A program made the translations under genes and the position numbers. From a virus, in the IMG/VR virus record IMGVR_UViG_3300020477_000049, positions 1-46,271 of that record: DNA of 46,271 bases; one strand, 5' to 3'. This document shows positions 1 through 46,271 of this stretch, piece after piece. The notes beneath the pieces were generated by a model. It was not told the DNA's origin, ran no database searches, and saw nothing but the letters and a program-made list of their open reading frames with translations. How positions within the stretch are numbered: position 1 is the stretch's first letter; each line of letters opens with the position of its first letter.

Positions 1-2300
1 GACCCTCCCTCTGGAACCTCGGTGGACTCTGAGGTGGGCACAGGTCTGGCACCGTCTTCCTCAGGGGTCTTTCCTCCCAATTCGGACTGTAGTTCATCCC
101 GAAGACGACCAGCCTCGCCAGCAATGGCATCCTGCTCTTCTTCAGTTCTTGACGCGAAGGTGCCGTGGCCTTCGCGGTCCTCATTGGTTTTATCGCTACG
201 AGCCTCTGGCTTTTCTTCCGCCTCTCCTACTGGCGTCTCGCCAAGAGCCTCCTCCCTTACGGATCGGGCCTCAGGTTCTCGGAGCCTCCTGTCGGTGTGG
301 TCGTCAAAGTCGAACAGCAGTTGCGTCATAGGCCCTTCGCTGGGAGACGGCTTCGGAGGGAGGCCAGCCTCGCGGGCAGCCTCTCGGATCATCTCGAAAG
401 CCTTGGCGTAATGACCGTTCTTCGTCCACTTGGGCGCGTTGCGGTAGAAGAAGTTCCTGATCCTCTCGAAGTCGGTCGTGTTTTTTCGTGCCATCTTGTG
501 AAGCACGCCGCTCTTCTTGAGGTTTTGCTGCAACCAGACCGTCGTGGCTTCGCGGTCCAGTTGCCTCTCAGACGTGCTTCCGTCGTCTGCGTCCTTGTAT
601 GCCTTTCTGGCCCTGAGCCATCCAGACTTGTCGTGTTCGAGGATGTAGTCTACGAGGTCGTCGTAGGAATCCGTCTGCTCAAGGCTGTGCCCAAGCTCGT
701 GCAGGTAAAGGCCCTGCACCTCGTCTTTGAGTGACAGCCCGCCCTGCGTCATCTGCTGGACCCTCTTGCGGGTCATCCAGATCGTCTTGTCGGAAGTTAT
801 GTGAATCCCGTCAACGTCCGACTGGACTCCCTCAGCGTGGCCCGAGTCGACTATTCGCAGCTTGTACCCGTACTTGGCTCCAAGCTCGTTGTGCATCTCG
901 ACGATTGCTCGCTCGGCCTGTTCGACCTCAGCCTGCGCCCTCTTTCCCTGCGGGGCACCGAGAACGACTCCGGGCAAGACCTCGTAGGCCTCCTTCCCGA
1001 ACACCTCCGGCAAGCCCGAGTCTTCGTCGATCTGCCAGCCTCCGACCAGAGATTCCGCGTCCACCCCGTACTGGGAGGCCAGATCCTCGATGTCTACTCC
1101 GAGTTTCTTGTTTCGGAGCATCTTGAGCAGAAGCTCTTGGGCCTCTCTCCTGCCCTCCTCGGTCTTCAGTTGCTTGGTGTCGTACACTGCACCGGAAGCC
1201 TTGAGCAGCGACTCGATAGCCTTAGCGTTTGTCCTGCTCGGACGGTGGAGGAAGCGGCGAACTCCGTGCGAGACAGGGCCGGGTCCGGTCAGGAACATCA
1301 TCGCGGCTGTCGTGTCCCAGACAGTGTGCTTGATGACGTTCATCATCGGAGAGTCCCACACGTCTCCGTTTTTGTCTTCCCAGTTGGCGGCGTTCTCTGC
1401 ACCCGGAATCCTTGCAGCCTGAACCATCGTTTGCCCGATGGACGTGACGACTTCCTCGGCCACCTCGCCGCCGCCGTTTATGAGGGCTTGGGTGGCCGAG
1501 CTGCCCGTAAACTGACGAAACCTGCCCCTGAGGTCGTTTGTCACAGCCTTGGTCACAGCCTCGGCAGCCACCCTCGAACCAGTGTCCTTGGTGGCACCGC
1601 CCGTCAGGGCACCGAGGCCACGGCTCGTAGCAGTCCCGCCCTTTTTGAACAGCCCGGCAAACTTGGCGTCTATGTCTTGGAATCCGGGGACAACCTTACT
1701 TGCCCCGTGGAACGCGGCCATCGTCCCGATCTCGATGGCAGCCATAGTGGCACCGGTCTGCCAAGAGTCTCCCTTGGACAGCCCTGCCCCCCGTGCGTTG
1801 TGGTACTCCCTAGAGAGCGTGTCCATGCCGTAGATGGTGTAGACGCCAGCCATAGCTGGGGCACCAACAATCCCTCCCGTTGCCGCTACGGTGGCGGAGG
1901 TGGCGAGCATGTCTGTGGCTGACTTCAGCCCCTTGACCCAGAACTGGCGGGCTTCGCTGAGGTCGCCCATTTTCATTGCAAGGTCGAAAGCCTCCTCGAC
2001 CCGCTCGTCTTGGCGGTAAAACTCCTGCATCGTGGCTTCGTCGGCCAAGCCGGTAAGTCCGTAAACTGCACCGAGCTTTCTGTGCGCTGAATCCAAGCCT
2101 CTCTGGATGGCCGCCACCTCGAAGGCGCGTCCCCGCTCTTCGTACTTCTGCGCCAGCTTGGCAACCTTCTCAGCTTCCTGCTGGGCGTCCAAGGCTTCTA
2201 TTCGAGCCTCGTTCAGATCCATCTTCGCGATGCGATCTTCGAGCGGACCCTTGCTGGACTGAAATCCGGCCCGGAGTTCGTCTATGTTTTTTATGGCCAT
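1..2300 (-). CDS. Giant polyvalent-type virion protein, N-terminal part with HExxH zincin motif (runs off left edge)
   Basis: The frame is open for 766 codons from an ATG at 2300 (GAGG 6 nt upstream) to position 1, so the 3' end is missing. Residues 1-120 are charged and helical; about 120-345 are Ala/Gly-rich and partly hydrophobic. A metallopeptidase-like segment near 480-600 carries HELGH at 534-538 with a downstream Glu in DREATT (E584), the zincin arrangement of two His and a distant Glu. After about 670 the chain becomes a Pro/Glu/Ser-rich linker. It follows two putative ejection proteins, so it is probably packaged and delivered with the DNA; zincin domains are known in phage polyvalent proteins. 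If the genome is circular it may continue into the gene entering at the right edge. Protease activity is inferred from the motif only. Confidence 0.7.
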   Translation of the reverse strand, partial: MAIKNIDELRAGFQSSKGPLEDRIAKMDLNEARIEALDAQQEAEKVAKLAQKYEERGRAFEVAAIQRGLDSAHRKLGAVYGLTGLADEATMQEFYRQDERVEEAFDLAMKMGDLSEARQFWVKGLKSATDMLATSATVAATGGIVGAPAMAGVYTIYGMDTLSREYHNARGAGLSKGDSWQTGATMAAIEIGTMAAFHGASKVVPGFQDIDAKFAGLFKKGGTATSRGLGALTGGATKDTGSRVAAEAVTKAVTNDLRGRFRQFTGSSATQALINGGGEVAEEVVTSIGQTMVQAARIPGAENAANWEDKNGDVWDSPMMNVIKHTVWDTTAAMMFLTGPGPVSHGVRRFLHRPSRTNAKAIESLLKASGAVYDTKQLKTEEGRREAQELLLKMLRNKKLGVDIEDLASQYGVDAESLVGGWQIDEDSGLPEVFGKEAYEVLPGVVLGAPQGKRAQAEVEQAERAIVEMHNELGAKYGYKLRIVDSGHAEGVQSDVDGIHITSDKTIWMTRKRVQQMTQGGLSLKDEVQGLYLHELGHSLEQTDSYDDLVDYILEHDKSGWLRARKAYKDADDGSTSERQLDREATTVWLQQNLKKSGVLHKMARKNTTDFERIRNFFYRNAPKWTKNGHYAKAFEMIREAAREAGLPPKPSPSEGPMTQLLFDFDDHTDRRLREPEARSVREEALGETPVGEAEEKPEARSDKTNEDREGHGTFASRTEEEQDAIAGEAGRLRDELQSELGGKTPEEDGARPVPTSESTEVPEGG

Positions 2301-2334
2301 CCCGTACCTCTTTATGTTCGCCTGCCGTGTTGTG

Positions 2335-4023
2335 TCACATCGGACTCTGTAGCCACCACGGCGGGGCTTGTCCCCGTTGTATCGTACTCTCTGGACTCGG
2401 GTCGCCTGATGCGTCTCTCCGCCTTGTTTTTGTTACAGGGTTGAAGGATTCATACGGAATCTCCTCGTGCAGAGCCTCTATCCGACGCTCAAGCTCTTCC
2501 TCTAGAGCCTTCAGCTCGCGGCTCCGCTTTGGACCAAAATTGTCCACTCCGTCGGAACGTTTGATTCCATCTAGCTGAGTTTCTCGCAGCTTCTTAACTT
2601 TCTTGGCAACCGAAAGTATCTTCTCGGCGTCATCCCCGAATCGCACACCGAACATTATTGCTTTCGGGTTTCGTCCCGTCCTGCCATCCAAGACGTCCTG
2701 AGCTGCGTCCATGCTGCCTACCGCGACATCAATCGCGGTGAACGCCTTGTCCACGTTCTCCAATTGCTCAGAGGTGCCCTTGAACAATTGGCTTCCATAT
2801 CTCGCTTCATGTTTTTTATCCCGCTCTTCTTGTCTGGCTGCCTCTATCGCCGCACCCCTTAGCCACGGCATTTTTCCGTACACCTTGTTCGCGAATTCGC
2901 CACCCGGATCTCTCTTGATCTCTTCCCATGCGTCTTCGGAAATCGGCGGCTTGCCGAGCACTGGCGTAGCAAGGCCGATCTGGGTCGTGGCGGTGTCGCT
3001 CTCCTCAATGGGTTCGACAGACATAGCATCCCTGACCGTGATTGTTCCTTGCAACGCCTGATTGATCCTCTGCTGCCTCTCTTCTCTTTCAGTCCTTGCT
3101 TTTTGGTGGGCCATCACAGACCTAGCCCGGTCCCCCAGCAGGCCCTCCTCTTTTACGTAGGGTGCGAGGGCGGCAGAGGTTTCAAAGTCCACTCTCTCTG
3201 AGTACCTCTCGCCAATATCTCTAAGCTCCGTGTTTAGTTCACCCATCCTTGTGTGGTATTCGCCCCACTTGGGGTGGCCCTCTTTCCAGTCGTCCCCTTC
3301 CATAAGATGCTGGAATTGCTCGTTTAGTGTTTTTGTTTTTTCTTTGACGTGGTCTCTTTCTTCTTTCGCCAAAGCCGCAGCCTGCTTTCTGATGCTCTCT
3401 ATCTGGCCATTGACGTGGCCAAGCTCAAGCATCTCTATCCTCTTTCGCTCCAGCTTTTCTTTCTCCAGACTCCCTTGCATGTCGTTCCACTGACCGTTGA
3501 CGACGTTGTACAGCCTGCCGTCGGGGCCGGACACAACAGAGTCGAAAGGCCTCACTGCCGCAGGTAGCTTGGAACCCATTACGCGAGACTCAAGATACCC
3601 ATGCTGCTCTGCCCTCCAGATGTTTATGTCGCTCTGGGGGACGCCCTGCATGGCCTTCCTCATGGCCATGTTCTCAATCTTCTCTCGGCCAGCCTTTATC
3701 TCTTCGACTCGCTGCTCTCTGACCCGATTGTCGAAGTCGTGCTGCCACTGGATCTGACTCTGCTTTATCTTCTGGCTGTGGTCGAGCCTTGCTATATGCT
3801 GCTCTTGCTGCTTATCCATCCGCTCCAAGACTCGCCGCTGGTCCTCTTCGGGTCTACGGGTGTCTTGGAGGAACTTGGTGAAGTTCATCGCATCGGAAAG
3901 CATCTGCCGCTTTGACTGCTGCTCGATCTGAGCCTTGTTGTCAGAGTACTTGCGCGCACCAGTTCCAAAGGAAAGCGCGCCGCCGATTCCAGCAGAAGGT
4001 CCGAATGCTACGTTTACAGGCAT
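2335..4023 (-). CDS. Putative internal virion / ejection protein, coiled-coil rich
   Basis: This is a 562-residue protein with a Gly/Ala-rich N-terminus (about 1-25), then long charged Gln/Glu/Lys/Arg stretches (about 30-130, 185-260 and 480-520) typical of coiled coils. It has no signal peptide or membrane segment and no enzymatic motif. The ATG follows an AGGA-type ribosome site. It lies between a Gly-rich small-virion-protein candidate and the giant zincin protein, at the position where podovirus-like genomes keep proteins ejected into the host. The assignment rests on position and composition; I do not recognise a named family. Confidence 0.5.
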   Translation of the reverse strand: MPVNVAFGPSAGIGGALSFGTGARKYSDNKAQIEQQSKRQMLSDAMNFTKFLQDTRRPEEDQRRVLERMDKQQEQHIARLDHSQKIKQSQIQWQHDFDNRVREQRVEEIKAGREKIENMAMRKAMQGVPQSDINIWRAEQHGYLESRVMGSKLPAAVRPFDSVVSGPDGRLYNVVNGQWNDMQGSLEKEKLERKRIEMLELGHVNGQIESIRKQAAALAKEERDHVKEKTKTLNEQFQHLMEGDDWKEGHPKWGEYHTRMGELNTELRDIGERYSERVDFETSAALAPYVKEEGLLGDRARSVMAHQKARTEREERQQRINQALQGTITVRDAMSVEPIEESDTATTQIGLATPVLGKPPISEDAWEEIKRDPGGEFANKVYGKMPWLRGAAIEAARQEERDKKHEARYGSQLFKGTSEQLENVDKAFTAIDVAVGSMDAAQDVLDGRTGRNPKAIMFGVRFGDDAEKILSVAKKVKKLRETQLDGIKRSDGVDNFGPKRSRELKALEEELERRIEALHEEIPYESFNPVTKTRRRDASGDPSPESTIQRGQAPPWWLQSPM

Positions 4024-4032
4024 ATTCTTGTC

Positions 4033-5262
4033 CTAGAAAATCTTGTCCCAGAGTTTCTTGGCCTTCTTCTTGTGCTTCTTGAAGAGCCTGCCGGGGTCTC
4101 GGAGGGTCTTCTTTAGCGACTTCATCTGCCGCTTGCTGAACCTCTTCACGTCCTCTTCGGCGTCGTCGTAGAGGTTGTCGATCTTTTCCTTGTTGTTTCT
4201 GTAGACGAGGTAGGCCCCGATGGCCGCCGCCGCAACTGGTGCTGCCGGGGAGGCTAGGAGTGTCGAACCAAGTGTCATTGCCCCTTTGCCCAACCCCAAG
4301 GCCGCTCCCTTGGCGGCAGTCCCCAGTCCCGCCAGCTTCCCGCCGATCAGGGAGGCACCAGATCTGGCACTCGTGGCCAGCCCGCCAAACTTGCTCGCAA
4401 GCCCGCCTTGGTCTGTGGCGGTTGCGTAGCCTGCGTCAAATCCCGAGCCTGCACCGCCGGGGCTTTGGCCCCTGAAGTCCATCTGGGACCAGTCCATGCC
4501 TCCCGATTCGGCAGGACGCCACGGTATGCCCGCCGCACCTCCCTGCCCGTAATCATACGTCGGGGCACCACCACCACCGCCGCCCTTGAACATCCCGCCA
4601 ATGCCGCCGATGATTTTGCTGAGATTGCTCTGGCCGCCGCCGCCGGGAACAATCCCCGTTGGCATTCCACCGCCACCGCTTCCGCCACTACTCTTGGTTA
4701 GCCAGTCCAGACCTGCACCCAGAGCAGGGCCTTTCCACCACTCCTGCTGCTTGGGAGGCTTCTGGCCCAGACCGGCGGCACCAGCTTGCATCATCTGGTT
4801 GTAGAAGCCGCCCATGTCTGGCTGCTGGAAGCTGGCTGCATTGAGGACGTTGAGGCGTTGCCCGGCCAGCCTCTCTTCGAGTCCAGTTCTGGCTCTGGCT
4901 TCCCGCCCCGCCAAACCGGCGGACATCGCAGACCCTACAGTTGTGCTTCCAAGGCCTCTGGCCGCCAAGGACTGACTGGCACGCCCTCGCTCCTGAGAGA
5001 ACACGTCCGTGATCTGCTGGCGACCCGCCACGCCCAGCCTGTCGACCTCGTTCAACTGTGCAGAAAGGAGGCCAAGGTTGGCCTGCTGAGCCATGTGCTG
5101 AGACTGCCCCATCTGGGACGTCATCATTCCCATGCGGTCCTTCCAAGACATCTTGGATATCTCTTCAGCACTCGGCATCGCGCCTATGCCGAATCCAGCG
5201 ATGGGGGAGAACTGCCCCTGCTCATCTTGCTGCAATCCAAGTGATGTGTAACTGTTAGCCAT
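4033..5262 (-). CDS. Putative internal virion protein, Gly-rich with hydrophobic segment
   Basis: This 409-residue protein starts at an ATG just after the stop of the upstream repeat protein; an in-frame ATG 5 codons earlier is possible. Residues 1-150 are helical with a segment resembling small ejection proteins (ARGLGSTT followed by Ala/Arg-rich helix). The middle (about 190-280) is Gly/Ser-rich and disordered. Near 340-360 a hydrophobic Ala-rich stretch could cross a membrane, and the last 50 residues are strongly Lys/Arg-rich. This layout suits a packaged protein that inserts into or crosses the host envelope during ejection. The role is inferred from composition and neighbours. Confidence 0.5.
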   Translation of the reverse strand: MANSYTSLGLQQDEQGQFSPIAGFGIGAMPSAEEISKMSWKDRMGMMTSQMGQSQHMAQQANLGLLSAQLNEVDRLGVAGRQQITDVFSQERGRASQSLAARGLGSTTVGSAMSAGLAGREARARTGLEERLAGQRLNVLNAASFQQPDMGGFYNQMMQAGAAGLGQKPPKQQEWWKGPALGAGLDWLTKSSGGSGGGGMPTGIVPGGGGQSNLSKIIGGIGGMFKGGGGGGAPTYDYGQGGAAGIPWRPAESGGMDWSQMDFRGQSPGGAGSGFDAGYATATDQGGLASKFGGLATSARSGASLIGGKLAGLGTAAKGAALGLGKGAMTLGSTLLASPAAPVAAAAIGAYLVYRNNKEKIDNLYDDAEEDVKRFSKRQMKSLKKTLRDPGRLFKKHKKKAKKLWDKIF

Positions 5263-5263
5263 T

Positions 5264-6508
5264 TTACCATCCCACAAACATCAGGAATGCTGAACCGTCT
5301 TCTTCAGTGTCGAATGAGCCGACAGGGAGTACCCTGAACCTCACCCCGATAATCGAGGCACCTACCGACTTCAGCGTCTTTGGTGCAACAGGGGTTATGT
5401 TCACCCCTAGGGGCGATGGACCCAGCCCTGATTCTACCGAATGTTGTGGAATAACCCACTCTATATTCAGTGGAGACAGCTTCAGTGTGGAGTCGACTGT
5501 GACTGGCCGGACGGTCCACTCTAGGGTCAGTGGACTCGGGTCTAGGGATGATTCTAGCTCCGGGGAGACAACGCTCCACTCCAAGGTGAAGGCTGTCGCG
5601 GAAAGCACCGTCTCCACAGTGGCGGGCTGCACGGCCCATTCCACTCCGAGAGGGGAGAGGCTTAGGGTTGAATCCAACGTGACGGGCTGGACGGACCAAT
5701 TCAGGTCCAGCGGGTCCACGAAGGCCGTCCCTCCCGTCGAAATGCTGTGGCCTACTACAAAGAACTCCACGTCCAGCGGGGAGAGCCGGAGGGTCGACTC
5801 CAGCCCCGGCTGAGGCAGGGTCAGGCTCACGGACATAGCGGAGGCACCGAGACTCTTCTCGATACCGACTCCCACTACGGTGATCTCCAGATCCAGAACC
5901 GTAGCGTCTACGTCCTTCAGCCCTACTTTTACGATCTGCGGCGCAACAACTGTGATCTCGACCGAGACCGCAGAGACATCTGCCGAAGACAGGAGTTTCG
6001 GCTGAACTACCGCGACCTCCATTGTCAGGGCGGCAGGAGACACGATGGAAGTCAGGCTTGGTGCTACAACCAAAAACTGAACTTCCAGCGGCACCGGGTT
6101 GACGCCAGAGACGACCTCCACGCCGAGGACTGAAACCGAAATCGCCAGAGAGGAGGGCGACAGGATGGAGGCCAGCTTCGGCTCCGCTACCGTGACCTCC
6201 ACCACCAGTGGGGCCGGGGAGACTGACGAAACCAGCCTTGGCTGAACTACCGTGACCTCCACTCCCGGCGGGGAGGCGGACACCGTAGAGACCAGTCGCG
6301 GCTGAACTGCCGTGACCCTCACTTCCGGTGGGGAAGCGGAGTACGACTTCTGCCGTTCGACCGAAAGTTCGAGAATGACCTCCACTTCCAGAGGAGAAGC
6401 GGAGACAGAGGACACTAGCCTGTGCGCAACAACAGACAGGTCCAAGTCCAACGCCGGAGCGTTGCGGACTATTGGGGGCTTTACTGTTCCAAGGAGTAGC
6501 TGGAACAT
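5264..6508 (-). CDS. Virion-region protein built of about nineteen 20-residue repeats
   Basis: Of 414 residues, all but the first 18 and last 20 or so are tandem units with a 20-residue period. The approximate consensus is L-x-V-E-x-T-V-V-x-P-x-L-x-S-x-V-S-x-S-P. Alternating hydrophobic residues, then Pro and a Ser/Pro turn suggest two short beta strands per unit, as in a beta-solenoid or fibre shaft. The repeat is visible in DNA, especially at 6000-6330, where near-identical stretches recur about every 60 bases. The ATG follows GGAG. The position between tail-region proteins and ejection proteins suggests a virion component. I recognise no named family. Confidence 0.7.
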   Translation of the reverse strand: MFQLLLGTVKPPIVRNAPALDLDLSVVAHRLVSSVSASPLEVEVILELSVERQKSYSASPPEVRVTAVQPRLVSTVSASPPGVEVTVVQPRLVSSVSPAPLVVEVTVAEPKLASILSPSSLAISVSVLGVEVVSGVNPVPLEVQFLVVAPSLTSIVSPAALTMEVAVVQPKLLSSADVSAVSVEITVVAPQIVKVGLKDVDATVLDLEITVVGVGIEKSLGASAMSVSLTLPQPGLESTLRLSPLDVEFFVVGHSISTGGTAFVDPLDLNWSVQPVTLDSTLSLSPLGVEWAVQPATVETVLSATAFTLEWSVVSPELESSLDPSPLTLEWTVRPVTVDSTLKLSPLNIEWVIPQHSVESGLGPSPLGVNITPVAPKTLKSVGASIIGVRFRVLPVGSFDTEEDGSAFLMFVGW

Positions 6509-6542
6509 GTGGCATCACTCCTAGCCTCGGCTTGGAGTGCTG

Positions 6543-7049
6543 CTAACTAGATGCTTGCTGCATACGGAGAATGTCGCCACTTGAGGCACCCGAGTCCCAC
6601 TTGATCTTCACGTCAGAACCGTCGGTCTCGATATCACTGGAAAAGTCAACGTAGCAGACCGGGATGCGGGTGCTTTCGTTGATGGTGCCGCTGCCCGGCT
6701 GCCAGTACACCAGTGCGCCTTGGATGTCTCTGTCTCCTGCGGAGACATTCTCCCACTCCACATTGTCGCCAGACCAGTCCATCCGGTTGCTTTCGATAAC
6801 GGCGGATGGGTTTCCGATAGTCTGGTCGGAATCTTCGTCGTAGGCCCCCCCATCCGCATTGCCGTTGAAAATGTCTATTCCGTCGTCTCCAACGGCTTCA
6901 AGGGCCGTCAAGTTGGCGGCTCCCCTCGCGGCTTCGGTGCCGCATTCAGAGTCGGTCATGCAGAGGCGAACCTTGAATGTGTCGTTTTCCAGATCAATCA
7001 GCTTTTCGGAGAGATTGAGCATGAATTGGTTGTAGACGATGTTGCCCAT
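6543..7049 (-). CDS. Putative tail-region structural protein
   Basis: This 168-residue acidic protein begins with a segment (MGNIVYNQF, then a Leu-rich stretch ending in KVRLCM) like small phage structural proteins that open with a helix and the phrase 'dt.kv.L'. The rest is beta-rich with many Asp, Gly and Asn. It has no enzymatic motif, signal peptide or membrane segment. It begins 2 nt after the stop of the upstream gene in an uninterrupted leftward series of tail genes, so it is probably co-translated with them. Function unknown. Confidence 0.5.
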   Translation of the reverse strand: MGNIVYNQFMLNLSEKLIDLENDTFKVRLCMTDSECGTEAARGAANLTALEAVGDDGIDIFNGNADGGAYDEDSDQTIGNPSAVIESNRMDWSGDNVEWENVSAGDRDIQGALVYWQPGSGTINESTRIPVCYVDFSSDIETDGSDVKIKWDSGASSGDILRMQQASS

Positions 7050-7050
7050 G

Positions 7051-7671
7051 TTAGCTTCCTTTTGTTCCGAGGATGATAAAGGTGTCTTCCGAGTCCGCTG
7101 TGTCTGACGGTTCTGCCGGAAGGGTTTGGAGGGTTAGTGACAAGGAGTCTGTGGCTTGCGTTCCGTTTCCTGTGATAAAGAACGTGAGTCCCTTGAGGAC
7201 TCCGCTCGTCCACAGGAGTGCTTGGTTTGCGTAATGCGTAGACGTTACGCTGCCGGGTACGCCAGTGCAGGTGATGATGGAGTTGAAGGGATCTGGGTTT
7301 GAGCCAGCCTTGACCTTCCCCTCGATTCCGGGGAACGGCTGCATGAGTCGGTTGGCAATTGAAAACGTGGCGATGCAGGCACCGTCTAGGGGTACATTGT
7401 CTACGGTCCCCCCTGAAAAGACAAGAAGGTAGTCGAGGCTCGGTGCGTAAAAGGCGTTGGTTGTGGCCACACTGAGTATGTACAAGCCCTCCCTTGAGTC
7501 ATGCTCGGTCAGTGTCAGCCCCGCTGCCTCCGTGGACGCCTCCGTGTTGCTGGTCCCCTTGTAGCACACCACCGTGGGGCTGTCGGCCCATTTCGGGCTT
7601 CCAGTTTGACCGTATGTGGTGAAGCCAAACGACCATGTGTCGCCCTCTCGCCTGTCTCCGAGGTCAATCAT
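7051..7671 (-). CDS. Putative tail accessory / baseplate-type protein
   Basis: The 206-residue product starts at an ATG overlapping the end of the spike gene (ATGATTG at 7671). It is beta-rich: an opening DLGDRREGDTW segment, a 'VCYKG' strand, then 'DYLLVF' and 'FSIANRL'. These resemble widespread small phage tail proteins in which a beta-sandwich domain precedes a short C-terminal domain. The second half has more Ser/Thr/Gly. It sits directly after the beta-helix spike and may help attach it or add a receptor-binding domain. The resemblance is from memory of the pattern. Confidence 0.45.
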   Translation of the reverse strand: MIDLGDRREGDTWSFGFTTYGQTGSPKWADSPTVVCYKGTSNTEASTEAAGLTLTEHDSREGLYILSVATTNAFYAPSLDYLLVFSGGTVDNVPLDGACIATFSIANRLMQPFPGIEGKVKAGSNPDPFNSIITCTGVPGSVTSTHYANQALLWTSGVLKGLTFFITGNGTQATDSLSLTLQTLPAEPSDTADSEDTFIILGTKGS

Positions 7672-9017
7672 CCTATAACTCCTCCGCCAACAGGTGGGTT
7701 CAGCGGCCCCCGAGGGACTGCGCCTCGGTCGCCCCTCTTTACGATAGTGCTGGCCTCCTCGTTCAAGGAGAGGCCTTGGCCGACCACAGCCTCGTCTCCC
7801 CCGCTCGTCCTTGCTGGCCTACAGGACATCTTCTTGTTTCCAGCATCCAAGAAGGGGGATTCTGCCAGTGTTTTGTTGCTGTTGGCGTCAGTGGCACTGA
7901 AGTTTCCGCCTTTGAACTCGAACCAGACATCAGGGTCTGTGCCATCTGGGAAGTTTGTCGTGTTGTTGTATGCGGAGTTGCCACCCCATGCAAGAACATT
8001 GTTGTTCGACTTCTGAACCATGCTGTGCGTCCAACCTTCCATGAGATTGTCGATAGCCAGAAACCGCTTTGCCACGTTGTTTCCGCCGAAAGGCTGGACT
8101 CTGGTCCCGCCGTCGGCTCCTGCGTTGCTGTAAAACGTATTGTTTATGAGTACCAGCAGGCCAGCGTTCGGGCCGGAAGGGGTGCCGCTCCAGTTCATTA
8201 CGCGACACCCCGGCCCGCACATGAACACGTTTCCAGTAAGGTGGTGCGCCCCTGTTCCCGCAGACTTGATGCAGTAAAAAGGTTTTGTGTCTTCGAGAAA
8301 GTCGAAGACGCAATTGATCAGCGTCAATCCGTCTCCAGAGTGATTGATGCAGTTGTCTCCTGATCCGCTGTCGCCCATGTCGGAAAAATGGCAGTTGACA
8401 AAAGTGTTGTCGTTTGAGAGCTGGATAGGGTTGTCCGCCTCGGTGCCTGTGAACTGGCAGTTCACAAAGGAGTTGGCCGAGTACGCCTGAACGAGTGGTT
8501 CTGTCCCAGTGCTGAATCCCTTGAACACCAAGTCGTAAAACAGGAGGTGGGACGAGACCTTGTAGTTGGACGATCCTCCCGCCACTTGATCAGAGACAAT
8601 AGCGAAGTCTGTCCTGCTCGTCAGCGTCCAAGGGTAGTGGTAGCCGAACAGTGTCGGAGCGTCCCCGGACTTGCCGGGGTACCAGTCGCCCGAAGCCGTC
8701 TGGTACCCCCGAAAGATGAGTGGCGCACCGTGAGTTATGTCGTCTGCGTAGGAGGTGAAAGATCCCATCAATGTCTCGCCGTATGTCCCATCCACGTCGA
8801 TGGAATCTGGCTCGCCCTCTCCGACTCCCGGCGTCGCTGAATCTAGGGCCTTTATGTTTATCTGCACGCCGTTGGAATCATGCCCGCCGTCTTCGAGTGC
8901 TATCCCGGTGCTTAGGGCGTAGTTGACCGTCTTCCAAGGATAGTCAATTGTCCCGTCGTTGGTCATGTCGTTCACTCCGCTGTTGTAATCAACGAAGTAT
9001 TCCTTCGGGCTGCCCAT
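7668..9017 (-). CDS. Right-handed beta-helix tail spike candidate
   Basis: The 449-residue protein starts at ATG 9017 with GGAG at -10. Residues 6-36 (YFVDYNSGVND..., then G-T-x-D-Y-P-W-K-T-V) match the opening of DUF1565/pectate-lyase-like beta-helices. From about 170 to 370 it shows the repeated coil pattern of such folds, with short strands and Asn ladders (FVNCQF, FVNCHF, LINCVF, LINNTF). Beta-helix proteins at the tail tip often bind or cleave surface polysaccharide. No catalytic residues can be assigned by eye, so depolymerase activity is a guess. The C-terminal 60 residues are less regular. Confidence 0.65.
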   Translation of the reverse strand: MGSPKEYFVDYNSGVNDMTNDGTIDYPWKTVNYALSTGIALEDGGHDSNGVQINIKALDSATPGVGEGEPDSIDVDGTYGETLMGSFTSYADDITHGAPLIFRGYQTASGDWYPGKSGDAPTLFGYHYPWTLTSRTDFAIVSDQVAGGSSNYKVSSHLLFYDLVFKGFSTGTEPLVQAYSANSFVNCQFTGTEADNPIQLSNDNTFVNCHFSDMGDSGSGDNCINHSGDGLTLINCVFDFLEDTKPFYCIKSAGTGAHHLTGNVFMCGPGCRVMNWSGTPSGPNAGLLVLINNTFYSNAGADGGTRVQPFGGNNVAKRFLAIDNLMEGWTHSMVQKSNNNVLAWGGNSAYNNTTNFPDGTDPDVWFEFKGGNFSATDANSNKTLAESPFLDAGNKKMSCRPARTSGGDEAVVGQGLSLNEEASTIVKRGDRGAVPRGPLNPPVGGGVIG

Positions 9018-9018
9018 C

Positions 9019-9354
9019 TCAGTCTCCGAACAGTGCGTTCAATCCGCACGCCTTCAGGTAGATTGCCTGTTTTCCGGGGGAGGAGAAGGTGTCCCCGATG
9101 TCCTGCACGTCCCCGGACAACTCCTCCACGTCCTCTTTCAGCAGCCCCTCGGCTCCAGCAAGGTTCGTGGTGTTCGGGATTTCCTCGCCAGCATCAAGCA
9201 GGCCAAGGACTGGCACGACTTGGTTCAGGTAGGAGGCCCCCAGCAGGGACGCCCGGTGTGCCGATGCGGCGAACTGGATGGCCGCAGGGCGGAGTTCTCT
9301 CAGGTAGACCTGAATGACTTCCTGCTGGGCAGGTGAAAGTTCCGAGTATTTCAT
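9019..9354 (-). CDS. Small helical tail-region protein, unknown
   Basis: The 111-residue, mostly helical protein starts at ATG 9354 after GGAAG. Its C-terminus holds a cysteine in the segment KACGLNALFGD. No domain is recognised. It lies between the large fibre protein (stop 9364) and the beta-helix spike (start 9017), with gaps under 10 nt, so translation is probably coupled. A fibre adaptor or assembly chaperone is possible from position, but nothing in the sequence proves it. Confidence 0.45.
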   Translation of the reverse strand: MKYSELSPAQQEVIQVYLRELRPAAIQFAASAHRASLLGASYLNQVVPVLGLLDAGEEIPNTTNLAGAEGLLKEDVEELSGDVQDIGDTFSSPGKQAIYLKACGLNALFGD

Positions 9355-9363
9355 GCCTTCTTC

Positions 9364-11622
9364 CTATGTCGGGATGTTTTTTCCGATGAGAAATCCGTCG
9401 AACGCGACCGGTGAAGTTGCTGTCGTGAGGAAGCCCAAGACGGTCGCTCGGCCATCTGTAGGGGTCAGCGTCGGTGCCGTCCCTCCATCAGCCCAGTTTA
9501 TACTGGAGGGCCATACAATTGTGTGGTTTCCGCCGTTGTCCTGCAAGACCCGGATGAGAAATCTTTGCCCCACCTTGGGGTTGTCTAGCGTGACTCCGGT
9601 GACGTTTCCGGTAAGTGTGATCTTGTGGAGGTTGGAAGCGTCTAGGTCAAGTGTCGGGGTCGTGCTGTAAGCCACAGTGTCGATGTTTGTGTGTGTCGCC
9701 TTCTCGTGCTTGATGACACCGGAATCTTTGATCGTTAGCCGTTTTGACAGGCCCTGATCGTCTCCGCCGGGGGTTGTCCAGAACTGAAGCTCTGCCTGAG
9801 TGTCGTTTTCGTTTGTGTCGTGTACCCAGTTGCCAGAAGCCTCTCCGACAATCTTTGCCCCTACCCCTTCGAGGTCGGTCGAGACTCCCCCTTCGTCGAA
9901 CCCGTAGAACTCAATAACCCCGAGTGTGTCGTTATTTTCGATGGGCTGTCCTGTGTGATTCCGCTCAAGGCGGATTGTTGGCCCATCATCGCTTTTCAGG
10001 TGTACGTCGGTCTGGGGATCGGACTCGTTGACCCCCAGCCTGTCGTTCCTCCAGTACAGGGAAGAGGTGTCGTCTACGGACGTGCTGCCGTCTTCGTTTG
10101 GGTAGTAGGCAACCTTGTACTGGTCTCCCGCGTTGACAACACCGGATGTGATGGCACCGCCGGTCAGGGAAACCCATTCGTTGGTGCTGCCCGCAACGTA
10201 CCCTAGGAAGTCCCCGCCAGAAAACTTGATTGTCCCAGCCTCTTTGTACGCGCCGTCCGTGGTGCCTGTCTCTGCGACGTTGATGCCAGCGTCAGTGTAG
10301 ATCATCCCTCTGGCCGTGACGCGAAACACTACGTCTTCATCCCCGTTCACCCCTTTTATCAAGTGGCCTTGGTGAGCCGTGTTGATGCCTCCCACATTTC
10401 CGTAATGTTGCAAGTGCAGGAGTATCGCCTTGTCGGCTTCACCCTCGGTGCTTCTAAGGTCCACCAGCCTCCACTCGGTGTTGCTTGTGGACTCTGATTG
10501 GACGTAAACCCCCTGCCCTGTGCTGTCCCCTTTATTCAGTCCGTCGCAATTGATTACAACCACTTCACCCTGACCGATATGGTCTCCGTCAATGACAACC
10601 GAGTATGGCTGCGTTTCCCCACCCGACATGGCCTTGAGGGTGAGGTCGCCGCCAGTGCTGGTTATGCTCATGTCACCGGAGTGTGCAATGTCACCGCCGT
10701 CAAATGTAGTACCGTCTACGTCGACGTGGGAACCAGCCTGAGGTGCGAGGTATATGTTTGAACCCGAATCCAGCGTCACTGTCGTCCCTGCCAGCTCGGC
10801 GGTTCCGTCGGCGGTGATTTGCAGATTGGCTGTATCATCGTCCGCGTCAACCGTGGAGATTGTCGTGGCCCCGTTGGTCCCGACGGCGATACTCAGGTAG
10901 TCCGTGGCATTTGCGTCGTCCATGATCTTCAGGATGACGTTGTCGACATCGAAGTCGAATACCGTATTGGTTCCGTCGTCCATTGTGACGTTACCGCCTT
11001 CGGCAGACAGGGAGATGTCTCCGCCAGAGTCCAGAAACATGTTCCCGGTTTCCGCTGTTGCGAAGGTGGTGTGGCTGTTTTGGGCAACAGATATGGACGC
11101 ACGGCTGTCGTCATCGAAGATCACGTTGAACTGCGGGGTCGTGACGTCGGCTCTTCGCACGTCAATCGCCGTGGTGAAAATCGAGTTCGACTTCAGCTTG
11201 CCCGCCGCCTCGACCTCCGAGTCTGTGATTGACCCGGCGGCTGCTTGGGAGGTCATCTTCAGAACGCTGCCAAACGATCCGTTTTCGTTCTGGATATCTA
11301 GGACACCTGCATCGGAGACGTTCTTGACCAGCATTCTCCAAGTGTCGCCGTCTTGGGAGCCGCCACCCGACTGAAGGAGGACTGGCAGATCGCTCCCGGT
11401 GTGCGTCTGGTAGAAGCCAACCTCCTTGGCGTTGTCGACTTCAAACTTGAGTTCGCTGTCGGAGTCGGCTGGATTGCCGGTCCACTTGATTCCGCACGAC
11501 TCCAAGATCTCCTTGAGGGTGACGTTCTTGGTGATGGAGTCGGTGGCGGTTTGAAAAACGAACAGGTCGAGAGCTTCGAGTTCTGTCCCAGATCCAAACT
11601 CTTTTATTTGTTTTGAAGGCAT
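9364..11622 (-). CDS. Large tail fibre-like protein
   Basis: The 752-residue protein starts at ATG 11622 with GAGG at -10. It is Asp/Gly/Thr/Ser-rich and almost wholly beta, with recurring short motifs of the type G-x-D-x-x-L-x-A and V-x-x-D-D, as in trimeric fibre shafts. Near 555-585 the stretch LGVNESDPQTDVHLKSDD matches a common fibre signature in which a model variable is tied to a 'dv.l' phrase. The C-terminal 130 residues look like a separate beta domain and could hold the receptor-binding tip. No peptidase or lyase motif was seen. It follows a small protein with the similar phrase LDVNGAITIREM. Confidence 0.65.
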   Translation of the reverse strand: MPSKQIKEFGSGTELEALDLFVFQTATDSITKNVTLKEILESCGIKWTGNPADSDSELKFEVDNAKEVGFYQTHTGSDLPVLLQSGGGSQDGDTWRMLVKNVSDAGVLDIQNENGSFGSVLKMTSQAAAGSITDSEVEAAGKLKSNSIFTTAIDVRRADVTTPQFNVIFDDDSRASISVAQNSHTTFATAETGNMFLDSGGDISLSAEGGNVTMDDGTNTVFDFDVDNVILKIMDDANATDYLSIAVGTNGATTISTVDADDDTANLQITADGTAELAGTTVTLDSGSNIYLAPQAGSHVDVDGTTFDGGDIAHSGDMSITSTGGDLTLKAMSGGETQPYSVVIDGDHIGQGEVVVINCDGLNKGDSTGQGVYVQSESTSNTEWRLVDLRSTEGEADKAILLHLQHYGNVGGINTAHQGHLIKGVNGDEDVVFRVTARGMIYTDAGINVAETGTTDGAYKEAGTIKFSGGDFLGYVAGSTNEWVSLTGGAITSGVVNAGDQYKVAYYPNEDGSTSVDDTSSLYWRNDRLGVNESDPQTDVHLKSDDGPTIRLERNHTGQPIENNDTLGVIEFYGFDEGGVSTDLEGVGAKIVGEASGNWVHDTNENDTQAELQFWTTPGGDDQGLSKRLTIKDSGVIKHEKATHTNIDTVAYSTTPTLDLDASNLHKITLTGNVTGVTLDNPKVGQRFLIRVLQDNGGNHTIVWPSSINWADGGTAPTLTPTDGRATVLGFLTTATSPVAFDGFLIGKNIPT

Positions 11623-11623
11623 T

Positions 11624-12007
11624 TCACACCTCTGCGGATAGGGTAAATCCGTCTTCGGAGACTATGTCGTATTCGACCCCTTCGTGCATTCCGGCGATCA
11701 GGACGTAGCTTCCGACGAAGTCTGTTAGCTCAAACGTCTTGATTGTCCCTCCGACATTGACCCGGATGTAGAGATCCCCTCGGTCGCTGTCTTTGTCCAT
11801 CCAGATGACGGCAGCACCGCTGTCTGGGTTGCCGGGGTCCGCCATCTCCCTGATAGTAATCGCACCGTTTACATCCAGAGCAGTGTCGGGGTCGTTTACC
11901 GACACACCCAGCTTGTTGATAACACCCCGCTTACCGGCCCACAACTGATTGGCCCGTCTTGTCCGGGCGTCAGGCCCGACTACTCTGGGGTGTTGCCGCT
12001 GGGTCAT
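11624..12007 (-). CDS. Small fibre-associated structural protein
   Basis: The 127-residue protein starts at ATG 12007, overlapping the nozzle stop by 4 nt, with GGAG at -9. The N-terminal 35 residues are Arg-rich. The middle carries LDVNGAITIREM, a phrase typical of phage fibre proteins and repeated in related form in the following 752-residue fibre. The C-terminus is beta-rich and acidic. A short fibre segment or an adaptor between nozzle and fibre is plausible. The assignment rests on motif and position. Confidence 0.5.
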   Translation of the reverse strand: MTQRQHPRVVGPDARTRRANQLWAGKRGVINKLGVSVNDPDTALDVNGAITIREMADPGNPDSGAAVIWMDKDSDRGDLYIRVNVGGTIKTFELTDFVGSYVLIAGMHEGVEYDIVSEDGFTLSAEV

Positions 12008-15000
12008 CGAAATCTCCTAGAAGACGATGGGGGTAGCTCGGAGACTATGCAGGAGAAATTCTCCATAGCCCAAGAGTGCTGGTTACTGAAAATCTTCAGG
12101 TAAACCTTGTTTCCAGTGGCGCGGCGACGATCAACCATCCTCGTGTTGCCGGAGAGCTTGCCGGAGAAGAAGCTGGGCGATGCCACGGCTTCCTCGGCAG
12201 TGGCCCCCTTGTGGATACTGTAGTCTATCGTTTCGCCGCCGGTGCTTCCAGCCGCCAGCACGCCCTCAATCTCCTCCAGACGAACGCTGGAGAGAGGGTT
12301 GGACGCACGGATGGGGCCGACGAAGACGTGGCTGGCTATGTTTTTCCCGTTGTCGGTGGTTGCATCCCTGTCCCACTTGAGAATCCCCCCGTCTTGGACC
12401 CCGAGCAGGATGTGCCTGTCGTCCGCAGTAAATCCATCCACTTCCGCAACCGCCGTGGGGTTGTGGTTGCTTGAGGTGAACGAGTCTCTCCACCAAGAAT
12501 CCGTCCTGATGTCATAGAAGAAGTGCTTGGTTGACACAGACAGGTCGAGTGGCGTCAGGAATATGTGAACCCCAAGCTCTCGCTGGTTCCACGCAAGCCT
12601 GATAATGGTGTTGTCCACGTCTATTTGTTGCAGCGGCTCGGCTATGGCGGTGTGGCTGAGCATCTCGGGCTTCTGGCCGGGGAACATCCTGTACACGCCA
12701 CCCTTGCTGCCGAAGAAGTAGATCGTCCCGAACGGATCTTTACACCAAGCCTTTCCGAATGCGATTCCAGTGATGTCGGCCACGAGGTCGAGTCGACCGC
12801 CGCTCATCGGGTCGCCGGTCATCTGCCAGATGGTCTGGTCTCCGCCGAACAACAGGAGGTCGTCGCTGTACGGGATCAGGGCGTTGATGATATCTCCCGA
12901 CAGCCCGGCGTCGCTGTTGTTTCCCGCTACAGCCTGCGTTTCGAGCGTGACGGGCGGGAAGTAGTCCCAGTTCAGCGGGTCTCCAAGCGCACTCATAAAC
13001 CAGTTTCTCGGCTCAGAGACCACCCCAGACAAGACAATTCTTCCCCGCCAAGTGGCCGCCAGATTGGCTCCCCGGCCAGTCCTGTCCGTGGGCAGGTCGC
13101 CCGAGGTGGCTGCCCACAAGGTTGGAAACCTACCAGCCCCGAACCAAGTGACGTAGTTGTGCCCGTCGCAAAAATAGGCGTTGCCGCCAAAAACGGCAGA
13201 GTCAATGTAGCTGGAGTTTATCGACAGGACTGCGCTTCTGGCAGCCGTCGAGGTGTCTCGGTTTGAGAATCGGTCCTTCTCGAAGTTGGCAATCTCTCCG
13301 CCACAGACAGCAAGAAGCTGCAACGATCTTGTGCCGTAATCAGATGCCACCGTCTCTCTGGGGACGAATTGTGCGGATATTGCCCCTCCTATAGCAAGTT
13401 CGTCTCCAACTCCGTTTCCGAGGCTGCCGGTGTATGTGTACCCAGCCTTCGACCCGAGTATCTTGTTGTTCTTGTCCAGCCCGAGTGCGTTCGTCCCCTC
13501 TTGGACGATGTTGTTGTTTGAATCTCTGGCTATGTTGAAGTTGCTGAGGAGCCGGACGGTGTCGGAGCCTGCATTCTTTGTGACAGCGAAGGATGTGCCC
13601 GGATAGTCTTCCCGCACGTCGTATCCCGTGACCCGGATGCAGGTCAGGGCAACACCTGCGGACGTCTCTTCCATGTTTACCAGTCGGTAGATCGGGTCGC
13701 CGGGAGTGAGAGTCACGGCTGTTGTCCCGCAACTTCCACGACCATCTGCTGACGTGAATGTCGCGTCCCTGAGTGCGCCGCTTGCCGTGCTGTCTGTTCC
13801 CGTGACGCGGATAACCTCGTTTCCAACCTTGATCAAGATGTTGAAGTCAGGGACAGCCTGATCGAACCCAAGAGACCCGTACAGGATTGGCACGTCGTCG
13901 CTGGCGGTGGGGCTGCTCCCGCTGCCTCCACCCAGCTTGCCAACCGTGCCGATCTGGTACTGGGACACGTCGAGCGTGTCTGGGTGCAAGGCCGCGATGG
14001 CCCCTGAGATGGTCCCGCAAACATCCTCCCCCGAGACCATGACCAGCCCGTTGATCGGGTCGTATGCCACAGAACGGAGTCTCTTGGACTTCCCGTCATC
14101 CACAGTACTGTTCAAGCCAAGGTATAAGGCTGAGGTTGCCCCTGTTAGGTTGCTTTCCTCCACTCCTCTAGCCAAGGAGGGGTCGTAAAGAGAGACCCTG
14201 TCCACATAGTCCTTAGTGGTGCCTGTCGAAGAGTTGCCGATTCCGGTCACCGCCCAGATTCTCGTTCCGTCTCCAGTGATGTCGTACACAAAAGGAACTG
14301 CTCTCGCGTCTTCTGCTGTTGCGGAGGTCAGGTTGTATTCGCAGCCGGTGCTGTCCACCTCGATGGTGAACTGGGTCGGGGTGGTTACCGTTACTGTGTT
14401 GTTGCCATTTATTGCCGCCGACCCCAAGGCTGGGGGAGCGTTCTTTATGTTGACGATGTCCCCTGTTATTAGATTGTGGCTCGCAGACGTGTTGATCGTT
14501 GTCGGGTCTCCGGCAACCACCGACGATATGGAGACCGGTGCCTCGATTGACTGGATAGCGTGTGCCTGAATCTTCGTCCCCGACTGGATGTCGAGCATGA
14601 ACACCCAAGCGTGAGTTCCCGAATCGACCGTGGATCGTACTCCGGTTGTCAGGACGTACAGCACGCCCCTTGAGGCGTAAAGCAGGTTGTTCAGGTCTGC
14701 GGTTATTGTGGAGGTGGACGTGCCGCTACTTTCCGTTATCCAGATGTCTTCCGTTGGCCCAGCACAGCTATCCAGAAGCCCTCGCCCGTCAGTAATGGTT
14801 GTGGAGGTGTTGCCGTGGGAGTCGGCCCAAGCCTGCCACACGCCACCAACCTGCTCGTCCTTCATCGCCCCGTCTGTGCCGATACGGAATATGAAAGACC
14901 CGGCCAGAGCCGTCTCGCCGCTCCCGGCAAGGTTTCTTACCCAGACGTATATGATCGAGTTGTGTACGGCGATCCCGAGAACCTGACGCCCGGCTCTCTC

Positions 15001-15681
15001 GACCCGGCAGGGGACACACACGTTGAAGGACTCGTCGTATCCTCCCGTGAAAATTGATCTGGCCCCAGCCCTGTCGAACTTGTAGATTTCGACATCGTAA
15101 TCTCCCGTGTGTGGGGTGCCTGTATCCCACCTCGCAGGAGTGGACTCGTTGTTGAGTTCCTTCACGGCGGCAACGTAGCAGTTCCCGTCAGAATCCCAAG
15201 CGGAGCAGCAGTAGGTTCTGTCTGCAATCCCGTTATGGGCGTTGGTGGTGGCGGTTCCCGCGTTTAGCTGGGAAGAGCTAGCTCCCGCATCTTCTTCTTC
15301 CGCAGGGTCACGGTCGGCCCGGTCGTCCGTAAGCCCGGCGTGGAACACTCGACCGTCCCCAAGATACTCGTCGAATTCCGATGCTGGAATCTGGACGATC
15401 TCTTGGATCGGGAGGTTTACCGGCGTGTCGGTCGTCTTCCCCTGCCGAAACTTCAGTTCGGCCTTGTTGGATGTGCCGTCGACAACCGCCTCGACAAACG
15501 GAGAGAGGCCGGGACGGGAACCTCCCCGCATCCGGCCCTTCTTGGTTACACCGTAGGTGTGCGGACGGACGTTCTCCGCATCCGGCGTGGTGCCGGGGGG
15601 CTGGTCCTCGTACCCGAAGTTCTCGCTCAACCCCTTGGCGGGGAAGGCGAGCTTCTGAATCCTTCGAGGAGGCATGGGCAT
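12004..15681 (-). CDS. Large tail protein, probable nozzle (tubular protein B-like)
   Basis: The 1,225-residue protein opens with a Pro/Arg-rich segment and then GLSENFGYEDQPPGTTPDAENVRP, the start seen in large phage tail proteins placed after the head-tail adaptor. The body is beta-rich with many GD, GN and W-containing strands, as in a propeller. About 700-1,100 contains phrases such as LSGVVSEPRNWFMS and YSDDLLLFGGDQTIW, typical of nozzle proteins that close the podovirus tail. Around 385-455 lies a small inserted beta domain (SHNLITGDIVNI, then QFTIEV) that recurs in the adaptor. It is probably the tail's DNA conduit. Start chosen at ATG 15681; a second ATG lies two codons on. Confidence 0.65.
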   Translation of the reverse strand: MPMPPRRIQKLAFPAKGLSENFGYEDQPPGTTPDAENVRPHTYGVTKKGRMRGGSRPGLSPFVEAVVDGTSNKAELKFRQGKTTDTPVNLPIQEIVQIPASEFDEYLGDGRVFHAGLTDDRADRDPAEEEDAGASSSQLNAGTATTNAHNGIADRTYCCSAWDSDGNCYVAAVKELNNESTPARWDTGTPHTGDYDVEIYKFDRAGARSIFTGGYDESFNVCVPCRVERAGRQVLGIAVHNSIIYVWVRNLAGSGETALAGSFIFRIGTDGAMKDEQVGGVWQAWADSHGNTSTTITDGRGLLDSCAGPTEDIWITESSGTSTSTITADLNNLLYASRGVLYVLTTGVRSTVDSGTHAWVFMLDIQSGTKIQAHAIQSIEAPVSISSVVAGDPTTINTSASHNLITGDIVNIKNAPPALGSAAINGNNTVTVTTPTQFTIEVDSTGCEYNLTSATAEDARAVPFVYDITGDGTRIWAVTGIGNSSTGTTKDYVDRVSLYDPSLARGVEESNLTGATSALYLGLNSTVDDGKSKRLRSVAYDPINGLVMVSGEDVCGTISGAIAALHPDTLDVSQYQIGTVGKLGGGSGSSPTASDDVPILYGSLGFDQAVPDFNILIKVGNEVIRVTGTDSTASGALRDATFTSADGRGSCGTTAVTLTPGDPIYRLVNMEETSAGVALTCIRVTGYDVREDYPGTSFAVTKNAGSDTVRLLSNFNIARDSNNNIVQEGTNALGLDKNNKILGSKAGYTYTGSLGNGVGDELAIGGAISAQFVPRETVASDYGTRSLQLLAVCGGEIANFEKDRFSNRDTSTAARSAVLSINSSYIDSAVFGGNAYFCDGHNYVTWFGAGRFPTLWAATSGDLPTDRTGRGANLAATWRGRIVLSGVVSEPRNWFMSALGDPLNWDYFPPVTLETQAVAGNNSDAGLSGDIINALIPYSDDLLLFGGDQTIWQMTGDPMSGGRLDLVADITGIAFGKAWCKDPFGTIYFFGSKGGVYRMFPGQKPEMLSHTAIAEPLQQIDVDNTIIRLAWNQRELGVHIFLTPLDLSVSTKHFFYDIRTDSWWRDSFTSSNHNPTAVAEVDGFTADDRHILLGVQDGGILKWDRDATTDNGKNIASHVFVGPIRASNPLSSVRLEEIEGVLAAGSTGGETIDYSIHKGATAEEAVASPSFFSGKLSGNTRMVDRRRATGNKVYLKIFSNQHSWAMENFSCIVSELPPSSSRRFR

Positions 15682-15696
15682 CCTCCTGAAGATCGG

Positions 15697-15912
15697 TTAG
15701 CCGATTGCGCTGCCGAAGGCCGCAGATCCGTCTGCATCCGTGTCGGCGTTGACATGGACCGTCCCGCTGTCCGTGTCGATGAAGATGCAACCGGGGGCGT
15801 ATCCCTTTGCCCCGGCTGCTGGCTTGTCCTTGCCTGCGGCGATCAGGATGTCGCCGTTTTCGTCGACCGCGAGAATACCCGTGGCGTCTTGTACTGCGTG
15901 TCGTTGACTCAT
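15697..15912 (-). CDS. Small structural protein with GYAPGCIF motif
   Basis: The 71-residue protein starts at ATG 15912 with GGAG at -9. The segment GYAPGCIFIDTDSGTVHVN followed by an FGSA phrase near the end resembles very small beta-rich proteins encoded among head and tail genes of phages, which often appear as short head fibres or decoration. No enzymatic residues are visible. It is tightly spaced between the 109-residue protein and the nozzle. Exact role unknown. Confidence 0.5.
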   Translation of the reverse strand: MSQRHAVQDATGILAVDENGDILIAAGKDKPAAGAKGYAPGCIFIDTDSGTVHVNADTDADGSAAFGSAIG

Positions 15913-15921
15913 CGTATTCTC

Positions 15922-16251
15922 CTACGTTCTCGAATCTGATCTGGGGATTACAGCGATCTTTGCGGAAAATTGAGAGCTGCCGTTGGCGGGGGCGGTCAGC
16001 ACGATCTTCGCCACGCCCGGGCCAAGCACAAGCTCTCCCACCTGAGCGATAAGTTCGGTCAGGGTGATGTCGTCTCCGTCTTCAATGGAGATGGTCCCGC
16101 CACTGTTGGTAAGCACGACTAGAGTCCAAGACCTCAGCTCGTCCAAGACGATCGTCTCGGATGCAGCGAGGTATTCGCCCGGATTTCCCGAGTCTTCTGT
16201 CGCGGTGACGGATTTTACGAGTGACCCGCCAGACGTTTCTGTGGTCGCCAT
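15922..16251 (-). CDS. Small beta-rich structural protein, unknown
   Basis: The 109-residue protein starts at ATG 16251 with GGAG at -10, just after the adaptor stop. It is Ser/Thr/Val-rich and predicted all-beta, without cysteines, membrane segment or signal peptide. The segment LVVLTNSGGTISIEDGDD suggests a small jelly-roll or Ig-like virion protein. Position between adaptor and nozzle fits a head-tail junction or decoration component. I do not recognise the family. Confidence 0.45.
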   Translation of the reverse strand: MATTETSGGSLVKSVTATEDSGNPGEYLAASETIVLDELRSWTLVVLTNSGGTISIEDGDDITLTELIAQVGELVLGPGVAKIVLTAPANGSSQFSAKIAVIPRSDSRT

Positions 16252-16254
16252 AGC

Positions 16255-17484
16255 CTACTCCAGATATGTTCCGTCTTGCTGTTTGTGGCGGATTCTCCCG
16301 CCGTAGATTCGCGTATGCTCGGGGTCGAACCCGTCTGATTGATCGCTGTTGTATCCTAGCATCTCCGGCCTGTTGGCTCGACCGTCTTTTTCGATGGACG
16401 AAGTCAGGGCTTCCATGAACCGCATCTTGTAGACCCCGGCCTCTCTGTCCAGTCTTCGCTCGGCTTCCGAGAGGCAGGAGTACAGGATTGTATCAGAGTG
16501 GTCGTCCGCACCGTAGGGATAGTCTCCGGCGGCAGAAAAGGCCTGCGGCCTGACCTCGTATCGGTAGTGGATGACTGCGGAGCTTGTGATCGCGGGCCAG
16601 AATTTGATCGTGTGGGTGGCGACTCCGCCACTGTCGGGGTCGGGGGTGGCGGCTGTTGCTAGGGTCTTCTTTGGGACAATCGCAGCCAGAATCGGGTCTG
16701 TGGATGAACTGGCTGCATAGTCTCTCTGCCGCAACTCCCTGATCCTCGCCTCCCCGATAATCTTGACCGTATGCCAAGCGTTGTCTTTCTCGGAGAAGGT
16801 GATGTTCCCGACGATGCGTCCAAAGTCCCGAGGGAGATCGTAGTCGTCTTGGTGGAGCTTGAAGGTCTTCGACGACAGGGCGGCTCCGGGGTTGTCGTTT
16901 GAGTCGAGGACGATTGTGTTGGCGGAAGCCGACGCCACCGGGTAGCTGACGCCGTCGAAATCCAAGAACCCAGACGTGGCCCAAGACGGGATCTGCTTGT
17001 AGCAGGTTGTCCCGCTGTTCACGACGTTTGCCTCGTCCACTGTGAACTTGTTCGGGGCCGGGATCGAGAGGATCGTCTCGGTGACGTTTCCTCCCGCCGC
17101 AACGTCTGCGACGATAACCACATCGCCTACACTGAACCCGTGGTCACTCACAGTCGTGTATGTCTCGGTATCGGTGTCAGATACAGTACACCCCAGCTTG
17201 TCGATTGTGACTGTATTGTTGCTTTCGTCGAAAGAACCCGTGTTCGTGTTTCCGTTCGTGTACGGAGCTTCCAGCTTTGAGTTCGTGACCGGCTTCAGGA
17301 AGCTCCAGTCGTGGACGTACCCGCTGACTGGCGGAGGGCTGTAGAACTGCCGCAGGCCGGAAGCGATGACCCGGTTCACGACATCCTCTGCGTCAGATGC
17401 AGCGGCAGGGACACCCGTGCCGCCAAAAAGATATTCGTTGACCTCTTTCTGGAGGTCTCCGTTCGTCAGCCCGAGAAGTGCCAT
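16255..17484 (-). CDS. Head-tail adaptor (tubular protein A-like) with inserted beta domain
   Basis: The 409-residue protein starts at ATG 17484. The N-terminus (about 1-60) and C-terminus (about 300-400) fit a phage adaptor: near the end are YPYGADDHSDTILYSCLSEAE and a helix with DREAGVYK, a pattern (yP.G...hsd.i...cLA.AE...d...G) shared by adaptors that bind the portal. Between them, about 88-165, sits a beta insert with SDHGFSVGDVVIV and KFTVDEAN, similar to one in the nozzle. It follows a strong terminator and a GGGG ribosome site. It probably forms the ring joining portal to nozzle. Confidence 0.6.
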   Translation of the reverse strand: MALLGLTNGDLQKEVNEYLFGGTGVPAAASDAEDVVNRVIASGLRQFYSPPPVSGYVHDWSFLKPVTNSKLEAPYTNGNTNTGSFDESNNTVTIDKLGCTVSDTDTETYTTVSDHGFSVGDVVIVADVAAGGNVTETILSIPAPNKFTVDEANVVNSGTTCYKQIPSWATSGFLDFDGVSYPVASASANTIVLDSNDNPGAALSSKTFKLHQDDYDLPRDFGRIVGNITFSEKDNAWHTVKIIGEARIRELRQRDYAASSSTDPILAAIVPKKTLATAATPDPDSGGVATHTIKFWPAITSSAVIHYRYEVRPQAFSAAGDYPYGADDHSDTILYSCLSEAERRLDREAGVYKMRFMEALTSSIEKDGRANRPEMLGYNSDQSDGFDPEHTRIYGGRIRHKQQDGTYLE

Positions 17485-17500
17485 GTCGTACCCCTAGATA

Positions 17501-17542
17501 AAAGAACAGGGGGCGATGGCGGTGAAACCACCGCCCCCTGCG
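17501..17542 (-). terminator. Rho-independent terminator before adaptor gene
   Basis: On the minus strand CAGGGGGCG pairs with CGCCCCCTG, with an inner GGTG-GTTT-CACC hairpin, followed by TTCTTTT. It lies just downstream of the decoration-like gene and 17 nt upstream of the adaptor ATG, so read-through must supply the adaptor. It probably sets a lower level for the tail genes. Confidence 0.8.
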
Positions 17543-17575
17543 GCTGAAGGGAGGCGAATCCCTTGGGGCTTACAG

Positions 17576-18328
17576 TTACTCAGCAACGCCGAAGGCGAGT
17601 GAGCTGACGCTCAGGATTTGGTCTTCCGTTGCGTTGTTGGACGACTTGGTCGCCAAGACCAAGTACCCGTCGGCAACTCCGGGGTAGGCGAACTTCTTGA
17701 CGTCGTCGTCTCCGAGGGTCACCTCGATGCGACCTTTGCCGTCCGCAACCATCTTGACCTTCAGCGCACTGTCGTCCGCGAGGGTTTTCGAGTCACCAAG
17801 CGTTCCGCTGACATCAGTATTCGCGTCCGTGTCTCCCGAGTTGAAGGCGAAGACAAGGTCTGAAGTTTCCGAAGTCTTGAAGAGACCGAAGGATGCGGGC
17901 TTGAGGAGTACAATGCCAGCGGTCGCATCGGCGGGCAGAGGCGAGGTTCGGCTTGCGGCAAAGCCGAGGAACAACGCGCCCTCGGCAGCCTTCGCCAGAT
18001 CAACCTTGCACTCAAGGACGAACCGGTTTCCGGCCAGAGCGACCTTCCCGAGACTGGCAATAGTGCCTTCGACGTCTGGGACTGCGGCAGCGGGACTGCC
18101 GTCAAAGGTATTGGTTGTGACGAGGAGTTCCGTGCCAGAGTTCGACCCGGTTCCCTTAGAGACGCGAGGGTCTCCGGCACCGATGATGGCGTGGGCACCG
18201 TATCCGTGCAGGAGCATTTCGCCGTCAACACCGTTGAGCATGTTGCGGATGGGGAGTCGGCCCCAGACCTTCGGGTCGAGTCGTCCGTCGAGGACTGCAA
18301 TTCCCTTGTGCGGCATGTTAGCAGGCAT
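17576..18328 (-). CDS. Putative capsid decoration protein
   Basis: The 250-residue protein lies immediately downstream of the major capsid gene, bracketed by two strong terminators, as expected for a very abundant product. It is Ala/Gly/Asp-rich and beta-rich (phrases FVLECKVDL, GALFLGFAA, GIVLLK), with no cysteine-rich motif or enzymatic residues beyond one cysteine in ECKVD. The second half resembles a lectin/LamG-like beta sandwich, as known for some head-decoration proteins, but this is by eye. Start chosen at ATG 18328; an ATG follows four codons later. A head fibre is an alternative. Confidence 0.5.
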   Translation of the reverse strand: MPANMPHKGIAVLDGRLDPKVWGRLPIRNMLNGVDGEMLLHGYGAHAIIGAGDPRVSKGTGSNSGTELLVTTNTFDGSPAAAVPDVEGTIASLGKVALAGNRFVLECKVDLAKAAEGALFLGFAASRTSPLPADATAGIVLLKPASFGLFKTSETSDLVFAFNSGDTDANTDVSGTLGDSKTLADDSALKVKMVADGKGRIEVTLGDDDVKKFAYPGVADGYLVLATKSSNNATEDQILSVSSLAFGVAE

Positions 18329-18363
18329 ATCTTTTCTCTCTTTCGATTGACGCTGCCAGTTTC

Positions 18364-18411
18364 AAAAAGCCCCCCGCCCCGCGTGGCAGCGATTGCTAAG
18401 GCGGGGGGCTG
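18364..18411 (-). terminator. Rho-independent terminator after capsid gene
   Basis: On the minus strand AGCCCCCCGCC pairs perfectly over 11 bp with GGCGGGGGGCT, followed by TTTTT. It lies 18 nt after the capsid stop. Only about 35 nt separate it from the next ATG, leaving little room for a promoter, so it is probably leaky and raises the capsid-to-downstream ratio. Confidence 0.9.
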
Positions 18412-18428
18412 TGCGAACTCTTCAGTTT

Positions 18429-19490
18429 CTAGGAAACGTCCTTCAGAACGAACTGGCTTCGCCGGTCGTTACACAGGAAGTTGTAGGTGCAGTCGATGTA
18501 CTGCGTAATAGTCCGGTGGTGCAGCGGATGCGGGGAGACGTTCGATTCCCGCATGTACTCTCCGCTGAGGAAGACCGGCATGAAGTTCTTCCAGTTGATT
18601 CCGTAGACACGGTTCTGGGCGACGTTGCCCTGATCCTTGTCGAGGAACGGAACCCAGTTGACCGACGTGCGACGGAAGGTCGTCAGACCCTCTTTGCTCG
18701 CCACGTCGTTACCGAGGTTCTGGTTCTGCGATTCCAGAATCTCTTCCATCCGCGAGATGATCTCGTAGGAAGTGTAGAACGAGAACTGCTGGCCCACGTT
18801 GTTGTAGGGGCCATCCACGGGCGGGCGGAAGTCCGTCTTCACGGCAGCTTCGCGCCAAGCGCGGATCAGATCGCTCTTGGAGACCTTCGAGAAGAAATCG
18901 ACGTAATTCTGCCATCTGGCGTACTTGTCGGGGTCCACGCCGCCGATCTTGTCGCCATCGGAGTAACCGCCGCTCTCAGGGTACTTGCCCTTGAATCCCT
19001 TGTCAGAATCGCCACCGAGGGCGATCCAGTAGTTGACCCCGAGTGGCTTCAGGGTGTCGCCCTTGGCGGGCGGAGAACCCCAGAAGTTCTCTTCCATCAG
19101 ACCGGCGAGCGAGGTCATTGCATCGACCCGCGAAGTCTTCAGGAGATTGACGAGCCGGGCCGGTTCACGGTTCATCGCAATGATCCGCTCTTCGATTGCC
19201 CAGTGAGTCTCGCTGTGCCGCCAGTCGATCTGGCCGCGAATCTGCGTGTCAGCGGTTGTCGGGTTGTCTTCTTCGTTCAGCTTCACGTTGCGAGCAGCGT
19301 TGTTGCTGTCCACGCGGAGGTTGAACTGATGACCGTGGCCCGAACCGAACTCGACGCGGTTCTTCTTGAGAAGCTGGGGCATCGCCGTGTGACGCTGGAG
19401 GTCCACAACGATGTCCGTCCACTTCACCTTGTCGAGGTGGCGAAGCGTGGTTTCGATCAGATCTTGGTAGTCGCTGGCAATGTAAGCCAT
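18429..19490 (-). CDS. Major capsid protein
   Basis: The 353-residue protein has the length and position of a phage major capsid: directly after the acidic scaffold and before a terminator. It starts at ATG 19490 (AAGGGA at -10). Features include an N-terminal helix with VKWTDIVVDLQRHT, a middle region rich in Gly/Asp/Lys that could be an extended loop, and a C-terminal segment with FMPVFLSGEYMRES and a Cys-containing end (YIDCTYNFLC). No protease or enzymatic motifs. HK97-like fold is inferred from context and size, not shown. Confidence 0.75.
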   Translation of the reverse strand: MAYIASDYQDLIETTLRHLDKVKWTDIVVDLQRHTAMPQLLKKNRVEFGSGHGHQFNLRVDSNNAARNVKLNEEDNPTTADTQIRGQIDWRHSETHWAIEERIIAMNREPARLVNLLKTSRVDAMTSLAGLMEENFWGSPPAKGDTLKPLGVNYWIALGGDSDKGFKGKYPESGGYSDGDKIGGVDPDKYARWQNYVDFFSKVSKSDLIRAWREAAVKTDFRPPVDGPYNNVGQQFSFYTSYEIISRMEEILESQNQNLGNDVASKEGLTTFRRTSVNWVPFLDKDQGNVAQNRVYGINWKNFMPVFLSGEYMRESNVSPHPLHHRTITQYIDCTYNFLCNDRRSQFVLKDVS

Positions 19491-19514
19491 TTGTCATTCC
19501 CTTGGTCAGGGACT

Positions 19515-20381
19515 CTACCGCCAGCCTTGCTCCTGTTGCCATTCGGTTGCAGCCTTGACGGCGGCTTCCTCAGACGTGAGGGGAGAGGCTTCCTCGTGGG
19601 TCGGGACAGCAGAGGCCTGCGACCTTTGCTGGCGCGATCTTTCGGAGGCTTTACGGAGAGTCTGGTTCTTGATTTCGTTACCGAAGACAGCACCGCTGGC
19701 TTCTTCAACCAATCGAGCCATCGGGGGAACTTCTTCACCCCTTGCCTCGTACCCGTGCCCAAGTCGTGACACCGCCTCAGCCAGCCTCATGCGAGCATCG
19801 GCTTCTTGGCTGGGCAGGTCATCCTGCTCGCCTCGACCGAAAGTCGCCTCGTCCATAGTATTCACAATTCTCTCGAACTCTGCAACGTTTGCTTCTGCGT
19901 TGCGAGAATATTCAGCCTGAATCAGCCGAGCGTTCTCTTCCCGAAGGCTGGAAACCGTGTTGTTCATCTCCTCAAGCGTGCTGTTCGCGTAGTTGACGAA
20001 CTTCACGATGCCTTCGTCGTAATCCTCTGCATCCTCCAAGACATACTTGGCGAACTTGGTCGGTGCCTTGTCAGGCTCCTTGGCAGGCTCCTCCTCGCCC
20101 CCGAAGTTTTCTGCAATGCGCTCGACCATCTTGTCAAAGGCGTCAGGGCTTCCGAAACCCTCCACTTGGTCGCGGCTCAGGCCGAGCTGCTTTCCCCAGA
20201 TGTACTGCTCGTCCCTGAAGCCAGCGTCCTCCTGCTGCTCCACCTCTCCGCCGTCCTCGACCGGGGCGTCTTCCTCCTCGGGAAACGCCGCAGGCTCGGT
20301 CACGTCGACCAGATCTTCGCCCGGATCAGTTTCGGGAAGTTCTGTGGTTTCGCCTTCTTCCATTTGGTACTCGTCGGCCAT
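19515..20381 (-). CDS. Capsid scaffold protein
   Basis: The 288-residue protein is strongly acidic over its first 55 residues (runs of Glu and Asp), then helical and coiled-coil-like (about 130-165), with a Gln/Arg-rich C-terminus suited to binding capsid protein. It starts at ATG 20381 after AAGGAG at -14. It sits between the portal module and the capsid gene, the usual scaffold position. No protease domain is visible, so any processing protease must come from elsewhere. Confidence 0.7.
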   Translation of the reverse strand: MADEYQMEEGETTELPETDPGEDLVDVTEPAAFPEEEDAPVEDGGEVEQQEDAGFRDEQYIWGKQLGLSRDQVEGFGSPDAFDKMVERIAENFGGEEEPAKEPDKAPTKFAKYVLEDAEDYDEGIVKFVNYANSTLEEMNNTVSSLREENARLIQAEYSRNAEANVAEFERIVNTMDEATFGRGEQDDLPSQEADARMRLAEAVSRLGHGYEARGEEVPPMARLVEEASGAVFGNEIKNQTLRKASERSRQQRSQASAVPTHEEASPLTSEEAAVKAATEWQQEQGWR

Positions 20382-20383
20382 CT

Positions 20384-20692
20384 CTACTTGCTCCTTCGCG
20401 TTGATGAGTAGGGGGAGCGGTACGTTGACCGCAATCCGCCCAGAATTCTTCCGGTGTCCCGACCAAGGGACGCCGGGGATCTTTCAGCTCCAACAGAGGA
20501 AGTTCTTCCTCTGGTCAGCACGCCCCGCAATTTCTCGTAGCCCTTGAGCCTTGTCTGTGGACGCTTCTTCTTGCTCCGCTTTCGCTTGGGCCTGCCTCCA
20601 GACAGCAGTGTGGACAGCTTCGACATGAGGTACGACTTGCCCCTTTTCATCTGGGCTGCCACCGCTGCTCGCTGCGGAAAGTTGTAGGGCAT
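20384..20692 (-). CDS. Small highly basic protein
   Basis: The 102-residue protein has an excellent ribosome site (GGAGG, 6 nt) and starts at ATG 20692, sharing its A with the TAA of the preceding 35-codon gene. It is rich in Arg and Lys, notably KRKRSKKKRPQTR near 36-48, and Ser/Arg-rich at the C-terminus. Nucleic-acid binding or a role in head assembly is suggested by charge and by location between portal and scaffold. No named family recognised. Confidence 0.5.
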   Translation of the reverse strand: MPYNFPQRAAVAAQMKRGKSYLMSKLSTLLSGGRPKRKRSKKKRPQTRLKGYEKLRGVLTRGRTSSVGAERSPASLGRDTGRILGGLRSTYRSPYSSTRRSK

Positions 20693-20799
20693 TACCGTCC
20701 TCCGATCCGCCTTCTGATTCGGCGGCGTTTTTTTCTCTTGGGTTTGGCGGGGGGCATGCCAATGGCCAGCAGCTTCTTGAGCTTTTCTTTTTGCCGCAT
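20692..20799 (-). CDS. 35-residue very basic peptide
   Basis: This short gene fills the gap between two longer ones and is coupled on both sides: its ATG overlaps the upstream stop as TGATG at 20799, and its TAA overlaps the next start as TAATG at 20692. The product begins MRQKEKLKKLLAIG and ends in a run dominated by Lys and Arg, with about half of all residues basic. It could bind DNA or the packaged genome. Evidence is the exact fit and coupling. Confidence 0.55.
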   Translation of the reverse strand: MRQKEKLKKLLAIGMPPAKPKRKKRRRIRRRIGGR

Positions 20800-21101
20800 C
20801 ACATGACCCCGTCTTTGTTGTGCATTCCGATCAGCTTCAGGTAGCTGGACTGGTGCCTCATGCTTGTGAAGTTCGGCCTGCCCTGATTGTCAAAGTAAGT
20901 CGGAACACCGTGCTTTGCAGCGTGAGCTTCTGCCGCCTTGATGTCTTTTGGATGTACTGCGGAACCCTCGCAGAAATGTCCCTCCCACTCCTTTTGCACA
21001 TTAGAAGGGGTGTTGTTTTTTGTATCAATACCGGGAACCTTGCGGGCCTTGAATTCTTCCGGTGTAAGCTCTTCTCCGTTGACCTTGTACTTGACCTTCA
21101 T
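20799..21101 (-). CDS. Conserved phage protein of unknown function
   Basis: The 100-residue protein starts at ATG 21101 (GGAG at -10), overlapping the HNH-like stop by 4 nt. The N-terminus carries a NGEELTPEEFKAR phrase. The C-terminal half has the pattern 'VHPKDIKAAEAHAAKHGVP' then 'FDNQGRP' and an ending like 'Y.k..GmhnkDGvm'. I remember this arrangement in small proteins next to the portal and terminase genes of many environmental phages. Function unknown, but its place suggests packaging or head assembly. Confidence 0.55.
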   Translation of the reverse strand: MKVKYKVNGEELTPEEFKARKVPGIDTKNNTPSNVQKEWEGHFCEGSAVHPKDIKAAEAHAAKHGVPTYFDNQGRPNFTSMRHQSSYLKLIGMHNKDGVM

Positions 21102-21322
21102 TTCTTGCTCCGGTTCTTCTTCTTGCTGACGACCGACAGGTTTCCCCGGCTGTTGTTTAGCGGATTCCCGTCCTTGTGGTGGACGTCTTTCCCGTCACCC
21201 TTTCTGGCAAGGCCTCTGGCAATCGCATCCTGCCTCGCCTTGTTCCGGCTGGCCCGTCGCCTCTTCTGGGACGGTCGGGCGTGGTAGGTGTCGTATTCTC
21301 TTCTGTAATTGCGTTTCGCCAT
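21098..21322 (-). CDS. HNH-fold-like small protein
   Basis: The 74-residue protein starts at ATG 21322, overlapping the portal stop as TGATG, with GGAGG upstream. The N-terminus is basic (MAKRNYRREYD). The C-terminal half contains GKDVHHKDGNPLNNSRGNLSVVSKKKNRS, an HNH-type phrase (V-x-H-x-D then N-P-x-N-N and NL). Similar tiny HNH-like proteins are encoded near portal/terminase genes of many phages. It may aid DNA packaging or be a structural HNH relative; a full catalytic HNH set is not evident. Confidence 0.6.
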   Translation of the reverse strand: MAKRNYRREYDTYHARPSQKRRRASRNKARQDAIARGLARKGDGKDVHHKDGNPLNNSRGNLSVVSKKKNRSKK

Positions 21323-23097
21323 CAGGCACCTCCCATTTGTCTCGCAGCAGCGTCCTGTTCGCTTCCCTGCATACGGTTGCCCATCAGGTTGTTGATGAGA
21401 ACCTGCTCTCCGCCTGCGCGGGTCGAGCCGGGGCGACTGATCCGCTCGTTGGTCCTGTGGGTGACCGGCGGGCGTCCCTGCGACTCCTGATCCCGCCCCA
21501 TGCCCTGCTCGGGAGGCTGGCCCTGCTGGGTGACGATCTCGTTCAGCTCAGGCATGTTCGAGTACTGGGAGTAGATCCTCAGCAGTGCGCCCATGTCCAA
21601 CCCCAAGCCCTGCTGTTGCATGAGCGGCATGGCTGGCATGATGACCGATTGCACAACCTGATTGAGCGTCTGCAACCTCTGTCCGGGCGACTGGAACTGC
21701 ATCGAGTATGGCTCGACATCAAGCTCGTACTCAAAGAACGGCTTCTCTCTCTGCTCCGGTCGAAGCGAGGTTTTCAGAGGCTCGAACTCGCCCATCTGGA
21801 TCTCGGCGGGATATTCCTCCAAGGGGTCGTTCCACAGATAGTATGCGAAGTCGGAGACGACATCCTTGGTGAACAGCCTGACCGCGTCCTGCATTCCGGC
21901 GACCCGCTGGTTCGCACTGGAGAACAGCAGTTGGTCCTGCCCGAGTGTCTGGGACTGTGCCCCCAGACCTCCCAGAGCGTCCAAGTTGCCAGCCAGCCAA
22001 CTGAACAACTCCTTCGACTGGAGCATGAACGCAAAGTTCTGCTGGTTGATACCGCCAGTCGAAACCTCCTCGATGGGCTGGCCCCCACTGATAGAGACCA
22101 CGTCTCCGTCGCTTGCCTTTCGCAACCGGTCTCCATCCTCGGTGTCGTGCCCGCGAACGATTCCGACAGTCTTCTGTCGCTGGGCCTGACGGTCGAGCTT
22201 TCGGTACAGCCCGTTGACGATCTTGTGAAGACCCTGCCAGAGCATCGCCGGGGCCAGCGGCATCGAGTTGCCGTCGACCTCGTTGAAGAACAACGTGTGG
22301 AAGGGGCCGTCCTCGGGGCCTTCCCACTCCACCACTCGCAGGGGCGGGTCGCCCTCGTTGGGTCCGAGTGTGACGAGCAGCTTGCTCTTGGGAATCCAGA
22401 CTTCCCACAACTCGACCTTGTCGATGTACCGCTCCTGAAGCATGGTGCCATCAGAGGTCAGTGAGGAGATCCGTTCGTCGCCACCCTCGTTGTAGTTGGA
22501 GAGATCCCCGGCCTTGAGCTTGGAGCGGATGTTTCGCTTGAACTCCTTGTTCGACTTGGCGTCGTCCAGATCCATCAGGTAGCGATGACCTTGGAAGCTG
22601 CACTCCTCCATGACCCGAGCGGTCATGTCATGAACCCAGTCGTCCAGAAGAATATGGCTGACAAACGGGGTGTTCTTGTCGATCTCGTATCCGTCGACCT
22701 CGTAGGTTCCCTCGAAGGATTGACCGACCTTGATGATCCCTATTGAGAACAGAGCCGACCGGACAGCCCTTCGCAGCTCCTTGTGAACGTCGTAACGGCG
22801 TAGCTGGTCGTTGACTACTGACTCCAGCCGCTCCGCCGCCGTGGACACGCCGTCTCTTCGTGAGAAGACGTTCACCTGCGGCGGTTTCGACACCAATTGG
22901 CGTTCGTAAATATTGGCGGCCAGTTCCATCAGGTTGACGTGGACGGGCTTCTTGGCCCCGCTGTCGGAGTAATACACGCCGACAGACTGCTCGACAGCTT
23001 CCTTGTGTCTTTCTCGGAAGGGCTGGAGCTTGTAACGGGAGTACTCCATCGCACGACGGAGACGCATGAGTTGCTTGGGGTTGTTGGGGTTTGGCAT
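21322..23097 (-). CDS. Portal protein
   Basis: The 591-residue protein follows the large terminase gene. The start at ATG 23097 was chosen because GAGGAG lies 7 nt upstream; an ATG 8 codons earlier is possible but worse placed. Size, the central helix-rich region, and the Gln/Met/Leu-rich, probably helical C-terminal segment (about 465-510) fit a podovirus-type portal. Phrases such as RAVRSALFSIGIIKVGQ and VSTGGINQQNFAFMLQSKE resemble such portals. It forms the dodecameric ring for DNA entry and binds the adaptor and terminase. The last 60 residues look disordered. Confidence 0.75.
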   Translation of the reverse strand: MPNPNNPKQLMRLRRAMEYSRYKLQPFRERHKEAVEQSVGVYYSDSGAKKPVHVNLMELAANIYERQLVSKPPQVNVFSRRDGVSTAAERLESVVNDQLRRYDVHKELRRAVRSALFSIGIIKVGQSFEGTYEVDGYEIDKNTPFVSHILLDDWVHDMTARVMEECSFQGHRYLMDLDDAKSNKEFKRNIRSKLKAGDLSNYNEGGDERISSLTSDGTMLQERYIDKVELWEVWIPKSKLLVTLGPNEGDPPLRVVEWEGPEDGPFHTLFFNEVDGNSMPLAPAMLWQGLHKIVNGLYRKLDRQAQRQKTVGIVRGHDTEDGDRLRKASDGDVVSISGGQPIEEVSTGGINQQNFAFMLQSKELFSWLAGNLDALGGLGAQSQTLGQDQLLFSSANQRVAGMQDAVRLFTKDVVSDFAYYLWNDPLEEYPAEIQMGEFEPLKTSLRPEQREKPFFEYELDVEPYSMQFQSPGQRLQTLNQVVQSVIMPAMPLMQQQGLGLDMGALLRIYSQYSNMPELNEIVTQQGQPPEQGMGRDQESQGRPPVTHRTNERISRPGSTRAGGEQVLINNLMGNRMQGSEQDAAARQMGGA

Positions 23098-23098
23098 C

Positions 23099-24889
23099 CT
23101 ACCACTCCTCGGCATGGGCATCGGCTTCGTGCCTTACTCTTTGACGCCACGCCATAGACATCAGCGGCGGACCTTGCGTCTCTCGCTGGGGCTTTTGGAC
23201 GGCACGACGCAGAACCTTGGCACACAGGGCGTCTGCGATGACTACGTCTCCGTGGTTGTCTCCCCTGTCGGTGGGATCAATCGAGTTCACAGAACCCGAG
23301 TGTTCGATCTTCCCGTTGGGGAGGTAGATGAACTCCCCGGCTTGGGTCAAGGCACGATCTGACGGGTTGATGAACTCTCTTGTGACCAGCGTGTTTCGGT
23401 AGTCGTTGAGAAGATCCTTTTTTCCGTCGCCAGTCGAGAACCATCCGGGCCTGTCGCTCTGTTTTTTCCGCACTGACCGCTCGTCAGTCATGTAGTATAT
23501 ATTCGAGTAGTGGCAGTCGTCTATGACTGTCTTCCCGAAGGTTCGTCCGGGTCCGGTTGCCTCCCAGATGAGAAAGGCTCCTCGACCGCCGGGGCCGGAA
23601 AACATGCGGCAAATGCTGACCGCAAGCTCCGCAAACTTGTTCGCGGAGAGTTGGTTAGTGCAAAGCTCAGCCACCTTTTCGCCACTGAGGCGATCACCCA
23701 CACATATCGCGGAATCGCTGGCACCAGTACCCTGAGAGACATCGCAACCCACAACATAATCACGATCTGAAGGAGGATTGCCTTCCTCGTCCAGCGCACA
23801 CCAGATACGAAACTCTCCCACGTCGTTCTCCTCGAAGTGAGGTTCGTATCCGGGCTGGACATACAGTGACCCGATGTGTGAAGGCTCTCGGCAGTAGTCT
23901 CGCTTCAGTTCCCTCAGGGTCTCTGGAGGGAAAAACGGATAGGCGGAACCTTGGTAATCAATGTCCAACTGGGTGGCGATCTCGACGGGGTGTGCCCGCC
24001 GGACGACTTCCGCATCATACCACGGGCTACGCGGCCTCCCCTCGCTGTCGTGGTAGAGGCCCTCCCCTTTCTCGGGGTGATCGGGCCAGTGAAGACGCAA
24101 TCTTGGCGTCCCCTTCTGCCTTTGGGCGTAGAAAGCGTTGCCCGTACCACACGGGGTGGAGTTGAAGATCCGGCAGTTGCTCGTATCCGCCGTCGCGGAG
24201 AGCGTGTCCCATCCTCCGCCGTCGAAAGCAGCGAACTCGTCAATCAACATGGCCCCCCGACGACCGCCACGACCGATGTTGTCGTTGGTGGACTCACCCT
24301 CGATCTTGGAACCGTTGTCCAGATTGATGAGCTTCAGCTTGTTTCTTGTCATCTGGGGGCGCATCCACGTTGGAACGCCCTTGATCAAGAAGTCTATGTG
24401 GCCAAACAGGGAGTCGGCAGCCCCGTCCACCAGTGATTCCTTCCGAGAAACCATGAGGTAGGACTGCATGGGGCGGAAAAGCCAGCCCCAGAAGAACAGG
24501 GTGAGGCACATCCAGCTCGCGCCCATGTCGCGGGACTTCTCGATGAGGATGTCGTGCCCCTTGAAGTCCGTGCCGTCGTCAGTCCTGTGGGGCAGGGACT
24601 CGGTCAGGCAGAGAAGTGCGTTGTCTTGGAACTCGTAGGTGATGAACGGGATCTTCGGATTGGGCTTCCGGGGATCATACGTCCAGCAAAACATGTTCAC
24701 GAAGTACAGAATGTCCCGAGAGCAGGCATCCCAGAGCATTCTCTGGACATCCCTGTCAGGACCAGCTTTCTCCAACAACATCTGCCGCTGCCTCAGGTTC
24801 CCCTCCATCGTCTTGTCCACCTGCGTGTACAGGGGGAGCTTGGAGAGATCTGAGCATCTCGGCGATTTCAGCAGAGGAGCGGGCGGCAT
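23099..24889 (-). CDS. terL: Terminase large subunit
   Basis: The 596-residue packaging motor has an ATPase part with EKSRDMGASW (a deviant Walker A of the R-x-x-G-x-S type), Walker B MLIDEF with the adjacent Glu, and a motif III-like FNSTPCGTGN. The RNase H-like nuclease part carries GCDVSQGTGASD (first Asp), IWEATGPG and GDNHGDVVIADAL (last acidic residues). It cuts and translocates phage DNA at the portal. The start is uncertain: ATG 24889 has a weak ribosome site, and ATG 24808 also fits. The N-terminus overlaps the end of the upstream small gene. Confidence 0.85.
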   Translation of the reverse strand: MPPAPLLKSPRCSDLSKLPLYTQVDKTMEGNLRQRQMLLEKAGPDRDVQRMLWDACSRDILYFVNMFCWTYDPRKPNPKIPFITYEFQDNALLCLTESLPHRTDDGTDFKGHDILIEKSRDMGASWMCLTLFFWGWLFRPMQSYLMVSRKESLVDGAADSLFGHIDFLIKGVPTWMRPQMTRNKLKLINLDNGSKIEGESTNDNIGRGGRRGAMLIDEFAAFDGGGWDTLSATADTSNCRIFNSTPCGTGNAFYAQRQKGTPRLRLHWPDHPEKGEGLYHDSEGRPRSPWYDAEVVRRAHPVEIATQLDIDYQGSAYPFFPPETLRELKRDYCREPSHIGSLYVQPGYEPHFEENDVGEFRIWCALDEEGNPPSDRDYVVGCDVSQGTGASDSAICVGDRLSGEKVAELCTNQLSANKFAELAVSICRMFSGPGGRGAFLIWEATGPGRTFGKTVIDDCHYSNIYYMTDERSVRKKQSDRPGWFSTGDGKKDLLNDYRNTLVTREFINPSDRALTQAGEFIYLPNGKIEHSGSVNSIDPTDRGDNHGDVVIADALCAKVLRRAVQKPQRETQGPPLMSMAWRQRVRHEADAHAEEW

Positions 24890-25328
24890 CCTGCACAAAC
24901 CCCCTGAGTTCAGCGTTTTCGTCGACCTGCTTGCCGACCATACGCATCCACTCGACGTAAAAGGCCTTGGGATCGTTCTTGGCGAACTGGAGAAGCCCCC
25001 ACGCACCAGCCGAGGGGGCCTCTTCCGGTTCGACGTTTCCTACAGCAATGTTCTCGTAGACCCACTGGTAGTCTTCCCTGAGCGTGGACTTCTTGCCCTC
25101 GAAGACCTTGGCACTTGGTGGTCTCGGAAGCTCGACGCGCCGATTCTCACGGGTCGGTGGAGCAGGCAAACCCGGAGCCTCAGACACGCCGAACTCCGAG
25201 ACTGCCTGAGCGTAGGCCGCGCCCTTGGACATTCCTCCGGCTACAAGCTCCTCTCGCCTCTGCTTGAAGTCGTCGAAACGGCCCTCGGCTTTCAGCCGCT
25301 CGGCAATGAGTTCACTCGGGGATGGCAA
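24756..25328 (-). CDS. Possible terminase small subunit
   Basis: The 190-residue protein begins at a TTG (25328) supported by GGAG 8 nt upstream and by overlap with the protease end. The first 50 residues are helical, the middle Pro/Glu-rich, and about 85-150 helical again, then an acidic tail. It lies directly before the large terminase gene and overlaps it, where small subunits normally sit. No clear helix-turn-helix was recognised, so the assignment rests on position; an unrelated packaging accessory is possible. Confidence 0.4.
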   Translation of the reverse strand: MPSPSELIAERLKAEGRFDDFKQRREELVAGGMSKGAAYAQAVSEFGVSEAPGLPAPPTRENRRVELPRPPSAKVFEGKKSTLREDYQWVYENIAVGNVEPEEAPSAGAWGLLQFAKNDPKAFYVEWMRMVGKQVDENAELRGFVQDAARSSAEIAEMLRSLQAPPVHAGGQDDGGEPEAAADVVGESWS

Positions 25329-26211
25329 GGCTTGGTCTCCGCTGAAGGATCTTGGTCTTCCCGAAGACGTGTCCGTAGATGGTCGTCTTGGCTTCCACCT
25401 TCCAGCCCCGCTTGCCGATATCCTCGACGGGAATGCCCCCCATCTCCTTCTCGGCTGGCAGTGGCACCTTCGGGTTCATGGCCCACTCCACCTTGGCTTC
25501 TCTGGCCCACCTTCGCATCCTGCGGACAGGGACGTAGAGGGAGAACCCCTCCCCGGCACCTCGGACGAGCATGCCGACATAGACTCCCTTGTCTGCAAGG
25601 TAGATCCCCCCGCCGGAAGAGCCGGGGAAAGAAGTGGCGTTTGTCTGGTCGAAGATCGTCTTTCCGATCAAGCGGCCATGCTGAGACACGATTCCGTCCG
25701 TCAAGGAGCCGCTCCCCACTTCCCCCAGTAGGCTGCCGACGTGGTAGAGGCGGGTACCCAGAATGGGGGGCTTGTCCCCGTCGTAGAAGGTGACCCCCTC
25801 CTTGAACTGGTTCTTGGCCCGGACACGCAGGATCGCCAGATCCTCTCCGTGAGTGGCATCCGAGTACTTCAGCACCTGAGCGTCCAGCTCGAAGCGGCCC
25901 ACGGTACGCCCCGACTCGATAAGCGTCTTCACGACCTTGGCGTCCGAGAACTCCACAATCGTCTTCTGAGTCCCTGTCTTGGGGTCAATAACCCTGCGAG
26001 TACCCCGGAGTCCGTCCACGACATGGGCAGCCGTCCACACGAAGCACTGGCTGTCCCGTACATACAGGACGCCACTCCCCTCAGAGCGACCCGCCTTGAT
26101 CGTCACGGAGATGTTCTGGAGATGCGGGACGACCGCCTTGGGAGGCTCGGCAGCCCCCAGAGCAGTACACAGAACGAGGGTCAAAAAGAAAATCGCTCCA
26201 AGCCGCTTCAT
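25312..26211 (-). CDS. Secreted trypsin-like serine protease 1
   Basis: The 299-residue protein has a clear signal peptide (MKRLGAIFFLTLVLCTALGAAE). Chymotrypsin-fold catalytic motifs follow in order: WTAAHVV (His63), HGEDLAIL (Asp124) and FPGSSGGGIY (Ser199, GxSGG). The C-terminal 60 residues are Lys/Arg-rich. The start at ATG 26211 was chosen for the GGAG site and because it overlaps the stop of the upstream membrane protein as ATGA. It should act outside the cytoplasm, in the periplasm or at the envelope. Its place directly before the packaging genes is odd for a secreted enzyme. Substrate unknown. Confidence 0.8.
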   Translation of the reverse strand: MKRLGAIFFLTLVLCTALGAAEPPKAVVPHLQNISVTIKAGRSEGSGVLYVRDSQCFVWTAAHVVDGLRGTRRVIDPKTGTQKTIVEFSDAKVVKTLIESGRTVGRFELDAQVLKYSDATHGEDLAILRVRAKNQFKEGVTFYDGDKPPILGTRLYHVGSLLGEVGSGSLTDGIVSQHGRLIGKTIFDQTNATSFPGSSGGGIYLADKGVYVGMLVRGAGEGFSLYVPVRRMRRWAREAKVEWAMNPKVPLPAEKEMGGIPVEDIGKRGWKVEAKTTIYGHVFGKTKILQRRPSLAIPE

Positions 26212-26450
26212 CGCTTCTTCTCCCGAGTATAAGACCGCCACTCGCTCTCCCTGAGACGTGTCTCGCAAAAGCGACACCAGCTCCACATGGATGTGCTTAG
26301 GGTGGCATTCACCAGTACCAAGGCAACCACTATGCCAAGGACGTTACCCTCGGACAATACCACCATCGCCGTTATCGCGGCAACCGCAAACGCCTGTATA
26401 ACGACCAACCCCACTAGGGAGACGAAGATCCAAGAGAGCTTTATTCCCAT
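26208..26450 (-). CDS. Small membrane protein coupled to protease 1
   Basis: The 80-residue protein starts at ATG 26450, just after a hydrophilic stretch. It has two hydrophobic segments (about 6-27 and 34-53, with WIFVSLVGLVVIQAF and VVALVLVNATL), then a basic Cys-containing tail ending in KKR. Its TGA overlaps the protease ATG (ATGA), so the two are probably translated together and may work as a pair: a membrane anchor or holin-like protein and a secreted protease. It is the first gene of the leftward late region. No strong ribosome site is visible. Confidence 0.5.
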   Translation of the reverse strand: MGIKLSWIFVSLVGLVVIQAFAVAAITAMVVLSEGNVLGIVVALVLVNATLSTSMWSWCRFCETRLRESEWRSYTREKKR

Positions 26451-26755
26451 TTTCGTGTGTCCGTGGAGGGGGGATAACGGGACTCCCCGCCAGCGAAGGC
26501 GGAGGGGGGTCGGTTCCGTTTTCCGACTCGGCACTACATGTTGTGGTCGGCATCATGATAGTACACCAGATGTGGTATGCCCAACGTCCGATAACATCGG
26601 TTCTGTTAAGTTGGGCATCCCGCTCGCGCGAGTGTGGGAAGCTTGGGCGAGGTGGGCAAGTTATCAACACCATGATAGTGCCCAGCCCCACCGATCTCGC
26701 ATCCTTATTATGTCCCGACCGCCACAACCCATTGTGAGGATAATCAACGCAGCAA
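26451..26755. promoter_or_regulatory. Divergent control region, no gene seen
   Basis: This 300-base gap separates leftward and rightward genes. It holds a GC-rich stretch near 26461-26510, two copies of CATGATAGT (26554 and 26671) and a nested inverted repeat at 26577-26618. Short open frames on either strand lack ribosome sites and plausible composition. It probably contains the leftward promoter, which I could not place, and control sites. Confidence 0.5.
26577..26618. repeat. Nested inverted repeat in control region
   Basis: ATGCCCAAC at 26577-26585 and GTTGGGCAT at 26610-26618 form a perfect 9-bp inverted repeat. Between them CCGAT-AAC-ATCGG makes a second 5-bp hairpin. The inner CCGATAAC equals the -10 part of the promoters listed below, but no matching -35 element lies 16 nt upstream. 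It may be an operator or a recognition site for a replication or regulatory protein. Confidence 0.6.
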
Positions 26756-26784
26756 TCAAGTCGAGTGTGTGAATTGACGATAAC
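26756..26784 (+). promoter_or_regulatory. Sigma-28-like promoter P0
   Basis: TCAAGT, 16 nt, CGATAAC. It is one of seven such elements and lies 63 nt upstream of the first rightward gene. The -35 has one change from TAAAGT. It lacks the downstream AGTAG element seen at four others. Confidence 0.6.
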
Positions 26785-26846
26785 AAAGGCACCGGGGGAG
26801 TTCTGTTACTTCCCCACCACACTACTCTACTTGGAGACTTGGACAT

Positions 26847-27302
26847 ATGTTCATTTCAACAACTGCTGTTTGTGCTGTTCTCGTGGTTTCGGCGTTCGTT
26901 CTGGTCGTTCTGGCCAATCGTCGTATTCGTCAACAGGACAGACAGATCAAGGCTCAAGAGGTCTTGATGAGTAGTCAATCGGGGATTGTGGCTGATCTTG
27001 AGGATCAGTTGGCAGCCCTGATTGACGAGCGTGAGACTGTCGAGAGTGACCCGATCGACATTGATCAGGCCATTCTTGATGCCTTGCAAGAATTGCGACC
27101 CATGCTGGTCAGGAATGCCCAGTTTGGATTACAGTTCTTGGCCGATATGGGCCTGCCACAGGGGCAAGGCGTTGTCGGATTTCTGACGGCCTACTGTGGA
27201 TCGTTGCCCGTAAAGCAACAGCACAACAACGGCCAACGGAAACAGGAAAAAACCGATCCCAAGCCGGAACCCAAGACCTACAAGGTTCGGGATCGGAAGT
27301 AA
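26847..27302 (+). CDS. Membrane-anchored small protein, early gene 1
   Basis: The 151-residue protein has an N-terminal hydrophobic anchor (about 5-23, VCAVLVVSAFVLVVL), then a basic Arg/Gln stretch and a helical region (about 28-75) suited to a coiled coil, and a Lys/Glu/Pro-rich tail. Topology is probably a cytoplasmic body on a membrane anchor. It starts at ATG 26847 with GGAG 10 nt upstream. It is followed by a strong terminator. No family was recognised. As the first gene of the rightward region it may act in host takeover. Confidence 0.6.
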   Translation: MFISTTAVCAVLVVSAFVLVVLANRRIRQQDRQIKAQEVLMSSQSGIVADLEDQLAALIDERETVESDPIDIDQAILDALQELRPMLVRNAQFGLQFLADMGLPQGQGVVGFLTAYCGSLPVKQQHNNGQRKQEKTDPKPEPKTYKVRDRK

Positions 27303-27308
27303 GGCGAG

Positions 27309-27350
27309 AAAAACCCGGAAGGCTCGACGTGAGTCGACCGGGTTTTTCTT
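27309..27350 (+). terminator. Rho-independent terminator T1
   Basis: AAAAACCCGG pairs with CCGGGTTTTT, with an inner TCGAC-GTGA-GTCGA hairpin, and ends in a T-tract. It closes the first rightward unit. Confidence 0.9.
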
Positions 27351-27410
27351 TGCGCCGAAATATCCTGCATATTAACATGATAGTAAAAACGCGACCCAAT
27401 CAAGTAGCAC

Positions 27411-27439
27411 TAAAGTCTGTGTGTGGTTGTGTCGATAAC
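27411..27439 (+). promoter_or_regulatory. Sigma-28-like promoter P1
   Basis: TAAAGT, 16 nt, CGATAAC, with AGTAGCGG five bases after CGATA. It lies 44 nt upstream of the next gene, after terminator T1. Confidence 0.75.
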
Positions 27440-27482
27440 ACAAGTAGCGGAGAACATCACCTAACCTAACGGAGAGTTGATT

Positions 27483-27695
27483 ATGCTTATCGTTGCAAGG
27501 ATCGACAGTGGTTCAAAGGTAGGCGTGGCACATGGATTCAACGCCGGTCGACAGCGATCCCTTTGTGGGAAACTGGACCGGATGCGGAGAGATGTGCGAG
27601 AGACCTACGACCCCATCGAATGCCAAGCATGCGAAAAGAAACTCCAAGCCCTGCGTAGCAAGCCTACAAAGGGGCTAGACGGCCTGCTCTGGTAG
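27483..27695 (+). CDS. Small zinc-finger-like protein, early gene 2
   Basis: The 70-residue protein starts at ATG 27483 with GGAG 8 nt upstream. It has His18 and Cys28 in the first half (HGFNAGRQRSLCGK) and a second-half pair ECQACEKKL, a layout resembling small Zn-binding proteins of phages with a split H/C ... C-x2-C set. Basic throughout. Possible nucleic-acid or protein binder. It stands alone between promoter P1 and terminator T2. Confidence 0.6.
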   Translation: MLIVARIDSGSKVGVAHGFNAGRQRSLCGKLDRMRRDVRETYDPIECQACEKKLQALRSKPTKGLDGLLW

Positions 27696-27700
27696 GCCAC

Positions 27701-27739
27701 AAACCCGGGCCGTGATTACCACGGTGTCCGGGTTTTTTT
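27701..27739 (+). terminator. Rho-independent terminator T2
   Basis: AAACCCGG pairs with CCGGGTTT, with an inner CCGTG/CACGG stem, and is followed by seven T in a row. It follows early gene 2. Confidence 0.9.
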
Positions 27740-27749
27740 ATGCCTCCAC

Positions 27750-27778
27750 TAAAGTCTGATAGTAACAACGCCGATACA
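27750..27778 (+). promoter_or_regulatory. Sigma-28-like promoter P2
   Basis: TAAAGT, 16 nt, CGATACA, with AGTAGAGA five bases after CGATA. A TGATAGT motif lies inside the spacer. It is 45 nt upstream of early gene 3. Confidence 0.75.
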
Positions 27779-27822
27779 AGGAGTAGAGACGAGTTCCATT
27801 CAACCAAAGAAAGGTGAAAACA

Positions 27823-28164
27823 ATGGATTTGGCAACCATGCCTACTCAATCTGATGCCCTCTGGGACAAGATGAACCACGCCACTCAACAGGTCGCGTTG
27901 CATATTCTTCGCGACTCCTATGCCAACTCGCTGGCCAAGGATGTGGCCCGGTGTGTGCTTTCCGATAACGGCTGTCGCCGATTGGAATGCGAAGACCACT
28001 ACGATCGCAAGATCGACCCGGTCAATCACATCGCGGAGATATTCAAGGCCTTCTGCACATCCTCCAAGTTCTGGGGACCGCAGGTGAACCGGCTGTTCAG
28101 GAAGAATGTCCAATACTTCTTCCTTGCCGAGTGGTGGATACATCATGTGCGACGGCGGGCGTGA
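27823..28164 (+). CDS. Early gene 3, unknown
   Basis: The 113-residue protein starts at ATG 27823 (AAGG 8 nt upstream; a GTG three codons earlier is less well placed). It is mostly helical, with Trp, His and Cys scattered (CRRLECEDHYDRK near 46-58, EWWIHHVRRR at the end). The basic C-terminus ends in RRRA. No membrane segment or known family. A compact host-directed protein is plausible but unproven. Confidence 0.55.
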   Translation: MDLATMPTQSDALWDKMNHATQQVALHILRDSYANSLAKDVARCVLSDNGCRRLECEDHYDRKIDPVNHIAEIFKAFCTSSKFWGPQVNRLFRKNVQYFFLAEWWIHHVRRRA

Positions 28165-28169
28165 ACCGC

Positions 28170-28209
28170 AAGACAGGACACGGCTTTGGCCCTCTGTCCT
28201 GTCTTTTTT
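28170..28209 (+). terminator. Rho-independent terminator T3
   Basis: AAGACAGGACA pairs with TGTCCTGTCTT over 11 bp and runs into a tract of T. It closes early gene 3. Confidence 0.9.
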
Positions 28210-28229
28210 TGTTTTTACACAGATGATAG

Positions 28230-28258
28230 TCAAGTCTGAGGCAGCATGTGCCGATACA
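28230..28258 (+). promoter_or_regulatory. Sigma-28-like promoter P3
   Basis: TCAAGT, 16 nt, CGATACA, with AGTAGCCG five bases after CGATA. An ATGATAGT motif abuts the -35. It drives early gene 4 and probably the structured leader and two genes beyond. Confidence 0.7.
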
Positions 28259-28326
28259 ACAAGTAGCCGAGCAGGGGCGGAAACTTCCCCTGCCTGTTGA
28301 GGCAGTATCCTCAAACGGAGAGAGCT

Positions 28327-28764
28327 ATGCTTTTGTCATCACTGAAGGTTGTCTTCTGCGGAGAAGAGGACGCAGACCTCAAGAGTGCCACAAGCACAGA
28401 CAAGGCGATCCTAGCCATTGTCGGACAGCCTGTGGACGCTTGCGGCTGGTACGGCGGAATGCGTGAGTTGTTGTGGACAAACATCCCCTACGACTCAGCC
28501 GTCGTCTTCGCCCGAAAGATCGCAGAGGCCGTGTCCACGCCTTGCAGCGTGGAGGTGACAACCTCAGATGCTGAGAAGTGGGCGAACAGCCCGCTCTCTG
28601 ATGCGTCGGCCCTGCTGACGTACAAGGCGGTCAGAGAGGCCGTCAAGTCGGGGGATCTCGCCTTCGCTGGCAGATTCCCCTCAAGTTCGGAGATGGATTT
28701 CTCCGATATAGAGGACTACGAGCCGGGACGAGACACCCCACCGGGTGACAACTTCCCCTCGTAA
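28327..28764 (+). CDS. Early gene 4, unknown
   Basis: The 145-residue protein starts at ATG 28327 with GGAG 6 nt upstream. The N-terminus looks alpha/beta (LKVVFCGEED, then AILAIVGQP). The last 40 residues are acidic and Pro/Ser-rich, probably disordered. No catalytic motif is certain. It is followed by a 9-bp hairpin with no T-tract, so transcription probably reads on into the structured region. Confidence 0.55.
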   Translation: MLLSSLKVVFCGEEDADLKSATSTDKAILAIVGQPVDACGWYGGMRELLWTNIPYDSAVVFARKIAEAVSTPCSVEVTTSDAEKWANSPLSDASALLTYKAVREAVKSGDLAFAGRFPSSSEMDFSDIEDYEPGRDTPPGDNFPS

Positions 28765-28769
28765 AGAGC

Positions 28770-28917
28770 AAGCTAGTGTCGAGGAGCCGACACTAGGGCG
28801 AATCCACAGGGGTCGGGGGCGACGAATCCACCGCCTTTGTAACGGCCCCTGTGGACGTGCGGGGAGTTCTCCCCGTGCCTGACGAGCCAGACTGCTCGAA
28901 GTCGAAGCTGAGGAGCT
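28770..28917 (+). ncRNA. Candidate structured RNA / leader of early genes 5-6
   Basis: A chain of hairpins fills the gap between early genes 4 and 5. CTAGTGTCG/CGACACTAG (28773-28796, 6-nt loop), TCCACAGGGG/CCCCTGTGGA (28803-28855), a 9-bp stem including GGGGA/TCCCC (28857-28878), CGAGC/GCTCG (28883-28898) and AGCT/AGCT around the ribosome site GAGG (28906-28917). GCTC at 28894 can instead pair with GAGC at 28913, masking the ribosome site. This could be a translational switch or a small RNA. No known family was recognised. Confidence 0.5.
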
Positions 28918-28923
28918 ACCACT

Positions 28924-29109
28924 ATGTGGGGTTTAGTTATGCAACGAGGTCAAATCCAAAAGATTTACCTCTTGGACGACGAACTTGCCAAGGATGGCTT
29001 CGACATCACGGACACTGTGAAGTGTCCTGACCTCTTGTTTGACAAGGCGGAGAGTTACATCCGTGACATTCGAGAGGCACACAAAGCTGGGAGTCACAAC
29101 GATGAGTGA
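28924..29109 (+). CDS. Early gene 5, small acidic protein
   Basis: The 61-residue protein starts at ATG 28924 with GAGGAG 8 nt upstream, inside a hairpin. It is helical and acidic, with one cysteine (VKCPDLL). It ends with a TGA overlapping the next gene as ATGAGTGA. No family recognised. Its expression may depend on the structured RNA before it. Confidence 0.55.
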   Translation: MWGLVMQRGQIQKIYLLDDELAKDGFDITDTVKCPDLLFDKAESYIRDIREAHKAGSHNDE

Positions 29110-29203
29110 ACATCTTATCAACATGATTGCCTACTTCGCCGCCGGAGCCTTCCTCTTTGGGCTTGCTGCCCTAGACAGGTGGGCCAAGAAACGCGGCTGG
29201 TAG
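29102..29203 (+). CDS. 33-residue membrane peptide, early gene 6
   Basis: The ATG at 29102 overlaps the stop of early gene 5 by 8 nt (ATGAGTGA), suggesting coupling. The product has one hydrophobic segment (about 6-23, IAYFAAGAFLFGLAA) and a basic end (DRWAKKRGW), a typical single-pass micro-membrane protein. A strong terminator follows. A similar ATGAGTGA junction occurs at 39462-39469. Confidence 0.55.
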   Translation: MSEHLINMIAYFAAGAFLFGLAALDRWAKKRGW

Positions 29204-29225
29204 GACATGATAGTGGCCTCCACAC

Positions 29226-29313
29226 AGGGCCGGGACACGTTCAGGGACCGCAAAGCCACAGGCAAAGAGCCGCAGGCACGGGCTTCCTGAACCGCTGTTC
29301 CGGCCCTTTTTTT
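29226..29313 (+). terminator. Extended terminator T4
   Basis: AGGGCCGG pairs with CCGGCCCT, an inner TTCAGG/CCTGAA helix and a 40-nt apical region lie between, and seven T follow. It is longer than the other terminators, so the apical part may have another role. Confidence 0.75.
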
Positions 29314-29323
29314 GTGATGCAGC

Positions 29324-29353
29324 TAAAGTCAACGGCCAAGTAGTGCCGATAAG
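29324..29353 (+). promoter_or_regulatory. Sigma-28-like promoter P4
   Basis: TAAAGT, 17 nt, CGATAAG: the only one of the seven with a 17-nt spacer. It lies 47 nt upstream of early gene 7. The downstream AGTAG element is absent. Confidence 0.6.
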
Positions 29354-29399
29354 TATAAACAGACACCTTTTCAGACGGTTCTAACTAGGAGAAAAACCA

Positions 29400-29774
29400 A
29401 TGAACCAGAAGAATACCAAGCAGACCCTCATTGGGCTGTTGGATACCCATCTGGCCAGTGTAATCAACGCACTGGTGGGCGACGGGGTTCTTGGAGAAGA
29501 AGACTTCAAGTCCGTCACGGATGCGTCGAACAGGTTCATGGAGGGTGTGCAGCCCGAGCTGCTCGAAGTCGAACTCTCCTCCCTGCTCAATCTTATCCGC
29601 CCAGATCGCTACAACAAGGCGATCGAGAAGCGGCGGAGTGCCAAGGCTGGGAGGAACGGTAAGCGGAAGAGGCGTAATCGGGGGAATGGCGACACGGCTG
29701 ATGCGACACCGAGAGTGTTCACACCGCCACCGCCCATGCCCGCCGAAGACCTCTTTGCAGAGTACGACTTCTGA
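29400..29774 (+). CDS. Early gene 7, basic-core protein
   Basis: The 124-residue protein starts at ATG 29400 with GGAG 8 nt upstream. Residues 1-70 are helical, followed by a Lys/Arg-rich patch (about 76-95, RNGKRKRRNRG) and a Pro-rich acidic end (PPPPMPAEDLFAEYDF). The layout resembles a small nucleic-acid-binding protein with an acidic tail; the function is unknown. The stop overlaps a TGATAGT motif. Confidence 0.55.
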   Translation: MNQKNTKQTLIGLLDTHLASVINALVGDGVLGEEDFKSVTDASNRFMEGVQPELLEVELSSLLNLIRPDRYNKAIEKRRSAKAGRNGKRKRRNRGNGDTADATPRVFTPPPPMPAEDLFAEYDF

Positions 29775-29798
29775 TAGTAAATACCGGGGGGTGTGGGG

Positions 29799-29838
29799 AC
29801 GGGAGGAGTGGGAATTATCCTACTCCTCCCGTTTTTTT
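29799..29838 (+). terminator. Rho-independent terminator T5
   Basis: CGGGAGGAGT pairs with ACTCCTCCCG over 10 bp, followed by seven T. It closes early gene 7. Confidence 0.9.
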
Positions 29839-29858
29839 GTGCATTTATCCTTGACTGC

Positions 29859-29887
29859 TAAAGTTCGAGTGTAACAATTCCGATAAC
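29859..29887 (+). promoter_or_regulatory. Sigma-28-like promoter P5
   Basis: TAAAGT, 16 nt, CGATAAC, with AGTAGCGA five bases after CGATA, 49 nt upstream of the DUF932-like gene. Confidence 0.75.
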
Positions 29888-29935
29888 TACAGTAGCGAAG
29901 GGTTACTTCTTTGGGGCTTACACGAAAGGAAAGCC

Positions 29936-30733
29936 ATGAGTTTTATTACCCACTGTGGATCTAGGCGAGTCAGTGAGTCGGTCCTCCGAAAAATGGGGAC
30001 AGCCGAAGGGACTGAAACGCACAGGCCCATATCGCACTGGGATGCGTTCAACCGTACCGCTAACGGCCTCCGGGCTGCGGGATGGGAGGTCACATCCGCC
30101 AAGCACGCCGTCAACAGCCGCAACGACTTCTCTGGGCTGTGGGACCAATACTTTGGTCTCATGGAACTAAAGAAGATCCAAGGCCACGACGGAGCAGCAT
30201 CCGATCTCGGCCAAGAGGCAGGGATGGTTGCTGGTGTGCGAAACGCGCACGACAAGCGATTCCCTTACGGGTTCGTTTTTGGTGCAAAGGTGTTCGTCTG
30301 CGATAACCTCGCCTTTCACGGGGAGGTCACAGAGACCAGACGACACACCAAGAACATCGACGAAGACCTCGACGGAGTTATCCACAGAGGGATTCGGATG
30401 TTGAACGAGGGTCGGTCTGTTATTGCAGACAGGCACAAGACCTACCAGACGACGCAGATGAGCGAAGCTCAAGCACACGACATCGTTGTCCGGTCGTGGA
30501 GGGATGCAAACGTGATCCCCAAGACCGTGGCTGATAGTGTTCTTGACGAGTTCTACGCACCGTCACACGAGAAACACAAGGAGTACGACGCTGCGTTCCC
30601 CGGACTGAGGTCCATGTGGAGGCTGTACAACGCCTTCACTGAGTCGCTCAAGGATCGGGGTTCCATGTCTACTCTCTCGGAAAGGACGATGCGACTGCAC
30701 ACGCTTCTGGACAGGTACGCTGCTGCTGCGTAG
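29936..30733 (+). CDS. DUF932-like phage/plasmid protein
   Basis: The 265-residue protein starts at ATG 29936 (AAGGA 5 nt upstream). The middle carries FGAKVFVCDNLAFHGEVTET followed by RRHTKNIDEDLD, the 'vCsN.l..f...~~rkHt.~~~~~~~' pattern of DUF932 / phage-plasmid-like proteins. The second half is helical. DUF932 proteins are common in phages and plasmids and of unknown molecular role. It is the largest gene of the rightward region. Confidence 0.6.
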   Translation: MSFITHCGSRRVSESVLRKMGTAEGTETHRPISHWDAFNRTANGLRAAGWEVTSAKHAVNSRNDFSGLWDQYFGLMELKKIQGHDGAASDLGQEAGMVAGVRNAHDKRFPYGFVFGAKVFVCDNLAFHGEVTETRRHTKNIDEDLDGVIHRGIRMLNEGRSVIADRHKTYQTTQMSEAQAHDIVVRSWRDANVIPKTVADSVLDEFYAPSHEKHKEYDAAFPGLRSMWRLYNAFTESLKDRGSMSTLSERTMRLHTLLDRYAAAA

Positions 30734-30739
30734 GCCCTT

Positions 30740-30781
30740 GGCCCTCGGCCAGATCACAACGATCTGGTCGGGGGCTTTTTC
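30740..30781 (+). terminator. Rho-independent terminator T6
   Basis: GGCCAGATC pairs with GATCTGGTC, with an outer GCCCTC/GGGGGC part, followed by TTTTT. Confidence 0.85.
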
Positions 30782-30788
30782 ATTGCGC

Positions 30789-30817
30789 TAAAGTTTGAGT
30801 GTCGTAATGCCGATAAC
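30789..30817 (+). promoter_or_regulatory. Sigma-28-like promoter P6
   Basis: The closest match of the set: TAAAGTTT, then GCCGATAAC, with TAAAGT and CGATAAC separated by 16 nt. The published E. coli FliA consensus is TAAAGTTT-N11-GCCGATAA; here the gap is 12. It lies 44 nt upstream of early gene 9. Confidence 0.75.
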
Positions 30818-30860
30818 ATAAATACCGGGGAATTCCCCCCGGCGTCTAAGGAGATCAGCA

Positions 30861-31205
30861 ATGGTCCTCGACGAGTACAAGTACAGCCCGAATCTTATCC
30901 TCCGAAAAGGTGATAGCATCAGGCTGAAGGAGGGACCGTACTACGAAAAGAAGGACGGTTCCAAATCCTCACATGCGTTCAGAGGGAACGCGGTCATCGA
31001 GTGGATCGAAGACACCGACAAGGGTGTCGTCCTGCATTGTCAGGAGATCACTCGTAGTGGGATGCGATGGGCGATGATAGCCGCTCGCATCACCGGGGAG
31101 ACGGTTTTGACCGTGGGCGGGATCATCACGTCCCGGCCCTACAAGGTGGTCAAGGCCAGAAAGCCCCACGTTGTCCACGAAGTCCCGTTCCCCAAGGCAC
31201 GCTAA
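30861..31205 (+). CDS. Early gene 9, small basic beta-rich protein
   Basis: The 114-residue protein starts at ATG 30861 with AAGGAG 7 nt upstream. It looks mostly beta, with Lys/Arg and Trp (IEWIEDTDKGVVLHCQE, then RWAMIAARITGETVL), resembling a small OB- or Tudor-like barrel, though the fold is a guess. It is the last rightward gene and meets the leftward genes at a two-way terminator. Confidence 0.55.
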   Translation: MVLDEYKYSPNLILRKGDSIRLKEGPYYEKKDGSKSSHAFRGNAVIEWIEDTDKGVVLHCQEITRSGMRWAMIAARITGETVLTVGGIITSRPYKVVKARKPHVVHEVPFPKAR

Positions 31206-31250
31206 ACGAAAGGCCCCGGCAGGCATTGAGCTTACCGGGGCCTTTTTCGT
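31206..31250. terminator. Bidirectional terminator between convergent genes
   Basis: CGAAAGGCCCCGG...CCGGGGCCTTTTTCG gives a stem of about 13 bp with T-tracts on both strands. It separates the rightward early genes from the leftward cluster ending at 31257. Confidence 0.9.
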
Positions 31251-31256
31251 GCGCAG

Positions 31257-31553
31257 TTATGTCTCGTCTGAGTTCACCTCGCTGGTCGGGACTTGCCAGC
31301 TACGAAACCTCTCTTGGTGCTTGAGGCGATCCTCGTCCCAGTCTTTCCTGATCTCCTCGCATTGTTGACGTATCTCCTCTGGCGACGGCGTGTAAGACGG
31401 ATCTGCCTCTCTCGCCCGGTCAGGATCATTGACCCGCCCAACCAGATCCCACTCCGTACTCTCGCACTTGGGGCATTGCTTGAAGAACTTCGTGTAGACC
31501 CATCTGCATTCCTCGCATTGCTTGTCCCACACAGCCCGATACTCAACGAGCAT
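31257..31553 (-). CDS. Zinc-ribbon protein
   Basis: The 98-residue protein has two CxxC knuckles (CEECRWVYTKF, CPKCESTEW), the zinc-ribbon arrangement, then a Pro/Asp-rich linker and a charged helical tail. The start is uncertain: ATG 31553 was chosen, but an upstream ATG at 31607 overlapping the nuclease gene is possible. It ends the leftward cluster. Nucleic-acid or protein binding is likely. Confidence 0.55.
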   Translation of the reverse strand: MLVEYRAVWDKQCEECRWVYTKFFKQCPKCESTEWDLVGRVNDPDRAREADPSYTPSPEEIRQQCEEIRKDWDEDRLKHQERFRSWQVPTSEVNSDET

Positions 31554-31578
31554 AGCCTTCTCGCCGCGAGTTGAAGGC

Positions 31579-31980
31579 TTACTCTTTCTTCTTCTTCTTC
31601 TTCCCATAGTCAACCGCCTTTGCCAGCCCCAAGCGCACAAGCTCCTCACCGAACTCCTGCCCTTGGTCCCCGTAAACCCTCGCGAGGTAGCGTCCGTACT
31701 TCCCCGTCTTGTCCCTGATCGTCTGAATGATAAGGCCGCCTGTGGAATTGTCAATCATGTCTCTCAGGGCGTTCTTAGATACGATCCCCTCCTCTCGCTC
31801 TGGACCTCGTACCTCGGGTGCATTGATGCCGTACAGGCGAATCGTGATAGACCGGCGGCAATCGAGACCAAGGTCAACCTCAAGTTTCAGCGTGTCGCCA
31901 TCCACCACCTTGATGCATTCAGCATCATAGGTGTATCGGTGGTTGTTCAAGGCGTCAGCCGTCCCATTCTGTGCAAGCAT
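31579..31980 (-). CDS. Staphylococcal-nuclease-like (SNase/TNase) protein
   Basis: The 133-residue protein carries the SNase signature: VVDGDTLKL (metal-binding Asp), IRLYGINAPEVRG (R-L-x-G-I-N-A-P-E) and GKYGRYLARV (the R-x-L-x-V arm). The C-terminus is a Lys run. SNases cut DNA and RNA with calcium. The start at ATG 31980 overlaps the YiiX-like gene by 34 nt and has a weak ribosome site. No signal peptide is seen in this start version, so it may act in the cytoplasm, for example in host nucleic acid breakdown. Confidence 0.75.
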   Translation of the reverse strand: MLAQNGTADALNNHRYTYDAECIKVVDGDTLKLEVDLGLDCRRSITIRLYGINAPEVRGPEREEGIVSKNALRDMIDNSTGGLIIQTIRDKTGKYGRYLARVYGDQGQEFGEELVRLGLAKAVDYGKKKKKKE

Positions 31981-32489
31981 GGCAATTCTACTATGTCTCC
32001 GGGTGATGTCCTTGCGGGCGGCCTCTCGTACCCCTCGCCAGAGTACCCGCCCTCCTTGAGTGCCGCCATGACAAACTCGGAGCAGAAGAACCGCTCCTTG
32101 TTTGTGTCCGGGGCTGCGAGACTCTTGTCGAACCAGCGTCGGCAGATGACGCTCCATGAGCGAATGAACTGCCAGATGGAGGCGTACCGCTTCCCCCAAC
32201 AGGTGAGGGCGTACTGCGACATCTGCTCCCGGCTCACGCTCTCGTCGTAAAGCTCGTACCAGTCCACCCAGTCGCCGTCTTCGATGAACTTGCTGACAGG
32301 GAACAGGCGGACGCCACTGCCTTCTAATGCCTCAAGGCAACACAGCCTGTCGCCAAACCAAATGGCTATGCCGACATGAGACACACGGCTCAGCGTGCGA
32401 AACTTTATCAGCCAAGAGAAGCACCGGTTACCTCGGAACGCCAGAATGTCCCCGTTCCGAATCTTCTTCCGCGCGCCTTGGTACTGCAT
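31947..32489 (-). CDS. YiiX/NlpC-P60-like permuted papain-fold hydrolase
   Basis: The 180-residue protein starts at ATG 32489 with GGGAG 6 nt upstream. The order is RNGDILAF, then RVSHVGIAIWF (His38) and later RFFCSEFVMAALKEGG (Cys136). This reversed His-before-Cys order is typical of YiiX/YebB and lipid- or peptide-cleaving permuted NlpC/P60 enzymes. It could be the lysis endopeptidase or an enzyme that modifies host peptidoglycan or lipids. No signal peptide; membrane transfer may depend on the adjacent membrane protein. Confidence 0.65.
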   Translation of the reverse strand: MQYQGARKKIRNGDILAFRGNRCFSWLIKFRTLSRVSHVGIAIWFGDRLCCLEALEGSGVRLFPVSKFIEDGDWVDWYELYDESVSREQMSQYALTCWGKRYASIWQFIRSWSVICRRWFDKSLAAPDTNKERFFCSEFVMAALKEGGYSGEGYERPPARTSPGDIVELPCLHRMGRLTP

Positions 32490-32892
32490 CGGGTTCTCCC
32501 AGCCTGAGATCGTATTCGGACCCCCCGTCAGTGGGGGGAATCACAACGGGCGTATCGGGCAACCCTCCACCAAGCAAGTTCAGGAGGAAGGGCGCGCCCG
32601 CCCCGCTCCCGAGCAATGCTGCTGCAATCAATCCTTTGACCAGCCACTTCTTGCCGCTGCTGGTCGTGTCGGTGTTCGTCTCCGTGTGGTGATGCACGAC
32701 ATCCCCGATATGGGTGCTTCCCTGCTCGACGCCTTCCGGGCTGAAGTTTCCACCAAGGGTGTTGCGAAGGTGTGCCCTGATCTGCTCGCGATTGATGCGA
32801 AGCATCTCGGCCACATCCTCAGCCTTCGCCTCCTCCTCCAGTAGCCGGACGCCCATCCAGCGTTCCGTCAACTTGTCGAGCAAGCTCTTCAC
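32428..32892 (-). CDS. Membrane protein next to hydrolase, possible lysis partner
   Basis: The 154-residue protein starts at GTG 32892 with GGGGG 6 nt upstream. Residues 1-50 are helical and charged, then a polar His/Thr-rich part (HHHTETNTDTTSSG), one hydrophobic segment (about 84-108, LIAAALLGSGAGAPFLLNLL) and a Pro-rich tail. It overlaps the YiiX-like gene by 62 nt. Position and single membrane segment suggest a holin- or spanin-like role, but no signature proves it. Confidence 0.5.
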   Translation of the reverse strand: MKSLLDKLTERWMGVRLLEEEAKAEDVAEMLRINREQIRAHLRNTLGGNFSPEGVEQGSTHIGDVVHHHTETNTDTTSSGKKWLVKGLIAAALLGSGAGAPFLLNLLGGGLPDTPVVIPPTDGGSEYDLRLGEPDAVPRRAEEDSERGHSGVPR

Positions 32893-32987
32893 GGAGTTCC
32901 CCCGCCCTCATGGACACAACGGTAGACAGACTGCCATCCAAGGCAGACATCCTGATAGTAGCAACCCGCTTGCGGTGCAACTCGGAG

Positions 32988-33212
32988 TTACGTTCCGCTT
33001 GGAGCAGTGGATCGAGACTTCCCACTACCGCTCTCCTCAACGATGCGGTGGCCCAGAGCTTCAGCTTGGGAAACCATGTTCTTGGCCTCCTGATGCTCGT
33101 AGCGGATGCACTCAACCAAGGCGTTGAAGCCGTTGGCGGCCTGCTGCGCGCCGTTCAGGGCGTGCATCTTCATCATCGCGTAATCGTTGGCGGCAAGTTC
33201 GACAGATTCCAT
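32988..33212 (-). CDS. Small helical protein, unknown
   Basis: The 74-residue protein starts at ATG 33212 with GAGG 8 nt upstream, 3 nt after the stop of the Cys-rich micropeptide. It is Ala/Met/Gln/Glu-rich and helical, with one cysteine (VECIRY) and a Ser/Gly-rich end. No motif recognised. It belongs to the protease/hydrolase cluster by position. Confidence 0.45.
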   Translation of the reverse strand: MESVELAANDYAMMKMHALNGAQQAANGFNALVECIRYEHQEAKNMVSQAEALGHRIVEESGSGKSRSTAPSGT

Positions 33213-33215
33213 TAC

Positions 33216-33278
33216 TCAATCCTCATGACAGGGACAGAAGGGACAATCTTCACACTCGCAGGTCTCGTTGTCGCACAT
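33216..33278 (-). CDS. 20-residue cysteine-rich micropeptide
   Basis: The ATG at 33278 shares its A with the TGA of the secreted protease gene (TGATG) and has GAGGG 7 nt upstream; its stop lies 3 nt before the next ATG. The 20 residues include cysteines at 2, 7, 9, 12, 15 and 17 and a histidine at 18, with several acidic residues: a CxC/CxxC layout resembling metal-binding knuckles. It fills the gap exactly and is probably translated. It could bind metal or be a tiny regulator or inhibitor of the protease. Function unknown. Confidence 0.55.
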   Translation of the reverse strand: MCDNETCECEDCPFCPCHED

Positions 33279-34174
33279 CACTTGGCCCTCGGTAACATGA
33301 GCTTGATTGGTGTGCCAAACGGGTAAGCCTTCTCCTGAATCACCTTCCCGGTCTTGGGGTCGATTATCTGCACTCGAATTGGAGTGCGATTGATTCGGGC
33401 TAGTTCTTCCCGTTGCTCCTGCAACAACTTCAGAATATGGATGATTGCGTTGGTTCTGTCAATGTCCGAATTGAGCTTGATCCCGTCCACCTCAACCTTC
33501 TCTTCCGGGCCAATCTCGTCGACACCGCCAAAAACAGGCACGCTTGTTGTACTCTGCGACTTTTCCAAAAAAGAAACGATCTGGTCGTGCGGGGCCGCGA
33601 ACACCGCCTTATTGTTCTTGCTCCCGTGGGTTGTTACTCCAACCAGCTTTCCGTGCAGGAAAACACCCCCGCCGGAGTTGCCGGGGCGAAACTTCCCCTT
33701 CTTGACCTCCAGAAACCACCGCTTCTCGGGCAGGTTCGTGATAGAGACCCTGCCGCCGTACTCCAGTTCGGTCACCTCTGGCCCCTCGCCTCTGGGGTAC
33801 CCACAGCCGCGATACTCCAGCTTGCCGCCAGTCGTGTACTTCTCGACGACCGGGTAAACACCCAAGGTCTTGTCTGCAACACAACGGAACAGGGACAGAT
33901 CCTTGTCGCGATCAATCGCAATCCAAGTCACATTCCCGCCGCTTCCGTCTCTGTTCCAGAAGGCGTTTACGGCTCCTACTTTGGGCGCGCAGTGTGCGGC
34001 GGATATCCCAATCGCGACTGTCCCTTTCCTGCCAATAACTGTCCCAGAGCATCCGTTCACCCGGATACTTGAGTCCAAAAAGTCGTTCGCTAGAGTAGGG
34101 TCCGTCGACAGCGACAGGACACACAAAGCTACAGACAGAGGGACGAGCAGCCAAGCTAGTAATCGTTTGCGCAT
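33278..34174 (-). CDS. Secreted trypsin-like serine protease 2
   Basis: The 298-residue protein has a signal peptide (MRKRLLAWLLVPLSVALCVL) and a trypsin-like triad: SAAHC (His61), DKDLSLF (Asp92) and RPGNSGGGVF (Ser167, GxSGG). The C-terminal third (about 210-298) is helical and probably a separate domain ending in a beta hairpin. It is unlike protease 1 apart from the triad. The start at ATG 34174 is supported by GGGGG 7 nt upstream, which lies inside a hairpin. It should act outside the cytoplasm; a role in envelope breakdown or host surface cleavage is inferred. Confidence 0.8.
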   Translation of the reverse strand: MRKRLLAWLLVPLSVALCVLSLSTDPTLANDFLDSSIRVNGCSGTVIGRKGTVAIGISAAHCAPKVGAVNAFWNRDGSGGNVTWIAIDRDKDLSLFRCVADKTLGVYPVVEKYTTGGKLEYRGCGYPRGEGPEVTELEYGGRVSITNLPEKRWFLEVKKGKFRPGNSGGGVFLHGKLVGVTTHGSKNNKAVFAAPHDQIVSFLEKSQSTTSVPVFGGVDEIGPEEKVEVDGIKLNSDIDRTNAIIHILKLLQEQREELARINRTPIRVQIIDPKTGKVIQEKAYPFGTPIKLMLPRAK

Positions 34175-34216
34175 AAGAAAACCCCCGTACCCTCAATTTT
34201 CGTTGAGGGCCGGGGG
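34175..34216 (-). promoter_or_regulatory. Hairpin joining resolvase stop and protease 2 ribosome site
   Basis: On the minus strand CGGGGG/CCCCCG and CCCTCAA/TTGAGGG form a stem at 34182-34216, followed by TTTTCTT and then the ATG at 34174. The TGA of the RuvC-like gene lies in the inner helix, and the GGGGG ribosome site of protease 2 lies in the outer helix. It looks like a terminator, but it could equally be a coupling element opened by upstream ribosomes. Confidence 0.6.
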
Positions 34217-34705
34217 CTTGTCAACAAGGTGGAGTTCTCTGTAGGCAATCCCCACAGCGAGGGCTGCCCACATGTCCCCGGTCACTCCATAGAGCGGGCC
34301 GGGGCTTCTCTTCGTTCCGATGGCATCAGATCCACTCGACCCGTACCTCTCGATGAGGCAGCTTCGCACCTGCGAATCGTTCTTCTTCCGGTGTCCCCGG
34401 CAGATATGATTCTTTACCTCTCGTCGCGTAATGCGAGCGATGGGATGGTGCTTTCTGGCCGCTTCTAGGAATCTTCCGATCCACACCAGCGTCTCGAAGA
34501 CCTCGTTACCCACAGGCTTCCCGTAGCTGGACATCATCTCGATAACCACAAGGTCTACCGTATGCCATCCGTACAGGTTGAGTGCGAGTCCATCCAAGAC
34601 TTCTTCATTGTCCCGCTTACCAAGCCCCGTGACAGTGTTGGCATCTCCAACAACCGTCCACGCAGACTTATAGGTACCGGGGTCAATCGCCAGTATGTTT
34701 ACCAT
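34193..34705 (-). CDS. RuvC-like Holliday junction resolvase
   Basis: The 170-residue protein begins MVNILAIDPGTYKSAW, the first RuvC acidic motif (Asp8 in DPGT), followed by VVIEMMSSYG (Glu56) and GVTGDMWAALAV (Asp144), the RNase H-fold nuclease set. It cuts branched DNA during replication or before packaging. It starts at ATG 34705 with GGAG 4 nt upstream and overlaps the preceding small gene. It is close to other recombination genes. Confidence 0.75.
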   Translation of the reverse strand: MVNILAIDPGTYKSAWTVVGDANTVTGLGKRDNEEVLDGLALNLYGWHTVDLVVIEMMSSYGKPVGNEVFETLVWIGRFLEAARKHHPIARITRREVKNHICRGHRKKNDSQVRSCLIERYGSSGSDAIGTKRSPGPLYGVTGDMWAALAVGIAYRELHLVDKPPALNEN

Positions 34706-34901
34706 CGTACTCCTGCTGCCTTTCCCAGAATACTTGATATGCGTCTAGTGACTCCTTCGTGCCCGGAGTTGTTGCCATGTACGCGAAAAAGGCTTCATTG
34801 AGCCTTTTTTCTCGCAGTCTCAATGGGTATTGTTCGGCGAGGTATCTCTCGTGACTCTTCTCCCTCGCCTCCTTCTCCAGACTTCTGGCTTCTTCGGACA
34901 C
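34683..34901 (-). CDS. Small charged helical protein, unknown
   Basis: A 72-residue protein with start GTG 34901, supported by GAGGAGG 6 nt upstream (an in-frame ATG 6 codons earlier contains that ribosome site). It is Glu/Arg-rich and helical (EARSLEKEAREKSHERY) and ends in an acidic stretch. It overlaps the end of the replication-initiation-like gene by about 107 nt and the start of the resolvase by 23 nt. The long overlap makes it less certain than its neighbours. Confidence 0.4.
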   Translation of the reverse strand: MSEEARSLEKEAREKSHERYLAEQYPLRLREKRLNEAFFAYMATTPGTKESLDAYQVFWERQQEYDGKHTGD

Positions 34902-35364
34902 GCACGGCCTCCTCTTCATATAGCAAACGGAAACGGCTGAAAACAGAGGAACGACTATAGTCGTCCATGTTACAGAGATTGTTCCACCCAATCTCCCTGA
35001 CTGCTGAGACGATTGCATCGTCCCGCAACCATTCTCTCGCCTCCTTCGGCTGGCCCATCCCAAACTGGGACACAGCCTTCCGAACTTTATTGAAGGCGTC
35101 TTCGGCAGTAACTTCGGGCTTGCGCCCCTGCCACCAGTCATCCCGGTCATCCGCCCACCGTTCTTGGTTGAACCAAGTGGAGGGATGTGGGGTAAACTGG
35201 CTGTCTTGGCCCTCTCGGGCCTCGGCATACTCCTCGACAGCGTCAAGGAGCAAACCGAACGGCTCTTCTAGCAGAGCCTTCTTGATGGCCCTCAACGCAG
35301 CCTTCCTCGCAACCTTGCGGGGGTAGGCCATGTAGATGGTCATCGCTTGCTCGTCGAGTGTCAT
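34795..35364 (-). CDS. Replication-initiation / helicase-loader-like protein
   Basis: The 189-residue protein starts at ATG 35364 (GGAGGGGG 4 nt upstream, overlapping the preceding stop as ATGA). The opening YPRKVARKAALRAIKKAL followed by HPSTWFNQERW is the pattern of the C-terminal half of phage primosome/replisome-organiser proteins, where a YPrk...K helix precedes 'P.p.tWlnqgrW'. The tail is Arg/Glu-rich. It may load the host helicase. No ATPase motif is seen, and no polymerase gene accompanies it. Confidence 0.5.
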   Translation of the reverse strand: MTLDEQAMTIYMAYPRKVARKAALRAIKKALLEEPFGLLLDAVEEYAEAREGQDSQFTPHPSTWFNQERWADDRDDWWQGRKPEVTAEDAFNKVRKAVSQFGMGQPKEAREWLRDDAIVSAVREIGWNNLCNMDDYSRSSVFSRFRLLYEEEAVRVRRSQKSGEGGEGEESREIPRRTIPIETARKKAQ

Positions 35365-35615
35365 TCGACCCCCTCCGTTGCAAGTGCAATGGCGACACGA
35401 ATGTCATCCTGCTCCATGTTCTTGAGAAGGTGGATGTACCCGTATTTCTGGCCGGGAGCAGTCCTGTTGAATATCGCGAAGTTCTTTGTCGGGTCGTTCT
35501 GACCGGCGAGCTTTATGCCCTGATGGTCGTATCCGAACACCGACTGCCACTTGCACGAATGGCAGGAGCAGTTCTCCGACACCTCCGGGGTATCCGTAAT
35601 CTCAATTTCTGGCAC
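35361..35615 (-). CDS. Small zinc-site protein, unknown
   Basis: The 84-residue protein starts at GTG 35615, without a well-spaced ribosome site, so the start is tentative. A CxCxxC group (SENCSCHSCKWQS) in the first third could bind metal. The rest is alpha/beta with Gly and Asn. The stop overlaps the next ATG as ATGA, so it is probably coupled to the replication protein. Confidence 0.45.
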   Translation of the reverse strand: MPEIEITDTPEVSENCSCHSCKWQSVFGYDHQGIKLAGQNDPTKNFAIFNRTAPGQKYGYIHLLKNMEQDDIRVAIALATEGVE

Positions 35616-35642
35616 CTCACGGGTGTAGGCAAGGACTGCGGG

Positions 35643-35804
35643 TCACCCCCCGCCCTCGCCGTCCGTCCACTTGTTGGCGTTCTTGCCGCAGCAGATCGGA
35701 GTACCCTTCACGCAGTGCCACCAGAGGTTTTGTTTTTCCTCTGGGTGGAGCCGAGACAAGCACTCGGCCATCTCTTCCACAAACTCTCTCTTCACTAAGT
35801 CCAT
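35643..35804 (-). CDS. Short Cys-containing protein, unknown
   Basis: The 53-residue protein starts at ATG 35804 with an excellent ribosome site (GGAGG, 5 nt). It has Glu/Lys/Arg and cysteines including CVKGTPICCGK, and ends in a Gly/Glu/Asp-rich tail. A Cys-His set resembling a small zinc site is possible. It lies directly after the tRNA genes in the transcription order. Confidence 0.5.
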   Translation of the reverse strand: MDLVKREFVEEMAECLSRLHPEEKQNLWWHCVKGTPICCGKNANKWTDGEGGG

Positions 35805-35838
35805 TTTTACCTCCAAGGACAAGGAAAGGAACGTGGAG

Positions 35839-35909
35839 TGGACCTGCCGGGAATCGAACCCGGTTGCCGTTGCGGTTTTTAAGACCACGAGGCTCCACCT
35901 GTCAGGCCC
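35839..35909 (-). tRNA. tRNA-Leu (anticodon UAA)
   Basis: On the minus strand GGGCCTG and CAGGTCC form the acceptor stem (one G-U pair). The anticodon arm is GTGGT-CTTAAAA-ACCGC with anticodon UAA. The T arm is CCGGG-TTCGATT-CCCGG. The 71-nt length is short: the D loop is only 5 nt and the variable region is 8 nt, unusual for a leucine tRNA, which normally has a long variable arm. The CCA end is not encoded. It may support reading of UUA codons in a GC-rich genome. Confidence 0.75.
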
Positions 35910-35969
35910 CGTGGGCATCCGTGCCCGTCGGGCGGAGGCTCCCTCCTCCCAAACGCATCCTTGCCCGAG

Positions 35970-36077
35970 GTTGCAGGCTGGGACTCGAACCCAGCTTGCT
36001 CGAAAAGCAATCCACACCCATCGAGCAGTCCAAGGGTGTTGTAGAAGGCATCCAATTCCACCACACCCTTCTGCAAC
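35970..36077 (-). tRNA. tRNA-like cloverleaf of 108 nt, type not assignable
   Basis: GTTGCAG and CTGCAAC close a perfect 7-bp acceptor, and GCTGGG-TTCGAGT-CCCAGC is a T arm one pair longer than normal. Inside, AAGGGTGT/ACACCCTT makes an 8-bp first arm whose 23-nt loop contains a leucine/serine-type D phrase (GGTGGAATTGG). TGCTCGA/TCGAGCA makes a 7-bp second arm with a 17-nt loop. No 7-nt anticodon loop is apparent; GGGTGT occurs twice, allowing rival pairings. It is either a diverged tRNA or a tRNA mimic. It follows the SSB-like gene. Confidence 0.55.
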
Positions 36078-36085
36078 TTTCCGCT

Positions 36086-36586
36086 CTAGAACGGGACTTC
36101 CTCGGAAGAAACTTCAGCCTTGGCCTCAGCCTTGGGCTTGGTCTTCTTTCTGACTGTCCCGTACAGTCGATCCAACTTCTTCGCAACGTCCGAGTCTGAA
36201 ACAAAAGAATCAGCCTCGACAGTGCGAGGGAAGTCAAAGTTGTCGTACACCTTCTCTCCACTCTGGGAGTGAGAGCAACGCAACTCAACTTCGATCCCCT
36301 TCAGGGACGTTCCGCCTTCGGTCTTCGGGTCGAGGCTCGACCAGCTACCGTCCCATTCAGGACACAAGGACTGGAGCTTCTCAGTGGAACGCTCCACGTT
36401 CTTGTCGCTGTTGAGCCAGAGGGACGTCCGGCGAGTGAACTCACCGGTAATCGTGTGCCTCTGTGACCCCTCGACTGATGCGATGGGTCGAATGACCAGA
36501 CCAAAAAACTCGGTCCCGTTGGGCGTCGTGCTGAAGTATTGATCTTCAACCCGACAGAGATACATACCCGGTTCGTAATGTGCCAA
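36086..36586 (-). CDS. Single-stranded DNA-binding / DUF669-like protein
   Basis: The 166-residue protein starts at TTG 36586 (GAGGAG 7 nt upstream), 4 nt after the Sak4-like stop; this start is chosen over a later ATG. The N-terminal part is beta-rich (GMYLCRVEDQYFST, TEFFGLVIRP), the C-terminal part is Lys/Ala/Glu-rich and ends in SSEEVPF, an acidic tip like that of SSB proteins that recruits partners. DUF669-type proteins often follow Sak4-like annealing ATPases. It probably coats single strands during recombination. Confidence 0.55.
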   Translation of the reverse strand: MAHYEPGMYLCRVEDQYFSTTPNGTEFFGLVIRPIASVEGSQRHTITGEFTRRTSLWLNSDKNVERSTEKLQSLCPEWDGSWSSLDPKTEGGTSLKGIEVELRCSHSQSGEKVYDNFDFPRTVEADSFVSDSDVAKKLDRLYGTVRKKTKPKAEAKAEVSSEEVPF

Positions 36587-36590
36587 GGTA

Positions 36591-37394
36591 TTACTCCTCT
36601 CTCGCTTCCAGTATTGCTTCAGTAAGATTCGACCATGCCTCCTTACCGGAGGCCCCGCCCTCGATCTCTCTCGGGAGTCCAAAGCGGTTCTTGGCATCGA
36701 ACGCCGCACTGTACTCGGTGTACAGCACTCGGGACTTTCCTCCCTTGCCCTTTGCCCGACTTCCGTCCTCCTGAACCTCAACGTAGTAGTTGTAGAACAG
36801 GACGGCGTCAGCCCAACGGTGCGTAATCTGCCACGTTTTGGCGTGGCACGCTGCTTGGTAGCGGTCGTAATCAGAACCCTCTGGGTTCTTGAAGGGGCGG
36901 ATCTGGATGTGTTCCAAGAACACAATCGTCATCCCCTTCTCGTCACGAAGGCAGTCCAAGGCTTTCAGCATTTCCCGCCACTCGGCGAGAGAGATTTCGT
37001 AGCCACGATGATAGGCCTGAAACCCCTTGTCTCCCCAGTCCCCCGCAAACTCCTTGTTGCACACATATTCGTGGCACAGGTGTTCGAGGCAGGACAGGGT
37101 GTCGATGACAAGTGCCTTGTGATCGTGCTTCTGAGTTCTCAACTCTTCCAGCACTTCCAAGGCCGCTTGCCAGCTCTCCACCGGCTCCAAGACCGGCACA
37201 TCTTTAGGAATTGACCCCGACGACTTCAACAAGTCGTAGGAGTTTTCCTGCTTGAATGGCATCATCAAGCCACCCGGAACCCAAGCTCCGATAGTGGTCT
37301 TCCCGATCCCCGGCTGGCCAGTAATGACCATAGACGAAGGACGTCGAGAGGTTTTCCTTGATATGCCCTCAAGCCATTTCGTTGCGGTTCCCAT
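36591..37394 (-). CDS. Sak4-like RecA-family ATPase (AAA_24)
   Basis: The 267-residue protein starts at ATG 37394 (GGAGG, 8 nt). Walker A is GQPGIGKTT (about 26-34) and Walker B is HKALVIDTLS, with later polar motifs, matching the AAA_24/Sak4 family of phage single-strand annealing ATPases. It overlaps the end of the nuclease gene by 26 nt. With the SSB-like and nuclease proteins it forms a recombination unit, typical of phages that recombine rather than encode their own RecA. Confidence 0.75.
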   Translation of the reverse strand: MGTATKWLEGISRKTSRRPSSMVITGQPGIGKTTIGAWVPGGLMMPFKQENSYDLLKSSGSIPKDVPVLEPVESWQAALEVLEELRTQKHDHKALVIDTLSCLEHLCHEYVCNKEFAGDWGDKGFQAYHRGYEISLAEWREMLKALDCLRDEKGMTIVFLEHIQIRPFKNPEGSDYDRYQAACHAKTWQITHRWADAVLFYNYYVEVQEDGSRAKGKGGKSRVLYTEYSAAFDAKNRFGLPREIEGGASGKEAWSNLTEAILEAREE

Positions 37395-38448
37395 TAGAGT
37401 CGCCTCCTTCCAGTTGGAATCCCGAAACTTCCGACCAGTACACGTCCATGACGTGGTGCCAGACGGTTCCGAAGAACAGTGCGTCACTGTCCGTCGTGTC
37501 GTGTTTCTCCAGACCAAGCTCGTAACGGAAGTGATGCTTCCGCTGACAGGTCTGGAAACATTTGAGTCTGCTGTTGGTCAGCACCTCTTTGTCGCTGTCG
37601 ATATCTTCGACGTCCAACTCAGGATGCACCTCGCCCCGCTTCCAGTTTCCACTGTCGGGCGAGTCGCTGCCCTCGCAGATGCCCAGATAGCGGCACGGTG
37701 TTCCCCATTGAAGACACGCACCGGAGTTGTAGGTGTGCCGCTTGTGCGACTCATACCTCTTCCTCGCGGAGACTATGTTTGCCGACAAGTCCCACATGTT
37801 TTGGTTGTGGGTATACAGGTCGTCCTTCAGTGTCGGGACCGAACGTCGAGCGAAGTATTCAGTCGGGTCTCTGTAGACCGTGTCGTATACTCTCGCCTCG
37901 AACATATCGTCGTTCTCTGTGTCCATCTCCAGTTGAGGCATAGACAAAGAGTCTAGCGTCAACTGCTTCACAGGAGAGTCGTAGTACTTACCGGTCTCAA
38001 GTATCGAACGTCTCGCCGCTTGGGCGATTCGCTTCGGCCTGATCTGCGGCTTTCGCACAACGTCCCAGACAATCCGGTCCACTTCGATCCCGTTAGCTCT
38101 CAGCAGTATCTCGTACTGCTTTGGCTGCCCCTCAATCTGGAGAACCCTCCAGTAGTCAGAGTCGGCACCGATCTTGGACGAGGTTGTCTTGTGGTCGTAA
38201 AGGACGACCTTGCCATCCTCGCGGACGACCTTGTCGAGCTTCCCAGAAAGAACAAACTTTCGGCTCCTCCTGTTGGTGTCCAAGTTGTACAATGGACACC
38301 AGTACGTCTTCTCGACCGACAGGACTTCGAGGTCGCTTGTGTGAGACCACCAGATGCGGTCATACGCCCTCAGCATCCCCTTCATCATTGCCCCCATGTG
38401 ACCATGCGGACAGTGACTTTCGATGACCTCGATACATTTCAAGTTCAC
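37369..38448 (-). CDS. PD-(D/E)XK nuclease, RecB/Cas4-like, motif order permuted
   Basis: The 359-residue protein starts at GTG 38448 (GGAGG, 7 nt). The catalytic part lies near the front: LSGKLDKVV, LYDHKTTS (the D/E-x-K core), and QIEGQPKQYE. A Cys group (CLQWGTPCRYLGICEG) follows. The segment SRLKCFQTCQRKHHFRYELG with ALFFGTVWHHVMDVYW, which normally opens this nuclease family, is found at the end instead. The arrangement looks circularly permuted. It probably resects DNA in the recombination unit. The family reading is from memory of the pattern. Confidence 0.6.
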   Translation of the reverse strand: MNLKCIEVIESHCPHGHMGAMMKGMLRAYDRIWWSHTSDLEVLSVEKTYWCPLYNLDTNRRSRKFVLSGKLDKVVREDGKVVLYDHKTTSSKIGADSDYWRVLQIEGQPKQYEILLRANGIEVDRIVWDVVRKPQIRPKRIAQAARRSILETGKYYDSPVKQLTLDSLSMPQLEMDTENDDMFEARVYDTVYRDPTEYFARRSVPTLKDDLYTHNQNMWDLSANIVSARKRYESHKRHTYNSGACLQWGTPCRYLGICEGSDSPDSGNWKRGEVHPELDVEDIDSDKEVLTNSRLKCFQTCQRKHHFRYELGLEKHDTTDSDALFFGTVWHHVMDVYWSEVSGFQLEGGDSNGNRNEMA

Positions 38449-38526
38449 CTATTCGCCTCCTTTCAGTTGTCAAAGAACTGAACTCACAGGGATTCTAACA
38501 CCCCCTTAGAGGAAGGCAAGTAAAAA

Positions 38527-38796
38527 ATGTCAGAAAAAACGACGTCCCGAGCAGAAATACGCATCGGAGATCACACATATATCGTCCTTTGCGACCCCAA
38601 GTGGGAGTCAATCGAGCAAATCGACGACAAGCTGGTCGACGTTTTGTACTCGTGGACGCAGGAATTCGAGAACTTTGGGTGCCCGGACATGATCTCCCTG
38701 ATCGACGGCATTAGCCTGTCGACACAAATGGATCACCTAGACGGACTGCTCTCAGCCCTCAAGGAGCGGGGGTTTGCTTCCCCGCCTCTAGATTGA
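38527..38796 (+). CDS. Isolated small acidic protein on the opposite strand
   Basis: The 89-residue protein starts at ATG 38527 (GAGGAAGG 10 nt upstream). It has a beta-rich N-terminus (RAEIRIGDHTYIVLCDPKW) and a helical acidic remainder. It is the only rightward gene in a leftward operon, diverging from the nuclease and overlapping the end of the wHTH gene by 38 nt. It fills a 300-base gap with no leftward gene, which supports it. No sigma-28-like element precedes it. Confidence 0.5.
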   Translation: MSEKTTSRAEIRIGDHTYIVLCDPKWESIEQIDDKLVDVLYSWTQEFENFGCPDMISLIDGISLSTQMDHLDGLLSALKERGFASPPLD

Positions 38797-39025
38797 AGCG
38801 GTAGTGCGCTGAAAAGTACTTGCTCCCGTTGATTCCGACACGGCGGAAGTTCTTCACCTCCACCAGCCCGTGATCTTTTGCGTCGGAAATCCGGGTCTGG
38901 GCTGTGCGGAGGCTGACGCCCCACTCTTCTGCCCACTCCTTCGCTGACTTCCACCCCTCAGGCGGGCCACCGTACTCCCGAGACTCCCTGCCGAGTGCGG
39001 CTTCCAGTTCTTCCAGCGTGATCAT
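38759..39025 (-). CDS. Winged helix-turn-helix DNA-binding protein
   Basis: The 88-residue protein starts at ATG 39025; a TTG ten codons earlier with GGAGG is an alternative. Residues 1-65 look like a winged HTH (GWKSAKEWAEEWGVSLRTAQTRISDAKDHGLVEV, the recognition helix being about 31-45). The end is basic. It overlaps the membrane protein upstream and the plus-strand gene downstream. It may regulate phage genes, for example the divergent pair around 38.5 kb. Confidence 0.6.
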   Translation of the reverse strand: MITLEELEAALGRESREYGGPPEGWKSAKEWAEEWGVSLRTAQTRISDAKDHGLVEVKNFRRVGINGSKYFSAHYRFNLEAGKQTPAP

Positions 39026-39315
39026 CGTGTCCCTTTTGCCCACAATCGCCTCCAAGGTTTGATGAAGTAATGCCCAACAAAGCCCCCGATCCTCTTAAGT
39101 CCCAGCCTCTGGCGGAGAAAGTTTTCAAGATCGGTCAAGGGGCAACTCACCCCTCTAGCAAACATCAGGAAAAGTATAGACGACATGCAAGGAACGGCAA
39201 TATACCAATCCGTCAAAAACGGAAGCACGAAGAAAGCCAGCACGTTGGCCACGACAATGTAGCCATGAAACACAACCAGAGCAGCAAGGGCGATTTTCAA
39301 CGCCTTTTTTTCCAT
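39022..39315 (-). CDS. DUF2784-like membrane protein
   Basis: The 97-residue protein starts at ATG 39315 (weak ribosome site). It has two or three hydrophobic segments (about 6-26, 28-50) and then CPLTDLENFLRQRLGLKRIGGF, the 'CPLT.lE..LR...g' hallmark of DUF2784-type membrane proteins. Such proteins are known in bacteria; the role is unknown. Possibly a host-envelope modulator or a small lysis component. Confidence 0.6.
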   Translation of the reverse strand: MEKKALKIALAALVVFHGYIVVANVLAFFVLPFLTDWYIAVPCMSSILFLMFARGVSCPLTDLENFLRQRLGLKRIGGFVGHYFIKPWRRLWAKGTR

Positions 39316-39409
39316 GTCAAAGAACCAGACAACAAAAGGAAACACAGGGAAAAAAACTGAACCACCACCACAGCCTTGGTGGACAAAAGCACGGGATGCA
39401 TATCGCCCA

Positions 39410-39469
39410 CTAATCCTCCCACTCCTCGCACATCTGGACCAGAAGATACAAGATGATCTTGTCACTCAT
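39410..39469 (-). CDS. 19-residue peptide, tentative
   Basis: ATG 39469 overlaps the previous stop by 8 nt (ATGAGTGA), the same junction as at 29102, with GAGG upstream. The peptide begins MSDKIILYLLVQMCEEWE and looks like one amphipathic helix. It is very short and could be chance; listed because of the coupling and its repeated junction type. Confidence 0.25.
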   Translation of the reverse strand: MSDKIILYLLVQMCEEWED

Positions 39470-39671
39470 TGGCCTCGGCCTCCCGGTCTATCCATTCCTG
39501 AACCATTTCATTCCAGAGGTTGATTCCAGATTGCGTTGTGAAGTGCAGGGCCACGAGATTGCAATCCTCACACACAACGCCACTAAACAGTGAGCCTTCT
39601 ATGGCCCGGTAGTTTTCTTTTATATCCGGTATACCCCCACAGTCGGGGCAGTCTAAGATTGGTTGTTCCAT
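39462..39671 (-). CDS. Zinc-ribbon (Lar-like) small protein
   Basis: The 69-residue protein starts at ATG 39671, sharing its A with the upstream TAA (TAATG), with GGAG upstream. It has CPDCGGIPDI and VCEDCNLVAL, two CxxC knuckles, and LWNEMVQEW near the end, like small restriction-alleviation (Lar) zinc ribbons. A second Lar-like protein is encoded at 40320-40631. Lar proteins can moderate host restriction enzymes; the role here is inferred. Confidence 0.55.
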   Translation of the reverse strand: MEQPILDCPDCGGIPDIKENYRAIEGSLFSGVVCEDCNLVALHFTTQSGINLWNEMVQEWIDREAEANE

Positions 39672-39910
39672 TACTCGATCTCCTTACCGTCTACGAGAAC
39701 CGGGCAACTACACTCTAGTATCAGCCGGGCACCACAGGACAGCAAGGGTTTCTTTGGGCTGTAGATCAAAACGGAAGGGCCGAGTACCTCCACTCGGGAA
39801 CCGTAGTAGTTATTTTTACGGTGTTTCACGGTAATCGGGGGAGAGACATCATCGTCTCGGATGTTCGCCCTAATTACATGCTGGTTGACGTGTATTCTCT
39901 TCTTAGCCAT
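39671..39910 (-). CDS. Conserved small phage protein (KKRIHVNQH family)
   Basis: The 79-residue protein starts at ATG 39910; an ATG ten codons earlier overlaps the structured RNA. It begins MAKKRIHVNQHVIRANIRD and continues with TVKHRKNNYYGSRVEVLGPS, then YSPKKPLLSCGARLILEC. I remember this pattern in a widespread small beta-rich family of phages and bacteria of unknown function. It lies directly after the structured region, which may form its leader. Confidence 0.6.
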   Translation of the reverse strand: MAKKRIHVNQHVIRANIRDDDVSPPITVKHRKNNYYGSRVEVLGPSVLIYSPKKPLLSCGARLILECSCPVLVDGKEIE

Positions 39911-39930
39911 AGGTGCGCAACGCGACCTTT

Positions 39931-40138
39931 CCGGGGGCAAACCCCCTTCCTGATCTGGCTGGCGACTGCCTGCTGGCTACGAGTCTAGTGTTTGCCCCCA
40001 CCGGGATGGAAGGTTCACCATAGCCCGGAATTGCATTCACTCGCTCCCAGCATTGGGCTTGCGAGGCCCACCGGGTAACAGTCAGAGAGACCGGAGACAC
40101 CCGCTTCAGATGTCTCGGGCGATGGAGCAAACCCGCCC
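39931..40138 (-). ncRNA. Candidate structured RNA between phage genes
   Basis: Five hairpins follow one another: GGGGGCAAAC with GTTTGCCCCC (39933-39942 and 39990-39999), CCGGG-x-ATGG...CCAT-x-CCCGG (40001-40028), TGGGC/GCCCA (40054-40070), GAGACA/TGTCTC (40094-40116) and GGGCG/CGCCC (40117-40138). GGGGG at 39933 can instead pair locally with CCCCC at 39942, giving two rival forms. The only open frame across it is Arg/Ser-rich and unlikely to be coding. The strand is inferred from the leftward operon. It may be a leader or a separate RNA. Confidence 0.5.
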
Positions 40139-40227
40139 TGTAGTTTTCTTGCCCCGAATTTGTCTCGCCTTCAGCCGATTTATTTCGTCTAGTTGGCAGG
40201 AACATACTAGGTACGATAACCGTTAAG

Positions 40228-40320
40228 TCAATCGTCTCCGTGGTTTTTTTTAGAAACCAGTTCCATCAAAAAGATCCATGCAGTCGCCATTGCAGCAGCC
40301 GCAATGATCAACTTGGTCAT
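40228..40320 (-). CDS. 30-residue membrane peptide
   Basis: ATG 40320 overlaps the stop of the preceding zinc-ribbon gene as TGATG. The product has one hydrophobic segment (about 3-22, KLIIAAAAMATAWIFLMELV) and a polar end (SKKNHGDD). It is a typical single-pass micro-membrane protein, coupled to the Lar-like gene. Function unknown. Confidence 0.5.
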   Translation of the reverse strand: MTKLIIAAAAMATAWIFLMELVSKKNHGDD

Positions 40321-40631
40321 CACGGCACCCGCTTTTTTCTGTGTCCGGGCGTAAAGCGACGGTTCCATTTGAGTGCAGCAAACTCGACTTCGTCAGTCCA
40401 GCTTGTCGACGGCTTGACGTGGCAGCTTCTCTCGGTGCAATGCACCAGCCACTGCATGCCCTCGCCTTCGTCCTCAACGTACATCCAATCGGGATATTCG
40501 CCACAGAACGGACACCTGCTCAGGCGATACAAACCGCATTCATCCCAGATTGAATCTCCCGGCTCCAAGTGCATGTACTTACTGCATCCATTCCTGATGT
40601 CTATTCCACCCTCGAACGCTCCACCGTCCAT
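40320..40631 (-). CDS. Lar-like restriction-alleviation zinc-ribbon protein
   Basis: The 103-residue protein starts at ATG 40631, overlapping the phosphoesterase end by 31 nt; a shorter form is possible. The centre has LSRCPFCGEYPDWMYV then HCTERSCHV (CxxC...C-x4-C), and the end has AALKWNRR, matching the CPFCG...aWNrR order of the Lar family. Lar proteins can relieve type I restriction of phage DNA. Which host system it meets is unknown. Confidence 0.6.
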   Translation of the reverse strand: MDGGAFEGGIDIRNGCSKYMHLEPGDSIWDECGLYRLSRCPFCGEYPDWMYVEDEGEGMQWLVHCTERSCHVKPSTSWTDEVEFAALKWNRRFTPGHRKKRVP

Positions 40632-41467
40632 ATCCGCTTCCTTACAAACAGCTCGTCATCCTTGAACCTCACGACCAGCCCGCCAAACTGCGGTGTCGTG
40701 AGTCTCGCCCCGGCGATCTTCCACACGAACGGCGTCTTGCCCTGCCAGCAACCAGTGACGGCTGCGATAGCGTGCCCCGTGGACGTTCGCCCCTTCCTTG
40801 TTGATGCGTCGCTCCCAGTGGGGATCTCGCACATGATGTACCTGTGTCGGTGGGATCGGATGATAGCATCCGGCGGTCGTCGTCCCCACTTGGCAGATTC
40901 TACGTACTCTTCGATGAGTTCTTTGAACACCGCCGTGGCTTCGTAAGCAGCCGAAGATGTGGTTCCGACGTGGTGTAGGAAATGCACGAGCTTTGGTCCG
41001 CACATTTTCCACAAGTCCCACCGTGCGTGCTGCCCTTCTTCGTTGGGAATGGCACCGAGACGCTTGGCGAGGTTCTCTTCGTCTCTTGCCGACTTTCCAA
41101 CGTGCGCCTCCGTCCCGCGTATATGGTAATAACGTCCCTCGCAAGCCTCCACAATCGGTGCCATGCACTCGTAGGCAATAGCCGCCTGATCTTCGAGGTT
41201 GTGGCTGATTTGGGTGGTGCTTCCGTGGTGGACTCCATCGACAATATCTCCGTTGAAGACGACGGCGTAGGGTTCTCCACGGGTCGCGAGGGGAACAAAC
41301 TCATCCCAGAACTCCCTCCACATCTTCCAGATCTTCCTCTGGAGCTTGCTCGGCTTGTACATCCCGCCCTCGTCCATGAATACCCCGCCGGGGGGGCATA
41401 GGCCGAGACGGCAGCCACAGTGAGTGTCTGAAACCACTACGAGGTTGTTGACTTGTTCTTTAGCCAT
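40601..41467 (-). CDS. Calcineurin-like metallophosphoesterase
   Basis: The 288-residue protein starts at ATG 41467 (GGAGG, 4 nt; a GTG one codon earlier is closer). Motifs in order: VVSDTHCG (D-x-H), FNGDIVDG (G-D), RGTEAHVG (GNH-like, with Glu), FLHHVG and RSHRHRY (GHxH-like). These are the two-metal phosphoesterase ligands. Members cleave phosphate esters or act on nucleic acids; a phage role in nucleotide or end processing is plausible but not shown. Confidence 0.7.
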   Translation of the reverse strand: MAKEQVNNLVVVSDTHCGCRLGLCPPGGVFMDEGGMYKPSKLQRKIWKMWREFWDEFVPLATRGEPYAVVFNGDIVDGVHHGSTTQISHNLEDQAAIAYECMAPIVEACEGRYYHIRGTEAHVGKSARDEENLAKRLGAIPNEEGQHARWDLWKMCGPKLVHFLHHVGTTSSAAYEATAVFKELIEEYVESAKWGRRPPDAIIRSHRHRYIMCEIPTGSDASTRKGRTSTGHAIAAVTGCWQGKTPFVWKIAGARLTTPQFGGLVVRFKDDELFVRKRIWTVERSRVE

Positions 41468-41484
41468 CACGCCTCCCTTGCTTG

Positions 41485-41832
41485 TTATTCAAAGCCTTCA
41501 CAGACACCGAGGTCCGGGGCAATGGCAGAGGCTGGGCTTGCAGCACCCTCTCTGAACAGAACGAGAGCAATCAGGGAATAGACCGCGAGATCCCTCAGGG
41601 AATCCTCAACACCCTCGTTGGAGAGCGTACCCTTCTTGCAAAATGTCTTCAGTCGCGACACCTTGTCGTTCATCCTGATCAGGCACCCCTGCCAAGCGGG
41701 GACGCCGAATTCCTCGGAAGCCCGCACGTTGGCGAACGGGTCTTCGTTTGTCCCGTAGTCTTGCTGTTTCTTGTCGTGGAGGAGTCCCAGTTGTTCTAGC
41801 TCCTCGTGGAAAAACTCGCTGCCCCGGTTCAT
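41485..41832 (-). CDS. DUF1599-like nucleotide-modification-associated protein
   Basis: The 115-residue protein starts at ATG 41832, sharing its A with the giant gene's TGA (TGATG) and with GGAG 9 nt upstream; longer in-frame starts lie inside the giant gene and are rejected. It has KKQQDYGTNEDPFANV, WQGCLIRMNDKVSRLKTF and EDSLRDLAVYSLIALVL, matching the 'K..DYG...' and 'Rm.DK..Rl' plus 'DslrDla.Y' order of the family, which is often linked to hypermodified phage DNA bases. Confidence 0.6.
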   Translation of the reverse strand: MNRGSEFFHEELEQLGLLHDKKQQDYGTNEDPFANVRASEEFGVPAWQGCLIRMNDKVSRLKTFCKKGTLSNEGVEDSLRDLAVYSLIALVLFREGAASPASAIAPDLGVCEGFE

Positions 41833-44800
41833 CAGTACGCTCCAGATGTTCTGTACGACCTGCGGATCTGTCGTCGCGAGTCTCGCAAAGAGGCCCTTGT
41901 CCCGTAGGATCTTGCAGCCTCCCCGGCACTGATGCCCTCGCTCTCCAGCCACGACAAAGCCTCTTGTTTTTCAAGACGCAGCCTCTCTCTTCTGTCCTCA
42001 AGGATAGCCTTCTTCTTCGCATAGGGAAGCCTTTTTTCTTCCCTGCTGAGGCTGGTCTTCAGGTTGGGGGGTCTCTTGGCAAGGATTCTCGCCTTGGCCT
42101 TTATCATATTGCGATGGATCTCGTCTGCAACTGCTGCAATTTCCGCAGACTCGTCGCCATCTCCCCACCATTTCTTGGACAGGATATCCGTTGTGATCTG
42201 CCTAGACCGCTTGTGGGCGTCCTGAATTTTTTCTTTGTCCATTCTTGACGGGTTGTCGACATTTAGGTCGAGGGTCCGACAAAGCTCCGCCGCGAGTCCG
42301 CCAGCCATGCGGCAGTACTCTTCGTACTGATCAGGCGACATCCACGTCTTCTTCTTCTTGATCGTGAGGTACCGGTTGGGTGCCTCTGGACCGGCCCACT
42401 GGTTGTCCGGGTTGTTGACGTTGTAATTACGAAGAGTTTCGTCTCCAACAAACTGGTGGGTCGTCCGAATCTGTGCGGGAACAAGCAACTTGTACAGGAA
42501 GTCGCCCATCCCAAGACCCTTGCCGAAACTCTTGTGCCTCGGGTAGTCCCTTCCCCACATGTCTACTTTCGGGAGATCCTCCACCAGACCCATCGCTGGA
42601 AGCACTTCGGTTCGACGGGCAAGCCCCTCTGCCCAACTGGACAGCTTGTCCGACGAGGTCTCGCCGTAGACCTTGCGGTCTGGCATCCTGTCCTGCGTTG
42701 CCCTTGCCGGTGCCCGGAACAGGTTGGGAATCCAAGACACCGCCATGCTGGTTGCCCACCCGCCAGCACCCGTGGCGAATTCGCCCTGAGCAGTCTTCTC
42801 GACAGCCCGCTGCAAGTCCCCGAGTCCTCTCAGGAATGTCTTCTCCTTGAACTGCTCGTAGAGACCCACGAATGGGTTCGCTATGTCTCCGACGCCCTCG
42901 CTCCGCTTGATAGAATTGGCGACATCCACTGTGACGCCCATGAGTGTCGCGAAAGGCTCGATGCGGGAGTAGCTGATCCACCGGTCGGTAAACGGCAGCT
43001 TGACCGAGTAGGAGGGGAGGCTGCCCTCCCTGCCGCTGGGATACCTTTCTCGCCCCATAACGACGGACTGTTCTGTCCCCGTGATCCAAGGGTCTTCGTC
43101 GTCCTGACCCATGATCATCAGCAGGGGTATCCCGACGAGGATTGCGTTGGCAACATCCTCGCCCAGTTCCCCCACACGGTCCTCGATGATTTCTCCGTCT
43201 TTCCGCATTTGGTTCCACTTCTGCATCTTGGGAAGCCAGTTCAGCGGACTCATCGACACCCCGGTCCTGAAGATGTTCACGGGGGTCACGACAAACGGAA
43301 CAATGAACCGGAGGAGAGGGATGGACTCTCGCGACTCGATAACCTTCTGCCCGACCTTGCCCAGCTTACCGGCTTCCGACAAGGGGGTCTGCCAAGTCTG
43401 CCGGAGAGCCTCGTTGTACGCTGGCATCCATATTTTCTCAGCGCGAACCGCCGGGTCGAGGAGTCCCTCCATGAAGGCTGCCTTGCTCTCGGGGTCCAGC
43501 TTCCCTTCCCTGACCTGCTTGTTTGCGGCCCGGTACGCAAAGCCAGCCGCGTAGCTGTTGGTGAGGCAGGTCTTCATCCATTCGTCCACTGCGAGCAGGC
43601 CCCTCTGTGGCGCACGGACTACCCTCCCGAGGTCCGTCTTGCGCCTTCCGATCTTGAACTGCGGCCCGCCAATGGCAGTCGACTTCCCCTCTGTTATCCT
43701 GTTGGCTCTGGTAGCATCCACCTCAAGCCCGGAACTGAACAGCTTGTCCTCAAGGACGTGCTGCTCTGTCCGCCACGCCTCAAGCCCGTTGATTCTGGCC
43801 TCGGCGATTGATGTCGCGAGCAGGGACTTGACCACCGCCGCCTGCTCCGCAAAGGTGGGCAGGTCAGGGCTGTTGAGGAAGGTGTTGGCTGCGGCGAGAA
43901 TGTTTCTCTTGATGGCGATTTCGTAGGCAGCGAACCCGAGTGTTCCGATAAGGTTGGCAATCTGGGTGGCCGGTCCACTGAGGATGGAGTTTCTCCAGTA
44001 CTCGAACAGCTTGTCGCTCAAGCTGGAGTTGTACTGGCCAATGTTGTCCAGCAGCCTTCTGGCGTCGGACGGGTTGCCGATGATGGTTTCGATCTTGTCG
44101 AGATCCCATCCGCGAGTCTTGAGGAACTCTTGAAGTCCGTGGAGGTTCTTTTTCTTCTTGCTCTTCCCGTACTTCCATTCGTTGAACAGCTTCTCCGCCT
44201 TGTCGTGCCGATCCTTTCTGGCATAGTCAATCATCTTGTCCTTGATACTCTTGGGCGGCGTCATCAGTGCCTCCCCGAGAGCCTTCTTGATTCTCTCTTC
44301 CGGCGAGAGCTTTCTTCTGTAGAAGTTCAAGAGGCGGCCAAGCTCCGACCCAACTCCCAGAAATCTGTCCGTTGCGTTCGCACAGCTTTCAATGAGTTCC
44401 TTGTTGTCCCTGTCCTCGAACCAAGCGTCGTACTCCTCGTCCATGAGCTTGTGGGCGTTGATGACGTCTGTCGTGCTGAGGGTGGCCTTCTTCTCAGCGA
44501 AGAGGCGGATCTTTTCGTTCAGGATCTCCTTGGCATTCGGCTTGGCCCAGCGTGAGTCCGCGACAGCGGTCTCCTTCGCCCAAGTGGTCGGGTTGTGGTT
44601 CGAGTAGTACTTCTCGATAAGGTCGACGTATTCCCTGAGCTTCTCCGGGTCGGAGATCGTACCGGCAGGGATCGACCCGCCCCTCTTCTTGAAGCCCCAC
44701 CGCTTCTTCTGTTCGGCGATAGTTGTCCCTCTGCGGGAGAACTGCCAGAAGCCACTTTGATCGGGGAAGCCGGGGTTCGGGTCAGGCCAGCCCTCGACAG

Positions 44801-46271
44801 GCTTGTTTCGCTTGTCACGCCGACGACGTTCACCTCTGGCCTTCAGCTTCTCCAGTGCCATCTCGTCCGATTCCCGACGCTCAACCCTGTCCTGCCATTC
44901 CTCCATATGGTACCTGTCAGACTCCTCTTGCTCTGCGAGGTTCATCCGCTCTACCAAGCTCGCCCTTCTCTCCAGAAGTTCTTCGAGAACGCTCTCCTCG
45001 AAAGCCTTCTCTGCGTCGTTGTACCTCTGCTCGGGATCTTCGGCCATTCGCACAAGGTTGTCGTCCGTCTTCTTGATGCGGGCGTTTACATCCTCAAGCA
45101 GCTTCTCTTCAGCGGTCATGTCTTCGGCGTTGGCTCTCCTGATGTTCGCCCGGACAATCCCCTGAATCATGTTGATGTCGTCTTGCAGCTCGTTTCTCTC
45201 CACCACAAGATCCTCGATCTCGTCCTCCAAGTTTCTGAAGGTCATCTCGAAGTCTTTGCCGCCCACGATCTTGACGTTCTCAATGTCTGTTGTGAGCCGG
45301 GCAATCTCGTCGTTAGCCACGCCAACACTCTTGATAAGGCTGGCCAGCAGTCCCGGCGAGTGGTCGGGGTGGAACTTCCGAGAGAACTGCATGTTGGCCT
45401 CAGCCTGCCTCTCGATAGCCTTTTCCTTCGCCCTCTTTTCATTCAGGCGAATAACCAAGTGCTGGACCTTCTTGGCCTTCTTGTGCGCCTCCCTCATCTT
45501 CTCGTTGGCGATGGCTCGTGCGGACTTCGGGCTTGCCTCAAGCTGCTCGTCGAGGTTCTCCAAGTTGGCGTCGTGCTGGCGGACCTCTGCGTAAAGGTCT
45601 TCCGTCACGAGATGCAACTGATCCCCGCTAAGCTCGGGCATCTTCGGGGGAGTTGTTGTCCCTATGTTCGAGAGGATTCTCTTGGCCGCTCGCCGCTCTT
45701 CTGCGTTTCCGTCTTCCAGAGCGATTGAGGCGTAGGCCTCGATCTCGTCGAGAAGCTCCGGCGATTGCTCGCCCTCCGCGATGCTCGCCGACCACTCGTC
45801 GACATGGGCCTTCCAGTCTCCCTTGAGGGACTTCCTGACAACCTCAAGGTCTTCTTGCATTTCGTCGTACACCGAAAGGCCTCGCAGCCATTCAGGAATC
45901 TGCATCTCCAAGAAGTTAGCCGAGGCAACAGTCTCTCGGATGAAGTTGGCTACACCGGTAAGCTCCCTCACGTCTTCGTACTGGAGTCCTCGGAGGGAGT
46001 AGCTGACGGGATCGTCCTCCATGTCATTGATCTCGTCCTCCAACCGGTCTATCGCATCCGACAAATCCTCATCCTCGTTGAATTTGTCTCTGTGCCTAAG
46101 CTCCTCCAGCTCTTTCTTCTTGTCTGCGATCTGCTTCCTGATGTTGCCGCCAACCTCCTCGGTCACCTTTTGGAGGGGGGTGAGTAGGCCTTGCTCTTCG
46201 AGCGACTGCCAATTCTTCATATATACAGGAGCTTGGGCTGCTAGCGGTGCCTCGACGGCAGGCTCGGCGGC
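41832..46271 (-). CDS. Giant polyvalent-type virion protein, C-terminal part (runs off right edge)
   Basis: The frame is open for 1,479 codons from the right edge to a TGA at 41832; the start is missing or the true start lies upstream. An internal ATG at 46220 lacks a ribosome site, and the 17 codons before it are in frame and Ala/Pro-rich, suggesting a linker. Residues 1-450 are strongly charged, coiled-coil rich. From about 680 to 1,150 the chain is helical with hydrophobic parts; phrases such as PFVVTPVNIFRTGVSMSPLNW and ISYSRIEPFATLMGVTVDVANS are like the C-terminal region of large polyvalent proteins (LPD38-like, from memory). Probably a delivered protein. Confidence 0.65.
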   Translation of the reverse strand, partial: AAEPAVEAPLAAQAPVYMKNWQSLEEQGLLTPLQKVTEEVGGNIRKQIADKKKELEELRHRDKFNEDEDLSDAIDRLEDEINDMEDDPVSYSLRGLQYEDVRELTGVANFIRETVASANFLEMQIPEWLRGLSVYDEMQEDLEVVRKSLKGDWKAHVDEWSASIAEGEQSPELLDEIEAYASIALEDGNAEERRAAKRILSNIGTTTPPKMPELSGDQLHLVTEDLYAEVRQHDANLENLDEQLEASPKSARAIANEKMREAHKKAKKVQHLVIRLNEKRAKEKAIERQAEANMQFSRKFHPDHSPGLLASLIKSVGVANDEIARLTTDIENVKIVGGKDFEMTFRNLEDEIEDLVVERNELQDDINMIQGIVRANIRRANAEDMTAEEKLLEDVNARIKKTDDNLVRMAEDPEQRYNDAEKAFEESVLEELLERRASLVERMNLAEQEESDRYHMEEWQDRVERRESDEMALEKLKARGERRRRDKRNKPVEGWPDPNPGFPDQSGFWQFSRRGTTIAEQKKRWGFKKRGGSIPAGTISDPEKLREYVDLIEKYYSNHNPTTWAKETAVADSRWAKPNAKEILNEKIRLFAEKKATLSTTDVINAHKLMDEEYDAWFEDRDNKELIESCANATDRFLGVGSELGRLLNFYRRKLSPEERIKKALGEALMTPPKSIKDKMIDYARKDRHDKAEKLFNEWKYGKSKKKKNLHGLQEFLKTRGWDLDKIETIIGNPSDARRLLDNIGQYNSSLSDKLFEYWRNSILSGPATQIANLIGTLGFAAYEIAIKRNILAAANTFLNSPDLPTFAEQAAVVKSLLATSIAEARINGLEAWRTEQHVLEDKLFSSGLEVDATRANRITEGKSTAIGGPQFKIGRRKTDLGRVVRAPQRGLLAVDEWMKTCLTNSYAAGFAYRAANKQVREGKLDPESKAAFMEGLLDPAVRAEKIWMPAYNEALRQTWQTPLSEAGKLGKVGQKVIESRESIPLLRFIVPFVVTPVNIFRTGVSMSPLNWLPKMQKWNQMRKDGEIIEDRVGELGEDVANAILVGIPLLMIMGQDDEDPWITGTEQSVVMGRERYPSGREGSLPSYSVKLPFTDRWISYSRIEPFATLMGVTVDVANSIKRSEGVGDIANPFVGLYEQFKEKTFLRGLGDLQRAVEKTAQGEFATGAGGWATSMAVSWIPNLFRAPARATQDRMPDRKVYGETSSDKLSSWAEGLARRTEVLPAMGLVEDLPKVDMWGRDYPRHKSFGKGLGMGDFLYKLLVPAQIRTTHQFVGDETLRNYNVNNPDNQWAGPEAPNRYLTIKKKKTWMSPDQYEEYCRMAGGLAAELCRTLDLNVDNPSRMDKEKIQDAHKRSRQITTDILSKKWWGDGDESAEIAAVADEIHRNMIKAKARILAKRPPNLKTSLSREEKRLPYAKKKAILEDRRERLRLEKQEALSWLESEGISAGEAARSYGTRASLRDSRRQIRRSYRTSGAY

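Follow-up and report, generated by a model that had tools for sequence, protein, structure and literature searches.

Sigma-28-like elements before seven phage gene units, probable promoters for a host FliA-family sigma factor

Seven bipartite elements that resemble promoters of the flagellar sigma factor FliA precede short plus-strand genes in the virus record IMGVR_UViG_3300020477_000049, whose 46,271 bases were analyzed as one stretch (hereafter the window). Judging from their sequence and setting, we consider that these elements are probably promoters read by the host RNA polymerase carrying a sigma-28-type factor (FliA/SigD/WhiG family). The island would then consist of seven separately terminated units with one promoter each, in which TAAAGTTT serves as -35 and GCCGATAA as -10 element, and transcription would begin at a purine located eight bases downstream of the -10 octamer. 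Such a reading had been proposed in a preliminary description of this DNA, and several lines of evidence now speak for it: the complete consensus at P6, the conservation of the -35, the -10 and the presumed start A, the alternation of terminators and promoters, the lack of a recognizable phage sigma factor or polymerase, and the occurrence of the FliA family in all 11 searched genomes with a terminase relative. The alternative named at the time, a regulator with a similar target, has lost ground in this phage and has been strengthened somewhat by other phages in which the motif overlaps sigma-70 promoters in fixed registers.

The elements and their plus-strand island

The record, which lacks end repeats, encodes recognizable phage functions: a large terminase, an internal virion protein, a Sak4-like recombinase, a PD-(D/E)XK type exonuclease and a RuvC-like resolvase. 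The minus strand carries most genes; on the plus strand, an island of 4.5 kb (~26.7-31.2 kb) comprises about nine short genes (Table 1), among which DUF932 is the sole family assigned with confidence. In a near-DNA search, none of 50,697 phage records matched this phage; the portal-like protein likewise had no match among phage records, and an Rfam search of the window returned nothing. With the terminase as query, the best-ranked matches among phage records reached about 25% identity or less.

All seven TMAAGT-N16/17-CGATAM elements announced in the preliminary description were found at their positions on the plus strand, with TCAAGT in P0 and P3, TAAAGT in the other five and a 16-nt spacer lengthened to 17 in P4 only. 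No further copy exists on either strand of the window. By chance, 0.02 elements per window would be expected (300 dinucleotide shuffles, maximum 2), and an independent count restricted to the 16-nt form gave 0.00 expected for six observed. The -10 elements lie 44-69 nt ahead of their start codons, in line with the range given earlier. The core CGATA is present in all seven -10 elements, and the complete GCCGATAA occurs at P4 and P6.

The E. coli FliA consensus is TAAAGTTT-n11-GCCGATAA (PMC2859248). Scored against this consensus with octamer gaps of 8 to 16, the element at 30789 (P6) proved the strongest, as had been claimed, and nothing else in the window reached 13/16 at any of these gaps. 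The gap between octamers, 12 nt in the window elements and 13 in P4, as opposed to 11 in E. coli, could count against sigma-28.

Table 1. Features of the plus-strand island, in window coordinates
Feature	Position	Strand	Description
P0	26756..26783	+	TCAAGT-N16-CGATAA; weakest of the seven
Gene 1	26847..27302	+	151 aa, N-terminal hydrophobic segment, no family
Terminator-like hairpin and T-run before P1	27311..27348	+	from fold
P1	27411..27438	+	TAAAGT-N16-CGATAA; FliA consensus 14/16
Gene 2	27483..27695	+	~70 aa, weak match to phrog_2358 (function unknown)
Terminator-like hairpin before P2	27703..27739	+	from fold
P2	27750..27777	+	TAAAGT-N16-CGATAC; FliA consensus 14/16
Gene 3	27823..28164	+	~113 aa, no confident family, strongly conserved in L002
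Terminator-like hairpin before P3	28170..28211	+	from fold
P3	28230..28257	+	TCAAGT-N16-CGATAC; FliA consensus 13/16
Gene 4	28327..28764	+	no family
Two small ORFs of P3 unit	28924..29203	+	28924-29109 and 29102-29203
Terminator-like hairpin before P4	29227..29314	+	from fold; long loop
P4	29324..29352	+	TAAAGT-N17-CGATAA; FliA consensus 14/16, gap 13
P4-unit gene	29400..29774	+	124 aa, no confident family
Terminator-like hairpin before P5	29800..29838	+	from fold
P5	29859..29886	+	TAAAGT-N16-CGATAA; FliA consensus 14/16; overlapped by sigma-70-like 9/12 (TTGACT-16-AACAAT)
P5-unit gene	29936..30733	+	265 aa, DUF932-type (PF06067, E=1.6e-5, above cut-off)
Terminator-like hairpin before P6	30740..30781	+	from fold
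P6	30789..30816	+	TAAAGTTT-N12-GCCGATAA; FliA consensus 16/16, spacer one base longer
Predicted P6 transcription start	30824	+	A, eighth base after the -10 octamer
P6-unit gene	30861..31205	+	114 aa, no confident family
Terminator-like hairpin after the island's final gene	31211..31247	+	from sequence

Each element is placed between the end of the upstream gene or its terminator and a start codon, and in the P1 to P6 units the hairpin comes first, with the element soon after its T-run. As far as sequence can tell, this is the layout of promoters. The preliminary description had also suggested scanning for both FliA and sigma-70 promoters; in the window, FliA-type matches are confined to the elements, and of the gaps upstream of the units only that of P5 contains a passable sigma-70 promoter. 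In the other upstream gaps, TTGACA/TATAAT-like hexamers score at best as in shuffled gaps. Sigma-70 was itself considered as the reader of the elements and rejected, because the corresponding -10 register, GATAAC or GATACA, lacks the required final T.

Conservation in related phages

Similar elements were found in six relatives (L002, L003/L019, L024, L098, L020 and L004; four elements in L024, five in L098 and one in L004), which together with the window phage yield 31 sites in seven phage contigs. The closest comparison is with L002, whose DUF932 protein is 83% identical to that of the window and which contains orthologous units. For P1 to P4, the element aligns between the two phages while the upstream DNA aligns little; over P1 to P6, the -35, the -10 and the start region are kept, and the spacers have diverged, as has much of the flanking sequence. 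In the P1 ortholog, for instance, the site is conserved and the intergenic DNA around it is not, and the P4 ortholog has a 16-nt spacer. Several L002 sites equal or approach P6, with 15-16/16 matches to the FliA consensus.

The 31 sites agree across phages at T1, A3, A4, G5, C23-A27 and A36, the exception at T1 being a G in the sole L004 site. The -35 reads T, A, A, G nearly fixed with A or C as second base (in the window, TAAAGT in 5/7 and TCAAGT in 2/7), and CGATA is the majority -10 in all seven phages. At the eighth base after the -10 octamer, where the start nucleotide of a promoter belongs, 28/31 sites drawn from the seven phages have an A, and we infer that it is the putative start. TnAAG, CGATA and this downstream A are the only features held across phages, the spacers being different, and on sequence grounds such a combination is the anatomy of a promoter.

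Within each phage, some spacer bases are kept as well (gTGyaa.AA in the window), although a plain sigma-28 promoter has no need of them, an observation that counts against sigma-28. The same bases are conserved in L002 and L003 and not in the distant relatives; being limited to the nearest group, this conservation points to recent common descent or to an extra specific to the subfamily.

FliA-type arrays in other phages

The IMG/VR collection was scanned for the exact FliA consensus at gaps of 10-13, and 80 loci were analyzed among the matches listed. In these loci, among the matches listed, sites with 16/16 matches number at least 5, at least 39, at least 31 and at least 18 at gaps of 10, 11, 12 and 13, respectively, and 25 of the 80 loci contain at least three sites scoring 14/16 or better. 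A control with the reversed pattern returned 99 stretches, evenly spread over the gaps (19, 23, 16 and 22), with three or more sites in 1/80 loci. In a limited comparison, no kinship to the window phage was detected for any of these phages, and when the promoter sequences were compared by BLAST with isolate phages, the matches were at chance level only.

Two classes can be distinguished. Class A phages have the canonical gap of 11 and no sigma-70 elements. One of them, L316, has within 5 kb 11 sites that score 14/16 or better, many of them 31-38 nt upstream of a start codon and one preceding a PAPS reductase gene. Counted over whole records with up to three mismatches, L316, L279 and L269 contain 14, 13 and 16 sites, against 1, 1 and 2 in controls. 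Phage genes are found in the class A contigs (a terminase in L242, replication genes in L296), and their sites have T at +7 in 25/27 and a purine at +8 in 26/27. The recurrence of such arrays where no kinship was detected suggests that a motility-type sigma factor of the host may be exploited by some phages.

In class B phages (L253, L309, L243, L257 and others), the motif is combined with a good sigma-70 promoter. The two occur in fixed registers, either as TAAAGTTT-n5-TTGACA-n3-GCCGATAA-n6-TATAAT or, shifted by 20-21 bp, as TTGACA-n3-TAAAGTTT-n6-TATAAT-n-CCGATAT. Relative to TTGACA/TATAAT, 63 TMAAG..CCGATA sites lie at an offset of 11-14 and 9 at -7 to -9. Such an arrangement could represent a dual sigma-70/sigma-28 promoter or the operator of a regulator. 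In the second register all nine sites have A at +8, which favors the dual promoter weakly, since this stretch is A-rich. As a bipartite motif laid over sigma-70 promoters in two operator-like registers, this third phage set is a further observation against sigma-28.

The elements might accordingly be bipartite operators of a phage or host regulator, with the actual promoter elsewhere and, in class B, with the regulator sitting over the sigma-70 promoter along one DNA face. We regard this as unlikely for the window phage. The class B registers, about 20-21 bp apart, and the additional spacer bases conserved in the window family would suit an operator; however, the two halves are unlike and non-palindromic, their gap shifts, like that of sigma promoters, by one base or two, and a purine is fixed at the start site eight bases downstream, also in the second register of class B. 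Moreover, most terminator-to-start gaps of the window contain no other promoter candidate, and if the elements were pure operators, these gaps would leave scant room for one. It is mainly because of the class B registers that we hold promoters of a sigma-28-type polymerase to be no more than probable in the window.

Candidate readers, known systems and implications

The preliminary description had recognized no phage-encoded sigma factor. This is borne out in the window, where no RNA polymerase was recognized either, in a scan that covered the ORFs apart from some small ones of a possibly incomplete record; no sigma factor was found in the related L003 and L001 records. A phage sigma factor or single-subunit RNA polymerase with a sigma-28-like target, encoded off the contig or too divergent to detect, is in our view an improbable reader. 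The record is classed as linear and may be a fragment, so that a sigma gene could lie beyond the contig, and conservation within a phage extends from the spacer to a few bases beyond the expected start, which would suit such a reader. Yet it is the sigma-28 core alone that is constant across phages, the spacers varying freely, and a polymerase serving the first genes would have to enter with the virion, where no window protein resembles one.

Candidate hosts were sought through the terminase, relatives of which are encoded on 31 genome contigs. The nearest of them (78%) comes from a contig of 23 kb placed in the bin of a 'Deltaproteobacteria' MAG, and the next best (37-46%) belong mostly to Planctomycetota and other PVC bacteria; such binning is weak evidence for the host of the window phage. 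A FliA_WhiG protein scoring above the family cut-off is encoded in 11/11 of the terminase-relative genomes searched, which may not include the host, and several of these genomes encode two or three. In the MAG of the nearest relative, flagellin genes are preceded by promoters of this type, TCAA-N15-TCCGATAT and TCAA-N15-GCCGATAG. Among Planctomycetota, TAAA-N16-GCCGATAA, with the same spacing as in the phage, lies upstream of a FliA-family sigma gene in L154, and an N15 version is found upstream of such a gene in L158. TAAA-N16-GCCGATAA also precedes a conserved short gene in three planctomycete genomes. The identification as FlgM of a planctomycete protein with this promoter was dropped because Pfam gave no confirmation. 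Tetranucleotide comparison singled out no host, a count of the FliA pattern across 294 genomes of planctomycetes was too noisy to be informative, and a search of these 294 genomes together with 379 of the RS363 phylum yielded no further close terminase relative.

TMAAG/CGATA could also be the target of another alternative sigma factor in the host, an ECF or a further group 3 factor, the likeness to FliA being coincidental. We think this quite improbable: the candidate host genomes encode many sigma factors, and L024 and L020, with TCAAG as -35 and ACGATAA as -10, depart from the textbook consensus, but P6 and several L002 sites agree with that of FliA almost or entirely, and two flagellin promoters in the MAG that holds L098 start with TCAAG too. 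Chance, or a repeat family devoid of promoter function, can hardly be credited: the copies do resemble one another, but their number far exceeds that in shuffled sequence, they lie exclusively before start codons of the island, and relatives have kept both the core and the start site, which contradicts such an origin.

The sigma-28-type promoter reading places the window elements beside several known systems. With bacterial sigma-28 promoters they share both octamers, the type of spacing, an expected start shortly after the -10 and, in the TAAA-N16-GCCGATAA form, an occurrence upstream of a planctomycete FliA-family sigma gene; they differ in their longer gap, in serving short phage genes and in their phage-specific spacer bases. 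Overlapping sigma-70/sigma-28 promoters, to which class B may be compared, likewise bring two sets of sigma-type promoters into one stretch, an overlap which the window lacks save for the weak sigma-70-like one at P5. Use of a host alternative sigma by phage genes has a parallel in Pseudomonas phage YuA, for which sigma-54 promoters have reportedly been proposed; there the sigma family is another one, and the window differs by its array of seven separately terminated units. Lytic phages have early promoter arrays with one terminator per gene, and the window resembles them in its serial short promoter and terminator units on one strand-switched island. To our knowledge, known arrays of this kind use sigma-70-type promoters or phage polymerases, in contrast to the sigma-28-like elements described here. 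The open-access literature searched yielded no account of sigma-28 promoters driving phage genes.

We hypothesize that the island genes are expressed early, as the preliminary description had supposed, and that they are linked to motility. More broadly, and tentatively, phages of several lineages might form an unrecognized class whose gene arrays depend on a flagellar-type sigma-28 of the host, some with sigma-70 promoters overlaid in fixed register, and whose infections are gated by the motile (swarmer) program or are adapted to it; this we find possible, if rather doubtful. If true, phages would read the motility program of their host at the level of transcription, beyond the use of flagellar receptors, and a testable tie would exist between swimming (in Planctomycetota, perhaps the swarmer stage) and the outcome of infection. 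The elements would also serve as a sequence signature by which to detect such phages and as a means to infer an active FliA-family sigma factor in uncultured hosts. A sigma factor of the FliA/WhiG family need not control flagella, since WhiG, whose promoter specificity is the same as that of FliA, serves sporulation in Streptomyces (PMC8325347).

Motifs in and around the island

The heptamer TGATAGT, present in many copies as CATGATAGT, is repeated in the window on the plus strand only, with no copy on the minus strand of the window. It occurs 10 times, against 2.1 expected, and 8 of the 10 copies lie inside the 4 kb island of short plus-strand genes. In two relatives, L002 and L003, TGATAG(T) is likewise restricted to one orientation and is found close to and upstream of the sigma-28-like sites. 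TGATAGT could be a second regulatory site.

A conserved non-coding element, GACTCC...GGGGGGTCCGGTTCC, is placed between the structural genes and the plus-strand island and is predicted to form a hairpin. A stretch near 26470-26530 of the window resembles this element. An Rfam search of the window returned no match.

Features located in the window phage and in related loci
Feature	Location	Strand	Support
TGATAGT copies	window 26556, 26673, 27378, 27757, 28224, 29208, 29772, 30532	+	
GACTCC...GGGGGGTCCGGTTCC element	L098 near 8512	-	
GACTCC...GGGGGGTCCGGTTCC element	L024 near 2407	-	
GACTCC...GGGGGGTCCGGTTCC element	L022 8553	-	
GACTCC...GGGGGGTCCGGTTCC element	L023 73	-	
Trypsin-like serine protease gene 1	window 25312-26286	-	PF13365 E=3e-13
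Trypsin-like serine protease gene 2	window 33278-34174	-	weak phrog protease match
Predicted tRNA-Leu (taa), 72 bases	window 35838-35909	-	ARAGORN

Protease genes and a predicted tRNA

The window phage carries two trypsin-like serine protease genes. The predicted tRNA-Leu (taa) is short for a leucine tRNA and may be a degenerate remnant or a false positive.

Possible sigma-28-type promoters in other genomes

In other phages (class B loci L253, L309, L257, L243, L238, L268 and L292), the promoters are composite. Each combines a near-consensus sigma-70 promoter with an overlapping TMAAG..CCGATA pair, which takes one of two fixed registers with about 20-21 bp between them. In three planctomycete genomes (L149, L150 and L152), a conserved short protein (..RQLVLNKG.EKFIFRY..) with no Pfam family is encoded downstream of TAAA-N16-GCCGATAA, a sigma-28-type promoter with the spacing of the window phage. 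This protein is a candidate core target of the FliA/WhiG sigma factor of those genomes.
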